A stretch of DNA of 40,872 bases from a virus. The notes beneath the pieces were generated by a model. It did no database searches. It saw nothing but the letters and a program-made list of their open reading frames with translations, and was not told the origin of the DNA. Of this stretch, positions 1 to 40,872 are shown piece by piece; the stretch's first letter is position 1; every line of letters begins with the position of its first letter. The stretch covers positions 1 through 40,872 of the IMG/VR virus record IMGVR_UViG_3300036715_000986; one strand, 5' to 3'. The position numbers and the translations under genes were made by a program.

Positions 1-127
1 TCTACTCCCAGCGGGACTTGATCGGCGCGTCCCTTGTGCAGCCTACGGGGCCGGACGCTATGAGAAGGTGCGGTGTTGAATGTTTACGATGAAAGAATAG
101 CGACAGACGGGAGAAACGCAATAGACA
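1..127. repeat. Terminal direct repeat, left copy (circular contig overlap)
   Basis: Bases 1-127 are identical to 40746-40872. A 127-base exact overlap is what a k-mer assembler with k=127 leaves at the ends of a circular path, so I read it as an assembly overlap and not as a biological terminal repeat. It means the molecule is circular or circularly permuted, and the leftward genes ending near 40600 continue into this control region. Confidence 0.95.
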
Positions 128-884
128 AACGTGAAAGAAGTATGAAGAAATCTTCATAAAGTGATGTGGTAAAGGCTGGGAGCGAGTCTAGGAGTGCGTT
201 TGCGGGCTCGGTCTACCGTGTCTACCGCATGGCGAATTCATGTGGCACATAAAAAAATGTAGTATTGATGCGGGGTGCAGGGGTTTCTGAGCTCCAAATT
301 ACCGTATATAGGAGAAACTTTTTGGGCATGTGTGTCGGCCCCAAATATTAGGTTACACGTCATATGAGAGAATCAGCAGCAAGTATGCAATGATCCGCCA
401 AATCTGCGGCTTACCGCTTGTTTTTCTCCTGTGTGTCCTATATGCTTGTTGTAGAGTGCGTTTGTGGCGTGTTTGTGGCGTGTGCCATGTGTGTGCTCTC
501 GCGTGGTGTTTTTGGTGCGTTTCGGCGCCGTTCTTGTAACGCCAATCTTGATTACCGTTACAAGAACTAGTGTAGTATATACACTACAAGTTACCTAGGT
601 TCCACACTTGGCAACTAGTTTGGGCGGGGGCCTAAACCCCCAGGCGGCCCGATAGCATAGGGCAGTGCCTCGAATTTCTACAAAATTTTCCTCTTCAAAA
701 CTCATCTTCATCATTTCTTCACGTCCTCAATTTCCCCTTAACCTTCACTGTCGCGTACACTATATGATGTAATAAGGTGGCTTTGCGGCTGTTTCTCGAC
801 GGGCAGCGGGCACTGCTCTACAGCTGGCAAAGGGGCAATGCGGGCAGAGGGGCGGGCAGTCCGCATAAATAGGGGGAGGAAAGC
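128..884. promoter_or_regulatory. Divergent control region without a convincing gene
   Basis: This stretch separates the leftward early operon (first gene starts at 40581) from the rightward late genes (from 885). It is AT-richer than its surroundings in places. It contains a GAAGAAATCTTC palindrome near 147, GTTTGTGGCGT short tandem repeats near 460-480, and a dense inverted-repeat cluster at 531-641. It should hold the early and late promoters and perhaps the replication origin or attachment site, but I cannot assign exact promoter boxes because the host sigma factors are unknown. Confidence 0.6.
531..641. promoter_or_regulatory. Cluster of nested inverted repeats
   Basis: Directly visible: TTCTTGTAACG (531-541) pairs with CGTTACAAGAA (556-566), an 11-bp perfect dyad. 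TAGTGTA (568-574) pairs with TACACTA (580-586). ACCTAGGT (593-600) is a perfect palindrome, AACTAGT occurs at about 565 and 613, and GGGGG (626-630) pairs with CCCCC (637-641). Dense dyads in the only large non-coding gap upstream of both operons suit an operator, origin or recombinase attachment site. Which of these it is cannot be decided from sequence. Confidence 0.55.
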
Positions 885-953
885 ATGGGCAATCGGCAGT
901 CTGGGCAACTGCGTGTGGCTTTGCGAGCAGCGCTTTTGGGCGAGGCCCAATAG
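885..953 (+). CDS. 22-residue leader ORF coupled to the terminase small subunit
   Basis: An ATG at 885 follows a very strong purine-rich ribosome binding site (AGGGGGAGGA, 871-880). The frame runs 22 codons to a TAG at 951-953, two bases before the ATG of the next gene. The next gene has no good ribosome binding site of its own and no alternative upstream start in frame. Translation of this short ORF probably delivers ribosomes to the terminase gene. The peptide begins MGNRQSGQLR and resembles nothing I know. It may matter only as a translational coupler. Confidence 0.45.
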   Translation: MGNRQSGQLRVALRAALLGEAQ

Positions 954-955
954 CC

Positions 956-1495
956 ATGTCCAGAATCATCGACCTCAATATCGAGGAAACGGCGCTTCAT
1001 AAGCGTGCGTTCAACATCTACTCCGCTCTTGACCCCGAGCTCTCCATAGACGAACGCGAAGAGGCTGTGGCGTTGCGCCTTGGCACTGACGTGGACAAGG
1101 AGGACGTGCACGCCTGGTCTTCGTTCTTCCACTGGGACGAACGGCTGGCGCAGGATGCCCAGATTCTTCAGAAGGGCCTCGATGCGCGGACGCGAAAGGA
1201 GAAGTTGCGGGAGAAGGTGGACAACCTCGTCAACCGCATCTCTGACCTCCTGTCTAAAGATGCGACGTTCGAAAACATCAAAATCGACGATGGAAAGGCC
1301 TTGAGTCAGCTTGCCACGGCGATGGACAAGCTCGTCCACACGAGCGCGGTGCTTGATGGCAGTGCCGTGGATGCCGTTGTTATCAAGTCTGACCGTCCTG
1401 TGGCGGAGATGAGCGACGAGGAGCTGGCAGAGGCGGTCAAAGTTGGCCGTGCGCGTGCCGCTGCTGCTCAGGACGACGGGCCAGAGGCGGCGTAG
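956..1495 (+). CDS. Putative terminase small subunit
   Basis: A 179-residue, charged, mostly helical protein lying directly before the terminase large subunit with no gap. Size and position fit a small terminase, which recognises phage DNA and forms the ring that loads the large subunit. The middle (about residues 75-130) looks like a coiled-coil oligomerisation region (REKVDNLVNRISDLL). The C-terminus is Ala/Asp/Glu rich. The start at 956 is the only one available in frame and appears to rely on coupling from the 885-953 leader ORF. The assignment rests on gene order, since I see no diagnostic motif. Confidence 0.7.
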   Translation: MSRIIDLNIEETALHKRAFNIYSALDPELSIDEREEAVALRLGTDVDKEDVHAWSSFFHWDERLAQDAQILQKGLDARTRKEKLREKVDNLVNRISDLLSKDATFENIKIDDGKALSQLATAMDKLVHTSAVLDGSAVDAVVIKSDRPVAEMSDEELAEAVKVGRARAAAAQDDGPEAA

Positions 1496-2956
1496 GTGGC
1501 AGAAACCGTCACACTCGACGATATTCTGGCGGAGCAGGCCAGACGCGAGCTGGACCGGCGTGCTGAGCTGCGAGAGCACGTCACAACGTCATTCTACGAG
1601 TTCTGCAAGTATATGGTGCCGGAGGTCTACTCCGAGAAGAGACCATACCTTGCAGACGTGTGTGACCTTGGGCAGCGGGTCGTGGAGCACAGGTCGGGAA
1701 AGAAAGGGGGCATCATCACGACGCCTCCGCGCTTCGGAAAGTCGGTGACCGGATCGCTTCTTGCTGCGTGGAGCATCGGAAGGTGGCCGGCAGACTCCAT
1801 CATGCGGGCGTCCTACGGCGCAGACCTCGCGGAAACGCTGTCGAAGCAGGTCATGGGGTTTGTTCAGAGCGACAAGTACCACATTGTTTTTCCAGAAGTA
1901 CGGCTGAAGCAGGACCATCAGGCGGTGGCGGACTGGGCGGTGGTGGGGGCAGTCACATCGTCCTACTTTTGCGCTGGCGTGGGTGGGCCGTTCACGGGAA
2001 AGGGTGCGTCACGGCTGGCGATCATCGATGACCAGCTGAAGAACATTGACGATGCGCTCAATGAGCCAAAGTTGGACAAGGACTGGCTGTGGTACGAGTC
2101 CACATTCTTCACGCGCGAGGAAGAGCGCGGTGGCGTGCGGTGCCCCGAGCTGTTCATCGGAACAAGGTGGAGCAACCGAGACATCATCGGGCGAAAGATG
2201 GAGCAGAGTGAGGTCGGAGATTACGAGGTCTACTCGCTTCCTGCCCTCGTAAACGGCGCCTCAGCGTGCGAGGACGTGATCTCGACGGCAACGTTGATCG
2301 ACATGCAGACAACCATGCCGTCCTTTATCTTCGACGCGGAGTACATGCAGTCTCCTGTTGAGCGTGAAGGGCTGCTGTACCCGATTGAAAATATGCAATT
2401 CTTCGAGCTGAAGCAAAAGCGTGATGAGCTGGCGCAGGCAACGTGCGTTGGGTACGTGGACACGGCTGACCGTGGGGCAGACAGCCTCGGTGCTGTGTTC
2501 GCCAAGAGCATCGGAGAGAAGTGGTACGTGACGGACGTGGTGTTCAGTTCAGAGGACATGGACATCACGGAGCAGCAGGTGGTGAACTGCGCTGCAAAGG
2601 AGCACTGCATTCGTTTGACCGTGGAGAGCAACAACGGGGGGAGGCTCTACGCGAGCAACCTGCGGAAGGCATTCGCAAAAGCAAACTACCCGTGTGCCGT
2701 GGTAGACCGGCAGACCACATCGAACAAGGAGACGCGCATCCTGTCCTGGTCCACGTTCGTGCTAGAGAACGTGGTGTTCCGAAGCGACTACTTGACAGGA
2801 ACGGACTATGACCGCTTCATGCGCGAGCTGACTCACTATCTGAAGGCGGGAAGAAACGCACACGACGATGCGCCGGACGCCATCACGGGGTTCTGCGAGT
2901 CGAATGGGATTGGTGTGCGGTGGGGACGACAGCCCGACAAGCCTGCCGGTTTTTGA
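1496..2956 (+). CDS. terL: Terminase large subunit (packaging ATPase/nuclease)
   Basis: A 486-residue motor that pumps DNA into the prohead and cuts concatemers. N-terminal ATPase: Walker A-like TPPRFGKS at residues 76-83, Walker B LAIIDD at 174-179, and a GTRW coupling motif at 222-225. C-terminal RNase H-fold nuclease: the first acidic residue is in VDTAD (about 321-325), the second is Glu 377 in VESNN, and the third lies in HDDAPDA (456-462). It starts at GTG 1496, immediately after the TAG of the small subunit. Length and motif order are typical of the family. Confidence 0.96.
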   Translation: MAETVTLDDILAEQARRELDRRAELREHVTTSFYEFCKYMVPEVYSEKRPYLADVCDLGQRVVEHRSGKKGGIITTPPRFGKSVTGSLLAAWSIGRWPADSIMRASYGADLAETLSKQVMGFVQSDKYHIVFPEVRLKQDHQAVADWAVVGAVTSSYFCAGVGGPFTGKGASRLAIIDDQLKNIDDALNEPKLDKDWLWYESTFFTREEERGGVRCPELFIGTRWSNRDIIGRKMEQSEVGDYEVYSLPALVNGASACEDVISTATLIDMQTTMPSFIFDAEYMQSPVEREGLLYPIENMQFFELKQKRDELAQATCVGYVDTADRGADSLGAVFAKSIGEKWYVTDVVFSSEDMDITEQQVVNCAAKEHCIRLTVESNNGGRLYASNLRKAFAKANYPCAVVDRQTTSNKETRILSWSTFVLENVVFRSDYLTGTDYDRFMRELTHYLKAGRNAHDDAPDAITGFCESNGIGVRWGRQPDKPAGF

Positions 2957-2970
2957 TGTGAGGTGACGTG

Positions 2971-4404
2971 ATGCTGACGCAAAATCCATTGAGAATCGGC
3001 GCGAAGTTCTGGCCGGACGAAGAAGCGTATCGGCTGGGGACGTATGTCAAGGATCGTGCGCTCTTCGACGGTGCTCACGACATTGTGTTCCTCGAATGGG
3101 CGCAGTCTCTGCGTCCTGAACGCCGAGCGCAAATCTGGCTAGCCATCAACTGGCATCAGATGCTCAGCACCATATGGCCCGACCTTCTTGTGGGTGAGCC
3201 CCCACAGTTCACAGCGGCGTCTCCAGAGCAGCAGACGTTCCTCGACACGATGGTGGCTGAGAACCGGCTCGTCAATACTATTTATGAGGTTGGCATCGAC
3301 GTGAGCAGGTACGGGAACGGTTTGTTCAACACATGGTTCAAGGATGGCAAGGTGCACATCGGCACAGTGTCGCCGGAGGTGTGGTTGCCATGGGCGTTGC
3401 CGTATGACATCAAGGACATCCAGGGGCACGTTCTCGGTTGGAGATACCAGGCGGGCGAGAAGTTCTACCTCGACACGCAGACACATTTCGTCGGCAGCGT
3501 CCTCCATACCGTCTACCAGCTTGATGAGGAAGGCGGTATCCTGCGTGTGGTGAGCGGCGACCCAGAGCCAGTGTCAACAGGCGTGGACGACTTCCTGCTT
3601 GTCCCCGTGCACAACGTGACCACGTCCGATCGCTACTTCGGCATCAGCGACTATGAGATTTGTGAGCCGATCTGCCAGGAAGAGGAGAGCCGTCTATCAC
3701 AGATCAAGTATGTGCTGGACAAGCACAGCGACCCGAACCTTAAGGGGCCTTCTAGCGCCGTCACGACGAACCCTGTTACGAACCAGCCAGAAGTGCGCGT
3801 GGGCGGGAAGTATTTCCCCCTCGGCATCGGAGAGGACGTGAACTACCTCACGTGGGACGGTCAGCTGGATGCGGCATTCAAGGAGCTGGACAACTTGCAG
3901 AGCAAAAAGTTCCAACTCACCGGCATCTCGCCGGCGCTCTTTGGCGGGGACTTTGGGCGGGCGGAGAGCGGGTCTGCGTTGAAGCGGCTGCTCATCTCAA
4001 CACTGAGAAAGATCAACAGGCTGCGTATGCAGTTTGACCCAGCCGTCAAGCAGGTTATCAGCATCGCTTCGCGTCTTGCTGTGGCGAACGGCGTGGAGGG
4101 TGCAGTCGAGATTGGAGAGCAGGATGTGCATATCGGATGGCAGGACGGATTGCCGCAAGACTTGATGGAGTCGGCGACGGCGTATTCGACGCTCAAGGCA
4201 GCAGGACTGGTGAGCGAGAAGACAGCTGTAAGCGTGGTGCTGGAAAAGGGCGGCTCCGCACTGGAAGAGGAGCTGAAAGAGATTGGCAGCGATGCGCAGA
4301 AGGCAGCTGACGCGGCAAAAGCTGCTGCTCCCGCCATTCCTGCGGTCAATGACCAGAATGCTCCGCTTACTGACCGGCTGAATGCCGCATTGAAGAATGG
4401 ATAA
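2971..4404 (+). CDS. Portal protein (SPP1 gp6-like)
   Basis: About 477 residues. It forms the dodecameric ring at the capsid vertex through which DNA enters and leaves. It sits between the terminase and the minor head protein, the canonical place. The N-terminus (about residues 45-75) has the INWHQMLSTIW...GEPPQF type of segment seen in gp6-like portals, and the C-terminal part carries the long Ala-rich helical barrel and crown. GTG 2968 is an alternative start, but ATG 2971 has better spacing from the GAGGTG ribosome binding site. The C-terminus overlaps the next gene by 8 bases. Confidence 0.92.
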   Translation: MLTQNPLRIGAKFWPDEEAYRLGTYVKDRALFDGAHDIVFLEWAQSLRPERRAQIWLAINWHQMLSTIWPDLLVGEPPQFTAASPEQQTFLDTMVAENRLVNTIYEVGIDVSRYGNGLFNTWFKDGKVHIGTVSPEVWLPWALPYDIKDIQGHVLGWRYQAGEKFYLDTQTHFVGSVLHTVYQLDEEGGILRVVSGDPEPVSTGVDDFLLVPVHNVTTSDRYFGISDYEICEPICQEEESRLSQIKYVLDKHSDPNLKGPSSAVTTNPVTNQPEVRVGGKYFPLGIGEDVNYLTWDGQLDAAFKELDNLQSKKFQLTGISPALFGGDFGRAESGSALKRLLISTLRKINRLRMQFDPAVKQVISIASRLAVANGVEGAVEIGEQDVHIGWQDGLPQDLMESATAYSTLKAAGLVSEKTAVSVVLEKGGSALEEELKEIGSDAQKAADAAKAAAPAIPAVNDQNAPLTDRLNAALKNG

Positions 4405-5248
4405 GAAAGCGCGGTTGCTGACAGATGCTGAGAGCCGCAGAAAGCGGCTGACGCAGACGTACAAGGACGCTGAGGATACGGCAGTCCTCTTGCTGGCAAC
4501 CGCGCTCCTCTCTCCCAAACCCGCTGACGCGCTGCGCTCGGCGCAAACGTCCATCCGTACCGTGATGGCACGCGCCGACGCGCAGGCGCGGGAGTGGTGC
4601 GACGACTCGATGACGACGCTCTATGCCCGTGGTATGGTGGACGCTTGTGAGGATGCTGGAAAACCGCATCCTAAAGGCTCCCAGTTCCATACCGCCATCA
4701 TCGCCGCTCTCGCTTCCGCTGTGATGGAGCGGCTGACTAGCGTCGGAGCAGCAGTAGACCGCAACGTGGCAACGCTCATCAGTTCCGCGCAGGTTGGCGT
4801 GGCGGGCGCGTCATTTGCGAACGCGACGGACTGGCAGACCCTTGCCGAGAAACTTCGGCAAGATGTGCTGGCGAACGGTGTAACGGGGTTCATCGACAAG
4901 GCAGGGCACTCGTGGAAAGTGGACACCTACGTTGATGTCGTGGCGCAGTCGAGCGTGATGAATGCATACAACGCTGGCGTCAAGTCAGAGATGCAAGACC
5001 AGGGGCTTGACCTGGTGCGGCTGAGCGACGAGATTGACGAGAACACATGCGAAGCGTGTGCAACTTGGGCAGGACAGGTTCTTTCTCTCACAGGCGCAAC
5101 GCCTGGGTTTCCAACAGTTGACGATGTGGAGGCAGATGGCGTGTTCCATCCTCATTGCGTCCATACCTTAGAACCGCTGACCGAAGAGGAAGCGGCGCAG
5201 GCAGTAGCAGACAACGGCAACTCCAATGCCGGAACCAAGGAGGCTTGA
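4397..5248 (+). CDS. Minor head protein (phage minor capsid 2 family)
   Basis: A 283-residue protein after the portal. The C-terminal domain has the family signature: a helix GHSWKVDTYVDVVAQSS followed by NAYNAG, then ENTCEACATWAGQ and HPHC, giving a Cys-x2-Cys and His/Cys set that probably binds zinc. Proteins of this class (Mu gpF or SPP1 gp7 relatives) ride into the head with the portal and may help DNA ejection. The start overlaps the portal end by 8 bases, so the two are translationally coupled. Confidence 0.85.
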   Translation: MDKKARLLTDAESRRKRLTQTYKDAEDTAVLLLATALLSPKPADALRSAQTSIRTVMARADAQAREWCDDSMTTLYARGMVDACEDAGKPHPKGSQFHTAIIAALASAVMERLTSVGAAVDRNVATLISSAQVGVAGASFANATDWQTLAEKLRQDVLANGVTGFIDKAGHSWKVDTYVDVVAQSSVMNAYNAGVKSEMQDQGLDLVRLSDEIDENTCEACATWAGQVLSLTGATPGFPTVDDVEADGVFHPHCVHTLEPLTEEEAAQAVADNGNSNAGTKEA

Positions 5249-5249
5249 T

Positions 5250-5738
5250 ATGGCAGATGAAGTAGTAAACACCCCAGAAAAGGGGGACGGCGAGAAGATT
5301 GTTACGATGACACAGGCGCAGTTTGACGCGCAGATTCAGAGCAGGCTTGACCGTGAGCGGAAGAAGTTCGCCGATTACGAGGAGTTGAAGACTAAGGCTG
5401 CTGAATATGAACAAGCGAAACAGGCTCAGATGACCGAGGCGGAGAAGAAAGAAGCACGCATCAAGGAACTTGAAGCCAAGGCTGCTGACCTTGCGAACCA
5501 GCTCACTGACCGTGAAGCCAAGGTGCTCCGCGTGCAGGTGCTGGAACGTGATGGGTTGCCCACTTCATGGGCTGATCGCGTGCGTGGCATGACTTCCGAG
5601 GAAATCGAGACCGATGTTGCTGAACTCAAGAAACTCATTGGCGTGAAGAAGCCGCCGGTTGGCGCTCCTGTAGCACCTTCCGAAAACAACGGACCGCCAA
5701 ACATGAATGACTTTATCCGAGGGGCATACCACGGATAA
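5250..5738 (+). CDS. Capsid scaffolding protein (DUF4355-like)
   Basis: 162 residues, highly charged and almost entirely coiled coil between residues 15 and 100 (runs such as RDRERKK and EAEKKEARIKELEAKAA), with a short conserved-looking C-terminal tail PPNMNDFIRG. This is the classic form of a scaffold that guides capsid assembly and then leaves the head. It lies directly before the major capsid gene. The ATG at 5250 is preferred over an in-frame ATG at 5226 because AAGGAGG lies just upstream (about 5236-5242). Confidence 0.85.
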   Translation: MADEVVNTPEKGDGEKIVTMTQAQFDAQIQSRLDRERKKFADYEELKTKAAEYEQAKQAQMTEAEKKEARIKELEAKAADLANQLTDREAKVLRVQVLERDGLPTSWADRVRGMTSEEIETDVAELKKLIGVKKPPVGAPVAPSENNGPPNMNDFIRGAYHG

Positions 5739-5760
5739 GTCAACCCATTAAGGAGGGGTT

Positions 5761-6750
5761 ATGGCTGCATTTCCTACCACAGTAAACCAGAATACCTACG
5801 ACCAGATTATCACCAGGCCGAACGCTACGGCGCTCATTCCCACGCCTGTCACGGACAGCATCATCTCCGGCATCACCGAGCGCTCCGCGTTCATGGGCAT
5901 GGCAACCCGCCTGCCCAACATGTCCTCGGCGACACTCACGATGCCCGTCCTTTCCGCTCTCCCTACGGCGTACTTCGTTACAGGGGAAGCAGGCGACGGA
6001 ACCAACCTCGGACTGAAGCAGGCCACGCACATGGCGTGGGCTACCAAGGTCATCACCGCAGAAGAGATTGCGGTCATCGTTCCCATTCCGCAGAACGTCT
6101 TGGATGACTCATCCTACGACATCTGGGGCAACGTGCGTGACAAGGCCGTGGAAGCTTTCGGCCTGCTTATCGACAACGCTGCCATCTTCAACTCTGGCGC
6201 TCCGGCCTCATGGCCTGCGGGGATTGTGAGCGGCGCGACAACTGCAGGCAACAATCTTGTCCTTGCAGCTCTCGGTGACCTTGCTGACGACATCGGAGGC
6301 CCTTCGGGTCTGATGTCCAAGGTTGAAGGCGATGGCTACGACGTCAATGGGTTCTACGGTGCCCTCTCCATGAAGGCGTCTCTCCGTGGCGTCCGTGACG
6401 CGAACGGCGGTCTCATCTTCCAGCCGTCCATGACTTCCGGCACTCCTTCCTCGCTCTATGGTCAGCCCATCATGTATGCCCGCAACGGCGTTACGCTGGG
6501 AACGAACCTCCTCATCGGCGGCGACTGGAAGCAGGCGGTCTACTCCATCCGCCAGGACATGACGGTGAAGCTCCTCACTGAGGGTGTTATCACCAATTCA
6601 GCGGGCGAGATTCAGTTCAACCTTGGCCAGCAGGACATGGTTGCGCTCCGTCTGACGATGCGCCTTGGCTGGCAGCTTCCCAACCCCGTCAACAGGATCA
6701 ACGGCACCGCGGGCACTCGTTATCCGTTCGCTGTCCTGACCTCGGCGTAA
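5761..6750 (+). CDS. Major capsid protein (HK97 fold)
   Basis: 329 residues, preceded by a strong AAGGAGG site. Sequence features fit the HK97-fold coat: N-terminal arm, the E-loop region TLTMPVLSALPTAYFV, the spine helix AVEAFGLLIDNAAI with FNSGAP, and the A-domain segment GVTLGTNLLIGGDW with a QDMVALRLTMRLGW strand near the end. There is no separate N-terminal delta domain, consistent with the separate scaffold gene upstream. This protein builds the icosahedral shell. Confidence 0.93.
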   Translation: MAAFPTTVNQNTYDQIITRPNATALIPTPVTDSIISGITERSAFMGMATRLPNMSSATLTMPVLSALPTAYFVTGEAGDGTNLGLKQATHMAWATKVITAEEIAVIVPIPQNVLDDSSYDIWGNVRDKAVEAFGLLIDNAAIFNSGAPASWPAGIVSGATTAGNNLVLAALGDLADDIGGPSGLMSKVEGDGYDVNGFYGALSMKASLRGVRDANGGLIFQPSMTSGTPSSLYGQPIMYARNGVTLGTNLLIGGDWKQAVYSIRQDMTVKLLTEGVITNSAGEIQFNLGQQDMVALRLTMRLGWQLPNPVNRINGTAGTRYPFAVLTSA

Positions 6751-6760
6751 GGAGGGTGCA

Positions 6761-7333
6761 ATGAGCTGGTATCCTCATAATCCCGTTGCTGGCCAGAAGA
6801 TTCGGGGCGTGACAGGAACCACGCCCTGCGATGAAGCATTCATCGCACACGAGACAATCACTGCTCCTGTTCTTGGCAGTACGAAGACCATCCATGCGAC
6901 GGTCACCTGCACTGGAACGGCTGCGGACATTCCAACGGGCATCACGAACCCCGATGTGCCGCGCAACCTTGTCGTCACCGGCAACACGGGAGCAACGGAA
7001 GTAATCACCATCACCGGCACGAACGCCGCTGGAGCGACCATCTCGGAGGCGTTTACGTTGTCAGGCACGACTCCTCAGATTGGTGCGAAGGCGTTCAAGA
7101 CTGTGACGAACATCCACACTCCTGTCGGTAGCCACACCGCCGACATCGTTTGCGGCGACAAGCTCGGCCTCATCAACAAGCTCGCTGGAGCGGTCAAGCT
7201 CATCAGTTTGTCCAATGGAGCGACGGATGCAGGAACGCTTGCTACCTCTAGTACGGTACTCGAGTCCAACACCTACGCCCCCGCTGCAGCACTCAACGGG
7301 TCGCTGACCTTCGATATTTACTACCTCGTCTAG
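6761..7333 (+). CDS. Putative capsid decoration or head-fibre protein
   Basis: 190 residues, Thr/Ala/Gly rich, with repeated beta-strand patterns such as VTGNTGATEVITITGTNAAG and very few charged residues. It follows the coat gene at 10 bases with its own GGAGG site. Small beta-sandwich proteins in this slot usually cement or decorate the capsid. I see no motif that fixes the family, so the function is inferred from position and composition. Confidence 0.6.
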   Translation: MSWYPHNPVAGQKIRGVTGTTPCDEAFIAHETITAPVLGSTKTIHATVTCTGTAADIPTGITNPDVPRNLVVTGNTGATEVITITGTNAAGATISEAFTLSGTTPQIGAKAFKTVTNIHTPVGSHTADIVCGDKLGLINKLAGAVKLISLSNGATDAGTLATSSTVLESNTYAPAAALNGSLTFDIYYLV

Positions 7334-7416
7334 CCGAGCATTGAAGATCGGGACGACAGGCTCGCCGATCTACACCGCTCTATCCTGCTCTACCTGCGGG
7401 CATCAGGACAGTCGGC

Positions 7417-7444
7417 TGCGCTGGAACCTAACAAGGCCAGCGCA
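7417..7444 (+). other. Intercistronic hairpin before the 78-aa head gene
   Basis: TGCGCTGG (7417-7424) and CCAGCGCA (7437-7444) form an 8-bp perfect stem with a 12-base loop in the 134-base gap 7334-7467. No T-run follows, so it is not an intrinsic terminator. It ends 8 bases before the GGGGAGGT ribosome binding site of the next gene and could influence its translation or protect the mRNA 3' end of the abundant capsid messages. Confidence 0.5.
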
Positions 7445-7467
7445 CCCCTTCAGGGGAGGTGATTTGC

Positions 7468-7704
7468 ATGAGAGTGAAGATGCTTGTGACTACATGGACG
7501 CCTAACGACGGCTACGTGCATACCGGCGACATCCTGACCGTTGACCAGCATACCGCTGACCGATGGCTGGAGCATCATATTGCCGAAGAGTGCAAAGCTG
7601 AAACAGCAGAAGTGACGACTGATGAACAAGCAGAACTTCCGACTTCCGAACAGTCAGAAGTCATCAGTTCTGCTGTTCCTGAACGGAAGAAGAGGAAGAA
7701 ATGA
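7468..7704 (+). CDS. Small acidic head-region protein, unknown function
   Basis: 78 residues. The N-terminal half (MRVKMLVTTWTPNDGYVHTGDIL...DRWLEHHIAE) resembles the short SH3-like proteins often found between coat and connector genes in siphoviruses. The second half is acidic and Thr/Ser rich and ends in a basic RKKRKK tail. The start at ATG 7468 follows a GGGGAGGT site. The stop overlaps the next start (ATGA). No firm function. Confidence 0.7.
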   Translation: MRVKMLVTTWTPNDGYVHTGDILTVDQHTADRWLEHHIAEECKAETAEVTTDEQAELPTSEQSEVISSAVPERKKRKK

Positions 7705-8180
7705 GCGCATATGTGACACTTGCGGACGCTCAGACGTATTTTGAGACGCGCCTTTACACCGAGAAGTGGTCCGCGGCGACGATGACCGAGAAAACAGCGG
7801 CTCTCGCTATGGCGCAACGTGCCATCGACAGCCTTCCGCTCATCGGCGTGAAGGCAGACCCTGCGCAGACCGATCAGTTTCCTCGCGCCTACACTGTCCA
7901 CACTGACACATTTACATTCACCTCTCCCGCGGTGTTCAACACCTACACCGCCGTTGATCTGACCGTGCCGCAGGCAGTCAAGGATGCGATGTGCGAAGAG
8001 GCTCTGGCAATCCTGAAATACGGCGACTCGGAGCGCGTCCGGTTGCAAGAGCAGGGCGTGACGAGTGCTACACGCGGCGACCTCCACGAGACCTACGCCG
8101 CGAGACACGGGCTTCTCAGTCCTGTGGCGCGTGACCTTCTGCGCCCGTGGGTGCAAGGTGTGGTGAGCCTTACGACATGA
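7701..8180 (+). CDS. Head-tail adaptor (DnaT-like/gp6-type connector)
   Basis: 159 residues. It opens with SAYVTLADAQTYFETRL and WSAATMTEKTAALAMAQRAIDSLPLIG, the helical pattern of the putative DnaT-like family found in many phage head completion operons. These proteins form the ring that extends the portal after packaging. Starts and stops overlap its neighbours as ATGA, placing it in the head-tail joining cassette. Confidence 0.75.
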   Translation: MSAYVTLADAQTYFETRLYTEKWSAATMTEKTAALAMAQRAIDSLPLIGVKADPAQTDQFPRAYTVHTDTFTFTSPAVFNTYTAVDLTVPQAVKDAMCEEALAILKYGDSERVRLQEQGVTSATRGDLHETYAARHGLLSPVARDLLRPWVQGVVSLTT

Positions 8181-8656
8181 CCTTCACTGTCACCGTTGAT
8201 CCCAATAACGCTTTTCACTACTCGATGGCGCAGTATTCGGCACTCCTGCCGCTCGACATTGAGGCTGCGTTGGTCGCCGGTGCGGATTTGATAGCGGCAC
8301 AAGCGCGGACGAACATGACGGCAAACGGCAACGTTGACCGTGGGTATCTCCGGAGCAGCATCGGCACCATCAGCAGGGCGTCCAGCCAGAACGAGGTGGA
8401 CGTGCTTGTCGGCCCGTCGTTTGAGACGTATCCAGACCGCAATAAGACGTACAACGACATCGGTTACTTCCTAGAGTACGGAGCGACAAATGGCGGAGTC
8501 CCGTGGACGTGGTTCGGCCCTGTCGGTTCACGTTGGGAAGGGCCGCACTTCAATTGGAAGGGTAGCCAGCCGTACCCGTTCATGGTTCCCGCGAAAGACG
8601 CGATGGCGTCGTCGGTTGTAGACTTGGTGAAGCAGGCTGTTGGCAGGAGGTGGTAG
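8177..8656 (+). CDS. Head-tail joining or neck protein (HK97 gp10-like)
   Basis: 159 residues. Features such as AADLIAAQARTNMTANGNVDRGYLRSSIG, the central YFLEYGATNGG, and a late PYPFMVPAKDAM segment match the HK97 gp10/tail-completion superfamily pattern of an EYG...PFM...AL core. It acts at the neck. ATG 8177 is chosen because it overlaps the upstream TGA (ATGA); the longer frame starting at 8147 would overlap the preceding gene. Confidence 0.75.
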   Translation: MTFTVTVDPNNAFHYSMAQYSALLPLDIEAALVAGADLIAAQARTNMTANGNVDRGYLRSSIGTISRASSQNEVDVLVGPSFETYPDRNKTYNDIGYFLEYGATNGGVPWTWFGPVGSRWEGPHFNWKGSQPYPFMVPAKDAMASSVVDLVKQAVGRRW

Positions 8657-9007
8657 ATGACTGTTCGTGACGCTTTGGTGGAAGCTCTTCAGGACGTGAT
8701 TGTTCCACAAGACGCAACCTCTATCTCTCCTGATATGCCTGTGGTGTATCTGTTTGTCCTCGGCTCCTCGGCAAGAAAGTATGGATACGAGACGACGTTG
8801 CAGCTTGCCGTGGGCGATAGGACGAAAGAGGATATGGAGACGCTATATGACGCGATCTATGCAGCGATTGGTACGAAGGTGACAGCATCGGATGGTACCG
8901 TTCTTCCGCTTATCGTGTGGGCGCATGGGCAATCGACCCTCATGCTTGATGACTCATGGGGGAGACGTTCAACTCTCAAAGTGACGCACTGGGATATGGA
9001 GGCATAG
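8657..9007 (+). CDS. Tail terminator or tail completion protein
   Basis: 116 residues, beginning immediately after the previous stop. Order (neck protein, then this, then tail tube) and size fit the tail terminator that caps the tube and joins it to the head. The sequence alternates helix and strand (VRDALVEALQDVI, VVYLFVLGSSARKYGYETTLQLAVGD, ...LKVTHWDMEA), consistent with a gpU/gp17-like alpha-beta fold. No catalytic motif is expected. Confidence 0.65.
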   Translation: MTVRDALVEALQDVIVPQDATSISPDMPVVYLFVLGSSARKYGYETTLQLAVGDRTKEDMETLYDAIYAAIGTKVTASDGTVLPLIVWAHGQSTLMLDDSWGRRSTLKVTHWDMEA

Positions 9008-9008
9008 C

Positions 9009-9356
9009 ATGGCAGCGACAAGTTTGACTGTTCAGGCGTTTGTCAAGGACACGCCGCAAAAGTATGTAGGGGAGCCTTTGACTTCCGATATGGTGTTCAC
9101 GATGAACAACAGCAGCGACATCATCTTGGAAGTTTACAACGGGGCTGCCTCGTCCATCACTCTTACCATTATCGGAGAAGGCGTCTGCGAGTACGGCTAT
9201 ACGCATGATCTCGTGCAGACCATCTCCGCGGGGGAGACGTGGGTATTTCCTCCGCTCACCGTTTCGCGGTTCCAGGATGAGGTGGCGAAGACCGTGGAGA
9301 TTGCGACGACTGGAACGTTGACGAACTGTACCATCAAGGCAATGAAGCTGAGGTAG
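9009..9356 (+). CDS. Putative tail-associated beta-rich protein
   Basis: 115 residues, predominantly beta strand (SSITLTIIGEGV, GETWVFPPLTVSRF, TGTLTNCTIKAMKL). It sits between the tail terminator and the two tail-tube-like genes. It could be a tube-associated or decoration protein. I do not recognise the family, and position is the only functional clue. Confidence 0.6.
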   Translation: MAATSLTVQAFVKDTPQKYVGEPLTSDMVFTMNNSSDIILEVYNGAASSITLTIIGEGVCEYGYTHDLVQTISAGETWVFPPLTVSRFQDEVAKTVEIATTGTLTNCTIKAMKLR

Positions 9357-9366
9357 GGAGGACACT

Positions 9367-9729
9367 ATGGCAGCGAAAGTTTTTTCAATTACGACGGGCA
9401 GCGCCGTAGGCACCATCACCGGCATCATTGTCGGCGACGCGACGCTGGACGGCAAGGCAGGCGACCTCAAGGAACTTATCGGCAATCCAGGAACCACGGT
9501 TGAGGACACACGTATCGGCGATGCGACGGTGCAGACGCTTTCCTGCAACTTTGCATTTATAGCGGGAGACGCGGCCAGCATTCAGGCGCTTACGTTTGAC
9601 GGAACGACGCCCGTGACCGTGACAGCGGGCGCGTTGTCTCTTACTGGGTATTTGACGCACTGGGAGGTCAAGGCCGTGAAAGACGATTGGTGGGTTGGTT
9701 CTTGCACAGTGCAGAAGGATGGTGCGTAA
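9367..9729 (+). CDS. Tail tube-like protein, copy 1
   Basis: 120 residues with an immunoglobulin-like or tube-like beta pattern. It is a clear paralogue of the next gene: both share a GxITGxxVGDxTxxGxxGxxKxLxGNPxTTxxxTRxG framework in the first half and an LTxxxTxWxVKxxKxDWxVxSxTVxKxG ending. The gene lies just before the tail chaperones, where siphoviruses encode the major tail tube protein. Which of the two copies forms the main tube is unknown. Confidence 0.7.
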   Translation: MAAKVFSITTGSAVGTITGIIVGDATLDGKAGDLKELIGNPGTTVEDTRIGDATVQTLSCNFAFIAGDAASIQALTFDGTTPVTVTAGALSLTGYLTHWEVKAVKDDWWVGSCTVQKDGA

Positions 9730-10121
9730 TGGCTACGACAGATAGAGTATTCGGCATTGGTTCAGTAACCTGCGCTCCCATCACCGGCCTCGTTGTCGGG
9801 GATGTGACAATCACCGGCGACATTGGCGAGGTCAAGAAACTCACCGGCAACCCGTTTACCACTATTGTGGAAACGCGGATGGGGACACCGATGATCCGCA
9901 AGATGACGCTCACGGGCGCGTACGAATCGCACACGCTCAATCAGGCTCTCCTCGGCACGGAAGTCACGCTGACCGTCACATCTGATACGACGAACAAGGG
10001 ACTGGCTGGCACCGCTCCATCCGATACCATCACGCTTACAGGCATGTGCACGGAGTGGAGCGTGAAATTGGACAAAAACGACTGGGCTGTAGCATCCATC
10101 ACAGTCGAGAAGAAAGGATAG
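9729..10121 (+). CDS. Tail tube-like protein, copy 2
   Basis: 130 residues, paralogous to the preceding gene. Its ATG (9729) overlaps the upstream TAA as TAATG, so it is tightly coupled. It has an extra loop in the middle (TSDTTNKGLAGTAPSD) compared with copy 1. The in-frame start at 9687 is rejected because it lies inside the upstream gene. The tandem pair could build a heteromeric tube, or one could be a tail-initiation or decorated variant. Confidence 0.7.
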   Translation: MATTDRVFGIGSVTCAPITGLVVGDVTITGDIGEVKKLTGNPFTTIVETRMGTPMIRKMTLTGAYESHTLNQALLGTEVTLTVTSDTTNKGLAGTAPSDTITLTGMCTEWSVKLDKNDWAVASITVEKKG

Positions 10122-10130
10122 GAGGCAACC

Positions 10131-10358
10131 ATGAAATACGTATTGCTCCATGAGTTCGAAACAAGGTTCAAGCGCACGCCGTTCAAGGCAGCGGAGGACA
10201 TTGCAACAATGTCTGCTGATGAGCAACGCTGGTTCGTGTGGCAGTACCGTCGCAAAACGGAAGAGTGCGATCTTGCAAGCGTCGAGGAGTGGACTCCCAA
10301 GGAGTTCGGAGAGGCCGTAGCAGATTTTTTCGGCGTGACCACACCCTCGACCCCTTAA
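10131..10358 (+). CDS. Tail assembly chaperone G (unshifted product)
   Basis: 75 residues, helical, beginning MKYVLLHEFETRFKR, with a GGAGG site upstream. It lies just before the tape measure gene, the conserved location of lambda gpG-like chaperones that coat the tape measure during tail assembly. Near its 3' end it contains the slippery heptamer T TTT TTC (10325-10331), from which ribosomes can shift into the GT frame. Confidence 0.8.
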   Translation: MKYVLLHEFETRFKRTPFKAAEDIATMSADEQRWFVWQYRRKTEECDLASVEEWTPKEFGEAVADFFGVTTPSTP

Positions 10359-10564
10359 CTGCCAACATCTACCGCGTCTTTGGTCAGATGGGTTGGAGCA
10401 AGCGCGACATTGATGAAACTGACCTCTATGACTTGGTAGACATCATGGAAAGCGGCAAGGAGAAAGGGCCGGTGCCTCTTGACCAGCTTGACGTGGAGAG
10501 CATGGACTTCGATCAGATGAAGAAAGACTTGCAGGAGAGTGGGCGATGGCCGACCAAGAACTGA
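10131..10564 (+). CDS. Tail assembly chaperone GT (predicted -1 frameshift fusion)
   Basis: A -1 shift at T TTT TTC (10325-10331) moves reading from the G frame to a frame that is open to 10562-10564 and has no credible start of its own. The fusion would be about 144 residues: 67 from G and 77 from T, starting RRDHTLDPLTANIYRVFGQM. The T part has a helical acidic pattern (DETDLYDLVDIMESG) and overlaps the tape measure start by 19 bases. The G/GT frameshift is conserved across long-tailed phages. The shift site here is read directly; its use is inferred. Confidence 0.8.
10325..10331 (+). other. -1 ribosomal frameshift slippery heptamer
   Basis: In the G frame the sequence reads GA-T TTT TTC-GG, an X XXY YYZ heptamer where both tRNAs can re-pair after slipping back one base. 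The zero frame stops at 10356-10358, and the -1 frame stays open to 10564. No other reason for a long open second frame exists here. Confidence 0.8.
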
Positions 10565-12129
10565 TAATCAAACTGCAAGCGCAGATTGAAGATGTCATTT
10601 CTCAATTTGCAGCGGTGTCTTCCGCCGCGACGGACATGGGGGGAAACATTGTGCAGCAGATGCAGGCCGCCGCAGCAGCGTCTTCTTCGGCGTGGCAGGC
10701 TGCGGTGGCAAGCATCAATGCACAGGGCAACCCTATTCATATGTTCAACGATGTATTCGCTTCGACGAGTTCAGAAACGACAGCTTCTTTAGAGAAGGTA
10801 GCGTCGAAAACGAAGGCCGTTGTCCCTCCAGTCAATTTGCTGGGGCAAACGTTCAAGACTGCGCTTGGCGTGGTTGGTATCGCTTCTGTTGCACAATTGG
10901 CGCAGCGTATAAAGCAGTTCGGAATAGATGCCGTTTCGTCTTTTACGAAGGCAGACTCCGCGGCAAAAGAGTTCCAGAATACGCTAGTCGAACGTGGATT
11001 GTCTCGGCAAGAAGCGTTGCAGGCGTCCAATATCGTGGGCGGCATTGGCGGGAACGTTGGACTTATGCCTGAAGATATTCAGCAAGGCATCACGAGCATT
11101 GCAACGAAGTTGAGAGAAGGAAAAGACGCCGCGCTTGGCTTTAACGTGGCGCTGGATGCGATGCACGTTCTCGGCGGTAGCTTCGCTACTGCTGTTCAAC
11201 GGGTTGCTATCGCGGCAGAAGGGTCTCTGAAGGCATTGCGTCAGTTCGGTATCACGACGAACAAGGATGTCAATGGGAACCTCAAGACCACAAACCAACT
11301 ATTGCAAGAAATGGCGAATAACATGAAGGGCGGCTTGGCAACATATTTGCAGACGCCACTTGGCATGATTGACCGTATGAAGGTATCTATAGAGTCGCTC
11401 AAGATAGCTATCGGCAAGGGGCTTACCGATGCGTTCGCTCCTGTCGCTCAGTGGACGAGGGGTTTTGCCAACGCTCTTACGGCAATGATTGTGGCGTCAA
11501 GTTCTGCGACGCCTGCGTTGAACCAGTTGGCTCTTTCTGGAGCGCAGATTGCTAAGTCCTTCTACGATGCAGCGAAGAGTTTTCAAATATTTGCTGTTAG
11601 CACGTTCATTCCTCTTGATAAACATGAGGCAAAGGTCAAACAGGATACGCTTGATAGACTGCATAAAGAGAAACAGGACGCAGATGCCGCGGCGAATAAA
11701 GTCATTGAATCACTTACAACCTCTACGCCACAGAGCGATGTTGCAGATTATCTCAAACAAATCGATGCTCTTCTGAAAAAGGAAACAGCAGATGCAGACG
11801 ACACATCAGCTGCGGCGATTAAAGTTGGCAGTTCATTCCAAGCAGCTTTTGCTCCTTTGACCCTTTTGTCGGGGAACATTCCACAGCTAGCCAAGTATAT
11901 CGGCAACCTCAGTTCCAAGTTCGTTTTGCGGTCTACCATTGACATTAATCTCCATGACGGCACTGGTACTCGTTCTAGTTCTGCTACTGGGCATATGTCC
12001 AGTTTAGACGCTGCAAAACTGACCTTAAAAGAAGCCGTTCTCGATGGCATTCATGCCGCAACGCCTGGTTCTCATGGTGCTGATGCGTGGAATACGTTGC
12101 TGGGGAGAGGAAGAGGAGGGAGTAGATAG
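10546..12129 (+). CDS. Tail tape measure protein
   Basis: 527 residues. The N-terminus is a coiled-coil-like LIIKLQAQIEDVISQFAAVSS, and the central part is Ala/Gly/Leu-rich helical with hydrophobic stretches (ALGVVGIASVAQLAQRI; GIGGNVGLMPEDIQQGI). This is typical of tape measures that set tail length and enter the host membrane during ejection. It follows the G/GT chaperones. At roughly 0.15 nm per residue it predicts a short tail of about 80 nm. An AGGAGAG site precedes ATG 10546. Confidence 0.88.
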   Translation: MADQELIIKLQAQIEDVISQFAAVSSAATDMGGNIVQQMQAAAAASSSAWQAAVASINAQGNPIHMFNDVFASTSSETTASLEKVASKTKAVVPPVNLLGQTFKTALGVVGIASVAQLAQRIKQFGIDAVSSFTKADSAAKEFQNTLVERGLSRQEALQASNIVGGIGGNVGLMPEDIQQGITSIATKLREGKDAALGFNVALDAMHVLGGSFATAVQRVAIAAEGSLKALRQFGITTNKDVNGNLKTTNQLLQEMANNMKGGLATYLQTPLGMIDRMKVSIESLKIAIGKGLTDAFAPVAQWTRGFANALTAMIVASSSATPALNQLALSGAQIAKSFYDAAKSFQIFAVSTFIPLDKHEAKVKQDTLDRLHKEKQDADAAANKVIESLTTSTPQSDVADYLKQIDALLKKETADADDTSAAAIKVGSSFQAAFAPLTLLSGNIPQLAKYIGNLSSKFVLRSTIDINLHDGTGTRSSSATGHMSSLDAAKLTLKEAVLDGIHAATPGSHGADAWNTLLGRGRGGSR

Positions 12130-12130
12130 C

Positions 12131-12517
12131 ATGTCTGCATCGTTGAATCCTACCTTTTCTGCAACAGGCATCGCCATTCTCAAAGACTCATTGGAGTATC
12201 CTGTGCAGGACGGCGACACATCGGATGGCATCAACGGCGTCATCCGCTTTTCGCGCTTCTCGTGGCACCGTGATCTCACGGTGGAGTTCCGCAGCAAGTC
12301 CGCTCTGACGACGTTTCTTGCTGCTCTCGGCAAGGGCGACGGCATGATTGTGGACTATGACAGCCAAACTTACTATGTTGACTCGTTTTCCTGCTCCTCC
12401 ACGTGGGGGGGCTTCGGTTCGTCTGACACGAACACAGTCTGGGAGTATGACATCGGCCTCAAGCGTCCTGGCACGGTGAATGGTGGCGGCGGCGGGCGGC
12501 CCGCAGTCGCGAACTGA
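12131..12517 (+). CDS. Putative distal tail or tail-tip protein
   Basis: 128 residues after the tape measure. The sequence is beta rich (GVIRFSRFSWHRDLTVEFRS; GMIVDYDSQTYYVDSF) and ends with a glycine run (NGGGGGRPAVAN). Its place between tape measure and hub is that of the distal tail protein. ATG 12131 is chosen, since the longer frame from 12044 would lie inside the tape measure gene. The stop overlaps the next start as TGATG. Confidence 0.6.
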   Translation: MSASLNPTFSATGIAILKDSLEYPVQDGDTSDGINGVIRFSRFSWHRDLTVEFRSKSALTTFLAALGKGDGMIVDYDSQTYYVDSFSCSSTWGGFGSSDTNTVWEYDIGLKRPGTVNGGGGGRPAVAN

Positions 12518-13599
12518 TGGACTACGTGAAAGTTGTCAACCTTCCAACGAAGGTGAGCATCTGGGCTGGGAACGGCGGGGAAATCGTTCTCGGCACGGGA
12601 GACATGGACTCTCCGCAGCGCGTTGTGACGAGTCTGACCTACAGCGGCTCGTTCTTCGGCGGCGGCTCGGCGTCCATCACGGTCTGGGAGCCTGGTGGAA
12701 TTTCCATTTTTCCCCAGAAAGGCGGTGGCGTGTGGCGTATTCGTGTGAACGACGTGGACTGCTTCTACGGCTTCCTTGACACCAGCCACGCTGACCGTGT
12801 AGGTGGCGGGTACATGCGGACGCTGAACTTCGTGGACTTGCTCACCGCATGGGACTTGACGCTCAACGACATCCTGCCACATGGGCATACTATGGAGAAT
12901 CCCTCTGACACCTATACGCTGTCTGACGCTCTTTCCTATATGATCGCGACGGTCAGCAATCCAACGATGGGAAATGTGCCGTTCGTTGGCACCATGCCCA
13001 CGACAACGGTGCTGGTGCGTGACCAGTATGCAGACAAAGTGCTGGTCATTCCCAACAGTACCTATCTCGCGGAGATACAGAAACTCGCCCAGCTGCTTGG
13101 CGTGACGGTGTACCAGAATCCATCACAGTTGGCCATTACGTGCGCGGATGCGCTAAACCCTGGATTGGGCGATTTCTCGTATGAGAGAGAACGGCTGAAA
13201 GAGGCGTCGTTCGATGTGGCCTATGGTACGATCCCTGCCACGGTGCTGATTGTGGACGATGTAACCCACGTGGCAAGTGCTTACGGCAAGTACGGAGCGA
13301 CTTCCAACTTGCAGAACTTCGCCATGACAGGCCGCAATAATCTTGCCTACCTTTCCACTATTGGTGTGGACGACACGAAGCTGACGGCGATGGCGCAGGC
13401 CGTGTACGACGTATCTCGCAACGCTTCTCAGGTTCTGACGTTCATCTATGCAGGGTTGGAGCCGGACAAAGCAATCCTCGGCAAGAGGTTCAGCTGGCAG
13501 GACAACGAGGGCAGGTACGGTCTGTACTACGTCAGCGGCTTCACGGTGAACCTCACAGCAACGAGCGTTTATACCACTATTGAGGCATACGTAGCATGA
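12517..13599 (+). CDS. Putative tail hub/baseplate protein
   Basis: 360 residues. An N-terminal beta domain (VSIWAGNGGEIVLGTGDMD; RIRVNDVDCFYGFLDT) is followed by a helical linker with IPNSTYLAEIQKLAQLLGV and a C-terminal segment KRFSWQDNEGRYGLYYVSGF. The organisation resembles phage hub or tail-associated proteins (gp27/Tal N-terminal type), in which such segments build the central trimer. Family membership is inferred from order and overall pattern. Confidence 0.65.
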   Translation: MDYVKVVNLPTKVSIWAGNGGEIVLGTGDMDSPQRVVTSLTYSGSFFGGGSASITVWEPGGISIFPQKGGGVWRIRVNDVDCFYGFLDTSHADRVGGGYMRTLNFVDLLTAWDLTLNDILPHGHTMENPSDTYTLSDALSYMIATVSNPTMGNVPFVGTMPTTTVLVRDQYADKVLVIPNSTYLAEIQKLAQLLGVTVYQNPSQLAITCADALNPGLGDFSYERERLKEASFDVAYGTIPATVLIVDDVTHVASAYGKYGATSNLQNFAMTGRNNLAYLSTIGVDDTKLTAMAQAVYDVSRNASQVLTFIYAGLEPDKAILGKRFSWQDNEGRYGLYYVSGFTVNLTATSVYTTIEAYVA

Positions 13600-13880
13600 G
13601 TATGAGAAATGAGATGGAACGCCTCATCACAACGGCGTTGCACTGTAACCCGCAACAGTTCGTCTTTGGCACAACGACAGGTACGACAATTACGTTTGGC
13701 TACAAGTTCGTTTCTGCTCCGTGTATTCTCTTGACTCCTCTTGCCGCTACGGGCACTCCCACTGCCACGGTGGTCAGCAAGGACAAGGACAGCGACGGCT
13801 ACTACACGGGAGCCACCATTGCAACAGCGGGCGCAACCTCTGTGGACTGGGTTGCGATAGGAACGGGGATAGGGGCATGA
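13596..13880 (+). CDS. Small tail-tip or fibre-associated protein
   Basis: 94 residues, beta rich after a short helix (MRNEMERLITTALH). Strands such as FVFGTTTGTTITFGYKFVSAPCILL and VDWVAIGTG recall small H-type-lectin-like receptor-binding proteins, though this is not diagnostic. It is coupled to both neighbours by ATGA overlaps and precedes the GLUG lipoprotein. Confidence 0.55.
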   Translation: MSMRNEMERLITTALHCNPQQFVFGTTTGTTITFGYKFVSAPCILLTPLAATGTPTATVVSKDKDSDGYYTGATIATAGATSVDWVAIGTGIGA

Positions 13881-15439
13881 AATGGCGGGCAATTTTGCTA
13901 TGCGCCTTGCTTATATTCAGCGGATGCAAAGGAAGTGAGCATATGACGGGAACTGGAACAGCCTTAGACCCCTATATCATCACGACCCGCGCCGACTTGG
14001 AGACGATCAACAACGATCTGACTGCCCACTATGAGTTGGGTGCGGACATTGATTTATCTGGGACAGACTGGGTACCGCTTGGAAGTGTTGGCTGGACTCA
14101 ATTTTCTGGTTCTTTTGACGGTAAGGGCCATACGATTGCCAACATGCACCATACTTATCAGGATGCTAATATGGCTGACAACTTTGGATTATTTTGGTCA
14201 CTTGCAGGTGCAACAGGAACAATAACCATACAAAATCTGCTCCTACGGAATCCATCTGTGATTGTTGAAGATTCACCCTCAACATTCGGCCCACACAATG
14301 TGGGGTTTCTTGCGGGCTATGCTGAACAATATGCGAGCATGAACGCCTCAATTTCTATTTCGAATGTCTTTGTCTGCAATGGTTCAATGTCAATTCTTTC
14401 TTCTGCTGGGGGGAACAACTTTGGCTTGTTGTTCGGATATATATCTTCTATAGACCCAACGAGAATTGCTCTTACCAATTGTCAAACAATCGGAACGATG
14501 ACTTTCATTGGCGAGCCTGGTAATATTGGCGGAATTGCTGGGTTTTTAACTGGAGGAGGTCTCACACGATGCAGTGGAAAACTTACGGTTACCTTTACCG
14601 GAAGTGGTTACCGCAATATTGACAATATTGGAGGGATCGCCTGCAATTTTGGTGGCGTAGCAACCGATTCAATTGGAGAATTAACCATCATAAACGTTAA
14701 TAAAAACGATCTTACTAATATCGGAGGATTTACAGGAACAAGCCAAGGAGGTCAGTATATAAGATGCAAGGGAAAGGCAATTGTTGTTGCCGGTAATGGC
14801 ACAAATCTTGGAGGATTTATTGGTATCTCCGATTCTTCTGATATTTATGCGGATTGTTCAGCAGAAGGAAGCATATCCAGCGATGAAGGAGACGGTACTG
14901 GAGGATTTACTGGCCAATTAGCTGGAACCTTTACTCGTTGTTCATCATCGACAGATGTTACTGGACGCTATTGGACTGGCGGGTTTTCTGGTAGTTGTTC
15001 TTGGCAAGCAAATATTTCTTGCACAGATTGTTACGCTCTTGGAGATGTTATTTCTACTCTTGATTCTGCCGGAGGTTTTTGTGGTCAGGCGCCTTCTGAC
15101 AGTGTGTTTACTCATTGTTACAGCGGGGGGGAAGTAGTTGCGTCTGGGGACAACACTGGCGGGTTCTGTGGTTCTGCGGATGCGTCGGCAATAGCTACTT
15201 CCTGCTACTGGGACACTGAAACTAGCGGGCAGACAACATCACCTCTTGGCGAAGGCAAGACCACCGCAGAGATGCAGACGCAATCCACGTTCACTGGTTG
15301 GGACTTCTCAACCGTCTGGAACATCGCAAGCGGAACATACCCATTCCTGAGGACGGCGTTTGTAACGCTTGTGGACAGGTGTGCCATTGTTCATTCATTC
15401 CCTTGGGTCGGCCGTTTTCAACTCACGCACGTCACTTAA
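13877..15439 (+). CDS. GLUG-repeat lipoprotein/adhesin in the tail module
   Basis: 520 residues. The N-terminus MKWRAILLCALLIFSGCKGS is a lipoprotein-type signal with the lipid-accepting Cys at 17. The rest is a repetitive beta-solenoid: many NIGGFTG, LGGFIG, TGGFSG and AGGFCG units about 30-40 residues apart, and a C-terminal CYWDTETSGQ...STFTGWDFSTVW block typical of GLUG-motif surface proteins. The repeat part (about 14000-15200) is more AT rich than its neighbours, suggesting acquisition. It could be a host-surface adhesin, a receptor mask expressed from the prophage or late in infection, or a fibre with an unusual signal. ATG 13877 overlaps the upstream stop. Confidence 0.8.
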   Translation: MKWRAILLCALLIFSGCKGSEHMTGTGTALDPYIITTRADLETINNDLTAHYELGADIDLSGTDWVPLGSVGWTQFSGSFDGKGHTIANMHHTYQDANMADNFGLFWSLAGATGTITIQNLLLRNPSVIVEDSPSTFGPHNVGFLAGYAEQYASMNASISISNVFVCNGSMSILSSAGGNNFGLLFGYISSIDPTRIALTNCQTIGTMTFIGEPGNIGGIAGFLTGGGLTRCSGKLTVTFTGSGYRNIDNIGGIACNFGGVATDSIGELTIINVNKNDLTNIGGFTGTSQGGQYIRCKGKAIVVAGNGTNLGGFIGISDSSDIYADCSAEGSISSDEGDGTGGFTGQLAGTFTRCSSSTDVTGRYWTGGFSGSCSWQANISCTDCYALGDVISTLDSAGGFCGQAPSDSVFTHCYSGGEVVASGDNTGGFCGSADASAIATSCYWDTETSGQTTSPLGEGKTTAEMQTQSTFTGWDFSTVWNIASGTYPFLRTAFVTLVDRCAIVHSFPWVGRFQLTHVT

Positions 15440-15456
15440 CTGCTTAGGAGGCAGAC

Positions 15457-15819
15457 ATGCCTGGACGTTATGACATTCAATTACGGCAAGGCGACACCTA
15501 CGATGAAACCTACACCGTAGTGGACACCTTGCTCACTGGTTACACCGCGCTCATGCAGATACGCGACTCAGCAGGAGAGGTCAAGGTGACCTGCTCCTCT
15601 GCTGATGGAACGCTCCTCATTGACGTTCAGATGTTCATTGTTGCCCCTTCGGAAACGCTGAACACGGTTCTCACACCTGTCATCACAGCGGCACAGACGG
15701 CGGCACTCAATTCTGGCGTGTACTACTACGATCTTCAGGTAACTGCTCCCAACGGCGCAGTCAAGACCCTGCTTGCCGGTACGGTCACCGTAGATGCAGA
15801 CATCACGAGGCTGCCATGA
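15457..15819 (+). CDS. Baseplate/fibre N-terminal adaptor-like protein
   Basis: 120 residues. It starts GRYDIQLRQGDTYDETYTV, the pattern of small phage proteins that anchor fibres to the tail tip, followed by strands ALMQIRDSAGEVKVT and a C-terminal GVYYYDLQVTAPNGAVKTLLAG. A TAGGAGG site precedes it. Its stop overlaps the start of the long fibre gene, so the two are probably made in fixed ratio and may form one fibre assembly. Confidence 0.7.
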   Translation: MPGRYDIQLRQGDTYDETYTVVDTLLTGYTALMQIRDSAGEVKVTCSSADGTLLIDVQMFIVAPSETLNTVLTPVITAAQTAALNSGVYYYDLQVTAPNGAVKTLLAGTVTVDADITRLP

Positions 15820-16988
15820 CGATCCTGATTACGCAGAACGCGACACAAGTGGCCGTCAACCGCACTGTTGTCACAGTCAATGCAGGCGTGACAGGGTTGC
15901 AGGGGCCGTCTATTCAAGTGTCACAACCAGATGTGGTGCTTGGTCGTGTCTCAGCAGGGCCAGGTAATCCTGAAGAGATTCCCTGCACTCCTGCTGGACG
16001 CGCTCTATTAGACGACGCCGACGCAACAGCACAGATAGCAACGCTTGGGGCCGTGGCAACTACGGACTCGCGGCTCTCCGATGCACGCACGCCAACAGCA
16101 CATACTCACCCCGAGAGCGATGTGGTGAACCTTGTCACCGATTTGGCAGGAAAGGCACCAACCGTCCACTCTCATCTGCTGGCGTCAGGGGCAACCGATG
16201 TGACCGCTACAGCCGCAGAGGTCAACAAACTTGCAGGACTTGCCACGACTGCGGCTGAACTCGGCTATGTGCATGGAGTGACGAGTGCGATACAGGCACA
16301 GATGGACGACAAGGAACCGATAGGAAAGTACAGCAGAATGACGGTGCAGGAGAATGACCTATTGGGGTATCCTCAGGCGGCATCTTTTTATCCGCTGTAT
16401 CCTCTGGCAATCGCATCAGGGAGTTTGGCATTTACTACCTATGTTTCGATGCAGGAACAAGGAAACCACCCAGGGATGATCGCTTTTAGGTCATCTACTA
16501 CAGCGAACTCTGGGTATCTGGTTACGGGGCAATTAAACTCTGGTTCCCCAATGAGCGGTGGCGAGACATGCGAAATTATTTTCAAGGTAACAGCAACGAG
16601 CGGAACAACAATTCGCATGGGCTATCATACAACCAGTTCCTCCGCGGCTCCTACCGATGGAGTGTGGATTGAGATTGTGGAAACGACCCTTTCAGGCAAA
16701 ACGAACAATAGCACGAGCGAAGTTGTCACCACTTCAACCTACACCATTACACAAGGAACTTGGTATCGCATGAAGATTGCCATGAACGCCAATGCAACCC
16801 TAGCAACCTTCACGCTCGTTACCTGCGCCGATGGCATGCAGGTATGGACGGACACGATAAACTCGCACATACCGACAGCAAGAGTGAGTCCCCTGAATAT
16901 CATCGCTACTAATTCAGGCACGACAGCGACCAATCTGATAACATTAGACTGGTATCGCTACTCCTGCTCCCGCGTTCTTGTCCGATGA
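15816..16988 (+). CDS. Tail fibre protein, probable receptor-binding tip
   Basis: 390 residues. The first third contains fibre-type repeats (VATTDSRLSDARTPTAHTH; DLAGKAPTVHSH; ATAAEVNKLAGL). The Ala-Glu-Val-Asn-Lys-Leu and Thr-Ala-His-Thr-His motifs are common in trimeric tail fibres. From about residue 170 a beta-sandwich domain begins (GSLAFTTYVSM...TLDWYRY), probably the receptor-binding head with a carbohydrate-binding fold. It overlaps the previous stop by 4 bases. Confidence 0.82.
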   Translation: MTILITQNATQVAVNRTVVTVNAGVTGLQGPSIQVSQPDVVLGRVSAGPGNPEEIPCTPAGRALLDDADATAQIATLGAVATTDSRLSDARTPTAHTHPESDVVNLVTDLAGKAPTVHSHLLASGATDVTATAAEVNKLAGLATTAAELGYVHGVTSAIQAQMDDKEPIGKYSRMTVQENDLLGYPQAASFYPLYPLAIASGSLAFTTYVSMQEQGNHPGMIAFRSSTTANSGYLVTGQLNSGSPMSGGETCEIIFKVTATSGTTIRMGYHTTSSSAAPTDGVWIEIVETTLSGKTNNSTSEVVTTSTYTITQGTWYRMKIAMNANATLATFTLVTCADGMQVWTDTINSHIPTARVSPLNIIATNSGTTATNLITLDWYRYSCSRVLVR

Positions 16989-17011
16989 CATTCCACAACT
17001 AGGAGGCAATG

Positions 17012-17329
17012 ATGGGTATTCAGAAATCACTCACGACAGCATATGGCGTTCCTGCTATCCATTGGAATATTACGAACGTCACAATTGATTATGTCAACCA
17101 GAATGTCCATGTAAAACTGGAAGGCAGGAACACAAAGGGCGCAACCGCTCCCATTGCCACAAGGGAGTACGACATTGGTACGGTCAATCTCACAAAAACG
17201 AACGGGCTGGCAAGAGACATCACGACATATCTGCTGACCACGCTAGTTCCATCGGTAACGCTTGATGATGGCACAATCATTCCAGAGCATGGGTTGACTG
17301 AGTTCTACCAAGCGCCTGAGGAAACGTGA
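17012..17329 (+). CDS. Small structural-region protein, unknown
   Basis: 105 residues. MGIQKSLTTAYGVPAIHWNITNVTIDY is a pattern often seen in short proteins after the fibre genes of siphoviruses. The rest is beta rich with no motif I recognise. ATG 17012 is preferred to ATG 17009 because of its spacing from AGGAGG (17001-17006). The stop overlaps the next GTG start. Confidence 0.65.
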   Translation: MGIQKSLTTAYGVPAIHWNITNVTIDYVNQNVHVKLEGRNTKGATAPIATREYDIGTVNLTKTNGLARDITTYLLTTLVPSVTLDDGTIIPEHGLTEFYQAPEET

Positions 17330-17823
17330 CCTACCGTAAAATCATCCTCGCTCTTGTCATCTTGACCATGCTTGCCGTCTTTGTGGCGGCGGCGGTCATC
17401 ACGCCACAGATGAAGAACATCTCTGAGGACGTGCTATCATCACCAAAGTCTGACCCAACTATCTACATCTCCACAGACATGAACTATGGCCTCAAAACGC
17501 CGTGGTACGCCGCGGCTTGGGTGCGTAATCAGTTCCATTACCGCATGCCGCTCCCATACCGTTGGCAAATGCCACGGGAGACTTTGCGAACTGGCAGAGG
17601 GGTGTGCATTGACTATGCCACGCTCCTCTGTTCCCTCTGTCGTTCTGAGGGCATGGATGCGTGGGTGGTTGTTGGAACTATCCCTGGCTCACTGGCAAAA
17701 CACGCATGGGTGGTGTCAGGAAAGTATATCATGGACTTCCAACATAACTACCTGAAACTTCCAGCGGGATGGCACGAACTCTATCGTTTCAACGAGAAAC
17801 AGGTAATCGAGGTGAAGCAATGA
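17326..17823 (+). CDS. Membrane-anchored transglutaminase-like protein
   Basis: 165 residues. N-terminal membrane segment (residues 5-25, IILALVILTMLAVFVAAAVI), then a transglutaminase-like core with a Cys-His-Asp triad: Cys 94 in RGVCIDYATLLCSL, His 126 in LAKHAWVV and Asp 137 in YIMDFQH. Known relatives are cysteine peptidases or cross-linking enzymes acting outside the cytoplasm. It starts at GTG 17326 overlapping the upstream TGA. It sits directly before the lysin, so a role in envelope remodelling or lysis is plausible but unproven. Confidence 0.75.
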   Translation: MTYRKIILALVILTMLAVFVAAAVITPQMKNISEDVLSSPKSDPTIYISTDMNYGLKTPWYAAAWVRNQFHYRMPLPYRWQMPRETLRTGRGVCIDYATLLCSLCRSEGMDAWVVVGTIPGSLAKHAWVVSGKYIMDFQHNYLKLPAGWHELYRFNEKQVIEVKQ

Positions 17824-17912
17824 CCTATCGAGATTGGCTCTACTGGCAGACCAGCCTGCCGATGTGGTCTGAGACTGAGAAATACGGTTGCGTGGAGGTG
17901 AAGATGTGGTGA
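17820..17912 (+). CDS. 30-residue aromatic peptide ORF
   Basis: ATG 17820 overlaps the previous stop (ATGA), and the TGA at 17910-17912 overlaps the GTG of the lysin gene (GTGA). The peptide MTYRDWLYWQTSLPMWSETE has four Trp in 30 residues. Coupling at both ends argues that it is translated. Function unknown; it may simply thread ribosomes to the lysin. Confidence 0.5.
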   Translation: MTYRDWLYWQTSLPMWSETEKYGCVEVKMW

Positions 17913-18613
17913 AAAGACGAGTCTTGACATGGGTTCTTGTGGTCTTGCTTGTGATTGTGGCGGGCATCGGTGGGTTCACTCTGGGCAGGGCAACAACCGA
18001 GAAACCCGTGGTAGTTCCTGTAACGCCACAGCAGACAGACGTACAGTTGGCTTCTCAGACAACCGTTATCTGCCCTTCCTATCTCACTTATGCTGACCAG
18101 ACCCGCATTGAGAAAGGCACGGGGTTGGAGGGGGTCGATTTCCTCTACGTTGAGCAAAAGACTGGACTCGATGCAGTATTCCTCATGGCAGTCGCTGCTC
18201 ACGAGAGCGCGTGGGGTACGAACTACTGGGCGAAGAACTACAACAACATTATGTCGTTGGGGATTACTTCCGCTGATCCTGACAGGACAAAGTATGCCTC
18301 AAAGACCTTGAATGTCCTGATTACGGCTCAATGGTTGCTTCGGGGGTATCTGACAGTAGGTGCGCCGTACTACAAAGGTGGACTCACGCAATGGGAAATT
18401 GGTCAAACTTACGCCAGTGATGGCTCATGGGCGCGAGGCGTGACGGCGATGATTACCTCCATTGAAAGCAGGTTGAGCGAGGAGCAGCGCATGCGGCGCT
18501 TGATGGTCAAAACGGGGACTTTCCAGCCAACTGTCACTTGGGACTATGAACACGAGGTCGTGGGTTGGAGTCTGTATAAGGTTCAGAACAACAAAACTAT
18601 CGCTGGGAGGTAG
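17909..18613 (+). CDS. Endolysin, glucosaminidase family, with N-terminal membrane anchor
   Basis: 234 residues. One hydrophobic segment at residues 5-26 (VLTWVLVVLLVIVAGIGGFTLG) precedes a glucosaminidase (FlgJ/LytG-like) domain. Glu 99 in AVAAHESAWG is the likely catalytic acid, followed by NYNNIMSLG and a later SYASDGSWARGVTAMI-type segment. The enzyme cuts the glycan backbone of peptidoglycan. The Gly-rich, weakly hydrophobic anchor resembles signal-arrest-release sequences. GTG 17909 follows GAGGTG by 8 bases. Confidence 0.85.
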   Translation: MKRRVLTWVLVVLLVIVAGIGGFTLGRATTEKPVVVPVTPQQTDVQLASQTTVICPSYLTYADQTRIEKGTGLEGVDFLYVEQKTGLDAVFLMAVAAHESAWGTNYWAKNYNNIMSLGITSADPDRTKYASKTLNVLITAQWLLRGYLTVGAPYYKGGLTQWEIGQTYASDGSWARGVTAMITSIESRLSEEQRMRRLMVKTGTFQPTVTWDYEHEVVGWSLYKVQNNKTIAGR

Positions 18614-18615
18614 AC

Positions 18616-18693
18616 ATGGATACGGTGATTTTCGTATGTTTGGCGTGTTTGCTCGTGTTGGGGGCTGTCTGGGTCGCCTCCAGAGGAGACTGA
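18616..18693 (+). CDS. 25-residue membrane peptide (possible lysis component)
   Basis: ATG 18616 follows a GGGAGG site. The product MDTVIFVCLACLLVLGAVWV plus a short SRGD tail is one transmembrane helix. It lies between the lysin and a holin-like gene, a place where pinholin-like or regulatory peptides occur. Too short for homology; existence is supported by its ribosome binding site and tight spacing. Confidence 0.55.
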   Translation: MDTVIFVCLACLLVLGAVWVASRGD

Positions 18694-18694
18694 T

Positions 18695-18982
18695 ATGGCG
18701 ATACTCCAGGTGTTGGTTGTCACGCTGTTGGCGGAAGCACTGGTCTATTCATTGTTCAAGGGTTCATCACCTTCGCCTGCGTTTAAGCAATGGGCGACAA
18801 TCGCGGTCTATCTGGTTGTGTTTGTTCTGTCTCAGACAGGGATTTTCAACCTCGTGGGGGCAAAGGTCTACGGTTACGCCGACTGGGCCATGACGGGCAT
18901 TATCTGCTCCGTTGGTTCTGATGGCGTGAAGACGTTGATTGCCAACCTCGTGTCAGCACAGCAGCAAAAGGTGCAGCAATGA
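18695..18982 (+). CDS. Putative holin
   Basis: 95 residues with two to three predicted membrane helices: about 3-20 (ILQVLVVTLLAEALVYSLF), 33-50 (WATIAVYLVVFVLSQTGIF) and a weaker one near 65-80 (DWAMTGIICSVGSDGV). The C-terminus is polar (SAQQQKVQQ). Size, topology and location next to the lysin fit a holin that permeabilises the inner membrane at the end of infection. No sequence signature beyond this. Confidence 0.7.
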   Translation: MAILQVLVVTLLAEALVYSLFKGSSPSPAFKQWATIAVYLVVFVLSQTGIFNLVGAKVYGYADWAMTGIICSVGSDGVKTLIANLVSAQQQKVQQ

Positions 18983-19092
18983 GAGAATGGATGAAGTGTG
19001 TGCTCGTGATTGTCGTGGCGGTGGGGATTATCGCCCTCGTGACGTGGTTGCAGTCGCTTGGTATCCCCACGGGGTTTGGTGTGAAGCCATGA
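18979..19092 (+). CDS. 37-residue single-pass membrane protein
   Basis: ATG 18979 overlaps the holin stop (ATGA), and its own TGA (19090-19092) overlaps the next ATG (19089). The product begins MREWMKCVLVIVVAVGIIAL and has one membrane helix with a short tail. It is probably part of the lysis cassette, perhaps an antiholin or an i-spanin-like anchor, but it is too short for assignment. Confidence 0.6.
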   Translation: MREWMKCVLVIVVAVGIIALVTWLQSLGIPTGFGVKP

Positions 19093-19238
19093 GACGCTGG
19101 TTCAATATTCTGCTGACTGCCCTGATGGTGATCCTGCTGGCAGTCATCATCTCCTGGAAACCGATCACCACAGCAACTCCCACAACAGGCTTGACACAGG
19201 AGGCGCGGTTGGAACTGGAACGCGCGTTGGGGCACTAG
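19089..19238 (+). CDS. 49-residue single-pass membrane protein
   Basis: The product starts MRRWFNILLTALMVILLAVI, one helix, followed by a periplasmic-looking tail with a short amphipathic helix (TQEARLELERALGH). A membrane anchor with a helical outer tail recalls i-spanins in miniature. It is coupled to the previous gene by ATGA and followed by a strong hairpin. Confidence 0.6.
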   Translation: MRRWFNILLTALMVILLAVIISWKPITTATPTTGLTQEARLELERALGH

Positions 19239-19241
19239 GGT

Positions 19242-19268
19242 GAGGCTCCTGTTACGGGCAGGAGCCTC
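19242..19268 (+). other. 10-bp perfect hairpin after the holin/small-membrane-protein genes
   Basis: GAGGCTCCTG (19242-19251) and CAGGAGCCTC (19259-19268) form a perfect 10-bp stem with a TTACGGG loop, starting 3 bases after the stop codon. No T-run follows on the plus strand, so it is a weak or factor-dependent terminator at best. It may stabilise the upstream mRNA or control the downstream lipoprotein gene, whose ribosome binding site lies about 8 bases past the stem. Confidence 0.65.
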
Positions 19269-19286
19269 CTGTGAAAAGGAGGGCAG

Positions 19287-19919
19287 ATGAAGCATCTACA
19301 CCTCATTGCCATTATCATCGTTATCATGTTGCTGTCCACTGGTTGCACCCGCATTATGGTCACGGGCAAGCGGTTTGGCTCCTTGCCGGAGAATGCGCAG
19401 GACTTTGTGCAGCCTAGTCAGGTCACGCTCTATCCTACTCCTCTGGCAGCGTGGCAGGCACTGGAGACAGGGTATCGGTATCAAACTGACGACTGGTATA
19501 TCAGCGATAAGTTTGGTCAGGCCGTTCCAGGGGGTGAAGACACGTGGTTTATGCCCTCCGAGGTGCAGTACCTGATAGACCATGACAACCCCCACGGCAT
19601 GGACTGTGAGGACGGGGCCATCTGGCTCACGAGTGCGCTGAGAAAGCAAGGTCTCGATGCGTGGCTCTGCGTGGGGACGGTCACGCTGGATTCAGGTGTC
19701 TATGGTCACGCATGGTGCATGGTGCTGGAAGGCGGCACATGGACGCTCTACGAGACCACGACGGGGCAGACCACGACAGGACTACCTTGTGAGTACCATC
19801 TGAGTTGGCGCACGAACGGTATGACAACATGGACCAACATCCTGGGCATAGGGTCATGGATGCACCAATTGCCCTTGCCTCCAGACAAGCTTTCTGAGCT
19901 GAGGGAGATGCTGTCATGA
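19287..19919 (+). CDS. Transglutaminase-like lipoprotein
   Basis: 210 residues. The signal peptide ends in lipobox LLSTGC with Cys 20 as the lipid site, so it should be anchored in a membrane facing outward. The core is transglutaminase-like: Cys 107 in HGMDCEDGAIWLTSALR, His 141 in VYGHAWCMV, and an acidic residue (Glu 156) in LYETTTG where Asp is usual. This is the second such enzyme in the cassette, similar in core layout to the protein at 17326-17823. It probably acts on host envelope protein or peptidoglycan crosslinks late in infection. Confidence 0.78.
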   Translation: MKHLHLIAIIIVIMLLSTGCTRIMVTGKRFGSLPENAQDFVQPSQVTLYPTPLAAWQALETGYRYQTDDWYISDKFGQAVPGGEDTWFMPSEVQYLIDHDNPHGMDCEDGAIWLTSALRKQGLDAWLCVGTVTLDSGVYGHAWCMVLEGGTWTLYETTTGQTTTGLPCEYHLSWRTNGMTTWTNILGIGSWMHQLPLPPDKLSELREMLS

Positions 19920-20230
19920 TGGTCACAACCTACGAAGTCCTTGGAGATAAGGATTTCAACCGCAAGTTCAAGGAATGCAAGGTTGACGGTTCCGCGAGAG
20001 AGTGCAGGGGTTTCACGGTTTTGCCTGCTGAGGATTCTGCCGACCTGTTGGGGCCGCACAAGCTCTGTCAAGTGTATGTCAGAGCGAATCAGGATACAAA
20101 GGAACTGCAATCAACCCTCGCGCATGAGACGGTTCATGTCTTGCAATATCTCTGTGATGTGGACAGGCTTGAGGGCGCAGCGTATCTCCTCGAGAACGTG
20201 ATCCACGAGATCATCCACGAGGGGACATGA
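19916..20230 (+). CDS. Small HExxH metallopeptidase-like protein
   Basis: 104 residues with His70-Glu71-Thr-Val-His74 in STLAHETVHVLQYL, the zinc-binding HExxH signature, followed by a helix with ENVIHEIIHE that could supply a third ligand. There is no signal peptide, so it is probably cytoplasmic. Comparable minimal metallopeptidase-like proteins occur in phages without known targets. It overlaps both neighbours by 4 bases. Confidence 0.65.
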   Translation: MMVTTYEVLGDKDFNRKFKECKVDGSARECRGFTVLPAEDSADLLGPHKLCQVYVRANQDTKELQSTLAHETVHVLQYLCDVDRLEGAAYLLENVIHEIIHEGT

Positions 20231-21006
20231 GGCTGGTCACAAAGGCTCTGCCGCAGACTGCTGTGGATGTCATGGTCTTATCGGACTCTCACATTGGGAG
20301 CAAATGGTTCAACACCGAGAAATGGCAATATGCCATCGACCTCGCTCGGAAGACAAAGATGCGCGTTCTGTTCGATGGCGACCTGCTTGACGTGGCCACA
20401 ATCACAAGCAAGACGCCGCCGTGGGATCAGGCCATGAACCTGCATGATGCGATGGCATACGCTCGCAACAGTCTAGAACCCATAGCCACGCAGATTGACG
20501 GCGCGGTTGGCGGCAACCACGGCGCACGGCTCTACAGGTTCGCGGGTGTGGACCCTGAGCAGGAAGTGTGGGAGCAGATGCAGGTGCCGTACATGGACGC
20601 AAGCGGCGTGATGCAGTATCGCTTGGGTACGCACAACGCCGTGGCAGGCGATAGGGGCACATTCAGCATCTACATGCACCACACCGCCTCGGCTGGGCGG
20701 CTGGCAGGAGTAGGTCTGACGGCTGTGGAACGGCTGATGACTCTCTATGAGGGGGCAGACGTGTACGTTGGAGGCCACGCTCATAAACTGGACGCTGGGG
20801 TCGTCAGCCGCTCACGGATGCATGGAGGCGCAAAGGGCGACCACATCACGGAAGATGTCGTGTGGCTTGCCTGCTGTGGCTCATTCCTGAACTGGAGCGG
20901 CAGCTATGGAGAGCGAAGTGCCTTGTCGCCGTCTCCCATAGGCTATGTTATCGTGCATCTTGAACGCAAGGGTGGCCAATATCGGGCTGATTCTTATCCG
21001 CTATGA
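20227..21006 (+). CDS. Calcineurin-like metallophosphoesterase
   Basis: 259 residues. The metal-binding motifs are in order: VLSDSHIG (Asp 20, His 22), FDGDLLD (Asp 50 and 52), GGNHG, a central MHHTASAG, and GGHAHK. This fits the SbcD/Mre11-like or general metallophosphatase fold. Phage relatives are assigned nuclease or phosphatase roles in DNA metabolism; the substrate here is unknown. It is the last rightward gene before the non-coding convergence region. Confidence 0.88.
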   Translation: MRLVTKALPQTAVDVMVLSDSHIGSKWFNTEKWQYAIDLARKTKMRVLFDGDLLDVATITSKTPPWDQAMNLHDAMAYARNSLEPIATQIDGAVGGNHGARLYRFAGVDPEQEVWEQMQVPYMDASGVMQYRLGTHNAVAGDRGTFSIYMHHTASAGRLAGVGLTAVERLMTLYEGADVYVGGHAHKLDAGVVSRSRMHGGAKGDHITEDVVWLACCGSFLNWSGSYGERSALSPSPIGYVIVHLERKGGQYRADSYPL

Positions 21007-21049
21007 CGCAGTAGCGTGATGTAGTATGATGCAGTAGTAAATGATTTCT
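21007..21049 (+). repeat. Short direct repeats after the last late gene
   Basis: GAYGCAGTAG occurs twice (from about 21005 and 21029) in a run of GTAGTATGATG-like sequence right after the phosphoesterase stop. Function unknown; it may be part of a promoter for the RNA element that follows. Confidence 0.35.
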
Positions 21050-21270
21050 TTACACCTGGTTCGGGCCTTGACCGAGACGGCGAATGCCGAGTAGTCCATA
21101 AACCCCGATCAAATGGCGTGCAACGTCGGCCAGGATTAAGGCAACGGGTGCCGACAACCCGACCTGCTGCCCCTGTAATTCAAGAGTAGAGTAGAACCCA
21201 GCGCACCAAACCTGTCGGGGCGAATGGCTGGAGACAGACGGCGCACATACCGGCTCAGGGGCAGTTTATT
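21050..21270 (+). ncRNA. Candidate structured non-coding RNA with pseudoknot
   Basis: Multiple compatible pairings are visible. CGGC (21078-21081) with GCCG (21086-21089). CGGGT (21145-21149) with ACCCG (21157-21161), enclosed by CAGG (21131-21134) and CCTG (21163-21166); the loop GCCGACA (21150-21156) can pair with GTCGGC (21125-21130), a pseudoknot. A 9-bp long-range stem CTGCCCCTG (21167-21175) with CAGGGGCAG (21256-21264) closes an arm in which GCGC (21201-21204/21241-21244) and CTGTC/GACAG (21212-21216/21233-21237) nest. GGCGAAT occurs three times (21079, 21219, 21276). No ORF spans it and no gene follows, so it is not a riboswitch for a downstream gene. The plus strand is assumed because a terminator lies ahead. 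Confidence 0.55.
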
Positions 21271-21324
21271 CACACGGCGAATAGATGTTATTCCCCACGC
21301 AGTTCTGACATTGGTGAAATTATT

Positions 21325-21352
21325 CTACTAGCATTATGCTACTAGCATAACG
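21325..21352. repeat. Two tandem 14-base repeats with internal dyads
   Basis: CTACTAGCATTATG (21325-21338) is followed directly by CTACTAGCATAACG (21339-21352). Within them TTATGCT and AGCATAA form a 7-bp dyad. This looks like a protein-binding site or part of a structured RNA in the 21.0-21.7 kb gap. Confidence 0.5.
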
Positions 21353-21420
21353 CGATTCGTATTACCCCAATTGTGCAAGAAAGTCAGTCGGTGTCATTCT
21401 GTCACCATCTTGAACTCTTC

Positions 21421-21440
21421 GGCAACTCCTAAAGGTTGCC
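21421..21440 (+). other. Small hairpin in the non-coding convergence region
   Basis: GGCAAC (21421-21426) pairs perfectly with GTTGCC (21435-21440), with an 8-base loop. It is one of several stems that make 21007-21740 look like structured RNA and not decayed coding sequence. Confidence 0.4.
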
Positions 21441-21485
21441 CCTGAAAAGTGTGAGCCGCGACAGGTTTACGGTTGGAAAAGTGCC

Positions 21486-21515
21486 GGACACCTTCGGACA
21501 CGTCTGGACACCTTA
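21486..21515. repeat. Three 10-base iterons with exact helical spacing
   Basis: GGACAC starts at 21486, 21496 and 21506, giving units GGACACCTTC, GGACACGTCT and GGACACCTTA with a strict 10-bp period. Repeats on the same DNA face are typical of initiator or repressor binding. No gene lies within 250 bases on either side. Confidence 0.5.
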
Positions 21516-21528
21516 AAAAGTTTTTGAG

Positions 21529-21574
21529 TTCCATGTAAGGAACTATACAAATCTGTATAGTTTCTAACATGGAA
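21529..21574. other. Long two-part hairpin or dyad
   Basis: TTCCATGT (21529-21536) pairs with ACATGGAA (21567-21574), and inside it AACTATACA (21541-21549) pairs with TGTATAGTT (21554-21562). AAGG and TCTA face each other as an internal loop. That gives 17 perfect pairs in 46 bases. It could be an RNA stem of the adjacent candidate RNA, an operator or an origin element. Confidence 0.55.
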
Positions 21575-21740
21575 ATGCAGAACTTCGCTCTCGCTTTCGT
21601 GACGAAGTGTAAAAGTACCCTCTAATTCGCAATCTCGTTTGGCTTGCCGTGTGTTTGTACGTTGGCGAACGTTTCTCACGCCTCCGTGCACCAGACAAAG
21701 CCACAGGGCAAATGAAGAGTTCCTGACGTTGACTAGAAAT
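21575..21740. other. Non-coding spacer with small dyads
   Basis: No convincing ORF on either strand. ACTTCG (21582-21587) pairs with CGAAGT (21603-21608), and ACGTT (21659-21663) pairs with AACGT (21668-21672). It may be the 3' part of the structured RNA that ends at the terminator. Confidence 0.35.
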
Positions 21741-21746
21741 GCAAAA

Positions 21747-21778
21747 AGCCCCTCACTGCCAACCAGCAGTGAGGGGCT
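21747..21778 (-). terminator. Bidirectional intrinsic terminator between converging operons
   Basis: AGCCCCTCACTG (21747-21758) pairs perfectly with CAGTGAGGGGCT (21767-21778), a 12-bp stem with an 8-base loop. Reading leftward, the stem is followed by TTTTT (21743-21747 on the plus strand is AAAAA), so it ends the early operon efficiently. Reading rightward, GTCTGTTTGTCT gives a weaker T-rich tail that would end late transcription and any RNA made from 21050-21740. Confidence 0.92.
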
Positions 21779-21853
21779 GTCTGTTTGTCTCTACGCCCTA
21801 TGAAACACAAAGCCCGCATTGGGCAATGCGAACGGAAGCATATGTCGTACTGT

Positions 21854-21949
21854 TCAATGTCTCCACATCCAATCAACGATCTTGTCTCCCCAGATGAGCA
21901 TGACGATAATAACGATAGCCGTCCCGAGGAGAACACCGAGGGTAATCAT
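21854..21949 (-). CDS. 31-residue single-pass membrane protein
   Basis: ATG at 21949 overlaps the stop of the upstream nuclease gene (ATGA). The product starts MITLGVLLGTAIVIIVMLIW and ends in a short polar tail (GDKIVDWMWRH). It is the last gene of the leftward operon, about 75 bases before the terminator. Function unknown; it is one of several tiny membrane proteins in this operon. Confidence 0.6.
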   Translation of the reverse strand: MITLGVLLGTAIVIIVMLIWGDKIVDWMWRH

Positions 21950-22644
21950 GCTGCTGCCTCCATGTTCTGGTAGCACGTCTGCTGCTCGCTGCACCACTGA
22001 CACTCACGACAGAACTTGTGGGGGAACGCTTGCAGAACGTCTATGCCACCGACCTGAACAAGCGCGAGCTGCTGCTCGATCTCCTGCCCCACAGCCGACG
22101 CCCACTCCACGGCTTTCTTCACGTCCTTGCGCGTGAACTGTCGTACCTCGTCCTGTCCATACTTCGTGAAGTAGAGGTGCCCCGACACCACGTCCACGCC
22201 AGCCGCCTCCATGACGGCCCAAGCGTACAATGCCACCTGCTTATCGGGACGGTACGGCTTGCCCGTCTTCCAGTCCCAGACGTAGCCGACTGCGCCTTCC
22301 TTGTACCATAGGTCAACCTTCATCACCATCGGCCAGTCACAGCCGGGGAGCTGCATCTTCAACCACTCCTCGGCATGGCGGTCGTCGCCCATGCACTGCT
22401 GTGGGATGGAGACGGCGCTGGTAAGAACGTCCTGCTCGTTGACCGGCAGAGCGGCGTGCTCCACGGCGACGCTCACTGAGTTGGCGATGGGTGCGCCCTT
22501 GAACATGCCCTCGATGGCAGAGTGCACCACCATGCCAAAGTTCGATGCTGCGTTGGGTTTCTCCTCCACGCGCAGCACCTGCTTGACGTACCACGCACGA
22601 GGACACTGAGAATAGAGAGAGAGAGAAGAGTAGGAGTGGTTCAT
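21946..22644 (-). CDS. PD-(D/E)XK nuclease, RecB/Cas4-like with Cys cluster
   Basis: 232 residues. N-terminal SLSLYSQCPRAWYV supplies the first Cys (14). The nuclease core reads VMKVDLWYK...VWDWKTGKPYRPDKQVALYA, giving the Asp and the D-x-K of the PD-(D/E)XK site with the QxxxY helix. The C-terminal CRECQWC and later Cys complete a likely 4Fe-4S cluster. This architecture matches RecB-family and Cas4-like exonucleases used in recombination or DNA end processing. ATG 22644 has GGAGG upstream, whereas the longer frame lacks one. Confidence 0.88.
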   Translation of the reverse strand: MNHSYSSLSLYSQCPRAWYVKQVLRVEEKPNAASNFGMVVHSAIEGMFKGAPIANSVSVAVEHAALPVNEQDVLTSAVSIPQQCMGDDRHAEEWLKMQLPGCDWPMVMKVDLWYKEGAVGYVWDWKTGKPYRPDKQVALYAWAVMEAAGVDVVSGHLYFTKYGQDEVRQFTRKDVKKAVEWASAVGQEIEQQLALVQVGGIDVLQAFPHKFCRECQWCSEQQTCYQNMEAAA

Positions 22645-22973
22645 GCTGCCTCCTTTATACCTGTTGCGACGAGCAGGCCAAGAACTGCCATCTGCCATTC
22701 TGCTTGACTTCGGAACACGCCAACCGCTGCACCTGCGTTGTGCATCTCGTCCATCGTCTTTTGCTGGATGGCTGTGACCGGCGAGCCGGCGGGCTTGGGA
22801 CGCTTGAACTCACCGGCAAGAAATTGACCATTCACGCAAGCGATGACATCGGGGATGCCGACCTTGCCATACATGCCACCGTGCGTCTTGAACGCCCAAC
22901 AGCGTGGCTGCTGGTTTGTCCACTTCACCGCTGCGGTGACGATGGTAGACTCAAGAGGAATGGACTTCATCAT
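22641..22973 (-). CDS. VRR-NUC domain nuclease
   Basis: About 110 residues. The core is GIPDVIACVNGQFLAGEFKRP, with catalytic Asp, Glu and Lys spaced as in VRR-NUC (PD-(D/E)XK superfamily), preceded by FKTHGGMYGKV. Stand-alone VRR-NUC proteins are common in phages and often cut branched or recombination intermediates. The 22973 start follows GAGGGGG. Its stop overlaps the next nuclease (ATGA), so two nucleases are co-made. Confidence 0.9.
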   Translation of the reverse strand: MMKSIPLESTIVTAAVKWTNQQPRCWAFKTHGGMYGKVGIPDVIACVNGQFLAGEFKRPKPAGSPVTAIQQKTMDEMHNAGAAVGVFRSQAEWQMAVLGLLVATGIKEAA

Positions 22974-23328
22974 CACAATCCCCCTCTTTAATCTCTACCA
23001 ACTTACGAGCGAGAAGAACGTCTCCGTCGTTCAGTACCCACACATCTTGAATGTTCCATGCAGTCTTGGCATAAACGGTTCCACTTGGCGTGCGTCCGAC
23101 AACAACCCACAGCTGGTATTCTTTGGGAACAGGAACGAGGTCGGTACGATGAATCTCGTTTCGGATTGCTTCGCCATCAGCAGACCAACTCTCTACAAAC
23201 TCTGACCCGCCTGAACCTTCAATCAGCCCAATGACTGTTGCCCAGCCGCAACCCTTAAGATCAGTACACAGAATCCTTACTGGCCGCCCGTCCCGCGTTT
23301 GGTACTTCCCTTCCATCGTGATCTTCAT
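22951..23328 (-). CDS. Phage protein of the MKxTMEGxYQTRxG family, copy 1
   Basis: 125 residues. Starts MKITMEGKYQTRDGRPVRILCTDLKG, then GWATVIGLIEG and SADGEAIRN. This N-terminal SH3-like pattern (repeat of Lys/Tyr-x-Thr-Arg-x-Gly, then a Trp-x-x-Asp-Gly) is widespread in short phage proteins of unknown role. A paralogue lies at 28182-28535. The start overlaps the stop of the small membrane protein upstream. Confidence 0.7.
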   Translation of the reverse strand: MKITMEGKYQTRDGRPVRILCTDLKGCGWATVIGLIEGSGGSEFVESWSADGEAIRNEIHRTDLVPVPKEYQLWVVVGRTPSGTVYAKTAWNIQDVWVLNDGDVLLARKLVEIKEGDCDDEVHSS

Positions 23329-23432
23329 TTCCCCCTCCTCAACGCTACAACCTGCATGATGATACCCACTACCACAGCAAGTGCGAAGCCAATGAAGACT
23401 CCGCTGATGAAGTTTGCCCAGAGTGCGCTCAT
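23325..23432 (-). CDS. 35-residue single-pass membrane protein
   Basis: ATG 23432 follows an AGGAGG site. The product begins MSALWANFISGVFIGFALAV and ends in ALRRGK, one helix with a positive C-terminal tail. It overlaps the next gene by ATGA. Function unknown. Confidence 0.62.
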   Translation of the reverse strand: MSALWANFISGVFIGFALAVVVGIIMQVVALRRGK

Positions 23433-23443
23433 ACTACACCTCC

Positions 23444-25093
23444 TTAAATATCTCCCCAAATCTCTGCATAGGAACTTGTCGCTGGTGCTGTCATAATCAG
23501 ACTCTCGCGGGCGCGGGTCATGCCTACGTAAAATTGACGTACGATGGCGTCGCGCCCTGCGCCGTACTGCGACCATTGTTGCATGGAAGAGAGCGAGAGG
23601 TCAGGCATGAGGTATATTACATCAGCCTCACCTCCCTTAACGCTGTGTATTGTGCCGATAGTGATTTGCGGCTTCTTCTGGAGCAGCTCCAGACCGCCAC
23701 GCCGATAGATGCTCATGGGAAACTCCATGGCCCGTGCCTTGCTTGGCAGCAGGTGGTTCTCCAACCACTGCAACTGCGGGTCAAGGACACCACCAAATGC
23801 GTTCGCGAACTCGTCGCCCTCAAACAACCCCATCACTTCCTCGTCGGTCAGTCCGCGCTTCTCCTCCTGCGCCGCGTGAAGAAGAGCTTTTGCGCCGTGG
23901 TTCAGCACTCCCTTGCTGGCCAAAACATCGAACCATTGGTCACATTCGGCAGGGTTCCACGGGCGGGCAGAAAGCATGGGCGACAGGTAGGAAAGGAGCC
24001 TGTCTTTCGCTCCCACCGCACCTTCACGCCCTGCTAAGGGGTTCCAGTCGGCGCGGTTCTTCTTGTAGGGGTTGGCGAACGGCACACCCCTCTTCCGCAG
24101 AACGGCTTTCAGCGGGTCAAGCTGGTAGCCGCAAGTAGTGAGGAACATCACGCTCTTGCCTTGCTCAAGGTACTGTTCAGCGTCGTTCAGCAGTCCTTCT
24201 GCGTTCTTGTAGTTCGCGGTTGACAGGAACCGGCACTCGCCTTGCACTGGAGTCCCCGTCACTTGCGGTTCGCACCGAGGCAAGTATGGTTTGTCCAGCC
24301 TCAACGCCACTTGTTTGATCCACTGTTGCGAAATGTTCTGTATCACAACTGGAACTCTCCACGAGTAGTGCATGATACGCTGGCTATCCTTTGGTACGTT
24401 CGCAGCCAACAGTGCTTCAGGAGACGCGCCACGGAAACTATAGATTGCCTGATCATCATCAAACGCAAAAATAGTGTAATCCGTATGCTGCTGCCACTTA
24501 CGAAGAAGAAGAAGTTCAGATGCAGAACTATCCTGTACCTCATCTGCAATCAGTACCTGAGGGTCGCCAGGGCAACGGTCAAGGTCTCTCATACCGAGAT
24601 CGATCATGCCCTGGAAATCGACAAACCCTGAGTTTCCCGTCCAGAACTCCCACTTGCGGGCGAACGCTTCAACCTGTGGCGGCCAGAGGGTGCGATCCAC
24701 AGCACGGGCACGGAGGAGCATGTAGTCAGCGAACACCTCGTCTGCCTCCGTTCCGCCGGTGCTGTCGTCACCTGTCAGTGGGTCGTCCACTTGCGTGGTG
24801 CCGGAGGACTGCAAGCGGTACTCCGGCGCGAAATCATTCCAGTCGTCAATCTTCGTTTCAGCGATAGTCGGTCTGTTCAGCGCATGGTAGCACAGCGCAT
24901 GGAGCGTCCCCACGTGAGATTCGTCAATAGGAAGTCCACGCGAGACCAGTTCTTGCGCCGCGGTCTTGCTGAATGAGCAAACGGTGACGGCATCGGAGCC
25001 TCGCCGCTCAGCGAGACTGGCAATCGTCTTCGAAAGGAAAGTTGTTTTGCCCGTTCCTGGCGGGCCAAGAACCCACTGTTCACGGGTATTCAT
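23444..25093 (-). CDS. Superfamily 1 DNA helicase (UvrD/Rep-like)
   Basis: 549 residues. Motif I GPPGTGKTTFL at 10-20, motif Ia SFSKTAAQEL, motif II IADEVQDSS, motif III FAFDDDQAIYSFRGA, motif IV-like SWR, motif V TIHSVKGGEADVIYL and motif VI YVGMTRARESL. It moves along single strands and unwinds DNA. A viral copy probably serves replication or recombination together with the nucleases that follow. It overlaps the methyltransferase stop by ATGA. Shorter than cellular UvrD (about 700), mainly by loss of subdomain inserts. Confidence 0.93.
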   Translation of the reverse strand: MNTREQWVLGPPGTGKTTFLSKTIASLAERRGSDAVTVCSFSKTAAQELVSRGLPIDESHVGTLHALCYHALNRPTIAETKIDDWNDFAPEYRLQSSGTTQVDDPLTGDDSTGGTEADEVFADYMLLRARAVDRTLWPPQVEAFARKWEFWTGNSGFVDFQGMIDLGMRDLDRCPGDPQVLIADEVQDSSASELLLLRKWQQHTDYTIFAFDDDQAIYSFRGASPEALLAANVPKDSQRIMHYSWRVPVVIQNISQQWIKQVALRLDKPYLPRCEPQVTGTPVQGECRFLSTANYKNAEGLLNDAEQYLEQGKSVMFLTTCGYQLDPLKAVLRKRGVPFANPYKKNRADWNPLAGREGAVGAKDRLLSYLSPMLSARPWNPAECDQWFDVLASKGVLNHGAKALLHAAQEEKRGLTDEEVMGLFEGDEFANAFGGVLDPQLQWLENHLLPSKARAMEFPMSIYRRGGLELLQKKPQITIGTIHSVKGGEADVIYLMPDLSLSSMQQWSQYGAGRDAIVRQFYVGMTRARESLIMTAPATSSYAEIWGDI

Positions 25094-26235
25094 GCGGCCT
25101 CCTGCGTGAACAGGTTGTCCGCATTCTCAATCCTTGCCTTGGCGATCTTGAAATAATCGGGGTCAAGTTCGATCCCAATGAAGTTGAACCCTTCCATCTG
25201 TGCTGCTTTTCCAGTCGAGCCTGAACCCATGAACGGGTCGAGGACGGTGCCACCTTTCGGAGTAACGAGACGACAGAGGTAACACATGAGGTCTACGGGC
25301 TTGACTGTGGGATGTGGATTGGCTCGCTTGTGGACGCCACGGTTGCGGGGATTGTCGCCACCAGGATTGCCCTCTTTGCGGCTCTCATCCTGCTGTACTT
25401 CCTCAAACCCTTCCAGCCCTTCATTCCTGTCCTGTGGTGATGCTTTGGCAGAGTAGAAGAAGCGAGCGGCGTCATTTGGAAACATCTTGGACACTTCTTC
25501 ACTTCCATCGGTGATGAGGTTGGCGGGGAAACGACCGTTAGCGGAACCCGCCATAACTGGACGATTATTATGAGAGTTCCAGCCGCTGTTTTGCCCCATA
25601 GCAGACATAGACGCAGGGCTTCTTGTGTCTTCTGTCCCCACCCTGCACCCGTCAATGTTCAGTCCCCCTACGCCATACTTCAGGACGTTGGCGGCGACTG
25701 TGCCTTCCAGTGGCTTGCGGGCGAGAACGATACTTTCATGGGCTGGTTTCAGGGCAGTACCCCAACCTTGCCATTGCTTGGCGGCATCTGACTGTGGATT
25801 GCTTGCTCGTGCTACCTTGCTATGATTGTATCCGTTTTCATCACCTTCAATACCATGCCGTGAGTTTGCCGTCTCCTCTCCCTCAACAAAGGTTCCTGCC
25901 GCCTTATCAATTGCCTTGCTGATGTCCAGCGACTTAGGGAAACCTGAACCATATACCCACAGCACTTCATCGCGTATCTCAAACCCAGCATCTTCAATGG
26001 CACAGACCATGCGGTGATAGGTGCGAGTGCCACCAAAGGAGAGGAGATGACCCCCAGGTTTCAACACTCGCAAGCATTGTGTCCAGACGGCGGAGTCATA
26101 GGCAATACCGGTCTTGTCCCAACCCTTCCCCATGAAGCCAAGTTCATAGGGCGGGTCAGTGACGATACTATCCACGCTGTTGTCGGGGAGTTCTTCCAAC
26201 CGCTCACGACAATCGCCAAGTCTCAGGTCTATCAT
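25090..26235 (-). CDS. DNA adenine or cytosine-N4 methyltransferase (beta class)
   Basis: 381 residues. Motif IV DPPY at 27-30 comes first and motif I DPFMGSGSTG at about 333-342 comes last, the beta-class order. GGTRTYHRM and HPTVKP are present between and before motif I. It uses S-adenosylmethionine to methylate host- or phage-specific DNA sites; no restriction endonuclease accompanies it, so protection against host restriction is the simplest role. A middle insertion of about 130 residues (after SKAIDKAAGTF) may be the target recognition part. ATG 26235 overlaps the upstream stop. Confidence 0.93.
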   Translation of the reverse strand: MIDLRLGDCRERLEELPDNSVDSIVTDPPYELGFMGKGWDKTGIAYDSAVWTQCLRVLKPGGHLLSFGGTRTYHRMVCAIEDAGFEIRDEVLWVYGSGFPKSLDISKAIDKAAGTFVEGEETANSRHGIEGDENGYNHSKVARASNPQSDAAKQWQGWGTALKPAHESIVLARKPLEGTVAANVLKYGVGGLNIDGCRVGTEDTRSPASMSAMGQNSGWNSHNNRPVMAGSANGRFPANLITDGSEEVSKMFPNDAARFFYSAKASPQDRNEGLEGFEEVQQDESRKEGNPGGDNPRNRGVHKRANPHPTVKPVDLMCYLCRLVTPKGGTVLDPFMGSGSTGKAAQMEGFNFIGIELDPDYFKIAKARIENADNLFTQEAA

Positions 26236-26501
26236 TTCAACTTTCCTCGCAGTATCAGCAACCCATTCACCGCGTAGCCAATGATGTCGAGATAGGAGTC
26301 CTCCAGTGCTGCTACGGTGTCGTCGCCGTGGGAGAGCTGCTTGATGCGGGCGCACTTGTCCTTCATGCGGAGGGCGATGCCCTCATGCCCGTCTTCCAGC
26401 AGGTTGTCGCTCCCATAGCCTGCGTTGCGTTCAGACAGGAGAGGAGCAACCTCCTCATGCAGAATGCCCGTCAGTGCGGCGTTGTACTCATCGTTAGTCA
26501 T
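26232..26501 (-). CDS. DUF1599-like (nucleotide modification associated) protein
   Basis: 89 residues. Pattern NAGYGSDNLLEDGHEGIALRMKDKCARIKQL and DSYLDIIGYAVNGLLILRG match the DUF1599/Nmad1 form: a Tyr-Gly near the start, conserved Lys-Asp-Lys and Asp-x-x-x-Tyr helix. Such proteins are found beside DNA-modification genes in phages. Here it sits directly before the methyltransferase, coupled by ATGA. Role in nucleotide or base metabolism is inferred. Confidence 0.75.
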   Translation of the reverse strand: MTNDEYNAALTGILHEEVAPLLSERNAGYGSDNLLEDGHEGIALRMKDKCARIKQLSHGDDTVAALEDSYLDIIGYAVNGLLILRGKLK

Positions 26502-26679
26502 GCGACCTCCCGATGATGTAAGCGAAGACAGCGACGAACACCACGGCCATTATAATCAGTTCACTCACGGCACATGCTGGGTCCTCACTGGTCCTCGTAA
26601 GGTAGACCACATCTGCTACACATGCCAGCGCAAACACGCATGTCCCCAGTATCTTGCCAACGTTCCTTGGTCTGCTCAT
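26494..26679 (-). CDS. 61-residue protein with two membrane segments
   Basis: ATG 26679 follows AAGGAG. Segments VGKILGTCVFALACVADVVYL and AVSELIIMAVVFVAVFAYII are hydrophobic, with a short polar loop between, so it looks like a two-pass membrane protein ending in GRSHD. No family recognised. Confidence 0.62.
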   Translation of the reverse strand: MSRPRNVGKILGTCVFALACVADVVYLTRTSEDPACAVSELIIMAVVFVAVFAYIIGRSHD

Positions 26680-26699
26680 ACCTTCTCCTTTGCTAACAG

Positions 26700-27224
26700 T
26701 CATTCCCCAGGATTATCCGTCGTTCCCTGCATCAACTGCTCTATGTGCGGGAAGTTCAAGTGCACCTTGAGATGATGCTCGACGATGTAGCGGTCTCGCG
26801 CCATTGCCGCTTCGATTGCGGTGTCATACATGCCAACGCAGATGTCCACGTTATGGTGTCTGACCCGTGATCTCCACCTGCCGCTCCGAGGCTGCACGCC
26901 GACAAAGCCACTGACTCCTGCTTTTGGTGTCGGCTTCTCTTTCACGGGAGCCGGAGGGCGGATAGGCTGACGTATTGGAGGCAACTCCCGTTCACCTTTC
27001 GCGCTTAGCTCCATGAATCGTCTTCGACCCGCTGAATCGCGCACGATCAGCAGGACATGATCGTAGTGCTCCTGTGCCCTCAGCCAACGCATGGACTTAC
27101 GGGAGAGGGCGTTCCAATCGCCCTCTCCGGCAATCTCTATCCAGTTTGTTCCCCATCTGTCCCGACCGACAGGTGCCTCTATTATCGTGTAGCCACATGC
27201 CGTCGCTATCTCTGAAAGGTTCAT
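26700..27224 (-). CDS. AP2-domain DNA-binding protein without nuclease
   Basis: 174 residues. The C-terminal part (about 100-160) is an AP2-like fold: GFVGVQPRSGRWRSRV...VGMYDTAIEAAMARDR. Phage AP2 domains are usually joined to HNH homing nucleases. No HNH motif is visible here, and the N-terminal half (WNALSRKSMRWLRAQ...FMELS) is unknown, with a proline-rich linker between. It may be a remnant of a homing enzyme or a domesticated DNA-binding protein. Confidence 0.75.
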   Translation of the reverse strand: MNLSEIATACGYTIIEAPVGRDRWGTNWIEIAGEGDWNALSRKSMRWLRAQEHYDHVLLIVRDSAGRRRFMELSAKGERELPPIRQPIRPPAPVKEKPTPKAGVSGFVGVQPRSGRWRSRVRHHNVDICVGMYDTAIEAAMARDRYIVEHHLKVHLNFPHIEQLMQGTTDNPGE

Positions 27225-27481
27225 TTCCGATCACACTCCTTGAACAGTCCACACGCAATCCATTTCTTGCGCCAGTCAGTAGCCTCTGACGAACTGACGC
27301 CGTACAACTTGCACTTGAAGTACGTTGCGGGCATGTCGCCATACGTTATGAGCAGGTGCTGGCAGTCGCCACACTTCTTGTCCTCGCGCTTACCGTAGTG
27401 GTCCCACATGTACTCGGACTTCTTGAGTTTCTTCTTGCGCTCCTCCGGTGGGAGTTCCCCAAACAACCCCTGCTCGTTCAT
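27221..27481 (-). CDS. Small zinc-finger-like protein
   Basis: 86 residues. Cys-x2-Cys in KKCGDCQHL, then FKCKLYG and ATDWRKKWIACGLF, a four-Cys arrangement with the ATDWRxKWxACG signature seen in many short phage proteins. It probably binds zinc; partner or nucleic-acid target unknown. Both ends overlap neighbours by ATGA. Confidence 0.72.
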   Translation of the reverse strand: MNEQGLFGELPPEERKKKLKKSEYMWDHYGKREDKKCGDCQHLLITYGDMPATYFKCKLYGVSSSEATDWRKKWIACGLFKECDRK

Positions 27482-27918
27482 GGCTGCTTGGCTGGCTCTT
27501 CCTTGGTGATGCTGACGGCCAGCACGGTGGTACCAGGTTCTACCGTGGCATACTGGGTCACGTCCAACTTCAGTGCGTCGACGATGGCATTGAACACCTT
27601 GTCATTGATGGCCTTGACGATACAGCCTGCTCCCCATGGTTCCTTCTCGATGGCGGGGATGTTGTAGGCAACCTTCCCTTTCATGTGGCGCGTGGTGAGC
27701 TTCGCCATATACCCTGCCTCGATGATTCCACCGTCGACCCCGTTCTCCTTCATGGCCGCCTTGATAGACTCTTCGATCTCTCCGATATGCTTCCGGATTT
27801 CCTGCAGGTGCAGATATTCAGGGTCCTGCTCCAGCCATGCTTCCAACTGGTGCTCTTGCTCGATGCTTGCTGCGTACTCTTTCAGAAGTCCAGGAACAAC
27901 TGCTGCTGGTGTCAACAT
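27478..27918 (-). CDS. Helical protein of unknown function (siphophage Gp157-like outline)
   Basis: 146 residues. The N-terminal part is helical (VVPGLLKEYAASIEQEHQLEAWL...EIRKHIGEIEESIKAAM) followed by GYMAKLTTRHMKGKVAYNIPA. The order helix, then a short strand region, recalls Gp157 and related phage proteins, but I cannot confirm the family. ATG 27918 is preferred with GGAGAG upstream. Confidence 0.6.
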   Translation of the reverse strand: MLTPAAVVPGLLKEYAASIEQEHQLEAWLEQDPEYLHLQEIRKHIGEIEESIKAAMKENGVDGGIIEAGYMAKLTTRHMKGKVAYNIPAIEKEPWGAGCIVKAINDKVFNAIVDALKLDVTQYATVEPGTTVLAVSITKEEPAKQP

Positions 27919-27919
27919 G

Positions 27920-28180
27920 TCAACTACTCTCCTTTGTGTCACGGTTGGACGATGTCCAGATGCCCGTATGCACATACCTCGATAGCTCAGGTGGTATCAT
28001 CGAGATGTACTCGAGCTGCTCAGCACGAACCGACTTGCGTCCATCCTCATACGCCTGCTTCCGGATAGCTTCCTCGCGGGACCGTTGTTGGAGTTTCTGG
28101 TCCATCGATCCCCAGGCATAGCCAACGGCCACGAACAGAACCAGGACACCTGCAAGAACAATAGTCACCATCCAGTTCAT
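27920..28180 (-). CDS. 86-residue single-pass membrane protein with coiled tail
   Basis: ATG 28180 follows GAGGAG. Residues 3-25 (WMVTIVLAGVLVLFVAVGYAW) are a membrane anchor, followed by a charged helical tail (QKLQQRSREEAIRKQAYEDG). It could hold a partner at the membrane. Unknown family. Confidence 0.6.
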   Translation of the reverse strand: MNWMVTIVLAGVLVLFVAVGYAWGSMDQKLQQRSREEAIRKQAYEDGRKSVRAEQLEYISMIPPELSRYVHTGIWTSSNRDTKESS

Positions 28181-28181
28181 C

Positions 28182-28535
28182 CTACTCCTCCCATGTAACA
28201 GCGACGACCCTGTCACCCAAAAGTACGCTCGCCACAATCTCTGCATTCAGGTACGAGGGATACACGTGCCCAACCAAGTCGTCGGGGTCAGTTGCCTTGC
28301 GATAGTTGGAGTACAAGACCATCCAGCCCGTGTGCTTCGTGAGGACTGGGACGAGGTTCCACCCATCCCCCTCTCTGGTGCCGTCAATCTTCCATACCTG
28401 AACCTCTTCTCGATTCTCCAAGACATGCACAAGACCAACAACGCAGTATCCGCTTTCGTTCTTCCGATTGACCGCAATGATCCGTACACTCAGTCCAGCC
28501 TGAGTCTGATACTGCCCTTCCATTGTCACCTTCAT
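28182..28535 (-). CDS. Phage protein of the MKxTMEGxYQTRxG family, copy 2
   Basis: 117 residues, paralogous to 22951-23328: MKVTMEGQYQTQAGLSVRIIAVN, then CVVGLVHVLEN and WKIDGTREG. Both begin with the same ATG context and keep the Trp-x-x-Asp-Gly segment. The two copies lie about 5 kb apart in one operon, suggesting duplication followed by divergence. Function unknown. Confidence 0.7.
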   Translation of the reverse strand: MKVTMEGQYQTQAGLSVRIIAVNRKNESGYCVVGLVHVLENREEVQVWKIDGTREGDGWNLVPVLTKHTGWMVLYSNYRKATDPDDLVGHVYPSYLNAEIVASVLLGDRVVAVTWEE

Positions 28536-28726
28536 GGCTTGTCATCTCCTTTTTTACGCTTATGCTGCATCTCAATAGCCTTGTTGACGTCAGCAAATGC
28601 GCTCTTTCTCCCACGTTCGTAGCCGTCGCTACGAACATCCATCAGCACCTTGCGAATGCGTTGCTTGTCACGGTTCAACATGACAATCTGAACAAGAGCA
28701 TCCTCAATGAGTTTTGTCGTTCGCAT
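28532..28726 (-). CDS. Small basic helical protein
   Basis: 64 residues, with 18 Lys/Arg, predicted to be one or two helices (MRTTKLIEDALVQIVMLNRD; RGRKSAFADVNKAIEM). The start overlaps the end of the replication protein gene by about 50 bases, and the stop overlaps the next ATG. Unknown function. Confidence 0.6.
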   Translation of the reverse strand: MRTTKLIEDALVQIVMLNRDKQRIRKVLMDVRSDGYERGRKSAFADVNKAIEMQHKRKKGDDKP

Positions 28727-29268
28727 GGGCAGTCTCCCTTTACGATTTTGCTAATATCCACCATAGGCTCTGGTCGCTTGTTCTGCTGTACTTGTCCACC
28801 ATACGCAATGTTCACGGTCTTGCCTGCCAACGCTCCGCTATTCAGCGTCACTTTGCCTGCTGCCTTCTTCTGCGCTCCTGGTTTGCCCAGCCATTTGCCA
28901 AGGAAACTGAGGCCGTTCTGGATCACCCGCTGGTTCTTGTTGTTTAATGGCTCATTGTTCATGGGTGGCAGAATGTCACCGGTGGCAGAATGTCGTATAT
29001 GGGGCACGGACAGTTGGTAGAAAGAGGACTTCACGTGTGACCTGTGTTTGTCAGTGATCCACTTCTTGTTTTGGAGTCCGACAATCGACCGTTGAACAGT
29101 CCGGTCATCCACGTGACAGAACTGGGCGATCGAGTGGACACTGGGCCAACAGGTACCATCATCGCCTGCAAAGTGGAGTAAGGCGATATAGACCATCTTC
29201 TCTGCCAGGCTCAGGTCCGCTTGGATTAGTGCGTCCGGCACCTGGATATAGGTGCCCTGCAGTTTCAT
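28675..29268 (-). CDS. Helix-turn-helix replication-type protein
   Basis: 197 residues. The first 80 residues form a winged helix-turn-helix of the phage replication-initiator type: SLAEKMVYIALLHFAGDDGTCWPSVHSIAQFC...DDRTVQRSIVGLQNKKW. The C-terminal half is basic and low complexity, which may contact DNA or a helicase. It overlaps the previous stop by one base (TGATG). Comparable proteins initiate replication or act as lambda O-like factors. Confidence 0.75.
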   Translation of the reverse strand: MKLQGTYIQVPDALIQADLSLAEKMVYIALLHFAGDDGTCWPSVHSIAQFCHVDDRTVQRSIVGLQNKKWITDKHRSHVKSSFYQLSVPHIRHSATGDILPPMNNEPLNNKNQRVIQNGLSFLGKWLGKPGAQKKAAGKVTLNSGALAGKTVNIAYGGQVQQNKRPEPMVDISKIVKGDCPCERQNSLRMLLFRLSC

Positions 29269-29531
29269 CAGTCGATAGGGTAAATCTCTGCCAGTGCAGC
29301 CTTGAAGACATAGATGGGTCCTGTCGCGGCATATGCCTTCTCGACAACGATCCCATACTTGTCCCAATCGAGCATTGTGCCCTCACCATACTGAGGCTCA
29401 CTCCCTGTGTCGTTGACGAAGACATAGCGAATCCGCCTGCCGCGCAAGGCGTCAAAGTACATGGTGTCGGGGCCGACTGGTTTCTTGGGTTGGTTTGGTG
29501 CGGTTGAGTGTTTGGTTGATGTGTGTTCCAT
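29268..29531 (-). CDS. Small protein with Hfq/SH3-like core, unknown
   Basis: 87 residues. After a Pro/Thr-rich start comes MYFDALRGRRIRYVFVNDTG...GTMLDWDKYGIVVEKAYAATGPIYVFKAALAEIYP. The strand pattern (short strand, Gly turn, Asp-x-x-x-Gly-Ile-Val, and Ile-Tyr-Val-Phe-Lys) strongly resembles Hfq-like or Sm-like small RNA-binding folds. This is a structural guess. GGGAGAG precedes ATG 29531. Confidence 0.6.
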   Translation of the reverse strand: MEHTSTKHSTAPNQPKKPVGPDTMYFDALRGRRIRYVFVNDTGSEPQYGEGTMLDWDKYGIVVEKAYAATGPIYVFKAALAEIYPID

Positions 29532-29676
29532 TCTTCTCTCCCGATGCTAGAGTCTGCCTCGCAGCAGCACGCCTGGGCACATGCTGCCCTGTGGCGGCGC
29601 AAATGCGGACGCCGTTGACGACTAAGTAGAACACGCAGTCCCAGCAGGCGGCGTTGCCTTTGGAAGGAGACCTCAT
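29452..29676 (-). CDS. Small Cys-containing protein
   Basis: 74 residues. Cys-x2-Cys in NAACWDCVFYLVVNG followed by RICAATGQ suggests one half of a zinc site. GGGAGATGG precedes ATG 29676, and the start overlaps the stop of the upstream gene by ATGA. It overlaps the next gene by 80 bases, unusual in this operon, so the C-terminus may be less certain. Confidence 0.5.
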   Translation of the reverse strand: MRSPSKGNAACWDCVFYLVVNGVRICAATGQHVPRRAAARQTLASGEKNGTHINQTLNRTKPTQETSRPRHHVL

Positions 29677-30323
29677 GCTGCCATCTCCCATATATCACGC
29701 ACCTTACGCTCCTCGAACTCGCACGCGCCATCTTCACCGATGTCGTAGGAGACAATATGGTCACCTAAATCGATGATGGCGGTGATGCGCTGTTTCTGCG
29801 GCGTTTCTCCTTGGTGTGCGCGACGGAGTACGATACGAATGTTTTTACTCCGACACCATTGCCACCGTTCGAGGAGATATTGCCACATGAGATGCGGGTC
29901 GGCGCCTGCTGATGCGCGGACGACGATGGATGTCTCCATTTTGCGGACAACCGTGAACCCTTCGGGCAACGGTGCACTCCACAGCCAGTCGGCCTGCAAG
30001 GGCATGCGAGACATAAGAACGAGGTTCGACCTTCGGCAATTCAGCGAGTCGCCGTCCTTGAACGCGCGGTACATTTTCGGCGACGTTGCGTGGAGAAGCA
30101 GACGCGCGAGACTAATAACATCATGCTTGCTGTTGCAGAGCAGGTACGCCCCTGGAGGCTCGTGCCCTGGAGCGGCGTAATACCACCAGCTCGTCGTGGC
30201 TTCGTCCATCAAGGGGAAGTCGTCTCTGTCAATTGCCACAACGATAGTATCGCGACGTTCATCAATCCGATTGGGAAGCACGACGTACGCCGTGTCTCCC
30301 TTGATGGTAAACTCGTTTTGCAC
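29673..30323 (-). CDS. Degenerate HNH-like homing-endonuclease relative
   Basis: 216 residues, starting at GTG 30323 after GAGGAGG. The segment VISLARLLLHA...MYRAFKDGDSLNCRRSNLVLMSR has the layout of HNH/AP2 homing nucleases (His-Arg-Leu, then Val-Asp-His-Ile-Asn-Gly-Asp-x-Asp-Asn-Arg-x-x-Asn-Leu). However, the first two catalytic histidines are replaced (ARL for HRL, RAF for DHI). This looks like an inactive or repurposed nuclease. Most of the remaining protein is unknown. Confidence 0.6.
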   Translation of the reverse strand: MQNEFTIKGDTAYVVLPNRIDERRDTIVVAIDRDDFPLMDEATTSWWYYAAPGHEPPGAYLLCNSKHDVISLARLLLHATSPKMYRAFKDGDSLNCRRSNLVLMSRMPLQADWLWSAPLPEGFTVVRKMETSIVVRASAGADPHLMWQYLLERWQWCRSKNIRIVLRRAHQGETPQKQRITAIIDLGDHIVSYDIGEDGACEFEERKVRDIWEMAA

Positions 30324-30417
30324 TCTGCCTCCTCTGGGGTTCTCCCAGGAAGGGGGCAAAAGGTACGGTGATACATTTCGCGTTCGGGATGCCCATCCCA
30401 TCATCATTTGCCCCCAT
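30262..30417 (-). CDS. Possible 51-residue ORF overlapping the HNH-like gene
   Basis: ATG 30417 lies 4 bases after AAGGAG. The peptide begins MGANDDGMGIPNAKC and continues in a different frame from the downstream GTG gene, overlapping it by 62 bases. It fills most of the 127-base gap 30324-30450. Low confidence; it may instead be a leader that delivers ribosomes to the GTG start. Confidence 0.3.
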   Translation of the reverse strand: MGANDDGMGIPNAKCITVPFAPFLGEPQRRQSAKRVYHQGRHGVRRASQSD

Positions 30418-30450
30418 GCTCCTTGTCACGCTTGCAGTTGGATAGTCATG

Positions 30451-30798
30451 TCAGTCTGCTTGTTTGGTCTCTTCCGCTACCTCAAGAATGTGAACTGATG
30501 CAACGAGTTTCAGCAATTTGTCAGCCACGAGCTCCCACCATATGTCGGCAGGTCCGGGGTTGTCAATGACGCGGAGCATCTTGTCGGCCACCTCGTCGCG
30601 GACAGTCTTGAAGTAGAGGACGTCGGAAGGGTCTTCAAACTCAAGTTCGGTGCCATCGTCAGCGATAAGAATTGTCATTGTGTATGACCAGTGGTTGTTT
30701 TCGGTCTCGACGTGGTGCTCTCGCCGCGCACCAACGATATTGATGGTCGTTCCATCGACACATTGCAGTTCAACAGGTTCCAGTTCAACTTTCTCCAT
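30451..30798 (-). CDS. Acidic protein of unknown function
   Basis: 115 residues, rich in Glu and Asp (MEKVELEPVELQCVDG; ADDGTELEFEDPSDV; WWELVADKLLKLV). The start is at ATG 30798 with GGAGG upstream, overlapping the end of the preceding gene. It looks like an alternating strand then helix fold. No family recognised. Confidence 0.6.
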   Translation of the reverse strand: MEKVELEPVELQCVDGTTINIVGARREHHVETENNHWSYTMTILIADDGTELEFEDPSDVLYFKTVRDEVADKMLRVIDNPGPADIWWELVADKLLKLVASVHILEVAEETKQAD

Positions 30799-30973
30799 GC
30801 TGCACCTCCTCCCATGCACCATTCACGTGGTACACGGTAATCACACCTTGCTCGCCGCTCTGTACCCACACTCCTGTGAGTTTGAGCAAGCCCGCTTTCA
30901 GCAACTTCGCACTCTCATACTGAAAATACTCCGTCTCACCGTTGAGACGGAGGACGGGGATTGAGGACTCCAT
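30785..30973 (-). CDS. 62-residue protein, unknown
   Basis: Begins MESSIPVLRLNGETEYFQY and continues with a helix (ESAKLLKAGLLKL) and a strand pair (GVWVQSGEQGVITVYHVNG). AGGAGG precedes the start. Coupled downstream of the primase gene. Function unknown. Confidence 0.6.
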   Translation of the reverse strand: MESSIPVLRLNGETEYFQYESAKLLKAGLLKLTGVWVQSGEQGVITVYHVNGAWEEVQHGES

Positions 30974-30985
30974 ATCTCCACCTCC

Positions 30986-32683
30986 TTATTTGTCGTTCCC
31001 TGGCACGAGGTCAGGGGGAACGATCCACACGTGAGGCGTCATGGACTTGCCGGACGACTTCATGACAAAGTGCATCCTGCGGTTCATGCACCCGATGTTC
31101 GTGAGAAACTGCGCCAAATCCTGCTCTCTGATGTCCTTGTGGCGCGTGTAGTAAATCCACTGTTTCAGCGACTGCAAGAAGATAGCTACGCGCCCCTCGC
31201 TGTTGATGAACGGCATGCCAAGCACCGCTGCATCGCTGGGTTCGTCGCCGATTTTGGTGGCGAGCAGGTACTCACTGATCAAGGCTTTCGTGCTGTCCTC
31301 GAACAGTCCGTCGGTGAGGTTGTCTTGCACCTCGGCGGAGGTTACGATGAGCTGAGCAATCTTCTCCCATTCCGGCCTCTTGAAGTCCGGCAAGAGGGCG
31401 CCGACAGTCGCCATCACCTTGTTCTTAAACTTCTTCTCTTCCATGATGACGTCCACGGGGCCAATCTTCACGCGCCGCGAGCCGTTGATCTCGATCCAGA
31501 AGATGGGGTCGGGGTCGAGGTCATACTTCACGATACGATCCACATGAACGCCGAGAACGGTAGAGAGGCTGTCGAGTACCCGTGCCCTTGCCTCTTCGGG
31601 GCTGATGTTCAAGGCTTCCTGCGACTCAGGCGTGCTCTTGCTTTGGTTGATCAGCTCCTCGATGGAGTCAGCCTTCTTCGCCTCTCTTCTTGCCGAGCTA
31701 ATAGTGTTGGCGTAGTAGTCCTGCCGCAACTTGAGGTCTTGCCCTGCGGCACGGCGCGACATGATGATGAGGTCAGCAATCTGCTGGTCATCAAGGTTGC
31801 CGATGACGCCGTACATGGCAAGCGAGGCGTCATAACCTGATGCGGACTGGTCACCGCCCGAGAGAGGCTTCGTGCGCTGGAACGAGTCGTTGAACTTCGC
31901 CCTGAACCGTAATTGCAGAGCGTTGAGGACATCACCATTCAGCACCCTGTCCTCGCTCAGCTTCAACGCGCCGATGCTCCCTGACTTCGTTGCCGTGGTG
32001 CGTGCTGCGGCGTGAATGTCGGAGGGGATCATCTTGGACAGATCCAGCCAGTCATACTGCGTTCCGTTGTTCTCTACCAGCGTGACAGGCAGGACGTGCG
32101 CTTTGTCCTTGTGATTTGTCGCTCCTGGGACACGAAGCACGCGGGCCAAATCCCACGTCATGTCCATTGTTAAACCATGCTCCTCCATGCCACGCAACAA
32201 CCATCGTTGCCACCGCTCAATCAGTTCTTTGGCGGCTTCGTTGTCCACGGGGCGAGAAGCAGGAAAGCGCTCACGGAAAAGCCAATACGCATGAATACCG
32301 TGGCCAGTGCTGACGACCATCGAAGGCTTCGGGTACGCGGAGAGCACTGTCATGGCGTCTTCCAAGGTCTTCGGATAGTTCTCTTTCTTGTGCCCCTCCC
32401 TTCCTATGTCGATGTCTGCCCACAAGCAGCCCATCGAGGCGACGTTCGCCGCGTCACAACGACGCGACGGCCCCATGTCGAAGGGGGACGTGCACGCACC
32501 GGCATAGACGTCCTTGCCCTCATACTGCGGTGATACAAGGGCAAGGCATGCACTATCCACATCGGTAAACCATGCAGAACGGCGGTCAGGGAGTGTCCAG
32601 ATAAGCAGAAACTCCCCAGCCGCCGCATTGCCAAACAGCGCGTCCAGATATGGACGCGCCTGCCCCATATCTACCGCTGCCAT
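30986..32683 (-). CDS. DNA primase of the archaeo-eukaryotic (RepB-like) type
   Basis: 565 residues. The primase core shows CLWADIDIG (Asp 90 and Asp 92, metal pair), STGHGIHAYWLF (His 131) and DLARVLRVPGATNHK (Asp 178 with the nearby Arg and Lys), the arrangement of AEP primases in plasmids and phages. The C-terminal half is helical with no Walker A motif, so it is not a primase-helicase fusion; a partner helicase would be needed (SNF2-like or UvrD-like proteins are encoded nearby). AAAGGAGG precedes ATG 32683. Confidence 0.88.
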   Translation of the reverse strand: MAAVDMGQARPYLDALFGNAAAGEFLLIWTLPDRRSAWFTDVDSACLALVSPQYEGKDVYAGACTSPFDMGPSRRCDAANVASMGCLWADIDIGREGHKKENYPKTLEDAMTVLSAYPKPSMVVSTGHGIHAYWLFRERFPASRPVDNEAAKELIERWQRWLLRGMEEHGLTMDMTWDLARVLRVPGATNHKDKAHVLPVTLVENNGTQYDWLDLSKMIPSDIHAAARTTATKSGSIGALKLSEDRVLNGDVLNALQLRFRAKFNDSFQRTKPLSGGDQSASGYDASLAMYGVIGNLDDQQIADLIIMSRRAAGQDLKLRQDYYANTISSARREAKKADSIEELINQSKSTPESQEALNISPEEARARVLDSLSTVLGVHVDRIVKYDLDPDPIFWIEINGSRRVKIGPVDVIMEEKKFKNKVMATVGALLPDFKRPEWEKIAQLIVTSAEVQDNLTDGLFEDSTKALISEYLLATKIGDEPSDAAVLGMPFINSEGRVAIFLQSLKQWIYYTRHKDIREQDLAQFLTNIGCMNRRMHFVMKSSGKSMTPHVWIVPPDLVPGNDK

Positions 32684-32695
32684 CTCGCCTCCTTT

Positions 32696-32743
32696 CCGTG
32701 GCGAGACGGCTTCTCCCGCCACGGCATCGTCTTGTCAGACGAT
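32696..32743 (-). other. Pair of perfect hairpins upstream of the primase gene
   Basis: In the 61-base gap before the primase, ATCGTCT (32726-32732) pairs with AGACGAT (32737-32743), and CCGTGGCG (32696-32703) pairs with CGCCACGG (32717-32724). The second stem ends next to the AAAGGAGG ribosome binding site, so it could occlude or expose primase translation. No T-run is present, so it is not an intrinsic terminator. Confidence 0.6.
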
Positions 32744-32744
32744 A

Positions 32745-33482
32745 CTAGGCGACTTGCTCCAGCGGCTCATCGTCGGCTGGGGCATAGGGAGCAGCATGCA
32801 GAACAGGGATGATGCTCGCGGCGTAGTCCGCCACGAACTTTTGCTCTTCAGGAGCGAGGGCGCGGACGGCGGCGGGGATGATGCGCGCGTAGGGCGCTGG
32901 CCCTCCCGTGACCTTCTCCAAGCTGATGCGCGTGACGACGTTATTCACGAGCTGCTGCGTGTTGATGAGGTTGATCATATATTTGTGCCACGGCGCAAGC
33001 GAGGACGGCGAGAGCTGAAGCACGAACGGCAGGATGGAACCTTGCGTCAGCATATAGATGCGCTGTCCGGCCTTGCACGCCTGACCTTTCTTGCCCTTGC
33101 CAGCAGAGCCGTACTTGCTGTAGGGGCAGTCCTCACACGAGCCGCCCAGGATGCCGCTGTCGGGAGCAGGCACACCGACCTTGCCCATCTCCGCCACGCA
33201 GAGCGGGGGGTCGTTGCTGATCGTGCCATCGTCGTTCTGTTTGAAGAGCGCACGGGTCGCGTGCTGGTAGATGACAATGCCCTCAATCTCCTTGAGCGGT
33301 GCGTCGTCTGGAGGAACCAGCCATGTGGTCGATCCGCCGGCGGGAATCTTGAGTTTAGGAATGTCCTTGATGGTCAACCGCTCTCCACCGAGATTGTTCT
33401 CGATGAGGTCTGCGATTGCTGCACTGCCGAGCTTGCTGATTGCATAATCATTCAACGTGACGATCTCTGTGCCCTTGCCCAT
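32745..33482 (-). CDS. Putative DNA-binding/replication accessory protein with four Cys
   Basis: 245 residues. A Cys set (95, 116, 119, 136) in PPLCVAEMG, GGSCEDCPYS and GQACKAGQ probably binds zinc or Fe-S. The context (upstream of the primase in the early operon) and a PFVLQLSPSSLAPWHKYM segment suggest single-strand DNA binding or recombination support. Phages carry many proteins with this CxxCP...GKxCK pattern, but I cannot name the family. ATG 33482 has AGGAGG upstream. Confidence 0.65.
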   Translation of the reverse strand: MGKGTEIVTLNDYAISKLGSAAIADLIENNLGGERLTIKDIPKLKIPAGGSTTWLVPPDDAPLKEIEGIVIYQHATRALFKQNDDGTISNDPPLCVAEMGKVGVPAPDSGILGGSCEDCPYSKYGSAGKGKKGQACKAGQRIYMLTQGSILPFVLQLSPSSLAPWHKYMINLINTQQLVNNVVTRISLEKVTGGPAPYARIIPAAVRALAPEEQKFVADYAASIIPVLHAAPYAPADDEPLEQVA

Positions 33483-33498
33483 ACCACACCTCCTAGAG

Positions 33499-33753
33499 TT
33501 ATTGCTTACGTTTCAGCGGCGACTCGTCCCGCCACGCTGCCAGTTTGTCCGCAAACCCCTTGTCCAGCTTCTCCATCTGCGCAACATACTCCTCACGCAT
33601 CTTGCCGCCGGTGAGCCACTGCCCTACGGCACTGCGCGTCACGCCAAGAAGCACTGCCAAGTCGGTCTGCGTCATGCCGCTGTCCTGAAGAAACAGGACA
33701 AGCGGGTGATGCTCTCTCCACTTCGTTACCTCTGTCAGTAAATTACTGTTCAT
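33499..33753 (-). CDS. Cro/CI-like helix-turn-helix regulator
   Basis: 84 residues with one XRE-type helix-turn-helix at about 25-50: GMTQTDLAVLLGVTRSAVGQWLTGG. No cleavage or dimerisation domain follows, so it is a Cro-like or anti-repressor-sized regulator and not a CI-like repressor with RecA-sensitive domain. AGGAGG precedes the ATG. A 68-base gap upstream (33754-33821) could contain its promoter, although I cannot define one with confidence. Confidence 0.75.
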   Translation of the reverse strand: MNSNLLTEVTKWREHHPLVLFLQDSGMTQTDLAVLLGVTRSAVGQWLTGGKMREEYVAQMEKLDKGFADKLAAWRDESPLKRKQ

Positions 33754-33821
33754 GCTTTACCTCCTTATTGCCATTCTTGTGCTTATCAGTATACACTCTT
33801 CCACTATGTCGAATGTGAACG

Positions 33822-34169
33822 TCACGCCGTCTTCGCTTCCTCTGCCGTCTCCATGATGGCGCAATGGTGATTGTAGTCGGAGATGTCGCCCAGCAGAAAG
33901 TTCATTCGGTAGGTTGCAGTTTCTACCAACGCATCGCGCACCACACCTTCTCTCGTGTTGTACAGTTCACGATGCCACTGCACGATGGCGCTCTTGTATT
34001 CGTTGAACTCCAGCTTGATGTCTTCGTAGCCGCCGAGTTTCTGCAAGAGCAAGCGCAGCTGGACTGCTGACTTGGCGTCCACCGTGCCAACGTCCACCGT
34101 TGCTTGGCAATGCTCTCCCTGCCACATTATGACGGTCTTGTTCTCTGTTGATGGTCGGAAGTCTATCAT
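33822..34169 (-). CDS. Helical protein, unknown function
   Basis: 115 residues. A strand-like start (MIDFRPSTENKTVIMWQGEHC) is followed by a long helical part (QLRLLLQKLGGYEDIKLEFNEY...LYNTREGVV). ATG 34169 follows AAGGAGG and overlaps the upstream stop (ATGA). No family recognised. Confidence 0.6.
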   Translation of the reverse strand: MIDFRPSTENKTVIMWQGEHCQATVDVGTVDAKSAVQLRLLLQKLGGYEDIKLEFNEYKSAIVQWHRELYNTREGVVRDALVETATYRMNFLLGDISDYNHHCAIMETAEEAKTA

Positions 34170-34366
34170 TTGTCCACCTCCTTTGGAATAGTGAAGTCTA
34201 CACGGTCTTTCCACTCTGCACGTTTGCCTTTGTTCCATTGACGCACAGGGCGAAGATAGCCGACAACTCGGCTGTAAACTTCGGTTTTACTGCGCTTCTC
34301 AGCTGGAATAACCGTTCCATCTTCGAGCTGAAGGTCGCCGTTCTCAAGTTCTTTTCTATCGTTCAT
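34166..34366 (-). CDS. Orphan glycyl-radical domain of class III ribonucleotide reductase
   Basis: 66 residues. KTEVYSRVVGYLRPVRQWNKGKRAEWKDR closely matches the C-terminal end of anaerobic ribonucleoside-triphosphate reductase (NrdD), where the Gly of RVVGY (here Gly 36) carries the radical. The rest of NrdD, including its zinc Cys motifs and catalytic barrel, is absent. This resembles GrcA, which replaces the damaged radical end of pyruvate formate-lyase. It may repair host NrdD during infection; that is inference. ATG 34366 has AAAGGAGG upstream. Confidence 0.8.
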   Translation of the reverse strand: MNDRKELENGDLQLEDGTVIPAEKRSKTEVYSRVVGYLRPVRQWNKGKRAEWKDRVDFTIPKEVDK

Positions 34367-34656
34367 AAGGCCTCCTTTACTAGCACATAGTGTCCTACTG
34401 GTAGCCACTTCGGGCCGACAAGTTCCATGTTGTCGCCTGCGTCATTGACTTCAAGCGACACTCTCTCCACAGTTGCCTCGCGGATGACGGCACGGCGAAG
34501 AAAAAACTCGATAAACTCAACCTCCTCCTCATCAATCGGATCGAAACGCTCTACGGGAGCAGTCCCAAGTTCTGCCAGTTCGCAGACCAATTCATGAACG
34601 GTCATATCCATATACCGGTTGCGCAAATCAGTCGCGACGTCTTTCATGCGGCTCAT
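34363..34656 (-). CDS. Acidic helical protein, unknown
   Basis: 97 residues, with MTVHELVCELAELG and a Glu/Asp-rich core (FDPIDEEEVEFIEFFLRRAV). The start at ATG 34656 overlaps the upstream W/H-rich ORF stop. An alternative GTG start at 34743 would lengthen it by 29 residues and overlap that ORF fully. No family recognised. Confidence 0.6.
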   Translation of the reverse strand: MSRMKDVATDLRNRYMDMTVHELVCELAELGTAPVERFDPIDEEEVEFIEFFLRRAVIREATVERVSLEVNDAGDNMELVGPKWLPVGHYVLVKEAL

Positions 34657-34841
34657 AGTCGTTCCACCCTTTCCCCATCCCCCTTGTACCTTGTGCTGTA
34701 CCTCAATATTGGCATCATATGCCCCTTGTGTCTCGCCGCCCACATAAGGTCGCTACTACAGTCATACGACATACGACCATGATGCCACCACCAATGATGC
34801 CACCAACGATACCACGCAAAATGTCTACGAGTGCGCTTCAT
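34653..34841 (-). CDS. Trp/His-rich small ORF (possible), alternative membrane frame
   Basis: 62 residues. ATG 34841 overlaps the upstream TGA (ATGA), has AAAGGA at 34851-34856, and its stop overlaps the next ATG, so it fits the operon's coupling exactly. Residues 8-21 (FAWYRWWHHWWWHH) hold six Trp and four His, highly unusual. The same DNA, shifted one frame, gives a hydrophobic Gly-rich segment LRGIVGGIIGGGIMVV (34819-34715, TTG start, no ribosome binding site), so a +1 frameshift or an indel could instead produce a membrane protein. Which reading is real is uncertain. Confidence 0.4.
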   Translation of the reverse strand: MKRTRRHFAWYRWWHHWWWHHGRMSYDCSSDLMWAARHKGHMMPILRYSTRYKGDGERVERL

Positions 34842-35062
34842 GGCTCACGCTCCTTTGAATTAAAAACAGAAACAGGGATGACGATGACTCTCTGTTGCTG
34901 ATACCTGTCGCTTAACATATTGGTTTCTATCCCTGCCTTCCGTATTCTCTCCCTCTCCTCTTCACGAACAGCGGCGACGAGGGCTTCAACTTCATCCATG
35001 ACTTTCTGTTCATACCACCATTCATGCACAATCACGTTCCGCAACTCTTCAACCTTTGTCAC
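34838..35062 (-). CDS. Charged helical protein, unknown
   Basis: 74 residues. The N-terminal half is helical (VEELRNVIVHEWWYEQKVMDEVEALVA), followed by a charged stretch (REEERERIRKAGI) and a strand (RVIVIPVSVFN). GTG 35062 follows GGAGATG and overlaps the SNF2 gene end. Function unknown. Confidence 0.6.
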   Translation of the reverse strand: MTKVEELRNVIVHEWWYEQKVMDEVEALVAAVREEERERIRKAGIETNMLSDRYQQQRVIVIPVSVFNSKEREP

Positions 35063-36755
35063 GAGACATCTCCTTTAACACCATCTCCACGACATTCTTC
35101 TTTTGCTCCAACGCTGCGTAGACCTTCTCGTCCACGGTGCCTTGCATTATTAGCTGCACGTAGGTCACGGCTCGCTCCTGCCCTGGGCGGTGAACACGGG
35201 CGAGGGACTGCTCGTGCTCGGACAGGCTGTAGCCCACACTGTAGTAGATGCAGTACGCCGCACGGGTGAGGTCTACGCCGAGCCCCCCTGTGGCGATCTG
35301 CACGGCGATCACCTGACCGTCTTTCTGCCACTCCTTCAGCTCGTTGCGCTGCCCCGACAGCTCGGCGTAAGCGCGTCCTTGCTCCTTGCAAACGTCTGCG
35401 ATGCTCCGCGCGTCAGCAGTGAAGCGGTAGAACACGACCACCGGCTCGTCACGCGGGAGGTCGTCAAGCACGTCGGCGAGGAGTTTCTGCTTCTCCGCGT
35501 CCACACGCTGCGGCACGGCGTCCTCGTTGAACACATCTTCGTCAGGCGTGAGCCAGCCGCCAGTGAGCTGGGAGAGGCGAAGGAGCTTCACCAGCCCGTT
35601 CTTCGCTGTGACGGTGCCGTTCTCAATGCGCGCCACAAGGTCTTTCTCCAGGGAGCGGTAGATTTTCATCGCCGAGGGGGAAAGAGCAGCGGTGCGCTGA
35701 ACTGTCGTGGCAGGAGGCAGGGTCAGAACAGAACGGTCAGCGTGGATGGCGATGCTGTAGAACCGCCTGTTGTACTCCTCAACGTTCTTGTAGCCCATCA
35801 CCTGATGGTCTTGGTAGCCTCCCATAATGGCGTACTTGTCACGGAACGCATTGAACGACGTACCGAAGACGCCACTGTCGAGGGCGCGGTAGAGGCCATA
35901 AACCGTGAGCGGCCCGTTCGGAGCGGGTGTTCCGGTCAAGGCCACGCGCTTCGCAACCGTCTTGCCAAGCTGGTGGAAATACTTCGACACGCGAGAGCCC
36001 GGAGATTGCAACTTGTGCCCCTCGTCCATGACGAGGAGGTTGAGCTGAAGTGAATGGAGCGTGTGCGCAAGCGGCTCGCGCCAGCAGGACTCATAGTTGC
36101 ACACGATGACCACAGTACCGCCATACTTGCACGCCTCCAGCACCGCCTTGTTCTTCTGCTCCACGGAACCTTTATCCAACGGGCAGATGAGAATTGAGCC
36201 GGAGTGCGGATAGTCGTCGCCCTTGTGCCAGACGACCGCAGGCACAGCGGCGTGCTTGGCAAACTCCGCGGGCCACACCTGCACCACGGAGAGCGGGCAG
36301 GCGACAAGGACGCGGCTGCGGGTATTTGGGCAGTTCTCGACATACCACACGACGGGCGCAGTCTTGCCGGTGCCGAGGCCCAGATAAGCAAGGAGCGCCG
36401 GCTGGTTGACCATAGCCCAGTACTCCAGTTTCTGGTGCGGCCACGGGGCAAGGCGCGTGTTGGGCACGTCGGGCAGGTCAGACCCTAGTGACCTGAGATA
36501 GGCCGTTTCGCCGTACAACTCCGCGAGTGCCTTGAGACGGGGGACGTCGTTGCAGAGCAGTCGCCCATTGAACGTCGTGAGGAGAGACTGCGCGAGGGAA
36601 GGCGTGATGTCGCCCTGCCACGCCTTGTTGGGCTTCGACCACGACAGACCTGGAACGGAACGCAATGCGTCCAGCTCTGTGAAGGGTGCTTGAACAACGA
36701 TGTTGTTCTCCGTGAAGCGGCAGATGACGTTACTGTCTGAACTCGTCGAGGTCAT
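35049..36755 (-). CDS. SNF2-family DNA helicase/translocase
   Basis: 568 residues. Motif I GLGTGKT at about 126-132, motif II VMDEGHKLQS, motif III ALTGTPAPNG, and C-terminal motifs IV-VI including VVVFYRFT, ATGGLGVDL and HRPGQERAVTY. These belong to SF2 (SNF2/DEAD-like). Phage SNF2-like proteins (for example those of T7-like and Lactococcus phages) translocate on duplex DNA and assist replication or recombination. ATG 36755 is preferred to 36800, which lies inside the upstream small gene. There is no clear ribosome binding site, suggesting coupling. Confidence 0.9.
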   Translation of the reverse strand: MTSTSSDSNVICRFTENNIVVQAPFTELDALRSVPGLSWSKPNKAWQGDITPSLAQSLLTTFNGRLLCNDVPRLKALAELYGETAYLRSLGSDLPDVPNTRLAPWPHQKLEYWAMVNQPALLAYLGLGTGKTAPVVWYVENCPNTRSRVLVACPLSVVQVWPAEFAKHAAVPAVVWHKGDDYPHSGSILICPLDKGSVEQKNKAVLEACKYGGTVVIVCNYESCWREPLAHTLHSLQLNLLVMDEGHKLQSPGSRVSKYFHQLGKTVAKRVALTGTPAPNGPLTVYGLYRALDSGVFGTSFNAFRDKYAIMGGYQDHQVMGYKNVEEYNRRFYSIAIHADRSVLTLPPATTVQRTAALSPSAMKIYRSLEKDLVARIENGTVTAKNGLVKLLRLSQLTGGWLTPDEDVFNEDAVPQRVDAEKQKLLADVLDDLPRDEPVVVFYRFTADARSIADVCKEQGRAYAELSGQRNELKEWQKDGQVIAVQIATGGLGVDLTRAAYCIYYSVGYSLSEHEQSLARVHRPGQERAVTYVQLIMQGTVDEKVYAALEQKKNVVEMVLKEMSRDKG

Positions 36756-36834
36756 GCCGATGCCGGATAATGGAGATACACGCGCCAATAACAACGCCAA
36801 GCGCGAGACTGAAGAACGCGAAGAGGAAGGTCAT
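36730..36834 (-). CDS. 34-residue single-pass membrane protein
   Basis: ATG 36834 overlaps the upstream stop. The product begins MTFLFAFFSLALGVVIGACI with a charged tail (IIRHRHDLDEFRQ). Its 3' end overlaps the SNF2 start by 26 bases, which could couple their translation. Unknown function. Confidence 0.6.
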   Translation of the reverse strand: MTFLFAFFSLALGVVIGACISIIRHRHDLDEFRQ

Positions 36835-36989
36835 GCTGCCCTCTTCTCAAGAAGCACAAGACGCTCATTGATGTTGACCAAGATGTCAGCAATCTGCTGC
36901 AACTTTTCAAGGACGTAATCCATGTCCACAGCATCTACGACATCAACATTCTGACTACCAGCGAAGTCAATCGCGTCGTTACCGTTCAT
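36831..36989 (-). CDS. 52-residue helical protein
   Basis: Begins MNGNDAIDFAGSQNVDVV and continues as a helix (DMDYVLEKLQQIADILVNIN; ERLVLLEKRAA) like a short coiled coil. ATG 36989 and TGA 36831-36833 overlap neighbours as ATGA, with a GAGGGCAGC site. Unknown function. Confidence 0.6.
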   Translation of the reverse strand: MNGNDAIDFAGSQNVDVVDAVDMDYVLEKLQQIADILVNINERLVLLEKRAA

Positions 36990-37162
36990 GCTGCCCTCTT
37001 GAGTTCACCGACCATAGCCCACGCCTCAACGATTGCGGCGCGACGGCTGCCACGCTTCATCGCGCGGCTGATTTTGAGTGCGGCGGTGGGAGACTTCCAC
37101 GAGACGGAAGTGCGAGAAGAATGAACATGCTGAATGCTTTGCCCTTTTGCATAAACGCCCAT
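36986..37162 (-). CDS. 58-residue basic protein
   Basis: Rich in Ser and basic residues (VHSSRTSVSWKSPTAALKIS; RAMKRGSRRAAIVEAW), so it may bind nucleic acid. GGAGG lies 8 bases before ATG 37162. The stop overlaps the next ATG. Unknown function. Confidence 0.55.
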   Translation of the reverse strand: MGVYAKGQSIQHVHSSRTSVSWKSPTAALKISRAMKRGSRRAAIVEAWAMVGELKRAA

Positions 37163-37178
37163 ACCATGCCTCCAATGA

Positions 37179-37207
37179 CAGCCTAGTCCGTCAGGACTCT
37201 CCGGCTG
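37179..37207 (-). other. Intercistronic hairpin in the early operon
   Basis: CAGCC (37179-37183) pairs with GGCTG (37203-37207), and inside it AGTCC (37185-37189) pairs with GGACT (37194-37198), loop GTCA. It starts right after a stop codon and ends 17 bases before the next start. No T-run, so it is not a terminator. Although it sits where a ribozyme might, the hammerhead core is absent. Confidence 0.5.
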
Positions 37208-37351
37208 CTAGTGCCCTGTTGCGTGTTGCATTGCGTTCATTGCTTCTCTGAACCCAGAAGCGAAGCCCGTGAGTTCAAGGAGCAGCCAGATGATGAAGAG
37301 AAAGAAGATGATGCCGATGATGTGGAACAGATTTGACAACAGATTCTTCAT
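37208..37351 (-). CDS. 47-residue single-pass membrane protein
   Basis: MKNLLSNLFHIIGIIFFLFI and IWLLLELTGFASG form one long hydrophobic helix, followed by a polar tail (REAMNAMQHATGH). ATG 37351 overlaps the upstream TGA and has GAGGTG before it. Unknown function. Confidence 0.62.
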   Translation of the reverse strand: MKNLLSNLFHIIGIIFFLFIIWLLLELTGFASGFREAMNAMQHATGH

Positions 37352-37482
37352 ATCTTCACCTCGATTGTGCAGGTCCACCAATCATCGTTCGAGTGAAGCC
37401 TAAAATGGTACCGCCTTCCTCTGAGCCAGAATGCGGTCTGCCATCTGAAGTGACCGTATTTGCATATACCACGGTATTTCAT
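37348..37482 (-). CDS. 44-residue aromatic/basic protein
   Basis: MKYRGICKYGHFRWQTAFWL followed by RGRRYHFRLHSNDDWWTC; Trp and Arg rich, with two Cys. AAGGAGG precedes ATG 37482, and both ends overlap neighbours as ATGA, which supports expression. Unknown function. Confidence 0.58.
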   Translation of the reverse strand: MKYRGICKYGHFRWQTAFWLRGRRYHFRLHSNDDWWTCTIEVKI

Positions 37483-37727
37483 GCTGTCCTCCTTGTTGGC
37501 TCTTCTGCTATCAAGAGTTTCTCCGCATCAGACCATCTCATAATGCTAAATACGCCTTGTGGTATGCCCAAGCCTTCATACACCCTCAGCCCACACACAT
37601 GCTGAGTCGGAACAATGGCAAACACATCGGGAGCAGCTAGAATCACATACCGCTGCTGGTGTATAAGCACTTGCAACTCGCCGCGCGTCCTGCCGGCTAC
37701 CTCTTTCGTCAATTCTGTGAGAGTCAT
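37479..37727 (-). CDS. 82-residue antitoxin-like (Phd/YefM outline) or small regulatory protein
   Basis: Reads MTLTELTKEVAGRTRGELQVLIHQQRYVILAAPD, with strands and helices in an order broadly like short DNA-binding antitoxins, though I see no firm signature. AAGGAGG precedes ATG 37727. It lies just after the serine recombinase stop (10 bases). No toxin partner is visible. Confidence 0.5.
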   Translation of the reverse strand: MTLTELTKEVAGRTRGELQVLIHQQRYVILAAPDVFAIVPTQHVCGLRVYEGLGIPQGVFSIMRWSDAEKLLIAEEPTRRTA

Positions 37728-37737
37728 TATCTCCTCC

Positions 37738-38487
37738 TTATCCTGTCAGGATTCTCTCATGCTTCCCTTGTGCTATGATGCCACCATAGCTGTATTCGCC
37801 ACAGTAGAGACTCTTGCGGTCAAGGACACGCTTTACCTGCGCCGCGTGCCACTCCTTTCCTTCATGTGTGGTGAGGCCGCGCGCGTTCATCTCCGCAGCG
37901 ATATGACGCATGGGGAGACCTTGGGCGCGGAGAGTGAAAATCTGGTTGACTGTCTTTGCCTGCTCCGGCTCAACGGTGAGGACGTGACTGCCACGCGCAG
38001 CACCATAGCCCAACGGCGCACCGCCACCGGCGTAGCCACCTTGACGGGCTTTTGCCACGCGCCCACCGCTCATGCGGCTGGTGATGCGAGCCTTCTCGAA
38101 CTCCGCGAACGCGCCGATGATTTCACGGAAGAGACGCGACGTCGGGTCGCTCCCGTTCGTCGGCTCTGAAACGCTAACGATCTCCACGCCTGCCTTCAGC
38201 AACTCCTTCTCGATCCACAGCTGAAGCATGAGGTCACGCGCAACCCTGTCTAACTTCGCCACGATGACTGTGGTAAAAGAGTGCAGAGATGCAGAGGAGA
38301 GGAGATCAGAGAGACCTGGGCGGTCGAGCGTTGCGCCGCTGAAACCCGCGTCTTCGAACCATAGCCCAATTTCCATGCCACGTGCATGGGCGTAGGACGT
38401 AATGTCGGCGCGTTGCGCGTCGAGGCCGTACCTGTCTGCGCCTGCCTGAGCGTCTGTGCTAACTCTCAAATACGCTGCAACAACCAT
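37738..38487 (-). CDS. Serine recombinase (resolvase domain plus short recombinase domain)
   Basis: 249 residues. The catalytic Ser 10 sits in AYLRVSTDAQ, with DRVARD (80-85) and EFEKARI helix. The resolvase fold covers about 1-140. A second part (about 155-240) matches the first segment of the recombinase domain, including PLGYG and IFTLRAQGLPMRHIAAEMNARG. It is larger than resolvases (about 185) but far shorter than large serine integrases (450-600), so it may mediate inversion, resolution or integration. ATG 38487 has AGGAGG 8 bases upstream. Its start lies inside a repeated motif. Confidence 0.88.
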   Translation of the reverse strand: MVVAAYLRVSTDAQAGADRYGLDAQRADITSYAHARGMEIGLWFEDAGFSGATLDRPGLSDLLSSASLHSFTTVIVAKLDRVARDLMLQLWIEKELLKAGVEIVSVSEPTNGSDPTSRLFREIIGAFAEFEKARITSRMSGGRVAKARQGGYAGGGAPLGYGAARGSHVLTVEPEQAKTVNQIFTLRAQGLPMRHIAAEMNARGLTTHEGKEWHAAQVKRVLDRKSLYCGEYSYGGIIAQGKHERILTG

Positions 38488-38587
38488 AGCCTTACCTCCT
38501 TTCATAGTATACCACAATTACCATAGCTCAACTTTTTGACCATAGCCTGATTTCCACCATAGCTCAACTTCCTGAAACCACCATAGC
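38483..38587 (-). repeat. Five GCTATGGT repeats upstream of and overlapping the recombinase start
   Basis: On the plus strand ACCATAGC occurs at 38483, 38520, 38539, 38556 and 38580, with alternating flanks CTCAACTT and CCTGRYTT. On the coding strand these read TGAGCTATGGT or CAGGCTATGGT. The first copy overlaps the recombinase start codon. Five further copies in the same direction lie at 36409, 37011, 37783, 38002 and 38358. This may be the recombinase binding site, an autoregulatory operator or the attachment region. Confidence 0.7.
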
Positions 38588-38700
38588 CTGGCTTCCAGGG
38601 ACGGGGACGGTTGCGCGTTGGCGCTCGGTTCCTGCACTCCCTGCGTCTGAAAAGAACGGCACTGGAGTCAATGACTCCGGCGCCGTCGGGCTGGACGCTC
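38588..38700. other. Spacer with a perfect dyad near the recombinase
   Basis: GGAGTCA (38664-38670) and TGACTCC (38672-38678) form a 7-bp dyad around one A. No ORF with a ribosome binding site is visible in this interval. Together with the five repeats it makes a 213-base control region ahead of the recombinase gene. Confidence 0.5.
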
Positions 38701-38907
38701 CTAGCCTACGTCACCACCAAGCGCGTGCGCCTCTGCCTTCTCGAACTGGTTCCAGTCCTGGGTCTCAAAAGCACGGTCAAGGCCAAGTGTGCGCTTTACG
38801 ATAACTGGGTGTTCAGATTTCTCATGCCACAGATAGTAGCTTGCCCTGTTGCGCTTGACGAGCGTGAGTCTGTTCTCAAAAAGATGGTCTCTGTTTATAG
38901 TCTTCAT
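38701..38907 (-). CDS. 68-residue protein, first gene after ribozyme A
   Basis: Begins MKTINRDHLFENRLTLVKRN and contains YYLWHEKSEHPVIVKRTLG, a strand and helix mix. AAGGAG precedes ATG 38907. The 5' end made by ribozyme A would lie 52 bases upstream. Unknown function. Confidence 0.62.
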   Translation of the reverse strand: MKTINRDHLFENRLTLVKRNRASYYLWHEKSEHPVIVKRTLGLDRAFETQDWNQFEKAEAHALGGDVG

Positions 38908-38954
38908 CCTTGATCTCCTTGCCGGTTGGTGGAGTTTTCCGGCTCTCCAAATAG

Positions 38955-39005
38955 ACTGCTACGGCGCAAAAGCGCCGTTTCGCTGTTATCAGCTCATCAG
39001 GCAGC
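38955..39005 (-). ncRNA. Hammerhead ribozyme A (type I)
   Basis: Read leftward: stem I GCTGC/GCAGT (one G-U pair), core CTGATGA (39000-38994), stem II GCTG-loop ATAA-CAGC, GAAA (38981-38978), stem III CGGCGC-TTTT-GCGCCG, then T-A and the return of stem I. G10.1-C11.1 and A15.1-U16.1 are intact. Cleavage is expected after the A at 38960 (GUA). It lies 6 bases after the stop of the preceding gene. Confidence 0.92.
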
Positions 39006-39010
39006 CAAAC

Positions 39011-39196
39011 TCACCACGCACCCCCGACGCCTCCCGATCCGCTCGGTTTCCCGTCGCCAAAGAGGACGCTGAAAGCGATCCAGAAAAACAGAACCAGCAT
39101 ACCAGCCACAGCACCGGCAGCAACCAGCAGGCGCCGGCCGATGCTCAAACTAGGAGCAGCAGCCACAACATGGGATGCTTTCGCGGCCCACTTCAT
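39011..39196 (-). CDS. 61-residue single-pass membrane protein
   Basis: ATG 39196 follows GGAGAG and overlaps the previous stop. After MKWAAKASHVVAAAPSLSIG comes RRLLVAAGAVAGMLVLFFWI, a membrane helix, and a Gly/Ser-rich tail (GDGKPSGSGGVGGAW). Second gene of the module between ribozymes D and A. Unknown function. Confidence 0.62.
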   Translation of the reverse strand: MKWAAKASHVVAAAPSLSIGRRLLVAAGAVAGMLVLFFWIAFSVLFGDGKPSGSGGVGGAW

Positions 39197-39396
39197 GCTA
39201 CACTCTCCGACACCTTGCAAGTGTCAGCCTTCGCGCACGTCCGGCACGTTTCCGTACCGGCCCAGACACATCCACGGACGGAAAGCGCCTCGATCTTTTC
39301 GCGGGCCGCGTCGATGCGGTCCACCGCCTCCCAATCCTCGTCCAACATTGCTCGCTCCCATTGCCTCTGCAATACTTCCATTGTTGAGCCCTTCAT
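39193..39396 (-). CDS. 67-residue protein with C-terminal Cys cluster
   Basis: The first half is helical and acidic (RQWERAMLDEDWEAVDRID; AAREKIEALS). The second half has Cys at GCVWAG, ETCRTCAKADTCK: four Cys that may bind zinc. AAGGAG precedes ATG 39396, and the 5' end from ribozyme D lies 62 bases upstream. Unknown function. Confidence 0.62.
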   Translation of the reverse strand: MKGSTMEVLQRQWERAMLDEDWEAVDRIDAAREKIEALSVRGCVWAGTETCRTCAKADTCKVSESVA

Positions 39397-39453
39397 GCTT
39401 CCATCTCCTTACTACAGGCTCACAGTCGTCCAGACTGCGGGATGATTTGGCTA

Positions 39454-39518
39454 TCATCGACACGGCACCGGTATGGCGTCGTGTTTCGTCCTGGAGCTGC
39501 CAGGACTCATCAGGATGA
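39454..39518 (-). ncRNA. Hammerhead ribozyme D (type I)
   Basis: Read leftward: stem I TCATC/GATGA (39518-39514 with 39458-39454), core CTGATGA (39513-39507), stem II GTCCTGG-CAGCT-CCAGGAC, GAAA (39487-39484), stem III CACG...CGTG extended by CGCC/GGTG with a bulge, then T-C and stem I. Cleavage is expected after C at 39459 (GUC). All three stems differ from the other copies, yet every core base is kept. It begins 8 bases after the stop of the preceding gene. Confidence 0.92.
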
Positions 39519-39525
39519 GGAAAAA

Positions 39526-39735
39526 TCAGAAACTCCGGCTGAACGCAAAAACAATCTCTTGCCTTCCGCCAACATCACGCCTGAGTATCGCACTTGTGCA
39601 CTTATGGGAGCGGTAATATTGGGCCGCGTCTTCCAGTGTGATATACCAGAGCGTAACAACATCGTCAAGATTGTTCCACATCCACAAAATATAGTCTCCG
39701 TATGCCATCCCGCGTCTCCCGTCTCCAAATGCCAT
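39526..39735 (-). CDS. 69-residue aromatic protein
   Basis: MAFGDGRRGMAYGDYILWMW then NNLDDVVTLWYITLEDAAQY, rich in aromatics and Asp. GAGGAGGGG lies before ATG 39735, inside the end of the upstream gene. The alternative overlapping frame (39510-39740) is rejected because its stop would lie inside ribozyme D. Unknown function. Confidence 0.6.
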   Translation of the reverse strand: MAFGDGRRGMAYGDYILWMWNNLDDVVTLWYITLEDAAQYYRSHKCTSAILRRDVGGRQEIVFAFSRSF

Positions 39736-39736
39736 T

Positions 39737-40093
39737 TCACCCCTCCTCTTCTTCATCCAGCCTGCAATCGATCCCTACTGCCGCGCGGTTATAATCGTTG
39801 TCGGGAATAGGATTAAATGAGATGTACAGCGGCCATCCCCGAGGGTCGGTTTGGTGATAGACGTAGAGTCCAACATTAGCAGCGATTGCGTCGGCCATCT
39901 TCTGGAGCTTCATAGCCACGCGGTCATTGCTATCTGCATCAATATCAGTTTCGGGGATGTCACCGTTGCAGTTGTCCTCATAGCGTCTATGGAGCGCCTT
40001 TCCAATCTTCACGAGTTCTGCAACTGTGTCTAAGAGCATCCCAAGCTTGTAGGTCTCCATTGTTGGGACCTTCCCGCGGTTGTCTGTAAGCAT
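39737..40093 (-). CDS. 118-residue protein, unknown
   Basis: A helical N-terminal half (YKLGMLLDTVAELVKIGKAL) is followed by IPETDIDADSNDRVAMKLQK and a beta end (YVYHQTDPRGWPLYISFNPI). GAGGAGATA precedes ATG 40093. It is the first gene after ribozyme B, whose cut would lie 42 bases upstream. Unknown function. Confidence 0.65.
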   Translation of the reverse strand: MLTDNRGKVPTMETYKLGMLLDTVAELVKIGKALHRRYEDNCNGDIPETDIDADSNDRVAMKLQKMADAIAANVGLYVYHQTDPRGWPLYISFNPIPDNDYNRAAVGIDCRLDEEEEG

Positions 40094-40130
40094 TGTTTTA
40101 TCTCCTCTGCGTATGCCCGCCGGCGTATGA

Positions 40131-40187
40131 ACTGCGACGCCTGCCCAGCGTGGCAGGCGTTTCGTCCTTTTGGACTCGTCAGGCAGT
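40131..40187 (-). ncRNA. Hammerhead ribozyme B (type I)
   Basis: Read leftward: stem I ACTGC/GCAGT, core CTGACGA (40182-40176, where N7 is C), stem II GTCC-AAAA-GGAC, GAAA (40163-40160), stem III CGCCTGCC-ACGCTG-GGCAGGCG, then T-C and stem I. Cleavage is expected after C at 40136 (GUC, the favoured triplet). Its first base overlaps the stop codon of the preceding gene (40187-40189). Confidence 0.93.
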
Positions 40188-40423
40188 CATAACTCGTTTT
40201 GTGCTCTCCACGCTATATCTGCGTCGCTCCCAGCGATAAACGGCGAGCCGAGCAACTCCGCGCTGGTAAAGCCGAGCAGGAGCGCCACGGAGCAGACTTC
40301 GTTTGAGCGAGCGTCGGCCCGTTCCTTTTCTATTCGTCTCCCTTCCCTGCGTGCTGCGTTATATTTGTCGTCCCATTTCCTCATTTCAGATCGCAACATC
40401 TCCAACACTTGCAACCGGTCCAT
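40187..40423 (-). CDS. 78-residue charged helical protein
   Basis: MDRLQVLEMLRSEMRKWDDKYNAARREGRRIEKERAD is a long amphipathic, possibly coiled-coil helix, followed by SVALLLGFTSAELLG. GAGGAAAAG precedes ATG 40423. Its stop meets ribozyme B. Unknown function. Confidence 0.62.
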   Translation of the reverse strand: MDRLQVLEMLRSEMRKWDDKYNAARREGRRIEKERADARSNEVCSVALLLGFTSAELLGSPFIAGSDADIAWRAQNEL

Positions 40424-40425
40424 TT

Positions 40426-40581
40426 CTACTTTTCCTCAGAGGCCGCGAGCTTTTCCGCTTTTTCTAAATCGTCTTCAACGCCACGCAGCAAAGCCGCGAT
40501 CTCCTCACTCGCGCCGGCCGTATTCACTGCGTCCAGAGCGAATAGAACATCTCTAATCTCGCCCTTTAATGTCTTTGCCAT
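40426..40581 (-). CDS. 51-residue acidic helical protein, first gene of the leftward operon
   Basis: MAKTLKGEIRDVLFALDAVN followed by TAGASEEIAALLRGVEDDLE: helical and acidic. GGGAGAGGAG lies upstream. Ribozyme C lies 37 bases upstream, so after cleavage its mRNA would begin 41 bases ahead of the ATG. Unknown function. Confidence 0.62.
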   Translation of the reverse strand: MAKTLKGEIRDVLFALDAVNTAGASEEIAALLRGVEDDLEKAEKLAASEEK

Positions 40582-40617
40582 GTTCTTCTATCTCCTCTCC
40601 CTATTGGGGCCATTCTA

Positions 40618-40674
40618 ACTGCTACAGCGCCGCTGTGGCGCTGTTTCGGCCCTTCTTGGGCCTCATCAGGCAGT
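40618..40674 (-). ncRNA. Hammerhead ribozyme C (type I)
   Basis: Read leftward: stem I ACTGC/GCAGT, core CTGATGA (40669-40663), stem II GGCCC-AAGAA-GGGCC, GAAA (40647-40644), stem III CAGCGCC-ACAGC-GGCGCTG, then T-A and stem I. Cleavage is expected after A at 40623 (GUA). It is the first element of the leftward transcript and separates the leader from the first gene. Confidence 0.93.
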
Positions 40675-40745
40675 ATATTCACACACGCCACAGCTTCAGC
40701 ACCTGTGGCGGTCGGTTTACCGAATCGCTGGGCCGGTCTGTAACC
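40675..40745 (-). promoter_or_regulatory. Leader/promoter-side region of the early operon
   Basis: CGCCACAG and CTGTGGCG (within about 40685-40710) form an 8-bp stem, and TCGGTTTACCGA just after it is a perfect dyad. TATACT at about 40670 on the minus strand is a possible -10 box, but I find no convincing -35, so the early promoter may lie further right (in 1-600). The region joins base 1 in the circular form. Confidence 0.45.
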
Positions 40746-40872
40746 TCTACTCCCAGCGGGACTTGATCGGCGCGTCCCTTGTGCAGCCTACGGGGCCGGA
40801 CGCTATGAGAAGGTGCGGTGTTGAATGTTTACGATGAAAGAATAGCGACAGACGGGAGAAACGCAATAGACA
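40746..40872. repeat. Terminal direct repeat, right copy (circular contig overlap)
   Basis: Identical to bases 1-127. The overlap length equals a common maximum assembly k-mer, so it is best removed when circularising. Confidence 0.95.

Follow-up and report, generated by a model that had tools for sequence, protein, structure and literature searches.

Four hammerhead ribozymes between the gene modules of an early-type phage operon, with a candidate role in cutting its mRNA

Background

The purpose of hammerhead ribozymes in bacteria and phages is an open question: a 2017 review noted that in phage-linked regions they are found near one another, around small ORFs, and left their role open (PMC6155905). 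The same question is raised by the window analyzed here, the whole 40,872-base stretch of an IMG/VR virus record: what do four hammerheads do in series within one operon of small genes? The phage group to which the window belongs supplies what single examples lack: i) orthologous ribozymes with compensatory changes; ii) a swap of a hammerhead for another hairpin at one border; iii) loss of single modules; iv) recurrent U4C cores. With such natural variants at hand, hammerhead function becomes testable by natural and engineered comparison.

Genome and operon

The window carries an exact 127-bp terminal repeat (positions 1-127 and 40746-40872) and thus is probably a complete closed circular map; a related contig, L004, spans the junction. 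Terminase, SPP1-type portal, minor capsid and HK97-type capsid proteins are encoded on the plus strand, and serine recombinase, helicases, replication initiation, primase and methyltransferase on the minus strand. The capsid is closest to those of phages of Acutalibacter, Faecalibacterium and Clostridioides and of gut phages, which makes a Clostridia host likely. The hammerhead operon (Table 1) opens the minus-strand half of the genome, whose gene content suggests early expression, and it ends in a terminator-like hairpin similar to one at the equivalent place in the related contig L005. Among 50,697 records searched, no isolated phage matched this operon, or any of three unrelated hammerhead arrays, at the DNA level.

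Promoters or terminators as the divider between modules were considered and rejected: no promoter-like or terminator-like site on the minus strand of 37700-40872 passed the scanner, though it likewise passed over the two such elements seen by eye at the operon ends. A second promoter (TATACT/TATGAT) right before the first hammerhead was rejected too, as RNA would then start inside the ribozyme in most relatives.

Table 1. Features of the hammerhead operon and of a hairpin in related contigs (window positions unless a contig is named)
Feature	Position	Strand	Details
Promoter-like element TTGCGT-N16-TATTCT	40839..40866	minus	upstream of leader; by eye
Conserved structured leader RNA	40679..40808	minus	non-coding, just 5' of H1; model R1 match 119.7 bits
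Hammerhead 1 (H1)	40611..40681 (40681-40611)	minus	type I, GUA; stems I/II/III 5/5/8 bp; last base before cut 40623
51-aa gene, module 1	40426..40581	minus	ORF calls; family not found in Pfam or PHROGs
78-aa gene, module 1	40187..40423	minus	UGA stop within 5' strand of H2 stem I
Hammerhead 2 (H2)	40124..40194 (40194-40124)	minus	type I, GUC; stems I/II/III 6/4/9; last base before cut 40136
118-aa gene, module 2	39737..40093	minus	orthologues in L005, L051, L054
69-aa gene, module 2	39526..39735	minus	ORF calls and comparison with relatives
Hammerhead 3 (H3)	39447..39525 (39525-39447)	minus	type I, GUC; stems 5/7/9, one stem III mismatch; last base before cut 39459
Candidate snap-back hairpin GATGAT-AGCCAA-ATCATC	39441..39458	minus	at 5' end that H3 would release; re-pairs with compensatory changes in 4/4 H3 orthologues
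67-aa gene, module 3	39193..39396	minus	ORF calls and comparison with relatives
61-aa gene, module 3	39011..39196	minus	one hydrophobic segment
Hammerhead 4 (H4)	38948..39012 (39012-38948)	minus	type I, GUA; stems I/II/III 6/4/7; last base before cut 38960
68-aa gene, after H4	38701..38907	minus	last of operon; ORF calls
Terminator-like hairpin, T-rich tail	38649..38687	minus	closes operon; by eye
Serine recombinase (resolvase/integrase)	37738..38517	minus	next gene downstream of operon; PF00239, PF07508; phrog_95
Hairpin ATATGYTGAAGG..CCTTGAACGTAT	L005 1598-1642; L051 near 8461, L054 near 6833 (reverse-complement coordinates); L064 2898-2942	plus (L005, L064)	

Four complete hammerheads

When both strands of the 40,872 bases were scanned for the core, the three helices and NUH, exactly four hammerheads emerged; all are on the minus strand, at the places where an earlier note, made by reading the sequence, had put four type I elements with complete cores. 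The core CUGANGA ... GAAA ... NUH was complete in 4/4 copies, each with three helices at the core, an open-ended stem I and loop-closed stems II and III. The cuts from H1 to H4 would lie 487, 677 and 499 nt apart, with 41, 42, 62 and 52 nt from each cut to the next start codon; these recomputed values agree with the fragment lengths and the 41-62 nt spacing that the note had given. Loop-loop contacts are required for fast hammerhead cleavage at cellular Mg2+; by eye, stem I held an internal loop and outer pairs in H3 and a bulge in H2. Unconstrained folding in wider context often disfavoured stem I (H3, H4), which leaves it uncertain how efficiently the native RNA would be cleaved.

The strict scan gave 0 matches in 100 Markov shuffles of 41 kb, and a looser one gave a single match in 1.63 Mb; a chance origin of the matches is refuted. 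The Rfam/Infernal search that the note had proposed as a check gave a divided answer: no match in the window passed a gathering cut-off, and sub-threshold hammerhead matches fell at all four places (best Hammerhead_1 at H3, 24.9 bits against a cut-off of 34). The missing gathering match is a threshold matter and carries little weight, because larger and clearer arrays miss the cut-off too: there were 0 gathering matches in 15 related or independent loci, most of them with obvious hammerheads. As all phage hammerhead arrays seen here were missed in this way, Rfam annotation undercounts them.

The phage-linked RAGATH-1 variant (RF03152) gave sub-threshold matches at H1, H2 and H3, none of which passed its cut-off of 56.3 bits (18.9-25.8 bits, best 25.8), and, unlike it, the window copies have a full helix as stem II. 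A closer likeness to RAGATH-1 was seen by eye in L038/L061, from another phage. The analysis supports the reading of the four elements as genuine type I hammerheads between the gene modules of an early-type operon, conserved in related phages.

Covariation in related phages

Protein and DNA pattern scans yielded nine related contigs: L004 (near-identical to the window), L005, L051 (the same contig as L008), L052 and L053 (identical in this region), L054, L055, L056 and L064/L065. Eight of the nine keep hammerheads, which bears out the conservation in related phages that the note had made a test of its reading; L064 has the leader only. H1 has counterparts in L005, L051, L052/L053, L054, L055 and L056, H3 has orthologues in L051, L054 and L056, and H4 has one counterpart, in L056.

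Across the 13 hammerheads of the group, 99.5% of cells were paired, 36 cells had changed on both sides, compared with 10.1 in shuffles, and the covariation score was 0.550 as against 0.056-0.112 for slid partners; kinship inflates the shuffle tests, and the slid controls retain it. The four H3 orthologues alone contributed 5 pairs changed on both sides. The note had seen strong covariation among the window's own copies; four non-orthologous copies make a weak argument, and it is the orthologues that display it. With compensatory changes in all three stems across related contigs, the hammerheads are, on this comparative evidence, selected RNAs.

A U4C core (CCGAYGA) is present in a hammerhead of the relatives, Hb, and in H3 of L056. 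Such U4C hammerheads stand at conserved places with covarying stems (L051 near 7162, L054 near 5332, L056 near 6975 (reverse complement) and L005 813); this core is slow in vitro, yet sufficient for viroid infectivity (PMC3088659).

Exchange of gene modules at the ribozymes

With H for hammerhead and gene lengths (aa) in brackets, the window reads H1[51,78]H2[118,69]H3[67,61]H4[68], and its relatives read H1[115,60]H3[62,57]H4 (L056), H1[108]Hb[121,80]H3[71,111,64].. (L054), H1[69,137]Hb[63,84]H3[71,102,52].. (L051), H1[121]Hb[112,73,36].. (L005) and H1[70,37]... (L052). The genes that follow H1 therefore differ: a 51-aa gene in the window, a 115-aa gene in L056, an orthologue of the 118-aa gene in L005 and L054, another 69-aa gene in L051 and an orthologue of the 67-aa gene in L052. 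Judged by these orders, modules are gained and lost at the ribozyme borders while the hammerheads persist. The rule of exactly two genes per module, claimed in the note, describes the window (51+78, 118+69 and 67+61 aa) and goes no further: modules hold 1, 2 or 3 genes in the relatives and 1-3, up to 12, in unrelated arrays. Nor is the array essential, to go by the relatives, because L052/L053 has H1 alone and L064 a leader without a hammerhead.

In L005, L051 and L054 the H4 place is taken by an unrelated, conserved long hairpin, ATATGYTGAAGG..CCTTGAACGTAT. The same kind of hairpin, instead of H1, follows the leader in L064. It may be another processing site, and the swap looks as if a boundary element were wanted at the H4 place.

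A conserved stretch, CCC..ATAGGGAGAGGAGG, surrounds the Shine-Dalgarno sequence (SD) just after H1 in L005, L051, L052 and L054 and may be a translational operator or an exchange site. In L051 it is repeated before the second gene, where there is no hammerhead.

A structured leader before H1

A folded leader of ~125 nt was found in eight distinct phages (the window, L005, L051, L052, L054, L055, L056 and L064), in seven of them immediately 5' of H1. In its alignment 95.5% of cells pair and 9 pairs have changed on both sides (slid controls 0-2), 8/9 of them in helices P_A and P_C; one more hairpin, TAGTC-TGA-GACTA or CGGCC-CCGTA-GGCTG, is paired in every member, though imperfectly so in L064. 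The relatives have promoter-like hexamers at the equivalent alignment position, ~40-60 bases upstream of the leader, but these are degenerate in places.

No Rfam family matched at the leader in the window, L064 or L055; the search of L064 and L055 gave one sub-threshold match to a miRNA model, on the hairpin after the leader. A scan of 391 genomes from a single bacterial class, the one to which a Clostridia MAG belongs, gave no match to the leader model; this says little, as the host may belong elsewhere. The leader is a candidate new phage RNA and may be a separate discovery. More tentatively, leader and H1 could together make up a new phage element, in which a folded sensor, an antiterminator or a released small RNA gets its 3' end from the adjoining hammerhead; this tandem of structured domain and hammerhead would control or process early transcription, and the cassettes behind it would carry ribozymes that may switch translation (H3).

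A predicted switch of the ribosome site at H3

Further downstream the RNA repeats the 5' strand of stem I, and the 5' end that H3 would free is predicted to pair with this copy. The pairs are GATGAT/ATCATC in the window, GATGATA/TATCATC in L056 and GATGGA/TCCATC in L051 and L054. Between the folded and the cleaved state the predicted unpaired fraction of the SD rose from 0.55 to 0.84 in the window, 0.50 to 0.80 in L056, 0.10 to 0.69 in L051 and 0.51 to 0.75 in L054; in L051, CTCCA of the snap-back region otherwise pairs with the SD itself. The 5' terminus created by cleavage at H3 probably folds back on itself, and the ribosome site of the following gene probably becomes accessible. The snap-back pairing also competes with stem I before cleavage, so that cleavage at H3 would race with transcription. 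The idea that SD opening applies to every hammerhead was rejected (mean change about +0.05 over 36), the effect being confined to H3 in this group. The snap-back hairpin was likewise rejected as a general rule, the copy-of-stem-I signal being not significant (P of 0.17) once L062 (an unrelated array) and two H3 orthologues were left out.

Proposed processing and its alternatives

The reading that we hold to be probable is that the early mRNA is cut in cis by its four hammerheads and that this processing insulates small gene cassettes. The operon, beginning with the leader, would be transcribed as one RNA, which the four cis-acting type I ribozymes would cut into a ~210-nt leader, split off by H1, three two-gene mRNAs and a final one-gene mRNA. 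H2, H3 and H4 each lie between an upstream stop codon and the next ribosome-binding site. On each upstream piece stems II and III would remain as a pair of hairpins that ends flush at the 2',3'-cyclic phosphate, each downstream piece would start with a 5'-OH 41-62 nt before a start codon, and the last message alone would lack a hairpin-capped 3' end of ribozyme origin. Insulation is the likely benefit: cassettes with ends of their own would have their own stability and translation and could be swapped without disturbing their neighbours. We infer cleavage in vivo from the full consensus, the covariation and precedent; the fate of the pieces and the gain from processing we infer as well.

On that fate, the glmS ribozyme is instructive. 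In bacteria this element cuts its own RNA and leaves an mRNA with a 5'-OH, as is proposed for the elements here; it differs in being ligand-dependent, single and of another ribozyme class, and its 5'-OH product is degraded by RNase J1 in B. subtilis (PMC3328962). Thus 5'-OH ends can, by analogy, destabilise RNA in hosts with RNase J1, and the evasion of 5'-end surveillance suggested in the note would depend on the host.

A possible, though doubtful, alternative is that the hammerheads act mainly as switches on single modules: whether the next gene is expressed would depend on ribozyme folding, which a ribosome terminating at the overlapping stop codon may or may not obstruct. Stop codons do overlap stem I or the core, and the predicted SD opening in four H3 orthologues, with a snap-back hairpin that re-pairs through compensatory changes, fits this; the small SD effect at the group's other hammerheads and the P of 0.17 speak against it.

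An improbable reading makes the elements first and foremost units of recombination or hitchhiking: conserved DNA at cassette borders that serves gene exchange, with ribozyme activity secondary. Gene content does change at the borders while H1 and the leader stay, and L051 repeats the stretch after H1 before its next gene without a hammerhead; stems that diverge with compensatory changes around a constant catalytic core are, however, explained by selection on RNA folding and not by homologous DNA exchange.

Cleavage followed by ligation could in principle turn excised modules into circular mRNAs or stable RNAs, as the note had also considered. Ribozymes on both sides of a module would leave 5'-OH and 2',3'-cyclic-phosphate ends, which a ligase could join. 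We regard this as very unlikely here and find nothing for it in the window; Perreault et al. (2011) looked for circles from clustered hammerheads and found none (PMC3088659). Least credible of all are chance matches or decayed ribozymes, for which the missing Rfam gathering match and the U4C variants of relatives might be cited, against 0 matches in shuffles, conserved positions and covariation in orthologues, and canonical cores in 4/4 window copies.

Arrays in unrelated phages

Serial hammerheads between modules, which the note took to be undescribed, were in fact reported by Perreault et al. (2011): clustered hammerheads flank genes or short gene blocks in prophages, the same processing was proposed, and arrays were cleaved in vitro and in E. 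coli, the Agrobacterium tumefaciens array being cleaved in E. coli (PMC3088659). In the prophage arrays of Clostridium scindens, Azorhizobium caulinodans and Agrobacterium tumefaciens, as in the window, several hammerheads on one strand flank single genes or short blocks (PMC3088659). The window differs in belonging to another phage group, in having four type I copies behind a conserved leader in one early-type operon, and in having related contigs that display cassette exchange at the borders. Clustered phage hammerheads have therefore been known since 2011, and what this phage group adds is orthology, covariation, the exchange of cassettes, the leader and the prediction for H3. The HHphage variant of haloviruses HF1/HF2 also lies just upstream of an early phage gene; it differs in being single, before a helicase gene and in viruses of archaea, with a salt-dependent role proposed (PMC3088659).

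One specific pattern matched 32 viral and 7 cellular contigs, not all of which are necessarily true ribozymes. Unrelated contigs carried six (G012/L062), five (G015/L063), five over 28 kb (G014), four (G011/L061, RAGATH-1-like) and 3+2 (a Clostridia MAG, L045/L068) hammerheads on one strand. In these unrelated phages the upstream stop lay within about 10 nt of stem I for most hammerheads, and the next start followed the cut by 26-77 nt with one exception (genes called by a simple script). An architecture shared across unrelated phages argues for a common use.

In ten hammerheads (L061, L062, L066, L067 and L068) the upstream gene's stop codon is the UGA of the core itself (C-UGA-NGA), where a terminating ribosome would cover the ribozyme. 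In the six tandem hammerheads of L062 (G012:C1:31500-42000), the GACU of loop II could pair with an AGUC after stem I, and several of the predicted cleavage products start with a self-complementary hairpin.
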